Shown in pieces: positions 1-23,810 of a stretch of DNA of 23,810 nucleotides. The stretch covers positions 1-23,810 of the IMG/VR virus record IMGVR_UViG_3300035430_000331. The stretch is one strand, 5' to 3'. Both the position numbers and the translations under genes were made by a program. Origin of the DNA: a virus. Positions within the stretch are counted from its first letter, which is position 1. Each line of letters starts with the position of its first letter. The notes below the pieces were generated by a model that saw nothing but the letters and a program-made list of their open reading frames with translations, made no database searches and was not told where the DNA came from.

Positions 1-1131
1 ATATAAACCAACTGTTGTAATAAAAGTTCTTGGGTCTCTTACAAATGTTGATTCTGCAAAAGTACCATCGTTACCAGTTACGAATGTTGGATTGTTAGAG
101 AAGTTAAATTCTCTATTAGTTGCTCTTACAAAGTAGTGTGAAGTAGAAACATTTTCCGTTCTTCTTGCTTCAAAATCACCACCACCATTGATATAGTTGT
201 GTATTAAGAATTGATTTTGACCATCATAATCAAGACCTAGGTATCTTGTTGTTCCTCCAACTGAACCACTATCTATAGATGAACCAACTAAGGTTTCTAA
301 AGCTAGAGGGTTAAATACAAACATACCTTGGTCTGGATAAAAAAGTCCGAAACCTCTACCATTAGAATCAACAAGTGATTCTATTGTAGAAGCATTTTCA
401 GTTCCTAAATTTAGAGAACCAGAACCTATGTTAAATACTCTACCAGCTTTTCCAACTGTATCATCAAACTTCTTACCACTATCATCAATGAATGTATGAG
501 TACCATTTGAACCAGAAAGAGTTAATGACCAGTTACCTGGATCTAATTTTTCTTTATATCTAGCTCTTGAAACATTTACTACATAAACATCATCAGAAGC
601 ATGAGTACCAGCAGCCGAAGATGAGTAAAATAAGAATTGTGTTTGGTCTTGGTCTAGTAAGATTGAACGATACTGTGCATAAGTAGCTTTAGTAGCTAAT
701 GTTGAAGAATCGTCATTTGCTAATGATACAGAACCACTTGCCAATCTATGACCGTAAGCAACTGCATATTGTACTGCAGCTGATGTATCACTTGATGGGT
801 CGGCATTATACACATTCAAGTAATAGTCAGCGGTTGTTGCTGCTGCTTGTGTTGATGAGGTAAAGAATGAAGTTAAAGAACCTGTATCTCCACTCCATAA
901 ACCTGTTGTTACTACTTCTACTTTACCAGGTACTAAATCGCTCTCTAAAAATCTTCTGTAAATACCTGATTGAACTTGTGACCCTTGAGCTCCAAGTTTA
1001 TCACCACCGACTAAATATTCGTTAATGATAGATGCTAATTCTTGTGAATTTACATTACCATTACTACCGTTTAGATAGTTAGCTAGTTCTTCTGTTAAAT
1101 TGACACCTGCTTGTCCTATGATTTCTGCCAT
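1..1131 (-). CDS. Virion structural protein, 3' end cut by window edge
   Basis: The frame opens with ATG at 1131 and stays open for 377 codons to base 1, so the C-terminus lies outside the window. The protein starts MAEIIGQAGVNLTEELANYL and is rich in Ser, Thr and Gly. Conspicuous stretches are VVNVSRARYKEKLDPGNW in the middle and NPTFVTGNDGT, then DPRTFITTVGLY, at the visible end. From memory, such stretches occur in a structural protein family found next to baseplate genes in marine T4-like phages. I see no catalytic motif, signal peptide or membrane segment. It starts 13 bases after the stop of the preceding structural gene and is the last gene of the visible tail block. A virion role is inferred from position and resemblance. 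Whether it belongs to the baseplate, a fibre or another tail part cannot be said. Confidence 0.7.
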   Translation of the reverse strand, partial: MAEIIGQAGVNLTEELANYLNGSNGNVNSQELASIINEYLVGGDKLGAQGSQVQSGIYRRFLESDLVPGKVEVVTTGLWSGDTGSLTSFFTSSTQAAATTADYYLNVYNADPSSDTSAAVQYAVAYGHRLASGSVSLANDDSSTLATKATYAQYRSILLDQDQTQFLFYSSSAAGTHASDDVYVVNVSRARYKEKLDPGNWSLTLSGSNGTHTFIDDSGKKFDDTVGKAGRVFNIGSGSLNLGTENASTIESLVDSNGRGFGLFYPDQGMFVFNPLALETLVGSSIDSGSVGGTTRYLGLDYDGQNQFLIHNYINGGGDFEARRTENVSTSHYFVRATNREFNFSNNPTFVTGNDGTFAESTFVRDPRTFITTVGLY

Positions 1132-1144
1132 TGTATCTTACCTC

Positions 1145-1768
1145 TTAGGTCGGTTGAACATAAGTAACAGTAACTGGGATAGTTTGAGAACCACCTGTTT
1201 CGTTTCCGAATACTGTTATCGTTGTTCGTATTGTTTGTGAAATGTTTGGATTTGGAAGGAATGTGAAAGTTAAACCTCTTTCGATTGCAGCAGTTGAAGT
1301 AATTTCATCTCCTACTGTAATACCACCACTACCCGCAGCTGCACCAGAACCAACTAATGAACCAGCATTTTTATTTGCTAATACAACAGTATATCCTGAT
1401 TGTGTGTTTCCACTTGGGGAAGTTGTTGGTGAAAGAGTAACTTGACCTGAATTCTGTGTTACTGTAATATTTGGAATACCAAATTCTACTACAGGTATCT
1501 TAGTCGTTCCTTTCGGTAAAGTAACTAACTTAAATCTAAGTGTTTGTGTCTCGTCAGGTGAAGCCTCTGTTATTGGTATAGCTTTAATTGCCGAATCATA
1601 AAAGGCAGAACCTTTTGGATGAGCCGGCTCATAAAGAGTATAATCAATCTCATCATCACCGAGAGCGAATTTCGTGATGTTAAGACCTTCACCAGTTGAT
1701 AACTTTTCTCTACCTTTTTTGGTAAGAATAGCATCAACGATAATTTCTGAATTGTCTAAATATGCCAT
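1145..1768 (-). CDS. Conserved phage structural protein (MAYLDNSEIIVDAILT family)
   Basis: This 207-residue protein begins MAYLDNSEIIVDAILTKKGR and continues with FALGDDEIDYTLY at about residues 34-46. I recognise this N-terminal signature from an uncharacterised protein found near tail genes in marine T4-like phages. The remainder is beta-rich and low in charge, with Gly/Ser/Ala-rich stretches around residues 130-155 and a Thr/Val-rich C-terminus (TIPVTVTYV). No cysteine, signal peptide or membrane helix is visible. The gene lies between the 1761-residue tail protein, 60 bases upstream, and the last partial structural gene, 13 bases downstream. The upstream gap has no Shine-Dalgarno sequence but holds an AT-rich element (TATATTTATA-like) that recurs before other structural genes. 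The role is inferred as a virion or baseplate-associated component. The start is the first ATG of the frame. Confidence 0.75.
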   Translation of the reverse strand: MAYLDNSEIIVDAILTKKGREKLSTGEGLNITKFALGDDEIDYTLYEPAHPKGSAFYDSAIKAIPITEASPDETQTLRFKLVTLPKGTTKIPVVEFGIPNITVTQNSGQVTLSPTTSPSGNTQSGYTVVLANKNAGSLVGSGAAAGSGGITVGDEITSTAAIERGLTFTFLPNPNISQTIRTTITVFGNETGGSQTIPVTVTYVQPT

Positions 1769-1787
1769 GTTTGTTTCCTATTTTACT

Positions 1788-1805
1788 ATAATAAATATAA
1801 ATATG
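1788..1805 (-). promoter_or_regulatory. Third TATATTTATA-like element
   Basis: The coding strand reads CATATTTATATTTATTATA here, in the 60-base gap before the ATG at 1768. It contains the core of the elements at 13880-13889 and 16311-16320, in the same orientation and about 20-27 bases before the start codon. The rest of the gap is AT-rich with no convincing hairpin or Shine-Dalgarno sequence. Confidence 0.3.
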
Positions 1806-1828
1806 TTAAATTTTAAAAAATAAACCTA

Positions 1829-4800
1829 TCAATCAACTTCAAGAATTGGTTCGCCCGATCCTCTACCAGTATCTGATACTCTTAAAGTATTAGGGTTAGT
1901 TGTAAATGATTCAACCGGAGAAGAACCATCAATGGTTGTACTTGCTCTTTGTTTAGAACCTTCACTAAATGAATTTTGAAATCCTGTTGTTCTATCACCT
2001 ACATATCTGAAGTGTGATGGAAAGTATCCATCTAGTTTTGTAACTGCAACAATATTACCACCAACTGTTAAGTCTGGTGATTCATTTCCATCACTACCTG
2101 TAAATGGTAGTATACTTACCTTTTCTCTTGTTTTTGTGACTGATATATTTTCTGTTCCAAGACTTGGGTCTGTAGAACTTATATTCTGTGGTATGTTTTG
2201 TGTAAATTGTTCTGTTATTTGAAATACTTTTACTCTATCTTGAACCAAGTTATTATTTTTATCATATCTTGTTCTAATAGCAACACCATCTTTTGCAAAT
2301 AAACCAAAACCTATTTGTGATGGAGATTCAGAACCCATACCTGCTTGTATTTGAGAGTCAGACTCAAACTCCGATGAAATAGTTCCTTCTATTTTTGCAT
2401 CAACTGAAATTGATATACCACCCATATCAGAACCAGAGTTGGTTGTGATTTCACCACTTAGTATAGTATTATCTTCTGTACTAATTGTAGTATCATAATT
2501 ATTTACATCAGATGTTATAATTATTAGTTCTTCGGTGTCTATTGATGTATCGTATGTATCATATGAAGATTCTAAATTAATTTCAGTATCTACATCTAAT
2601 GTTGTTTGATAATCCAATTTTTCAGATACAAGAGTTATATCTTCATCAACAACTATAGTTGTATCATAATTATTCACATCAGATGAAACAATAACATCTT
2701 CATTTACGTCTATTACCGATTCGTAGTTATTTAAAGAACCAGTTGGTTTAGACCACTTAACTTTACTTCTTTCTAAAAAATGTGGTTCAATTAATAAACC
2801 TTTAGAAACTTTTGCTCTTGCAGGTACTAATGATTCAAGTGTGGTAAAAATAGTTTTATCTATATATCTTACCAACTGAATATATTCATATAAGTTTAAA
2901 TTAAATCTATCAAAGTAGTAATTTCTTAATGTCTTTAAATCTTTATATTCATCTTCATATCTATCAGTTGGATTACCAATATAATCATCTATGTTAAAGT
3001 TACCAAGTGATTTTAAAATGTCCATGTTTATTTCTTTCACAGGTGAGAAAAATAAACCCAACTTATCACTATCTATTGGAGATTGGTCAAATGATTTTTT
3101 GGTAGACCTTGATTTATAACTTAAATCACTTATCTTAACTTGTTCTTCAAATCTAACTTTTTGGCCAAATGTAATACCAATCGATGGAACATTTGCCACA
3201 ACAGTTCTATCATAAGCAGTGTAGTTGTAAGGATAACTTGCTTCTGTTGGAAAGTTAGATGCAGTTGCATAAGATTCACCATAGTTATTTCTTACCGAAA
3301 CATTCAATACTGAACCTGATGGAATACCACTTGAAGATTCAACTGATAAGTTTCTTGGGTATTCAAAATCTAAACGGAAAAGTAAATCTTCGGTAGATGC
3401 AGTATAAGAATTACCATCTATTGCATCTGGCATTAAAGTATGATTTTCTATACTCTGTTCATTAAGAGCAACTCTCCATAATCTAAACTCATCCATACTT
3501 CCCGATAAACCACCACCAACTTTTAACTCACTACCACTTTCCCAATTCGAAGTTGTTAGTGTTATAGATGCAGAAGCTTCATTTCTTATTCTACCTTGAA
3601 AACCTTCTTTTGCATAAAGTTCTATTACTTCATTACTACCTGAGAAATCTCTATTAATTACTACTTGTGTATATTCTTCATTAAAGAATGGGAATGTTGA
3701 GGATGATACTACTTCTAAATCGGAACTCGATGATATAGACATTTGTAGATATGCCAACGAACCAGTTGTTTTAATTATATCTACCGACCAATTTCCTTCA
3801 TTTTCAAAAATAGTTTGGTCTTCTTTAATATTGGTTTGTAATCTAGCTTCAATTGAGTTCGGATAATCAGAATAAGAACCACTTGTATAAACTTTCCATG
3901 GGACTATTATTTCCGCATTTGTATCAAAGTTAAGTGCGGCAGTTCTATCATCAAAAGTAGTTTTTGTTGTTGTGCTTCTTGTTGGTTCATTAGGACCACC
4001 AAACTCTACAATACTCAATAGTGAACTTGGAATACCATAACAAGACATTGCAGCATGTAATGCTCTCTTAGTTCCTTTGTGTTTGAGTAAGTAAGGTAAG
4101 TTATTAAGTATTCTTCTCCATATCTCTTGTTGTCTTTGCTCACCTGTCATAGTGGCCGTTGAATTACCATCTTTGTCTTTACCGAATGCATAATCCCATA
4201 ACATTGCCGATGTTACTGATGAATTGGCTTCCCAACCAAATGATTCCAACATATGATAAACTAAGTCGTTAGCTATACCAATATCTTTCTTATGTTCAAG
4301 ATTTTTCATGTTATACACACTATTTGTGTATTGCCATAAAATATCAAAATGTTGACCAATCATTGAGAAGAATAATACAAACTCTTGGCCATTTTGATTA
4401 TTCTTTACATGAAGTGGAATGTTATTTACAAGAGAGTCAAAGTTGTTTCTATCATATTCTCTTGCCGATACAGATGCAGTAACATAATACCAATCTTGAC
4501 CAGCACTTGTTGAAGAAGCAACCGGTGTTAAACCGGTCTTTGGATAGGCAAGAGAACCAGTTGTATCATACAAATATTTTTCAAAAGAATCAAATCCGCC
4601 CTTAAGAGTATTTATTTTTCCTTGAACTCTATTGGCTTCATTAACTACATCTACAGAACCTGTCCATTCTGTACCTGTTTGTAGATTAGATAAATCTGAT
4701 TCATACGATTCGAGTAATCTAAGTTTATACCAAAAATTATTTACTCTTTCTTCTGCAGAAGAATATTTTACAAAATCATTCCAATTATAATCTTCAGTTG

Positions 4801-7114
4801 AACCAGAACCAGTTACGTAATGAATACCTAATTCATCAGTTGTAAATTCACTTGAACTTAGATATGTTGATATAAGTTGATTAGATGTTGATGAACCACT
4901 TGCAATGAGTGTATCAATCATCTCATACCCTATCGGGTCAACCACATCTATATTAAAGTTTGGCTGTAATGGAGTACAAACTTTTACTACCTCATCAACT
5001 ATCTCTACTTCATCAATTACAGGTATGGATTGTAATTTAGAAATCCAAACTTGTTTTTCTGTAGTAATATCAGTTGGAAGTGGTTCGTAAAGTTTAAGTA
5101 CTAAACTATCATCATCAAAAGTTAAATTATCAGTTGCCCATGTAGAAATAATTCTATTCTTACCATCTCCTAAGTGAAGTTGGTGAGTAAGAAATTTTTG
5201 TGATTCTAATTCTATTACCGATGTGTCAAATTCTCTTTGAAAAGCTTCTCTAAGGTCTTTTACTACATCTTCTCTTTTTATTCTAAGACCTCTATCGAAT
5301 ATAATACCTATTTCTTCTACTCTACCGTCTGCTATATCATCAGCTTCAGTATTATAAGGAACTAAAAATAATTTAAGTTCAATCTTGTCTTGTATATCTT
5401 CAACTATAACTTTACCAACACTTAATACATCTTTTATATTAAGTGGAATTTTACCGTTTGGAGAAGCCTTTGGAACTAATAAGTTTCTTGAGGTTATTTT
5501 CTGTGAATAAATCTCAACATAGTTTGTATTAATAGATTGTAATACAATATCAAAAGGAATATTTAAACCAGCAAAATCTTCCCCTTGTATATTAGCAGGA
5601 TAATCTATTCGTTGAATATCAGGACCTGGTATAAATCTGTTTTCTACTACATTTATATTAAGACTTACTACTTCACCACTACCTGCGGACTTTGAGTAAG
5701 GCCTAAATCTAACTATATATTGGCCAAACCCATTTTGAAAATCTTCCTTTTTTAAAAGTAGTGGAGATTTAGTAGGAATAGTTCTAACAATATTACCAAT
5801 AGAGTATTCAATCTCTTCTGTATTCTTAGTTGAAAAATCAATTCTTAAATCTCTTCCTTGTGTGAGATTATATTCAATATTGGTTTCTCTTAGTTGAATT
5901 ACAGGTTGATTTGGTGGAGGTGTTTTAGCCGCCTTCGTTAAAACTACAAGTATATTTAAATCATTTTCACCTATCTCTTCTTGAGTTTCAAATATATTTG
6001 ATTCTCTTTTTTTATTACCATTATTAATTGTAATATTTAAATCATACTCAGAATAACTAATATTAAAAGGATTATAAAATTGTATGTAATTTCCTTGGGT
6101 TTCTGAAATTTCTATTTCAAATGTTTGTTGTTCTAATCCTACTAATCCTTCTTTTCCATTACTTAATTTAAATCCAACTAATTCATCAACTACGTCACCA
6201 GATATAATAACTTTTCTTTTTGTTGGTGGTAATGGTGCTTTTTTAACTACATCAACTTGGAATGTTAGTATACTTCCAATTAATTCTTCTATTAATGGAA
6301 CAACGATACTACCATTAGTTGCACTCTGCTCACCGTCTTGTGAAATAAGTTTGAATTTTTTTATTTCAAACTCATTTGATTTATCAGTTGTAAAAACTCG
6401 TAATTCTTCTAACTGATTTGTTGGTGGTGGTGGGGTTGTACCAATTGGGTCACCTGGTTCAAAATCTTCTTCTATAGAACTTATATCATAATCAACTTTA
6501 AGTTGTTGTCCACTTGGAATAGATACCGGTTCACTATCTCCTATTTGATAAAATAAAGGGTATCCTTCTGGATAATTTGCCTCAAATATAAATCCACTAT
6601 CTATTGTTTTTTCTGGTGGTATTTCTTCTAATGTAAAATCTAATCTACAAAAGTTATTTTTATCTCTATCTAAAATACCATCTTGAACTGGTGTTATATA
6701 CTGGTCTTGAACAAATGTTCCATCTTCTTGTTGTTTTTCTACACTTATATCATAGTAAGTAAATATTAAATCTGTATCAGTTTTCTTTTCATTTAACTTT
6801 TCAATCGCAGTTACACGATATACATCATTTGATATCGTACCTTCCTTAACAACAGTAAATACTCTTGGTGTTAAAAGTTGTTTAAGTGTATAAAATATAT
6901 CATTAGGTGCAGTTCCTATATCTTTATCTTTTGTTTCGGAATCTACATCTCCTTTTAATTTTATTACACCACCTGATATAGTAGTTTTAAAACTAATTAA
7001 AACACCATCTTCATCAATATTTACAGGTGGTACAGTTAGGCCTAATTTATTTAAAGGGTTATCGGAGTTGCCGTTTTCACCATTGTTGAACTCATCTTCT
7101 GGATTTTCTTCCAT
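1829..7114 (-). CDS. Giant baseplate/tail protein with LamG-like domain and 19-aa repeats
   Basis: At 1761 residues this is the largest gene in the window. About residues 1-650 are beta-rich with proline linkers (GTTPPPPTNQ, KTPPPNQP), suggesting several Ig-like domains. Residues about 1000-1038 hold NLPYLLKHKGTKRALHAAM followed by CYGIPSS, a signature I associate with large tail/baseplate proteins resembling phage tail protein I. Residues about 1060-1255 look like a LamG/concanavalin jellyroll (IIVPWKVYTSGSY, SGSMDEFRLWRVAL, LLFRLDFEYP). Residues about 1340-1460 contain DDYIGNPTDRYEDEY and LVPARAKVSKGLLIEPHFL, a conserved block after the LamG region in this class. Five 19-residue repeats follow at 1464-1558, then a Ser/Thr-rich tail. 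The start ATG shares its first A with the upstream TAA stop. A baseplate or distal-tail location is inferred; an equivalent to T4 gp7 or gp10 is possible but unproven. Confidence 0.8.
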   Translation of the reverse strand: MEENPEDEFNNGENGNSDNPLNKLGLTVPPVNIDEDGVLISFKTTISGGVIKLKGDVDSETKDKDIGTAPNDIFYTLKQLLTPRVFTVVKEGTISNDVYRVTAIEKLNEKKTDTDLIFTYYDISVEKQQEDGTFVQDQYITPVQDGILDRDKNNFCRLDFTLEEIPPEKTIDSGFIFEANYPEGYPLFYQIGDSEPVSIPSGQQLKVDYDISSIEEDFEPGDPIGTTPPPPTNQLEELRVFTTDKSNEFEIKKFKLISQDGEQSATNGSIVVPLIEELIGSILTFQVDVVKKAPLPPTKRKVIISGDVVDELVGFKLSNGKEGLVGLEQQTFEIEISETQGNYIQFYNPFNISYSEYDLNITINNGNKKRESNIFETQEEIGENDLNILVVLTKAAKTPPPNQPVIQLRETNIEYNLTQGRDLRIDFSTKNTEEIEYSIGNIVRTIPTKSPLLLKKEDFQNGFGQYIVRFRPYSKSAGSGEVVSLNINVVENRFIPGPDIQRIDYPANIQGEDFAGLNIPFDIVLQSINTNYVEIYSQKITSRNLLVPKASPNGKIPLNIKDVLSVGKVIVEDIQDKIELKLFLVPYNTEADDIADGRVEEIGIIFDRGLRIKREDVVKDLREAFQREFDTSVIELESQKFLTHQLHLGDGKNRIISTWATDNLTFDDDSLVLKLYEPLPTDITTEKQVWISKLQSIPVIDEVEIVDEVVKVCTPLQPNFNIDVVDPIGYEMIDTLIASGSSTSNQLISTYLSSSEFTTDELGIHYVTGSGSTEDYNWNDFVKYSSAEERVNNFWYKLRLLESYESDLSNLQTGTEWTGSVDVVNEANRVQGKINTLKGGFDSFEKYLYDTTGSLAYPKTGLTPVASSTSAGQDWYYVTASVSAREYDRNNFDSLVNNIPLHVKNNQNGQEFVLFFSMIGQHFDILWQYTNSVYNMKNLEHKKDIGIANDLVYHMLESFGWEANSSVTSAMLWDYAFGKDKDGNSTATMTGEQRQQEIWRRILNNLPYLLKHKGTKRALHAAMSCYGIPSSLLSIVEFGGPNEPTRSTTTKTTFDDRTAALNFDTNAEIIVPWKVYTSGSYSDYPNSIEARLQTNIKEDQTIFENEGNWSVDIIKTTGSLAYLQMSISSSSDLEVVSSSTFPFFNEEYTQVVINRDFSGSNEVIELYAKEGFQGRIRNEASASITLTTSNWESGSELKVGGGLSGSMDEFRLWRVALNEQSIENHTLMPDAIDGNSYTASTEDLLFRLDFEYPRNLSVESSSGIPSGSVLNVSVRNNYGESYATASNFPTEASYPYNYTAYDRTVVANVPSIGITFGQKVRFEEQVKISDLSYKSRSTKKSFDQSPIDSDKLGLFFSPVKEINMDILKSLGNFNIDDYIGNPTDRYEDEYKDLKTLRNYYFDRFNLNLYEYIQLVRYIDKTIFTTLESLVPARAKVSKGLLIEPHFLERSKVKWSKPTGSLNNYESVIDVNEDVIVSSDVNNYDTTIVVDEDITLVSEKLDYQTTLDVDTEINLESSYDTYDTSIDTEELIIITSDVNNYDTTISTEDNTILSGEITTNSGSDMGGISISVDAKIEGTISSEFESDSQIQAGMGSESPSQIGFGLFAKDGVAIRTRYDKNNNLVQDRVKVFQITEQFTQNIPQNISSTDPSLGTENISVTKTREKVSILPFTGSDGNESPDLTVGGNIVAVTKLDGYFPSHFRYVGDRTTGFQNSFSEGSKQRASTTIDGSSPVESFTTNPNTLRVSDTGRGSGEPILEVD
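2441..2725 (-). repeat. Five tandem 57-bp (19-aa) coding repeats
   Basis: Residues 1464-1558 of the giant tail protein divide exactly into five units of 19 residues, each opening with Y-[EDQ]-[ST]-[VTS]-[IL]. The units begin YESVIDV, YDTTIVV, YQTTLDV, YDTSIDT and YDTTIST. The second half of most units is acidic then hydrophobic (for example EDVIVSSDVNN, EEIIITSDVNN-like). Units 1 and 4 share the ending SDVNN. The DNA copies have diverged, so the period is clearest in the protein. The pattern alternates hydrophobic and polar residues, as in a beta-strand repeat or short beta-helix. There is no gap or stop between units. Confidence 0.85.
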
Positions 7115-8601
7115 TAGTCAACTCCTCCTGCATTTCCAGCTGGGTCAGTTGGACTTCCACTTGTACCCTGTTCTGTATTAGTATTTTCAGTTTCTTCGTT
7201 ATTACCCTTTGTTTTTAAGGTATTTTCAATAACAACATCTTCTGTTAAAGTTATTTCCCAACCTGGATAAATAAACGTACCTATAACTTCTTCATTCTTA
7301 TTTTTTATAATACTATTTGACTCATAAATTAATGGTAAACCACCCGGTGAATAAACCCTTAGTTTTTTAGTTTCACCTTCATTAAGTTCTACAGTAAAAG
7401 ACTGTGTTCCATCTTCTAATAATGCAGCTTTACCTGGTATTTGATAATTTAATAAACCTACTACTTCTAAATTATTTTTGAGTTTTACTGAAATAGTTTT
7501 GGAAGTTTCTTCTGTTGTCGTACTTTCATTAGTATCTTTTTTATCAATATCTTCAGAAGATTCATCTTCTTTATACTTACAAGAACCATCATCAATAGTT
7601 GCATCAGGATTAAAGTTTAATGAGTTAGGGTCAGTACAACCACTTATCTCACCTGCTTTATATTTTAATTCAGCAGATACAAACTCTTTGTTTTTATCTT
7701 GTAATGTTTTTAAAAGAGTTTGTACTCTATCAAATGTTTCAATTTCATCTTTGGTAAGAATACTTCTTTCATTAATATCTCTTTTAGGAAGATATTTATT
7801 TATCACTTCAATTAATTTAGTTCTACTTACTTCTTTTAATATTGATGAAGATAATTCAACATCTTGTGGTTCATTATAAAAATAATTCTTTAAACTTTTT
7901 TTCCAATCTTCTTCAATTCTTCTTACAAAGTCTTGAAAATCATTAATACCAAATTCTCTCTTCAAGAGATTGATATAGTTTTGACCACTTGTCACTTTAC
8001 CCTTAGAAGATATAAAATTTCTAAGAACATTTTCAACTTTTACTTTTTCTATAAATTGGTCTACAAAGTATATAGCATCATCTCTGAACTGACCATCTCT
8101 GGTAAATACCGAATATCTTTTTTCTAAATCTTTATTTATATCCCCACGTGGATTTAGGGGAAGAACTCTTATCTCTGTTCTTGATGGTGATATTTCTTGT
8201 ATCCATAATTGATTTTGTGCACTGTTTTCTTTACCAATTCTTCTATTGACTATAGTTGTACTTGTTTTAAATACACCGTTTGAATAACCAGCTTCTTTAA
8301 TTAGTCTTTCTATATCAACTATAAACTCTTGAGCATCACCTTTTCTTGTTTCTTTATTATCTGACGTTAAGAAATACTTTCTACTACTCTCATCATTTAC
8401 GGATATATAACGAACTAATGATTGACTATCACCTTGAGGTAGTTGATTATCATTTGAATCATAAAGTATAAACTCAATATGGTCATCTACACCCAATCCA
8501 AAGTTAGTTTTTTGTGTACCACTTTCAAATACTTTCCTATCATCTTCTTTGACAAGATATCCTTTACGATTTTCTATGGTTTTATAATTAGTTAATGCCA
8601 T
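7114..8601 (-). CDS. Tail/baseplate structural protein with a GCTDP motif
   Basis: This 495-residue protein has three visible parts. Residues 1-190 are globular (NFGLGVDDHIEFILYDSND and WIQEISPSRTEIRVLPLNPR). Residues about 190-320 are helical and charged. At 321-341 lies the GCTDPNSLNF motif ending in DDGSC, with two cysteines (C322 and C341). This acidic cysteine-bounded motif is frequent in Bacteroidota secreted proteins and some marine phage proteins, where it is thought to bind calcium. An acidic linker leads to a small beta domain at about 365-470, and the C-terminus is low-complexity (about 470-495, rich in Asn, Thr, Gly). The stop overlaps the next ATG by one base. The ATG at 8601 follows an AT-rich gap with no Shine-Dalgarno sequence. 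I do not recognise a named family; the tail role is inferred from the block. Confidence 0.75.
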   Translation of the reverse strand: MALTNYKTIENRKGYLVKEDDRKVFESGTQKTNFGLGVDDHIEFILYDSNDNQLPQGDSQSLVRYISVNDESSRKYFLTSDNKETRKGDAQEFIVDIERLIKEAGYSNGVFKTSTTIVNRRIGKENSAQNQLWIQEISPSRTEIRVLPLNPRGDINKDLEKRYSVFTRDGQFRDDAIYFVDQFIEKVKVENVLRNFISSKGKVTSGQNYINLLKREFGINDFQDFVRRIEEDWKKSLKNYFYNEPQDVELSSSILKEVSRTKLIEVINKYLPKRDINERSILTKDEIETFDRVQTLLKTLQDKNKEFVSAELKYKAGEISGCTDPNSLNFNPDATIDDGSCKYKEDESSEDIDKKDTNESTTTEETSKTISVKLKNNLEVVGLLNYQIPGKAALLEDGTQSFTVELNEGETKKLRVYSPGGLPLIYESNSIIKNKNEEVIGTFIYPGWEITLTEDVVIENTLKTKGNNEETENTNTEQGTSGSPTDPAGNAGGVD

Positions 8602-8618
8602 GTTTATAAATATCCGTA

Positions 8619-9767
8619 TTAACTATAATCTCTTCTAATTGCCATTTTGAATTTCTTAACTTTATTATCAGTTAAGTTTCTTACTTCAAAATCTCCTTGA
8701 TGTCTTGTAACCTTACCACCCTTTCTACCAATACCATATGGACTACTGAATAATGTAGGAGATTGTGGTACTACTTGACTTACCAATTCTGTTCTTGGTG
8801 GTATTGTAAATTTTCTAAGTTTTCTATTAGTATATTTACTATCGAAATCTTCTCCTATAACAAACACCTCAATTGGTTGTTTGTATTTTTCATAATCAGG
8901 ACCTCTATCAGAGTTTAGCCAATTTTCAAAGAATTGCATTTCTTTTGGTTCATCAGTATCATTTTTAATACGAATTATATTAGGTGCATCTATCTGATTT
9001 ACTCTACCATTTGCCTTACCATTATCTCTTTGGTCTGCATAAAATCTTGAAGATTTTATGAAGTCATCATTACCACCTACTTCATCACCATCAAACTTAA
9101 CATACACTTCAGTTTCATCTATTTGAATATATCCACCCAACCCATCTACTTCTTCACCCGTAGAACCGGCACCTGAAGCTAGTGTTGCTTGTAAAGTTGC
9201 AATCATTTCTTCTTTACCTTTTAGTTCGGCAATCTTACCTTCTAATAATGCTTTTAATCTAGCAATCTCTGCTTTTAATTCAGCGTTTTCAACTGTAAGG
9301 TTGTTCTTATCATCTAAAGTTGTAGTTAGTTGGTTTGTGATACTTTGTAGTGAATTTCTAAGTTGTTCTATTAAAATATTAAGAGCATCAATCTGTCCTT
9401 GTAAAGTTTGATTAGTAGAAGTAAGAGAACTAATCTGTCCTTGTAAATCTATATTGATTTGTTGAACTCTTGCTAACTCGTCTAAGGTACTATCAAACTC
9501 TGTGTTTAAATTATCAAATGTTGTTTTAAGAACTGTTTCTGGTTCTGGTTCACCAAATGTTTTAAGTAATTCAGTTACTTCGGTTGAAGTAGATGATTTC
9601 GAAACTTGTTCTTCATTATACTTTGGTTTTTCTAAGTAAGAAGATATAACTCCATCACTCTCTCCCTTTGTAGAGAACCTATGTGTTCCATCTTCATTTT
9701 GAGATGTAATAGCTTTAGAACCACTTTTGATTAGTTCAGAAATAAAAAATTCGTTATCTAATCCCAT
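8619..9767 (-). CDS. Tail structural protein with central coiled coil
   Basis: This 382-residue protein has an N-terminal segment rich in polar residues (1-80). A long coiled coil spans about residues 82-197, with regular hydrophobic spacing and repeated LQGQI elements. A short Gly/Ser linker (SGAGSTGEEVDGLGG) follows, then a beta-rich C-terminal domain from about 212 (YIQIDETEVYVKFDGDEVGG). The C-terminus is basic (KKFKMAIRRDYS). The architecture suggests an oligomeric fibre- or connector-like virion component, with the coiled coil setting the oligomer. No enzyme motif is visible. Its ATG overlaps the preceding TAA by one base at 9767, so it is probably translationally coupled to the DNRLRE-like gene. 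It ends 17 bases before the next gene. No named family is recognised. Confidence 0.72.
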   Translation of the reverse strand: MGLDNEFFISELIKSGSKAITSQNEDGTHRFSTKGESDGVISSYLEKPKYNEEQVSKSSTSTEVTELLKTFGEPEPETVLKTTFDNLNTEFDSTLDELARVQQINIDLQGQISSLTSTNQTLQGQIDALNILIEQLRNSLQSITNQLTTTLDDKNNLTVENAELKAEIARLKALLEGKIAELKGKEEMIATLQATLASGAGSTGEEVDGLGGYIQIDETEVYVKFDGDEVGGNDDFIKSSRFYADQRDNGKANGRVNQIDAPNIIRIKNDTDEPKEMQFFENWLNSDRGPDYEKYKQPIEVFVIGEDFDSKYTNRKLRKFTIPPRTELVSQVVPQSPTLFSSPYGIGRKGGKVTRHQGDFEVRNLTDNKVKKFKMAIRRDYS

Positions 9768-10825
9768 TATTTTTCTACCAAGAATGTTAAGTCTTTATCT
9801 GAGAAGTATTCTACAACACCGTCTCTATCAACTTTCATTTCAATATAATATTCTCTGTTTGTTTCCCAATTTTCTAAGTTAAGTCTTATAAAGTTTCCGT
9901 TACTATCACAACTAACTTTTGAATAATTTGAAAAAGGAATAATTACTTCATCTGTAATAGCGTCTTTAACTTGATAATAAGTTGTAGATGGTAAAAACTT
10001 AACATCATTGTAAGCAAACTCATTTGTGTATGTTTTAAGTGGATATAGTTCCCTACCAAATACTAATACCTTTGGTTTAGAGTTCACTTTGTATGATGAC
10101 TTTAATCTTTTAAAAGTTACTTTAATATCATCATCTGTAAGTTCAGTTAAAGAACCTGTAGTGAAGGAACTATCATCCCAACCAATTCTTATCTTTGGTT
10201 GATATATTGTGTTTGTTTCTTTTGAGAAAAATTTTAACTGACCATAGTCATTGGTATCATTTTCAAATACACTTGAATGACGAAGTATAAATCCTTCGTT
10301 AGAATATGTTCCACTTATCCATTCACTTAAAGAAGCTGATACATCCATACTAATGTCTGTACTTTCGTATGAGAATGATTGAGTACTTTCAGAACCCGTA
10401 AACCAAGTTCCACCATAACCATTTAGAGAACCAGTTACACCTGTTGCATAGTCATCGTCTAACCATTCAACATTATTGTTTCTTTGTTTCCAACTTACAC
10501 CATCACTTGTTATATCATCGAAACGAGTACCAATACCCATCTCCCAACTACCTGATACTATGTTTGCATAGATAGTATAATCCAATGGTATTTCATCACT
10601 CTCACATTCTTTTAATAAAAGAGTTGCTTCACTCATGGTTACTTCACCACTTGAAATCTTAGATGATAAAGTGTCGGTATCAAACTTTATAAGAGTGTGA
10701 GCTACATCTTTTAAGTTACCATAATAAGTTTTAGAAACTTCTAATATCTCATCTCTACCTGTATTTTGAGATGGTTGTTGTAGATATAGTGTTGCATCTT
10801 TTGATGATGTTACGAAATAATACAT
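9767..10825 (-). CDS. Tail protein with DNRLRE/CBM96-like domain
   Basis: In this 352-residue protein, residues about 5-215 resemble the DNRLRE/CBM96 beta-sandwich of bacterial surface proteins. The order is KDATLYLQQP with HTLIKFDTDTL, then EATLLLKEC, TIYANIVSGSWEMG with DGVSWKQR, and DISMDVSASLSEWISG with NEGFILRHSS. In known DNRLRE proteins these elements form a carbohydrate- or surface-binding jellyroll. Residues about 230-352 form a second beta-rich region (ITDEVIIPFSNYSKV, NREYYIEMKVDRDGV). The gene follows gp6 directly with a TAATG junction at 10825 and joins the next gene with another at 9767. Position after gp6 suggests a baseplate or tail-fibre component, which would suit glycan binding. 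The domain call is by eye from strand pattern and conserved tryptophans. Confidence 0.7.
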   Translation of the reverse strand: MYYFVTSSKDATLYLQQPSQNTGRDEILEVSKTYYGNLKDVAHTLIKFDTDTLSSKISSGEVTMSEATLLLKECESDEIPLDYTIYANIVSGSWEMGIGTRFDDITSDGVSWKQRNNNVEWLDDDYATGVTGSLNGYGGTWFTGSESTQSFSYESTDISMDVSASLSEWISGTYSNEGFILRHSSVFENDTNDYGQLKFFSKETNTIYQPKIRIGWDDSSFTTGSLTELTDDDIKVTFKRLKSSYKVNSKPKVLVFGRELYPLKTYTNEFAYNDVKFLPSTTYYQVKDAITDEVIIPFSNYSKVSCDSNGNFIRLNLENWETNREYYIEMKVDRDGVVEYFSDKDLTFLVEK

Positions 10826-12861
10826 TATAATACTCTCCCTATAATATCTTTGTCAGGAAACTTTACTTCAAATATAGATGGGTCAAGTGATGGGTAAACC
10901 ATTTTGTTCTTGGTAGCAGAATTAATGTTATATGAGTTAGATGAATAAGCTCCATTACATTTATTTACTATATCACATTTAGGAACTGATTGAACTCCTT
11001 CAACACCAGCAATAACAAGTTCTAATTCACTTAAGTTAATTGGCATATTAAATGTCCATTCATCTATATTAAAATAACTTTTAACTTCTGATAAACATTT
11101 AAGTAAAACTTCTCTCTTGTTATACCCACCATAAACTCGTATCTCAAAATCAACACCAACATTTATAATAAATCCATCAAGTAAATTAATACCATCAGTC
11201 AAAAGTCTAAACTCATTCATATAAGTTTTTACATTTTCTTTAATAGCTCTGTTTAAAGTAGTCAGTTTCTTGTTTGTATCGTAACCTAACAAATATAAGT
11301 TAATCGCAAATGGATTATTCTTTTCATCATTGTTTTGAGTTTTACCAACTAAAAACTTTTTAATTTCTGCTTTTACATTTTCTTCATTTGGTTCTTCGGC
11401 ATCAGGCTTCTCTACAAAGTTCATAACGATGTCTGTAAACTCTTGTAAGTTGTCAGGTGATGCAAGTATCGAACCAGGTGAGTTGTTGTCTAATTCACCG
11501 TCTGGTGCAACGTAGGCTTTAGCTACACCACCATACTTAGGTGGTAATGATAGTGCTCTTACTTGATAATCTTTACGAGTAACTGCTCTGTTTTGAGAAC
11601 CAAAGTTTGCTAATGCATTTTCTCTAATTTCTTCAATAGTGTCAGCTTCTTTACCACCAACTGCTGGTTCTTCATTTTCAACTGCTACTGAGTTTTTATA
11701 TTTTCTGTAAAGAGGTAGCTGTTCGTCTGTGAATAATGAAAGGTCTTCATCAAACTCTATTCTTTGTATTTTAGTAAGTTCTCCTTTACCAACATTACTA
11801 CCAACTCCACCACCTATTAAGTAATTTACCGTAAACTCTTTGTTAGCGGGTGGTGCCTGTCCATAAGTTTTTTGTTTTAGAAAGTTAGATGGGTCAAACG
11901 ATTCACCTAATCTATCTACTGAGGAGTTTAAACCTAAACCAACATTTTTAAAGTTTGGTATAAGTGTTTCATCTCCATCAGTTTCTGTTCCACCACCAAA
12001 TACTATTGAAGTTGAATTATCAGAGTTTACTTTTGTTACAAATCTTCTTTGTGTTTTTATTAACTTTAATATACTTGGAACAGAGTTTTTAAACTGAACT
12101 AAATCTTTATCATATTGTTCTGTATTTGGATAGTCAACATAAATCATTTCTTGTGCAAGATAAGGAACTTCATAATATTTGTTTCCATCTGAATCTCTTA
12201 CATCAGTAACTTGTATTACATTCTTTTCACCTAAATCTATTTTAGAAAAAGCTTCAACAGATGAGAAAGTTTTTCTTACTGTTCTTTCGGTAGCTGAAAT
12301 TGCATTAACATATTTCTTAACTAAATAACTTGTTGGTTGACTACCATTTTTATTAAATACACTTATTTCTCTACCTGTTTTATCTGAGAAATCTACTGCT
12401 TCTGTGGTTCTAAATTGAACAGTTGAATTATTACCTTCAACTATCATTCCTTCTTTAATTTTTAAATAATAAGTTTCGTCAGGTTTTATTACGAGGACAG
12501 GATCACTAATTGCAGGAACAAGTTGATAAATGGCAATTCGTGATATAGCAGGTGAAGTTACTTTTGGTTTATATCCCAAGTATTGTGATAAAGCCAATAC
12601 GTTCTCTTTATCTTCTGCATGAACCATTAAAGATTCTTTTAAAGTATCATCAATATAATAAGAAAGAACATCTCCAATGTAAGATGCCATTTCTATAAAC
12701 ATCATTCCTGGTGATGACTCATTAAAGTCAGAGTAGGTCTTTGGAAAATAAGTTTTTGAGTATTCTATTAAGTTATTTCTAAATGAAGAAAAGTCCTTAG
12801 ATAGATAATTTATATCTCTACTACTCTTTGGTTTTTTTGTTATTTTGTTTAGTTCAGCCAT
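10825..12861 (-). CDS. gp6: Baseplate wedge protein, gp6/baseplate J-like
   Basis: This 678-residue protein matches the T4 gp6/P2 gpJ baseplate-J family, which forms the inner wedge ring of contractile tails and gates sheath contraction. Family-like features include the N-terminal DINYLSKDFSSFRNNLIEY and SSPGMMFIEMASYIGDVLSYYIDDTL (given here as one region at about residues 17-75), then ENVLALSQYLGYKPK at about 86-100. The middle carries DTIEEIRENALANFGSQNRAV with TRKDYQVRALSLPPKYGG, typical of the J domain core. The C-terminal part includes LLDGFIINVGVDFEIRVYGG. Length is close to T4 gp6 (660 residues). It lies 3 bases downstream of gp25, the usual T4-like order. Its stop overlaps the next start (TAATG), with GGGAGAG just upstream, one of the few Shine-Dalgarno-like sequences here. 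Confidence 0.93.
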   Translation of the reverse strand: MAELNKITKKPKSSRDINYLSKDFSSFRNNLIEYSKTYFPKTYSDFNESSPGMMFIEMASYIGDVLSYYIDDTLKESLMVHAEDKENVLALSQYLGYKPKVTSPAISRIAIYQLVPAISDPVLVIKPDETYYLKIKEGMIVEGNNSTVQFRTTEAVDFSDKTGREISVFNKNGSQPTSYLVKKYVNAISATERTVRKTFSSVEAFSKIDLGEKNVIQVTDVRDSDGNKYYEVPYLAQEMIYVDYPNTEQYDKDLVQFKNSVPSILKLIKTQRRFVTKVNSDNSTSIVFGGGTETDGDETLIPNFKNVGLGLNSSVDRLGESFDPSNFLKQKTYGQAPPANKEFTVNYLIGGGVGSNVGKGELTKIQRIEFDEDLSLFTDEQLPLYRKYKNSVAVENEEPAVGGKEADTIEEIRENALANFGSQNRAVTRKDYQVRALSLPPKYGGVAKAYVAPDGELDNNSPGSILASPDNLQEFTDIVMNFVEKPDAEEPNEENVKAEIKKFLVGKTQNNDEKNNPFAINLYLLGYDTNKKLTTLNRAIKENVKTYMNEFRLLTDGINLLDGFIINVGVDFEIRVYGGYNKREVLLKCLSEVKSYFNIDEWTFNMPINLSELELVIAGVEGVQSVPKCDIVNKCNGAYSSNSYNINSATKNKMVYPSLDPSIFEVKFPDKDIIGRVL

Positions 12862-12864
12862 TTA

Positions 12865-13299
12865 TTATCCATTTACTGTGAAAGTAATTTCACCAAGTTC
12901 AATTTCGTCACCAACTGTAAAAGTTATTTTTAAGTCTGCTTGATTTCTATCTTTTAACTCATCGGTCATAACTACGTCTATATCTCTAATTGAAATATAT
13001 GGTAACCAATAGTTTACATTTTCTGTTATTGTATTTTGTATCGCTACTGATAATTCTTCATCATCCATTTGTTCAAATAACAAACCATGTAAACCAGTAC
13101 CGAAGTCTGGTTGCATTATTCTTTCACCTTTTTGTGTTTGTAAAAGATTTAATAAATTACTTCTTGCTTGGTCAAATGAAGAAAAGTTTTGTTCAAAGAA
13201 ACCAGTTGGGCCGTTTTGTACAGGATAAGATATACCATACGCAAAAGACTCAAAGTCTTGGGTATCTTTAACTTTTTTTCTACCAAGAACAAATGCCAT
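12865..13299 (-). CDS. gp25: Baseplate wedge protein gp25 (GPW/gp25 family)
   Basis: This 144-residue protein is a clear member of the gpW/gp25 lysozyme-like baseplate family. The diagnostic block is NLLQTQKGERIMQPDFGTGL then LLFEQMDDEE at about residues 51-82, with a C-terminal strand-rich part (ADLKITFTVGDEIELGEITF). In T4, gp25 joins the wedge to the sheath and helps start sheath polymerisation. The length is close to T4 gp25 (132 residues). The protein has an additional N-terminal segment (MAFVLGRKKVKDTQDFESFA). The start ATG shares its A with the TAA stop of the upstream gene. gp6 starts 3 bases after its stop, so gp25 and gp6 are probably made together. Confidence 0.94.
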   Translation of the reverse strand: MAFVLGRKKVKDTQDFESFAYGISYPVQNGPTGFFEQNFSSFDQARSNLLNLLQTQKGERIMQPDFGTGLHGLLFEQMDDEELSVAIQNTITENVNYWLPYISIRDIDVVMTDELKDRNQADLKITFTVGDEIELGEITFTVNG

Positions 13300-13862
13300 T
13301 ATTTTTTAAACCTTTTTACTAACTCAGAATTATCTCTGTTTAGAATTCTATCAAGACCTGGTAAACCAGTACTAACACCTAACCCTTGTTTACTTGCCCC
13401 TCTATTCATATCACCGTAACCCATTTTTTGTGCCATTTGAGCTCTCATTACATCAACACCACCTTGTGCCATATTTGAGTCAAATGATAATGTCTTATCT
13501 ACACTTTCTTCTATTGGTTGTTTAAAGTTATCCAACACAGAAGGTGCTTCTTGATGTTGTGCCGAAGAAAATGGTTGAGTTTGTTGTAATACTTCATTTA
13601 AAACAGGATTATTTGATAATCTTCTATTTTCAATAAATGATGGAACTTTTACTTCTTCAACATTATTTTCTCTTTCTTCATTTAAAACTTTATTTGCCAT
13701 TTCAAATGCATCATACTCATTGCTATCAACTTTCTTAGTTGTAGTTTCATTCAATAGAGATAGAGATTTCTTAACCTCTTCACTTACTAATTTTGGTAGT
13801 TGTCGTTTAATTTCCTTCTCAACAACTAATTTTACTAATTGTGCTAATTTTTTGGTATCCAT
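13299..13862 (-). CDS. Hypothetical protein between hub-like genes and gp25
   Basis: This 187-residue protein is not recognised. The N-terminus (residues 1-40) is a charged amphipathic helix with many lysines (LVKLVVEKEIKRQLPKLVSE). The middle is polar and probably disordered. The C-terminus carries GVDVMRAQMAQKMGYGDMN and a basic end (LDRILNRDNSELVKRFKK). No cysteine, membrane segment or enzyme motif is visible. The gene begins with ATG 17 bases after an AT-rich TATATTTATA element, the widest gap in this part of the block, so it may head a transcription unit that includes gp25 and gp6. Its TAA overlaps the gp25 ATG by one base. The position suggests a baseplate assembly or tape-measure-end partner, but this is inference only. 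Confidence 0.7.
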   Translation of the reverse strand: MDTKKLAQLVKLVVEKEIKRQLPKLVSEEVKKSLSLLNETTTKKVDSNEYDAFEMANKVLNEERENNVEEVKVPSFIENRRLSNNPVLNEVLQQTQPFSSAQHQEAPSVLDNFKQPIEESVDKTLSFDSNMAQGGVDVMRAQMAQKMGYGDMNRGASKQGLGVSTGLPGLDRILNRDNSELVKRFKK

Positions 13863-13879
13863 ATTAAAACTTAATTTAA

Positions 13880-13889
13880 TATAAATATA
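13880..13889 (-). promoter_or_regulatory. Second TATATTTATA element
   Basis: This is a copy of the ten-base element seen at 16311-16320, in the same orientation and 17 bases before the ATG at 13862. It lies in the 46-base gap between the proline-rich protein gene and the gene leading into gp25/gp6. Recurrence at similar distances suggests a promoter or other regulatory site, but low-complexity AT-rich DNA could produce it by chance. Confidence 0.3.
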
Positions 13890-13908
13890 TGAGAATTATA
13901 TTATTAAA

Positions 13909-14616
13909 TTATGGTAAGACGGTATATGTTGACCAATTTACGATACCAGGTAAAATTGGTGGTGGAACTGGTGGTGCAGCAGGATAAGCAGATAATGTAT
14001 TGTATATACCTTTAACTGTTGTAAGATGTAAAACAATACCCCCTAATAAGTTTACCACAAATGGATTATCACTTGATTGATTTGACTGTGTTTGGTTAGA
14101 AACTTGTTGAACTTTGGATGAAGATTGTAGTATCTGTTGTCTTTGTTCTGAAGATAAACGTGGAACTTCAGATGCAGGTGGTTTTGGTTCTGTCCCATTT
14201 GGAGGAAATGGTGGTAAAGGAACTACTTTCCATTGACCTGGATCTGTTACTAAACCTGCGGTTGATGATATATTGTAAATAGAACCTTGTGCCGGTATTA
14301 TTGGTGGTGGTCCTGGTACTAATTGAGCACCTGTCCAATATGAAATAATGCCTTGACCTAAGTCATCTAATATAGAAGATGGTGTAGATGTTGATGCTAG
14401 ATTTTTATTGAATGCACCATTAAGTGATTGTTGCATCAAGGCAGTATTACCACTAAGAATAGGAGTGTTACCGAACAACTGTGTTCCACTACGAATGAGT
14501 AAGTCATATTCTAAAGTTAGAAACTGTGATAACTCTTCTTTACTTTGTATAGGATTACCTAAAAGTGGTCTTGCTAAAAACTTAGTAACATTAAAAGCAA
14601 ACTTAGACAAAGACAT
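13909..14616 (-). CDS. Hypothetical proline-rich tail/baseplate protein
   Basis: This 235-residue protein begins MSLSKFAFNVTKFLARPLLG. It has a helical N-terminal domain to about residue 95 (QSKEELSQFLTLEYDLLIRS). Three proline-rich segments follow: PGPPPIIPAQG near 103-113, PLPPFPPNGTEPKPP near 133-147, and PAAPPVPPPILPG near 212-224. Between the last two is a Gln/Ser-rich stretch and a hydrophobic run (FVVNLLGGIVLHLTTV) too short and mixed to be called a membrane anchor with confidence. It starts 4 bases after the stop of the hub-like gene and ends 46 bases before the next start. The family is not recognised. A structural role is inferred from location in the baseplate cluster. Confidence 0.68.
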   Translation of the reverse strand: MSLSKFAFNVTKFLARPLLGNPIQSKEELSQFLTLEYDLLIRSGTQLFGNTPILSGNTALMQQSLNGAFNKNLASTSTPSSILDDLGQGIISYWTGAQLVPGPPPIIPAQGSIYNISSTAGLVTDPGQWKVVPLPPFPPNGTEPKPPASEVPRLSSEQRQQILQSSSKVQQVSNQTQSNQSSDNPFVVNLLGGIVLHLTTVKGIYNTLSAYPAAPPVPPPILPGIVNWSTYTVLP

Positions 14617-14620
14617 CTAT

Positions 14621-15877
14621 TTATTCCGTAAAGTTTCTAGTTGATAAAATATTTCTTAAATCTTTTTTGATTTTGTTAAGAGCACCAACATTTGGTGGAA
14701 GTGGGCCTGGTTGAGTAGGTCCCGATGGAGTAGCAAATGATAACTTTAAAACTTCGTCTATTAATCTTTCAAGAACAGTTTTAAGTGCATCACCTCTTAC
14801 GATAGGTTCAGACTCTTCTTCGGTATTTAAGAATATCTTACCAGTATTACCACCACCGAGAATGAAAGTTGGGTTATTATTCATGGTCATTCTAAACTCA
14901 CCATTAAAGTCTAACTCAGCACCATCACTACCGTTGTCTATTGAAAATTTACCATCAGATATAAATCCATAGTTTCCTTTTGATAAAAATATCATCTCAT
15001 TACTTTTAGATGATAAGATTAAACGACCTGTATTAATAAAAATTTGGTCAACACCAGAGAAGTCACTAGGGTAATTTTCAAACTTAACAGGTAAGCTATC
15101 TATTTGACTACTACCACCATCATCAACAGAACCTGGATTAATATTAATATTATATTCACCAGAAGTTATAGCTATTGTACTACCATCTTTATTTAAATCT
15201 TCTTCGATTAAAGTTCCAAACTTAACTTCTGGATCTAGTAACTCTCTACTTTGTCTATTTCTTATTAATATAGTTGGAGAAAATGTGTTACTTGCATTAT
15301 TGTATCCACTAAACCTAATTGATTGACCAAACCTTGATTGTATAAGTTTATCACCTTCATATAACTTTAAAGGATTTACTTGTTGTGGTTCAAAATATTT
15401 ACCAAACTTTGCTTCTTCGGTTTCACCTGTTTCAGGTTTTGGTGTCTTGGTAGTTGATACTTCACTATACGAATCTACATTATTCTCAGCTTCTTTAGTT
15501 GGAACAAAATTCTTTTCACGGTTTAAAGCTGCATTTCCTAAGTTAAGATTTGCATCATATATTCTTTTGTAATATAATCTACTACCTAATGTAAATAACT
15601 GAACGGTTTCATTTACAATTGGAATACCATCTTCAGGTATCATTGGAAGATAAACTTTTAAAGTTTCGGTAGGTGAACTGATATCATCAAATGTTCTTAT
15701 AACAACTCCACCGATAATACTTGTATTTTTAGTTTCTACTTCACTAAAATCATATTCTTCTATTCTTTTATTCGTATCATCTAAAATAACATCGATTACA
15801 ATACCGGTATTTTTGGCATTAAGAGATGTCTTTCTATTACTAAAAGAACTATTACTATTTTGTATTCTTTTACTCAC
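14621..15877 (-). CDS. Putative baseplate hub/spike protein, gp5-like, GTG start
   Basis: This 418-residue protein probably corresponds to a baseplate hub/spike component. Residues about 20-110 look like a small beta barrel (VKVYLPMIPEDGIPIVNE-like, VQLFTLGSRLYYKRIY), possibly an OB fold. Residues 170-205 read GDKLIQSRFGQSIRFSGYN then SPTILIRN. Residues 275-350 contain short repeated strands (GRLILSSKSNEMIFLSKGNY, KFSIDNGSDGAELDFNGEF, TGKIFLN) like the beta-helical part of tail spikes. Residues about 358-378 (PIVRGDALKTVLERLIDEVL) recall the C-terminal helix of marine T4-like hub proteins. No lysozyme motif is visible, so the T4 gp5 lysozyme domain seems absent. The start is GTG at 15877, inside the upstream gene's end; no earlier ATG fits. 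The assignment is from pattern and position, not an unambiguous motif. Confidence 0.68.
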   Translation of the reverse strand: MSKRIQNSNSSFSNRKTSLNAKNTGIVIDVILDDTNKRIEEYDFSEVETKNTSIIGGVVIRTFDDISSPTETLKVYLPMIPEDGIPIVNETVQLFTLGSRLYYKRIYDANLNLGNAALNREKNFVPTKEAENNVDSYSEVSTTKTPKPETGETEEAKFGKYFEPQQVNPLKLYEGDKLIQSRFGQSIRFSGYNNASNTFSPTILIRNRQSRELLDPEVKFGTLIEEDLNKDGSTIAITSGEYNININPGSVDDGGSSQIDSLPVKFENYPSDFSGVDQIFINTGRLILSSKSNEMIFLSKGNYGFISDGKFSIDNGSDGAELDFNGEFRMTMNNNPTFILGGGNTGKIFLNTEEESEPIVRGDALKTVLERLIDEVLKLSFATPSGPTQPGPLPPNVGALNKIKKDLRNILSTRNFTE

Positions 15878-16289
15878 TAACTTTCTTACTCAAACTTTGT
15901 TTTATTTCTTCAACTTCATTAGTTAGTTCATCAACCTTAGCATCATTTTCATCACGAACTTCATTTACTGTTTGGTCTAATTGACTTAATAATTGTTCTT
16001 TTTCTTTATCTGATAAAAATCCATCATCACCTTCTGACTTAGTTTGTGCAGTCATAAGTCGTTGAACTATTGCAGCCATCTTAATAAGTGTTTCATCATT
16101 TCTTACTGATGTATCTATTAAGTCTTTAATGATTGGGCCAATAACTGCCATATCACCGGCATGCCTAATCACCTTTTTCATTTCAGCAATTAGTTCTGAT
16201 ATTCTTTGTTTTTTGTTTGTTTGATTTTTGTATATATCCTCAAACAGACCACTTAAATCTTTACCAGGAAATATTTCGAAATTATTCAT
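15870..16289 (-). CDS. Small coiled-coil protein, first gene of structural block
   Basis: This 139-residue protein is mostly helical. It opens MNNFEIFPGKDLSGLFEDIY, has a Lys-rich helix (KKQRISELIAEMKKVIRHAG), a moderately hydrophobic stretch DMAVIGPIIKDLIDTSV, and an acidic C-terminal coiled coil from about residue 98 (EKEQLLSQLDQTVNEVRDEN, VDELTNEVEEIKQSLSKKV). No cysteine or catalytic motif is visible. The family is not recognised. It is the first gene after the intrinsic terminator and lies 21 bases downstream of an AT-rich TATATTTATA element, so it probably leads the structural transcript. The next gene starts with GTG inside its last codons (8-base overlap). It may be an assembly partner of the hub-like protein, by position only. 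Confidence 0.7.
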   Translation of the reverse strand: MNNFEIFPGKDLSGLFEDIYKNQTNKKQRISELIAEMKKVIRHAGDMAVIGPIIKDLIDTSVRNDETLIKMAAIVQRLMTAQTKSEGDDGFLSDKEKEQLLSQLDQTVNEVRDENDAKVDELTNEVEEIKQSLSKKVSE

Positions 16290-16310
16290 AATTTAACATA
16301 TTACGTTGAA

Positions 16311-16320
16311 TATAAATATA
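16311..16320 (-). promoter_or_regulatory. AT-rich TATATTTATA element before structural block
   Basis: On the coding strand this reads TATATTTATA, 21 bases before the first ATG of the structural block and just after the terminator of the upstream unit. The same element appears before the genes starting at 13862 and 1768. It could serve as a late-promoter core for the gp55 encoded upstream. However, the T4 late consensus TATAAATA is found here only on the opposite strand, because the element is nearly palindromic. Its function is an inference. Confidence 0.35.
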
Positions 16321-16326
16321 CTAAAC

Positions 16327-16362
16327 AAAAAAACCCAACCTTTTTACAAGATTGGGTTTAAA
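16327..16362 (-). terminator. Intrinsic terminator after the carbamoyltransferase
   Basis: On the minus-strand RNA, AAACCCAAUCUU pairs with AAGGUUGGGUUU around the loop GUAAA, giving a 12-bp stem with a single G-U pair. A U-rich tract (UUUUGUUU) follows directly. The G-U pair forms only on the minus-strand transcript; the plus strand would have a mismatch there, and there is no equivalent U-tract in that direction. The hairpin begins about 12 bases after the carbamoyltransferase stop and ends about 40 bases before the first structural gene, separating the two units. Confidence 0.85.
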
Positions 16363-16371
16363 TAATTAGTG

Positions 16372-18084
16372 TTAGAGTATCTTCTTTTTTACAATATAAT
16401 TATGTAAAACCAAAACATCCATATCACAATTTAGATAAGTTTCTATAGCACTTCTTGGGTCTAAAACCATGGTTTGGTCTTTTAAGTTAAACGAAGTGTT
16501 TAGAACAATAGGATATTTATTGATACTAGCGAGTGCATCTAATAACTTAGACATTCTCCTGTGTTGTGAAGTTTCCAAGGTTTGTATCCTAGCACTTCCA
16601 TCAACATGAGTAATAGAGGGAAGTTCTTCATGATATTCTTTTTTAACTTTAACTACTTGGTTCATATAAGGAACATCTTGTGGGTAGTCAAAATATTTAG
16701 TCATAGCTGATTTTTTTACAATAGGAGCAAAAGGTCTGAATCCTTCTCTCTTTTTTACTACTCTATTAAGTCGAGCTTTCATATCAGGGTCTCTTGGGTT
16801 TGCTAGAATAGAACGATTACCAAGAGCTCTTGCACCAAACTCTAATTTACCTTCAAACCAACCAACTACATTTCCATCTTTAATTAGTTCTGCAACTTCA
16901 TTAATTAGTTGAGTGTCTAATTTTTTTTCAAAATAAACCTTATCTGAAAAGTCTTGTAATATTTTATCAACTATTTCGTTTGAATAATATGGACCTAAAT
17001 AAGGAACTTTGTTTTGTTTTCTACCAGATTTATTATTTATAGTGTAATAATAATGTAAACAAGCTCCGATAGCAGAACCCGCATCTGATGGTGCCGGTGG
17101 AATCCAAACATCTTTAAAGTTTGTTTTATCTAATATTTTTCCATTGGCAGTTCCATTATACGCACAACCACCACTTACACACAAATTACTTGTTGGTCTT
17201 AGTGCATTTAATCTATCTAATAATCTAAAAAATAAAAACTCATATGTTTGTTGTAGACCAGCGGCAATATCTTTATGTTTTTGAGTAAACTCATCACCTG
17301 GTAATCTTGGTGGTATTCCAAATAGTTTAGATAATTTTCTATTAAACATTTCATACTCATTCCAATCATAAACAAAGTAATCCATATTTAAAGAAAAACT
17401 ATTATTTTCTTCTAAAGTATAAAGTTGTTTAAATTGTTCTTCATATACTGATGGGTCACCGTAGGGAGCCAATCCCATAACTTTATATTCACCTTCCAAA
17501 GGTTTAAATCCAAGAAAAGCAGTAAAGGTAGAATACAACATCCCTAAAGAAGATGGGAAATCTATACCTTCTAGTTTTACTAACTTATTTCCTTCTGCAT
17601 GAAATAAATCAAGTGTATCCCACTCACCTACTCCATCTACTGTAATAATGGAAGCTTCTTTAAAATCAGATGTGTAGTAAGCATAAGCAGCATGTGAGTA
17701 ATGGTGGTCACCAAATATAATAGGAACTTTTTCACCAATCAAGTTCCTCATATCTTTTTCAAAGTCAAGATACTGTCTTTTATTTCTTTCAAGTATCTTT
17801 CCTCTTTTAAATATATTTTTAATACCACCCCTTTTTAAACTTTTCTCTATTCTGTCTAATTTTTTACGAGGGTCTTCATAGTAACAAACTGCGGATAGTT
17901 CGTTTGGTTTAATACCAACTTCATTTAATAACCAATTTATAGAATTTATTGGAAACGAGTTGTCGTGTTTAATACCAGTAAATCGTTCTTCTTCAACTGC
18001 TCCTTTAACTTCACCATCAACTACAATAGCGGCAGCACTATCGTGATACCCAGCTGAAATACCTAATAAATAACTTTTTTCCAT
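16372..18084 (-). CDS. Carbamoyltransferase, NodU/CmcH/TobZ family
   Basis: This 570-residue protein is a full-length member of the family that uses carbamoyl phosphate and ATP, through a carbamoyl-adenylate, to O-carbamoylate small molecules or sugars. The N-terminal domain opens LLGISAGYHDSAAAIVVDG and EERFTGIKHD, carries the metal-binding type motif GDHHYSHAAYAYY near residue 124, ITVDGVGEWDT near 150, and CVSGGCAYNGTANGK near 310. The C-terminal YrdC-like domain has VVGWFEGKLEFGARALGNRS near 405-424, REGFRPFAPIVK, and VLNTSFNLKDQTMVLDPRSA. All expected blocks appear intact. The gene starts 12 bases after gp55 and ends at a terminator. Related genes are known in marine myoviruses. Possible targets are a surface or virion glycan, or a modified nucleotide; cytosine carbamoyloxymethylation by a phage enzyme of this family has been reported. 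The substrate cannot be read from this sequence. Confidence 0.93.
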   Translation of the reverse strand: MEKSYLLGISAGYHDSAAAIVVDGEVKGAVEEERFTGIKHDNSFPINSINWLLNEVGIKPNELSAVCYYEDPRKKLDRIEKSLKRGGIKNIFKRGKILERNKRQYLDFEKDMRNLIGEKVPIIFGDHHYSHAAYAYYTSDFKEASIITVDGVGEWDTLDLFHAEGNKLVKLEGIDFPSSLGMLYSTFTAFLGFKPLEGEYKVMGLAPYGDPSVYEEQFKQLYTLEENNSFSLNMDYFVYDWNEYEMFNRKLSKLFGIPPRLPGDEFTQKHKDIAAGLQQTYEFLFFRLLDRLNALRPTSNLCVSGGCAYNGTANGKILDKTNFKDVWIPPAPSDAGSAIGACLHYYYTINNKSGRKQNKVPYLGPYYSNEIVDKILQDFSDKVYFEKKLDTQLINEVAELIKDGNVVGWFEGKLEFGARALGNRSILANPRDPDMKARLNRVVKKREGFRPFAPIVKKSAMTKYFDYPQDVPYMNQVVKVKKEYHEELPSITHVDGSARIQTLETSQHRRMSKLLDALASINKYPIVLNTSFNLKDQTMVLDPRSAIETYLNCDMDVLVLHNYIVKKKIL

Positions 18085-18096
18085 AACCGTTTTTTA

Positions 18097-18822
18097 TTAA
18101 TAATTATTTGTCCAAAACTCGTCTTTGACTTGTTGAATGTCTCCGTTTTCTAAATATTCGTTTATCATTTTCCTCTGATGTTCTTTCATTACATTTACAA
18201 CTTTAGTAATGTAGTGAGTTTTACAATCAGTCATCTCTCTTATAAGTAGATATAAATGTTTTTTATTAAAATTTTCTATATAATCACTTCTACGAAAAAG
18301 TTCTAATACCGCATCTGCAATTTGTAAATCTCTTTTCTTTGTAAAAACAAAATTTAAATTTTTATCCCAATATTCTAACATAATTTCTTTGAATTCTTGG
18401 TAATCTCTATTTTCTTCTTTTTCATAAAAATCATTTTCAGGATTCCAAGTTTGTGGCATATCAGAAATCAAATAATTTTTTTGCCATCTTTTATAGTTCC
18501 CGTTATTTTTTAAAATTAAATGATTCTTTGCAATAATAGTAAAATAAGAAAAAGCTCTACCCCTTCCTTCTTTAAACATATGCATTTTTTCAACCATTGT
18601 AGAAACTACTTCAGTTTGAATATCTTTTTTTGGTACATCAAAATAAGAAAATTTAAATGTATTTAAAACATTTTCTGCAAGTTTTTCAAAAGGATATTTT
18701 ATTCTTGTTTCATATATCTTACTTCTTTCTACCGGGTCTGTACTTTTATTGTATTCGATTATTGCTTCTTGAGCAGGTGTACCGAAATACATTTTTGACT
18801 TTTTTCTTCTTGGCTTTGGCAT
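18097..18822 (-). CDS. gp55: Late-transcription RNA polymerase sigma factor, gp55-like
   Basis: This 241-residue protein resembles T4 gp55, the small sigma factor that redirects host RNA polymerase to late promoters. The best match is the sigma region 2-like core at about residues 86-112 (GRGRAFSYFTIIAKNHLILK, then NYKRWQK), preceded by helical residues (YPFEKLAENVLNTFKFSYFD). The N-terminus is very basic (MPKPRRKKSK). The C-terminal half is helical and longer than in T4 gp55 (185 residues). It lacks the full region 4 of housekeeping sigma factors, as expected. It begins 1 base after the membrane-protein gene and is followed by the carbamoyltransferase. In such phages gp55 works with the sliding clamp, which is not in this window. 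The structural block beyond the terminator is its natural target. Confidence 0.9.
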   Translation of the reverse strand: MPKPRRKKSKMYFGTPAQEAIIEYNKSTDPVERSKIYETRIKYPFEKLAENVLNTFKFSYFDVPKKDIQTEVVSTMVEKMHMFKEGRGRAFSYFTIIAKNHLILKNNGNYKRWQKNYLISDMPQTWNPENDFYEKEENRDYQEFKEIMLEYWDKNLNFVFTKKRDLQIADAVLELFRRSDYIENFNKKHLYLLIREMTDCKTHYITKVVNVMKEHQRKMINEYLENGDIQQVKDEFWTNNY

Positions 18823-18823
18823 A

Positions 18824-19090
18824 TTAAATTATGTTTCTTAAATTCGTTATAATATCTTTTAATGTAGTAAATACAGAACCGACTTCATCATCTGCTTCAA
18901 ATGAACCACGTATATCTGCTTTTTGTATATCTTCGTAAGCGTTTTCTATTTTTTCTCTTAGTTCTTTTATTGTTTCTACTAAAGTATCTTCTAACTGTTC
19001 GTTCTGTAATAGTAAGTTTCTTACAGCTACTCCAAGTGTTATAATAATTACCAAAGATACCAATAATAATATTTCTAATAAAAATGTCAT
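18824..19090 (-). CDS. Small membrane-anchored coiled-coil protein
   Basis: This 88-residue protein has one N-terminal membrane helix (about residues 3-27, LLEILLLVSLVIIITLGVAV) followed by a charged coiled coil (about 29-58) and a C-terminal part with GSFEADDEVGSVFTTLKDI. This last segment resembles an uncharacterised small protein common in marine T4-like phages. The start overlaps the transglycosylase stop by 4 bases (ATGA), so the two are probably translated together; gp55 begins 1 base after its end. A lysis-associated role (spanin- or regulator-like) is conceivable from its neighbour, but the conserved soluble tail and lack of a lipobox do not identify it. Confidence 0.8.
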   Translation of the reverse strand: MTFLLEILLLVSLVIIITLGVAVRNLLLQNEQLEDTLVETIKELREKIENAYEDIQKADIRGSFEADDEVGSVFTTLKDIITNLRNII

Positions 19091-19599
19091 TCAAGTGCCT
19101 CTAATTCGTTACTTACTTTTGTCCAATACTTAAGAGTTGATGGTTTTCTATACCCGTAAGGACCACCGTTCCAACTTCTTGCAAGTATTTCATAGTCATC
19201 TTCTCCTTTGTGATAATGGTCAATGTAGATATAAAACATTTCGACTGATTTATATTTATCATATCGGTCATTGTATGTATATCGTAGAGGAGATTTTTTC
19301 ATTTTTAATATTCTGTTTATATCATCTACCATTACTTTTCTAATTTGTAATACACCGATAGATGGTTCACCTAAGTGTAAATCACCAAGAGCATTTACTC
19401 TTCCATTTGATTCCACTTCGATAAGAGCCTGTATAAGTTCATATCGTTCTAATCTTTCTAAGACTTCAATTTCATCCAAGTATTCAATATGTTCTTCGAT
19501 TGGTAATTCTATTGTATCAGTTATTGTAGTTTTATTTACAAATCCAAAAATTAAATAAAATAATGGTATTAAAATTAAAGTAAGGTATAATCTTTTCAT
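19087..19599 (-). CDS. Putative lytic transglycosylase with N-terminal anchor
   Basis: This 170-residue protein has an uncleaved-looking hydrophobic N-terminus (MKRLYLTLILIPLFYLIFGF) and then a compact SLT/lysozyme-like domain at about residues 50-165. Family marks are IEVESNGRVNA (candidate catalytic Glu63, with Ser64), GEPSIGVLQI at 78-86, a helix carrying YKSVEMFYIYIDHYH, and LARSWNGGPYGY at 139-150, which corresponds to the A-x-N-x-G motif of these enzymes. Such enzymes cleave the MurNAc-GlcNAc bond of peptidoglycan. The anchor suggests periplasmic delivery through the host Sec system, possibly as a signal-anchor endolysin; an accessory role at infection cannot be excluded. No lipobox cysteine is seen. 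Its stop overlaps the start of the small membrane protein. Confidence 0.82.
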   Translation of the reverse strand: MKRLYLTLILIPLFYLIFGFVNKTTITDTIELPIEEHIEYLDEIEVLERLERYELIQALIEVESNGRVNALGDLHLGEPSIGVLQIRKVMVDDINRILKMKKSPLRYTYNDRYDKYKSVEMFYIYIDHYHKGEDDYEILARSWNGGPYGYRKPSTLKYWTKVSNELEALE

Positions 19600-19622
19600 A
19601 AAAAATAAATTAGTTAAGGGAA

Positions 19623-19871
19623 CTAAGCCTCACCAATGTCACCGTAATAAGGAAGTATTTCTACTTCTTCTTTTTCTTTTTTTGATATTGGTTTGAGAGA
19701 ATCATAAGTAGTATTTATAAAATCAATATTTTTATTAATTTTTATTTCAAGATCTTCTCTAGAAATTAAACCAGAATCTACTATGATTTCACATAAAGCT
19801 TGATTAATAACTTCTTGTTCTAAAATCCTACTAAATAATTTTTCTATTATCTGAGCTGATGTTGAGGTCAT
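19623..19871 (-). CDS. Small hypothetical protein overlapping its upstream neighbour
   Basis: This 82-residue acidic protein (ILEQEVINQALCEIIVDSGL, then ISREDLEIKINKNIDFIN) is not recognised. It looks helical in its first 60 residues, with a Lys/Glu-rich tail (ISKKEKEEVEILPYYGD). Its ATG lies inside the end of the upstream gene, giving a 41-base overlap in another frame. A later start is possible because the next in-frame candidates would shorten the overlap, but the conserved-looking helical part argues for most of the frame. The gap of 23 bases to the transglycosylase holds no clear signal. Confidence 0.6.
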   Translation of the reverse strand: MTSTSAQIIEKLFSRILEQEVINQALCEIIVDSGLISREDLEIKINKNIDFINTTYDSLKPISKKEKEEVEILPYYGDIGEA

Positions 19872-20085
19872 TTAACAGTTGTCTTAGTTCTTCTGGTTTA
19901 TCTTCTCCGTAAATCAAGTCACCGAAACCTTTTTTAATAGTTTCGTGATGGTAACCCATAGCAGAAGCTAAACGCACACAAATAACCTTGAATTCTTGAA
20001 TAGTCATATCGTCAGGTACTACAAGTTCTATCTTGGAAGCCTCACGATTATATTCTTCATCTACTGTATAAACTAATTTTGCCAT
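19831..20085 (-). CDS. Small hypothetical protein (MTIQEF type)
   Basis: This 84-residue protein reads MAKLVYTVDEEYNREASKIE, then a helical part with MTIQEFKVICVRLASAMGY and TIKKGFGDLIYG, ending in acidic helix DKPEELRQLLNDLNI. Similar short proteins near deformylase genes occur in marine phages as far as I recall, but no function is known to me. It begins 10 bases after the deformylase stop, and its last 41 bases overlap the next gene. There is no Shine-Dalgarno sequence before the ATG. It is probably a soluble cytoplasmic protein. Confidence 0.68.
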   Translation of the reverse strand: MAKLVYTVDEEYNREASKIELVVPDDMTIQEFKVICVRLASAMGYHHETIKKGFGDLIYGEDKPEELRQLLNDLNISSDNRKII

Positions 20086-20095
20086 ATCTATATAA

Positions 20096-20719
20096 TTATA
20101 AGATTTCTAAATAAGGTGAACGGAGTACACCTGTGTTATCTAATATATGTTTGTATTTTACAAACTCAGTAGAACCATCTTCAAGTTTTACCATTACCTT
20201 GTCATTTCTACCGTAAGTTTTTTTATTAGTATGTTGTTTAACGTACCTTCGTATAGGGTCTGTGATTAAGATACCATTAAGATGGTCTATCTCATGTTGA
20301 GCTACTACACACTCTAACATACCCTCATCATTCCAAAAATCATCGTTACTATTCCAAGTATCACTATCAGGTGAGAATGTAACCATACCAAGATTATCAC
20401 ATTCAACAGTTACTGATTTACTACGGACAGTTGAAACTGCCTTTCCCATGGTTCTTGGTATAGATAAGCATTGTTCTAAGTATACTACACTTTCTTCACT
20501 CTGTTCAACTATTCTAGGATTTACTAAAAGAAGTGGTTCTTTAACATTTATCAAACACACTCTTTCGTTTATACCAACTTGGTTAGATGATAAACCAATA
20601 CCACCAAATCTTCTCAATCCGTAATCCAATTTTTCTTGAAGTTTGGATAACTCAGATTGTGTTAGGGTTGACTCAGTTACTACTCGTCTAAGCTTGTCCT
20701 TATTTTTTTCTAATTTCAT
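20096..20719 (-). CDS. def: Peptide deformylase with variant motifs
   Basis: This 207-residue metalloenzyme would remove the formyl group from the N-terminal Met of nascent proteins. Motif I is GGIGLSSNQ at residues 39-47 (usual GxGxAAxQ, here with Ser-Ser-Asn). Motif II is EQCLS at 82-86 (usual EGCLS; the Gly is Gln), with metal ligand Cys84. Motif III is QHEIDHLNG at 141-149, with His142 and His146 as ligands and Glu143 as the catalytic base. All ligands are therefore present. The C-terminus is extended by about 40 residues (MVKLEDGSTEFVKYKHILDN). Viral deformylases are known in marine phages, where they are thought to favour host or phage proteins during infection. The ATG at 20719 follows a TTGACT/TATATT promoter-like element. 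Confidence 0.94.
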   Translation of the reverse strand: MKLEKNKDKLRRVVTESTLTQSELSKLQEKLDYGLRRFGGIGLSSNQVGINERVCLINVKEPLLLVNPRIVEQSEESVVYLEQCLSIPRTMGKAVSTVRSKSVTVECDNLGMVTFSPDSDTWNSNDDFWNDEGMLECVVAQHEIDHLNGILITDPIRRYVKQHTNKKTYGRNDKVMVKLEDGSTEFVKYKHILDNTGVLRSPYLEIL

Positions 20720-20733
20720 AAAAAGTATTTAAG

Positions 20734-20749
20734 TTATATTATAATATAA
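20734..20749. repeat. 16-bp perfect palindrome at the promoter
   Basis: TTATATTATAATATAA is its own reverse complement and overlaps the proposed -10 element of the deformylase promoter. It could be a binding site for a dimeric regulator, or simply AT-rich sequence. It begins 15 bases before the ATG. Confidence 0.4.
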
Positions 20750-20771
20750 TCTATTTTTTAATATAAGTCAA
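20743..20771 (-). promoter_or_regulatory. Sigma-70-like promoter before deformylase
   Basis: On the minus strand TTGACT (20771-20766) is separated by exactly 17 bases from TATATT (20748-20743). The expected start point near 20736 would leave a short leader before the ATG at 20719. The site lies in a 60-base gap after the 70-residue protein gene. It is closer to the standard -35/-10 pattern than any other gap in this window, and would serve the deformylase-to-carbamoyltransferase unit. AT-richness lowers the value of the -10 match. Confidence 0.5.
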
Positions 20772-20779
20772 ATTATTTT

Positions 20780-20992
20780 TTATTCAGCTGATTCTCCGTT
20801 CTCTTTGAAGTCCAACCAATCCATATATCCTAAGTCAGGTATATCTTCTCTTTCTTCTTTTGATTTTTCTCTTAAAAAGTCAAGTTCTTGTTGTAGCTTT
20901 TGAATCTTTAATTTCGATTCTTGTGTTTGGGTGTCTTTTAATTTTAATTCAAGTATTTCTTTTGATATATCTACTAACTTATCCATATCCAT
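20780..20992 (-). CDS. Small charged coiled-coil protein
   Basis: This 70-residue protein starts MDMDKLVDISKEILELKLKD and is dominated by a heptad-like helix (KLKIQKLQQELDFLREKSKE) with a short tail (DIPDLGYMDWLDFKENGE). No fold or family is recognised. It starts 1 base after the stop of the 49-residue basic protein gene and is followed by the only promoter-like gap in the region, so it may end the radical SAM transcription unit. Its acidic tail and basic neighbour could be partners, but that is speculation. Confidence 0.65.
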   Translation of the reverse strand: MDMDKLVDISKEILELKLKDTQTQESKLKIQKLQQELDFLREKSKEEREDIPDLGYMDWLDFKENGESAE

Positions 20993-20993
20993 T

Positions 20994-21143
20994 TTATCTT
21001 CCTCTACCTGTTTTTCTTACACTCGTACTTTTACCCATTCCTTTTGAGTTAGTATTAGTGTTACCAAATTTTCCTTTTTGGTTTTTTAAATTATTATTTG
21101 TAGTTTTCTTTTTATTATTTTTTTTAAAAAAATTACTTTCCAT
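20994..21143 (-). CDS. 49-residue very basic protein after the LamG gene
   Basis: The frame runs from ATG at 21143 to TAA at 20996-20994 and encodes 49 residues. It begins MESNFFKKNNKKK and ends KSTSVRKTGRGR. It has about 16 Lys/Arg, one Glu and no Asp, many Asn, and a Gly/Ser-rich second half (KGKFGNTNTNSKGMGKS). No Cys is present. Such composition suits a nucleic-acid- or charge-binding peptide, or a modified peptide substrate. It fills the gap between the LamG-like gene (10 bases upstream) and the 70-residue protein gene (1 base downstream). The tight spacing supports a real gene; there is no Shine-Dalgarno sequence and no family is recognised. Confidence 0.62.
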   Translation of the reverse strand: MESNFFKKNNKKKTTNNNLKNQKGKFGNTNTNSKGMGKSTSVRKTGRGR

Positions 21144-21153
21144 ATTTTAAAAT

Positions 21154-21885
21154 TTAAATTAAATCATCTTCGTATGTATTCTTGGCTGCAAAGTTGCAAT
21201 GACCAGATAAATCCCACACTTTATATAAATTCTTTTCTTTAAAGTTGAAATAAAAAACTAAATCATCCATTGGTTGTGATAATTCTCTTTTATCATTTTT
21301 TGTTTTATCTATAAAATGCCAAATATCTTCATACGAATAGTTTTTGTTGGCAATTAATCCTAGATTATAAAGATTAATATCAGCAAAATATTTATCTTTT
21401 TCTGGCATTCCTTTTTGATAATTTCCACATCCTAAATTAAAAGATGTATTTGTATAATTCTGTAAGGTGCCTTCATAATCTCTTTTTCCATCTACGAGTA
21501 TATTATATGATTCATCGGTTATAAAATATTCAAACCTTCTTTCATCTAAACTATGTTTTACATAAACAAAATATTTGTCATTATAGGATTTTGGTTCTTG
21601 TATATGATATACTAAAGAATCCCATTTGTTTTCACCATCAACTACAGTCCAATAGTCAAAACCTATCCAAGCTTTATCAGAGGATTCTGTCTTAACACAA
21701 AATCCGGTATGCATTCCAGGCCTCATACAAACACCAAAATTTTCACCGGAGTCTTCTGTATTTACTTTAAACTCACACCACATTGTAAAATCTCCTTGCA
21801 TTACAGGATGTGGTTCATAAGTTGATAATTCATACCGTTGAGCTGGTAAGATAATATAAGGCCCTCTTCTTGGAATATTTAACAT
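21154..21885 (-). CDS. LamG/concanavalin-like protein coupled to radical SAM gene
   Basis: This 243-residue protein looks like a single concanavalin/LamG jellyroll. Visible strands include GDFTMWCEFKVNTEDSG, FVYVKHSLDERRFEYFIT, ADINLYNLGLIANKNYSYED, and LVFYFNFKEKNLYKVWDLSG near the C-terminus. It has five cysteines (in TMWCEF, GVCMRP, GFCVKT, LGCGNY and GHCNFA). No signal peptide or membrane segment is seen, so export by the host seems unlikely; a virion or cytoplasmic role fits better. Its ATG lies inside the last codons of the radical SAM gene (7-base overlap), which suggests coupled translation and a functional partnership. It could be a substrate of the enzyme or a glycan-binding partner. 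The fold call is by eye. Confidence 0.75.
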   Translation of the reverse strand: MLNIPRRGPYIILPAQRYELSTYEPHPVMQGDFTMWCEFKVNTEDSGENFGVCMRPGMHTGFCVKTESSDKAWIGFDYWTVVDGENKWDSLVYHIQEPKSYNDKYFVYVKHSLDERRFEYFITDESYNILVDGKRDYEGTLQNYTNTSFNLGCGNYQKGMPEKDKYFADINLYNLGLIANKNYSYEDIWHFIDKTKNDKRELSQPMDDLVFYFNFKEKNLYKVWDLSGHCNFAAKNTYEDDLI

Positions 21886-23321
21886 AGTTCTTTACATTGA
21901 TTATAAAAGTCTTCCATTTCTGGAAATGTTTCAACAAAATTTGTACCACGTCTTTTATCATGTTCATTAAAGAATCGGTAGAAATCTTGTCTGTTTGTAA
22001 TTAAGTCGTTTAAATCTTTTGGAGATAACATCCAATCATATATTCTTTTTAGTTTCTGTATTTCTATATCCGAATAACCAACTAATCTTGTAGAAAAATC
22101 AGGTGTTGCAAAATATTCAGCTAGTTGTGTTTGTTTGTAAACTAAGTCAGCATAAGACTCAGGTAATATTTGTACTGATTGATGTCTTGGATATCTTAAA
22201 TAAGATGAGTCTAAGAATACTGCGGAATTCCAATATCTATCTTCAGAACCATATTTTGTTTTTAAATCATAAACACCTTCAATAACTTTATGATAATTTA
22301 CAACAGATAAAGCGTTATACGTAACCATAAGAGTCAAGTTTACTCGTGGACATTTCTCTAATACTTTATTTATGTTATCCCACCATCTGTTAAAGTCTAA
22401 TCCATTTCTAATGTAATCGGCTTGTTTACCCCAAGTATCTACAGAAGTAAATATAATAAACTCTCTGACTCTATTTTCATCTTCAATTCTTTGTATTTTT
22501 TCAATAAAGTTATCTACCAACTTATCAGGTATTCCCATATTAGAATTAATACCAAGTTGTAAATTTCTATTTGGATTTTCTTCTTCAATAATATAATCCA
22601 ATACCTTCCAAGTATCTTTAGCCATTAAAGGTTCTCCACCTGTAATTCTAAAGGTATGTAAATCTCGATATAAATCTGGCCACCATTTCCAAAATGCTTC
22701 TACATATGGATTGTAATCTTTATGTGGTATTGGAACTTTCTTCTCGTTTTCCATCCAATGCATTGCATTGAATTCACTTGTTGTTGGATATCCACCATGT
22801 TTTTTTACTTCTTCCATCCAAGTTGATGAAAATTGAGGAGCACAATAAGAACACTTGAAATTACAAGCATTAGAAAAAGCAACCTCTACGTATTTTGGAT
22901 TATAATCATCTCTCCAACTTAAATCCTTTATTTCTTCCATATAAGGTTTAGACCAAGATTCAGCTGACTTAAATATTCGGTCAGAAAATCTATCAGAACT
23001 ATCCTCTACATTCCAACAATAATCACATTCAGCTGGTCTTTTGTTTTCCTTCATCTCTTTTCTTTTTAACTTCTTGTATCGAGTGTTATGAAGAGCTGAG
23101 GGATTTCTTTTTACTTCTGCTGCAGATATTTTGTGAGTTGGAGGGTGGTGACATGAGTGAGTATGACCTAGTTGAAGGTGCATAGTTACTTGTGTCCATT
23201 TTGCCAAACAAAAACCACATCCTACATCATCCAAGTTTTTCTTTACATCAAAAAATATTGGATTTTCTGCAATTTGGTCAGAGTGATTATTTTCTTTTTT
23301 TGCTTCTATTGTTTCTTCCAT
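21879..23321 (-). CDS. Radical SAM protein with N-terminal twitch/SPASM-like domain
   Basis: This 480-residue protein carries the radical SAM motif CNFKCSYC (C153, C157, C160), which holds the [4Fe-4S] cluster that splits S-adenosylmethionine. The SAM-binding GGEP is at 228-231 (FRITGGEPLMAKDTW). The N-terminal domain (about 30-110) has CGFCLAKWTQVTMHL, HTHSCHHPP and CDYCWNVED, with Cys35, 38, 57, 99 and 102 as candidate ligands of an auxiliary cluster. This arrangement matches the twitch-type radical SAM proteins of marine phages and of peptide-modifying enzymes. The protein ends CKELC. The substrate is unknown. The upstream neighbour is a thymidylate synthase 30 bases away; downstream the LamG-like gene overlaps it. 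The ATG is preceded by an AT-rich tract (TATATATATTTATTTAT) without Shine-Dalgarno sequence. It could modify protein, peptide or nucleotide. Confidence 0.9.
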   Translation of the reverse strand: MEETIEAKKENNHSDQIAENPIFFDVKKNLDDVGCGFCLAKWTQVTMHLQLGHTHSCHHPPTHKISAAEVKRNPSALHNTRYKKLKRKEMKENKRPAECDYCWNVEDSSDRFSDRIFKSAESWSKPYMEEIKDLSWRDDYNPKYVEVAFSNACNFKCSYCAPQFSSTWMEEVKKHGGYPTTSEFNAMHWMENEKKVPIPHKDYNPYVEAFWKWWPDLYRDLHTFRITGGEPLMAKDTWKVLDYIIEEENPNRNLQLGINSNMGIPDKLVDNFIEKIQRIEDENRVREFIIFTSVDTWGKQADYIRNGLDFNRWWDNINKVLEKCPRVNLTLMVTYNALSVVNYHKVIEGVYDLKTKYGSEDRYWNSAVFLDSSYLRYPRHQSVQILPESYADLVYKQTQLAEYFATPDFSTRLVGYSDIEIQKLKRIYDWMLSPKDLNDLITNRQDFYRFFNEHDKRRGTNFVETFPEMEDFYNQCKELC

Positions 23322-23351
23322 ATAAATAAATATATATATTTTATAAATCTG

Positions 23352-23810
23352 TTAATTAGACAAAGGTGCAACTAATCTGTCGTGATGATTATAATTAAGT
23401 ATCTCATAATCAAACTCACCGTTCAAAATATCTACATTACTCAATTTTATTTTTGGTAAGTTTGGATACGGTTTTCTTGTGAGTTGTTCATACGCCTGTT
23501 TAATATGGTTGCTATATAAATGTACATCTCCTAAACTACCAATTAAATGTTCGGGTATCATATTTACTTCTTGTGCTAGTAATAAAAGTAGAGTACCGTA
23601 GGAGGCTATATTAAAAGGAAGACCAAGAAATGTATCTACCGAACGTTGATTCCACATTAAAGAGATTGCTCTGGTTGGAATATTGTATTTTTCATAGTTT
23701 TCCTGGTTTATGATAGCATCTGTAAATCTAAAATTATTTTTTGATAAAGCATACTCCATTCTTTCTACCATATTCAATTCTCTTGTATAAACTTGAAATC
23801 CATAATGACA
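23352..23810 (-). CDS. thyA: Thymidylate synthase, 5' part cut by window edge
   Basis: The visible 152 codons are the C-terminal part of a thymidylate synthase, which makes dTMP from dUMP using methylene-tetrahydrofolate. The frame stays open past the ATG/TTG codons near 23777 to base 23810, whose last codon is the catalytic Cys of the CH motif (visible fragment CHYGFQVYTREL). WNQRSVDTFLGLPFNIASYG includes the phosphate-binding Arg (fragment residue 56) and the dUMP-binding Asn (fragment residue 67). GDVHLYSNH and the C-terminal YNHHDRLVAPLSN complete the active-site blocks. Asn, rather than Asp, at the base-binding position points to dUMP and argues against dCMP hydroxymethylase. About 35 extra residues lie between the catalytic Cys loop and the phosphate-binding Arg compared with E. 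coli enzyme. The gene ends 30 bases before the radical SAM gene. Confidence 0.93.
   Translation of the reverse strand, partial: CHYGFQVYTRELNMVERMEYALSKNNFRFTDAIINQENYEKYNIPTRAISLMWNQRSVDTFLGLPFNIASYGTLLLLLAQEVNMIPEHLIGSLGDVHLYSNHIKQAYEQLTRKPYPNLPKIKLSNVDILNGEFDYEILNYNHHDRLVAPLSN

Follow-up and report, generated by a model that had tools for sequence, protein, structure and literature searches.

A radical SAM enzyme and a LamG-like protein encoded as a conserved gene pair in aquatic viruses

Genes and predicted proteins at the locus

The window, by which we mean the whole stretch of DNA analysed (23,810 nucleotides), is a 23.8-kb virus record with a G+C content of 31% and is probably a genome fragment. 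Its minus strand carries, in order, a thymidylate synthase (TS), a radical SAM enzyme, a LamG-like protein, proteins of 49 and 70 amino acids, and a peptide deformylase, past which lie small genes, a weakly lytic-transglycosylase-like protein, a NodU-like carbamoyltransferase, and tail and baseplate genes including gp25. The coordinates and spacings given by the initial annotation proved correct when re-derived from the sequence: the enzyme and LamG genes overlap by 7 bases, the 49-aa gene starts 10 bases after the LamG gene, and the 70-aa gene follows 1 base later. The features are as follows.

23352..23810, minus strand: thymidylate synthase, C-terminal part, a flanking backbone gene (PF00303, 101 bits)
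21879..23321, minus strand: radical SAM enzyme of 480 aa, N_Twi_rSAM (NF033640, 361 bits; PF04055, 39.6 bits)
23016..23210, minus strand: N-terminal twitch-type module with C38, C57, C99, and C102 (invariant cysteines in a 15-sequence alignment)
22842..22865, minus strand: CX3CX2C motif (C153, C157, C160) for the SAM-binding 4Fe-4S cluster (read from the sequence; invariant in the alignment)
22629..22640, minus strand: GGEP SAM-binding motif, residues 228-231 (invariant in the alignment)
21879..21885, minus strand: 7-base enzyme/LamG overlap, ATGTTAA (read from the sequence)
21154..21885, minus strand: LamG-like partner of 243 aa, predicted concanavalin A-like fold (AF2 fold; homology to GT7 LamG domains)
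20994..21143, minus strand: very basic 49-aa protein, outside the conserved unit (neither related loci nor a scan yielded a relative)
20780..20992, minus strand: acidic coiled-coil-like 70-aa protein, outside the conserved unit (no relative at related loci)
20096..20719, minus strand: peptide deformylase, a flanking backbone gene (PF01327, 81.8 bits; syntenic in relatives)
16372-18084, minus strand: NodU-like carbamoyltransferase, flanked by a conserved 241-aa gene and baseplate genes

Full-length copies of the NodU-like carbamoyltransferase, 56-63% identical, occupy the same place in backbone relatives. A 1761-aa tail-region protein (1829-7114, minus strand) contains a weak Laminin_G_3 stretch at residues 1097-1222 (20.3 bits, below the cut-off). 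This protein is likely to be structural, and the stretch may be a further LamG-like domain of the phage; no homology was found between this protein and the 1847-aa tail-fibre-like protein of a 91-kb relative. The sequence TATAAATA, considered as a late-promoter-like motif, was discarded because its 8 matches are not above chance.

The enzyme belongs to the radical SAM superfamily and, within it, to the N_Twi_rSAM family: it scored 361.1 bits against NCBIfam NF033640 (cut-off 170), covering profile positions 4-398 of 398, and 39.6 bits against the Pfam Radical_SAM model PF04055, and all 15 of its 15 relatives also matched NF033640. The likeness to this family, which is named by domain only, thus extends over the full length, embracing both the N-terminal cysteine module and the radical SAM core. 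Cysteines occur at positions 35, 38, 57, 99, and 102 in the N-terminal part and at 153, 157, and 160 in the CX3CX2C motif; in the alignment of 15 relatives, C153, C157, C160, the GGEP motif, C38, C57, C99, and C102 were all invariant, and C35 was variable. The twitch-type assignment made by the initial annotation is therefore upheld by the family match, the CX3CX2C motif, and four invariant N-terminal cysteines, although only these four of the five cysteines to which it had drawn attention are conserved. Four conserved cysteine ligands are fit for one twitch-type auxiliary Fe-S cluster, which the N-terminal module is accordingly expected to hold, judging from the aligned residues; the Pfam SPASM model matched the N-terminus of a related enzyme from the same kind of gene island. 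The AF2 model of the enzyme (pLDDT 85) matched radical SAM folds, with SkfB (Z 14.7), BlsE (13.4), DesII (13.3), MoaA (12.8), and anSME (12.4) as neighbours. These similar scores span peptide-, nucleotide-, and sugar-directed enzymes, so the substrate cannot be read from the fold.

The 243-aa partner matched none of the Pfam, NCBIfam, and PHROGs models, including Laminin_G_3 (PF13385) at E 0.05, and no signal peptide is apparent in its sequence. Its AF2 model (pLDDT 76, pTM 0.80) is a ConA-like fold whose neighbours include PAPP-A (top VIA Z 15.0), pentraxins (about 13), laminin G, and the sialidase CBM40, and on this model the protein is predicted to be a laminin-G/concanavalin-A fold. The LamG assignment rests on this prediction together with profile homology to the Laminin_G_3 domains of neighbouring GT7 proteins. 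An iterated partner profile also recovered about 150 long ORFs in relatives, matched in their C-terminal part; by their starts, almost all of these are GT7 galactosyltransferase-like, and the C-terminal part of the GT7 copies that were tested matched Pfam Laminin_G_3 alongside Glyco_transf_7N/7C. By this profile link, the standalone LamG protein is a free version of the domain that most relatives have fused to the glycosyltransferase encoded one gene upstream.

Conservation of the enzyme and its partner

A profile search of viral contigs with the enzyme returned at least 586 encoding stretches, the best 80 of which were retained, and a scan of bacterial genomes returned 21 loci, mostly from Bdellovibrionota or related MAGs; near copies were removed at 95% before neighbours were counted. 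Among the matches listed, the gene following the enzyme encoded LamG in 69 of the 83 non-redundant viral orthologues with an identity to it of 55% or more, namely 50 of the 59 at least 60% identical and 19 of the 24 at 55-60%. With a readable next gene, none of the 42 more distant viral family members among the matches listed and none of the 41 bacterial members had LamG in this position, so that the partner appears confined to one viral clade of N_Twi_rSAM enzymes and is absent beside the Bdellovibrionota members found. One Flavobacteriales and one Pelagibacterales MAG contig in the bacterial scan carried the viral gene arrangement. The Bdellovibrionota and related MAGs (L099-L117) contain LamG-less enzyme homologues, sometimes as several paralogues. 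Fourteen viral orthologues in two clades, among the matches listed, also lack LamG and mostly retain a GT7 gene upstream, which indicates that LamG is not obligatory for the enzyme. The commonest junction between the two genes is a 4-base overlap (35 of the 50 pairs from orthologues at least 60% identical), and the 7-base overlap of the window recurs in L002, L019, L021, and L098.

The association also held in the opposite direction. Standalone LamG ORFs lay directly behind this enzyme family in 85 of 88 cases in these loci, among the matches listed, and the remaining 3 are apparently cut GT7-LamG ORFs. Because the first LamG profile had been seeded with downstream genes, a LamG-first scan of viral contigs was run; alignment A1 was too divergent as a query, and two LamG subgroup alignments used alone recovered 42 loci, from records partly overlapping the enzyme-first set. 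The enzyme was directly upstream in 41 of the 41 testable loci (40 scored, and L207 on inspection), L214 being unjudgeable since it begins 23 bases before LamG. The adjacency is far beyond chance, and the enzyme and LamG genes form a conserved two-gene unit that is widespread in aquatic viruses. The radical SAM/LamG link proposed by the initial annotation, which absence of LamG beside homologous enzymes would have contradicted, is thereby borne out. No enzyme-LamG fusion protein was found, and tblastn of isolated phage genomes with the enzyme and LamG gave no match at the limits used. In the literature searched, we found no paper that names NF033640 or describes either the enzyme-LamG pair or a phage protein of the GT7-LamG type; as far as these searches reached, the pair is undescribed.

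The two small genes downstream are not part of this unit. The 49-aa protein (pI 11.8, net charge about +12.5) and the 70-aa protein had no relatives at any enzyme locus, a direct viral scan with the 49-aa protein recovered none, and the 70-aa protein showed no detectable similarity to a 75-aa gene in the same pre-deformylase slot of a backbone relative. Other genes occupy the slot beside the deformylase in backbone relatives. These results remove both the 49-residue basic protein, which the initial annotation had offered as a possible substrate, and the coiled-coil gene, which it had described as the next gene along, from the candidate members or substrates; the two genes are either part of the variable slot or peculiar to this phage.

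Genomic context and divergence

Among the matches listed, a GT7-like gene lay directly upstream of the enzyme in 52 of the 59 loci and 17 of the 24 loci of the two identity classes. The islands that hold the pair in relatives contain two GT7-LamG genes, a dTDP-sugar epimerase, NAD epimerases, and pieces of a TPP-dependent enzyme, as well as family-2-like glycosyltransferases, a methyltransferase, and GDSL/SGNH-like proteins. Upstream genes across L001-L118 are GT7 beta-4-galactosyltransferase-like/LamG fusions in most islands, usually as tandem pairs. Two islands (L010, 6001-12899; L013, 2086-11588) contain five to six different radical SAM paralogue matches consecutively, several of them with N-terminal cysteine modules. 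A psbA-like gene lies 239 bases after the enzyme in L073, which points to a cyanophage origin of that contig.

Comparable clusters have been described in marine T4-like phages. The host-recognition cluster of pelagimyophages contains glycosyltransferases and radical SAM cassettes and has been linked to host-surface changes (PMC7029224), and 12 radical SAM genes were reported in one marine T4-like genome (PMC5332604). The pelagimyophage and cyanomyophage host-recognition clusters resemble the islands of our relatives in being hypervariable and in combining glycosyltransferases with radical SAM cassettes (PMC7029224), but no description of an enzyme-LamG pair or a GT7-LamG fusion was found for them. 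Unlike these clusters (PMC7029224), the pair in the window lies outside a host-recognition island. It stands alone between TS and the deformylase, outside any glycan island, and the only glycan gene in the 24-kb window is the NodU-like carbamoyltransferase, approximately 3 kb away.

In backbone relatives, the interval between TS and the deformylase, or the slot before the deformylase, is occupied by other genes. The 91-kb backbone relative (L126 record) also has TS before the deformylase with other genes between them; this slot (78873-79941, L244) contains a 2OG-Fe(II) oxygenase and a nucleotidyltransferase-like gene. Some 45 kb from there, the same record holds an enzyme-LamG pair of its own, within a glycan island close to a tail-fibre-like protein that has a Peptidase_S74 domain. 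The presence of the pair alone in the window and in a distant island in the relative indicates that it is not tied to one neighbourhood, and in the window it has the look of a portable cassette occupying a variable slot. A single-protein search of viral contigs recovered no close relatives of the deformylase.

The two members of the pair diverge at very different rates. Across 60 complete GT7/enzyme/LamG trios, mean identity was 72% for the GT7 catalytic part, 47% for the GT7 LamG domain, 64% for the enzyme, and 22% for the partner, which is thus much faster-evolving than its GT7-fused homologue. The partner is nevertheless under purifying selection, with dN/dS values over 15 close pairs of 0.04-0.50, compared with 0.02-0.12 for the enzyme, these ratios being rough because dS is often near saturation. 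The best-kept partner residues are G57, G61, G152, K222, D225, and N231, with H59 kept in 53 of 69; these look like largely fold positions, several of them common to the GT7-fused LamG. No Cys or Ser is conserved among the partners, and the sole common Thr, T34 (49 of 69), is also present in the GT7-fused domain.

In a tree of 112 enzymes, the presence of LamG required 3 changes, compared with 33 in shuffles, which may reflect one gain and two losses. LamG distances correlated with those of the enzyme at r 0.78, and the partial r was 0.72 when both GT7 parts were controlled for (permutation p 0.001); the adjacent GT7 gene tracked poorly (r 0.33-0.43). Since the LamG distances follow the enzyme and those of the equally close GT7 gene do not, the enzyme and LamG are co-inherited while the GT7 neighbour is exchanged.

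Candidate substrates and proposed role

The initial annotation had suggested that the LamG-like protein could be the substrate of the enzyme. The enzyme would then install a side-chain or backbone modification, as anaerobic sulfatase maturases and RiPP maturases do on their protein substrates, and the modified LamG would act as a lectin, an enzyme, or a virion part. Strict adjacency and co-inheritance suit an enzyme-substrate pair, and peptide-modifying SkfB (Z 14.7) and anSME (Z 12.4) are among the best structural neighbours. The SPASM/twitch maturases (SkfB, anSME, SuiB) share the radical SAM core fold and carry auxiliary Fe-S modules, but the auxiliary module is N-terminal in our enzyme, and no short precursor peptide, by which a RiPP maturase locus would be recognized, is conserved beside it. 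Moreover, Bdellovibrionota and two viral clades have the enzyme but no LamG beside it, the partner keeps no Cys or Ser and shares T34 with the GT7-fused domain, and the residues that it preserves best look largely structural, as parts of the fold. One would expect strong conservation of a modification site, but LamG has diverged to a mean identity of 22%. The pairing on which the suggestion was built therefore stands, but the substrate role has become less likely, given the LamG-less enzymes, the lack of an obvious modification site, and the GT7 fusion, and we consider it unlikely. Alternatively, LamG might be a virion component, such as a tail or receptor-binding decoration, with the enzyme modifying a neighbouring structural protein or the LamG of the particle. 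The island adjoins the Peptidase_S74 tail-fibre-like protein in the 91-kb relative, the partner diverges fast, and the tail-region protein of the window has its weak Laminin_G_3 stretch; against this, no structural gene lies consistently beside the pair and the GT7-fused homologue implies an intracellular, enzyme-associated role, making this explanation quite improbable.

A free nucleotide-sugar or other small molecule could also be the substrate, as for DesII, AprD4, BlsE, or viperin-type enzymes, with LamG linked only through the pathway, for instance by binding the finished glycan. The islands with a dTDP-sugar epimerase, NAD epimerases, and a TPP enzyme place relatives of the enzyme in a sugar context, and its core fold lies near BlsE (Z 13.4) and DesII (Z 13.3), with AprD4 matched at a comparable score. 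However, such core-fold similarity is common across the radical SAM superfamily, a PDB sequence search revealed no sequence relation of the enzyme to DesII, AprD4, or BlsE, and the gene overlap and enzyme-specific divergence of LamG suggest a closer tie than a common pathway. To our knowledge, none of these three enzymes has a LamG partner. With prokaryotic viperins (pVip) the enzyme shares the core fold and a weak, local similarity around the SAM motif; with 24.6 bits against NF038283 (cut-off 180), it falls far outside that family, and its identification as a viperin or defence gene was rejected. Overall, a free small-molecule substrate appears doubtful.

We favour, with a probability of roughly 0.45, a glycan-modifying radical SAM enzyme with a lectin-like LamG targeting subunit over the reading in which LamG is the substrate. 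The initial annotation had mentioned a glycan target as an alternative, and the wider gene context is better accommodated by it, although this target is proposed from the genes that neighbour the pair in relatives. The fusion of a LamG homologue to the adjacent glycosyltransferase points to glycan handling; protein binding is also known for LamG folds. A targeting subunit would explain the LamG-less enzymes, the GT7 fusion of the same domain, and the diversification of LamG beside a constant catalyst. Under the favoured scheme, the first gene would provide a radical SAM enzyme carrying an N-terminal auxiliary Fe-S (twitch) module, and the second, whose translation is probably coupled to that of the first, a LamG protein of lectin fold that would most likely serve in a complex as the dedicated targeting or substrate-presenting subunit of the enzyme. 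Together, probably as one glycan-modifying unit, they would radically modify carbohydrate in the host cytoplasm, on a glycan or glycan carrier under construction by virus-encoded glycosyltransferases, and the outcome may be an altered surface glycan on the infected cell or the virion. A bolder extension, which we put forward tentatively, is a split enzyme made up of a conserved catalytic subunit and a rapidly diversifying, cassette-linked lectin that redirects the radical chemistry to different host glycans.

The interest of the pair lies in its wide distribution among viruses and in the combination of a conserved catalyst with a rapidly diversifying partner. Radical SAM genes are scattered through the host-recognition islands of ocean viruses, for which we found no assigned role, and the two-gene unit turns them into a testable biochemical question. 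If LamG targets the enzyme to glycans, the pair would represent a radical enzyme whose lectin subunit is a separate protein, and it would reveal how viruses chemically remodel surface glycans in the course of infection, possibly to block competing phages. If the split-enzyme proposal is true, marine viruses would possess an evolvable addressing module for radical carbohydrate modification.
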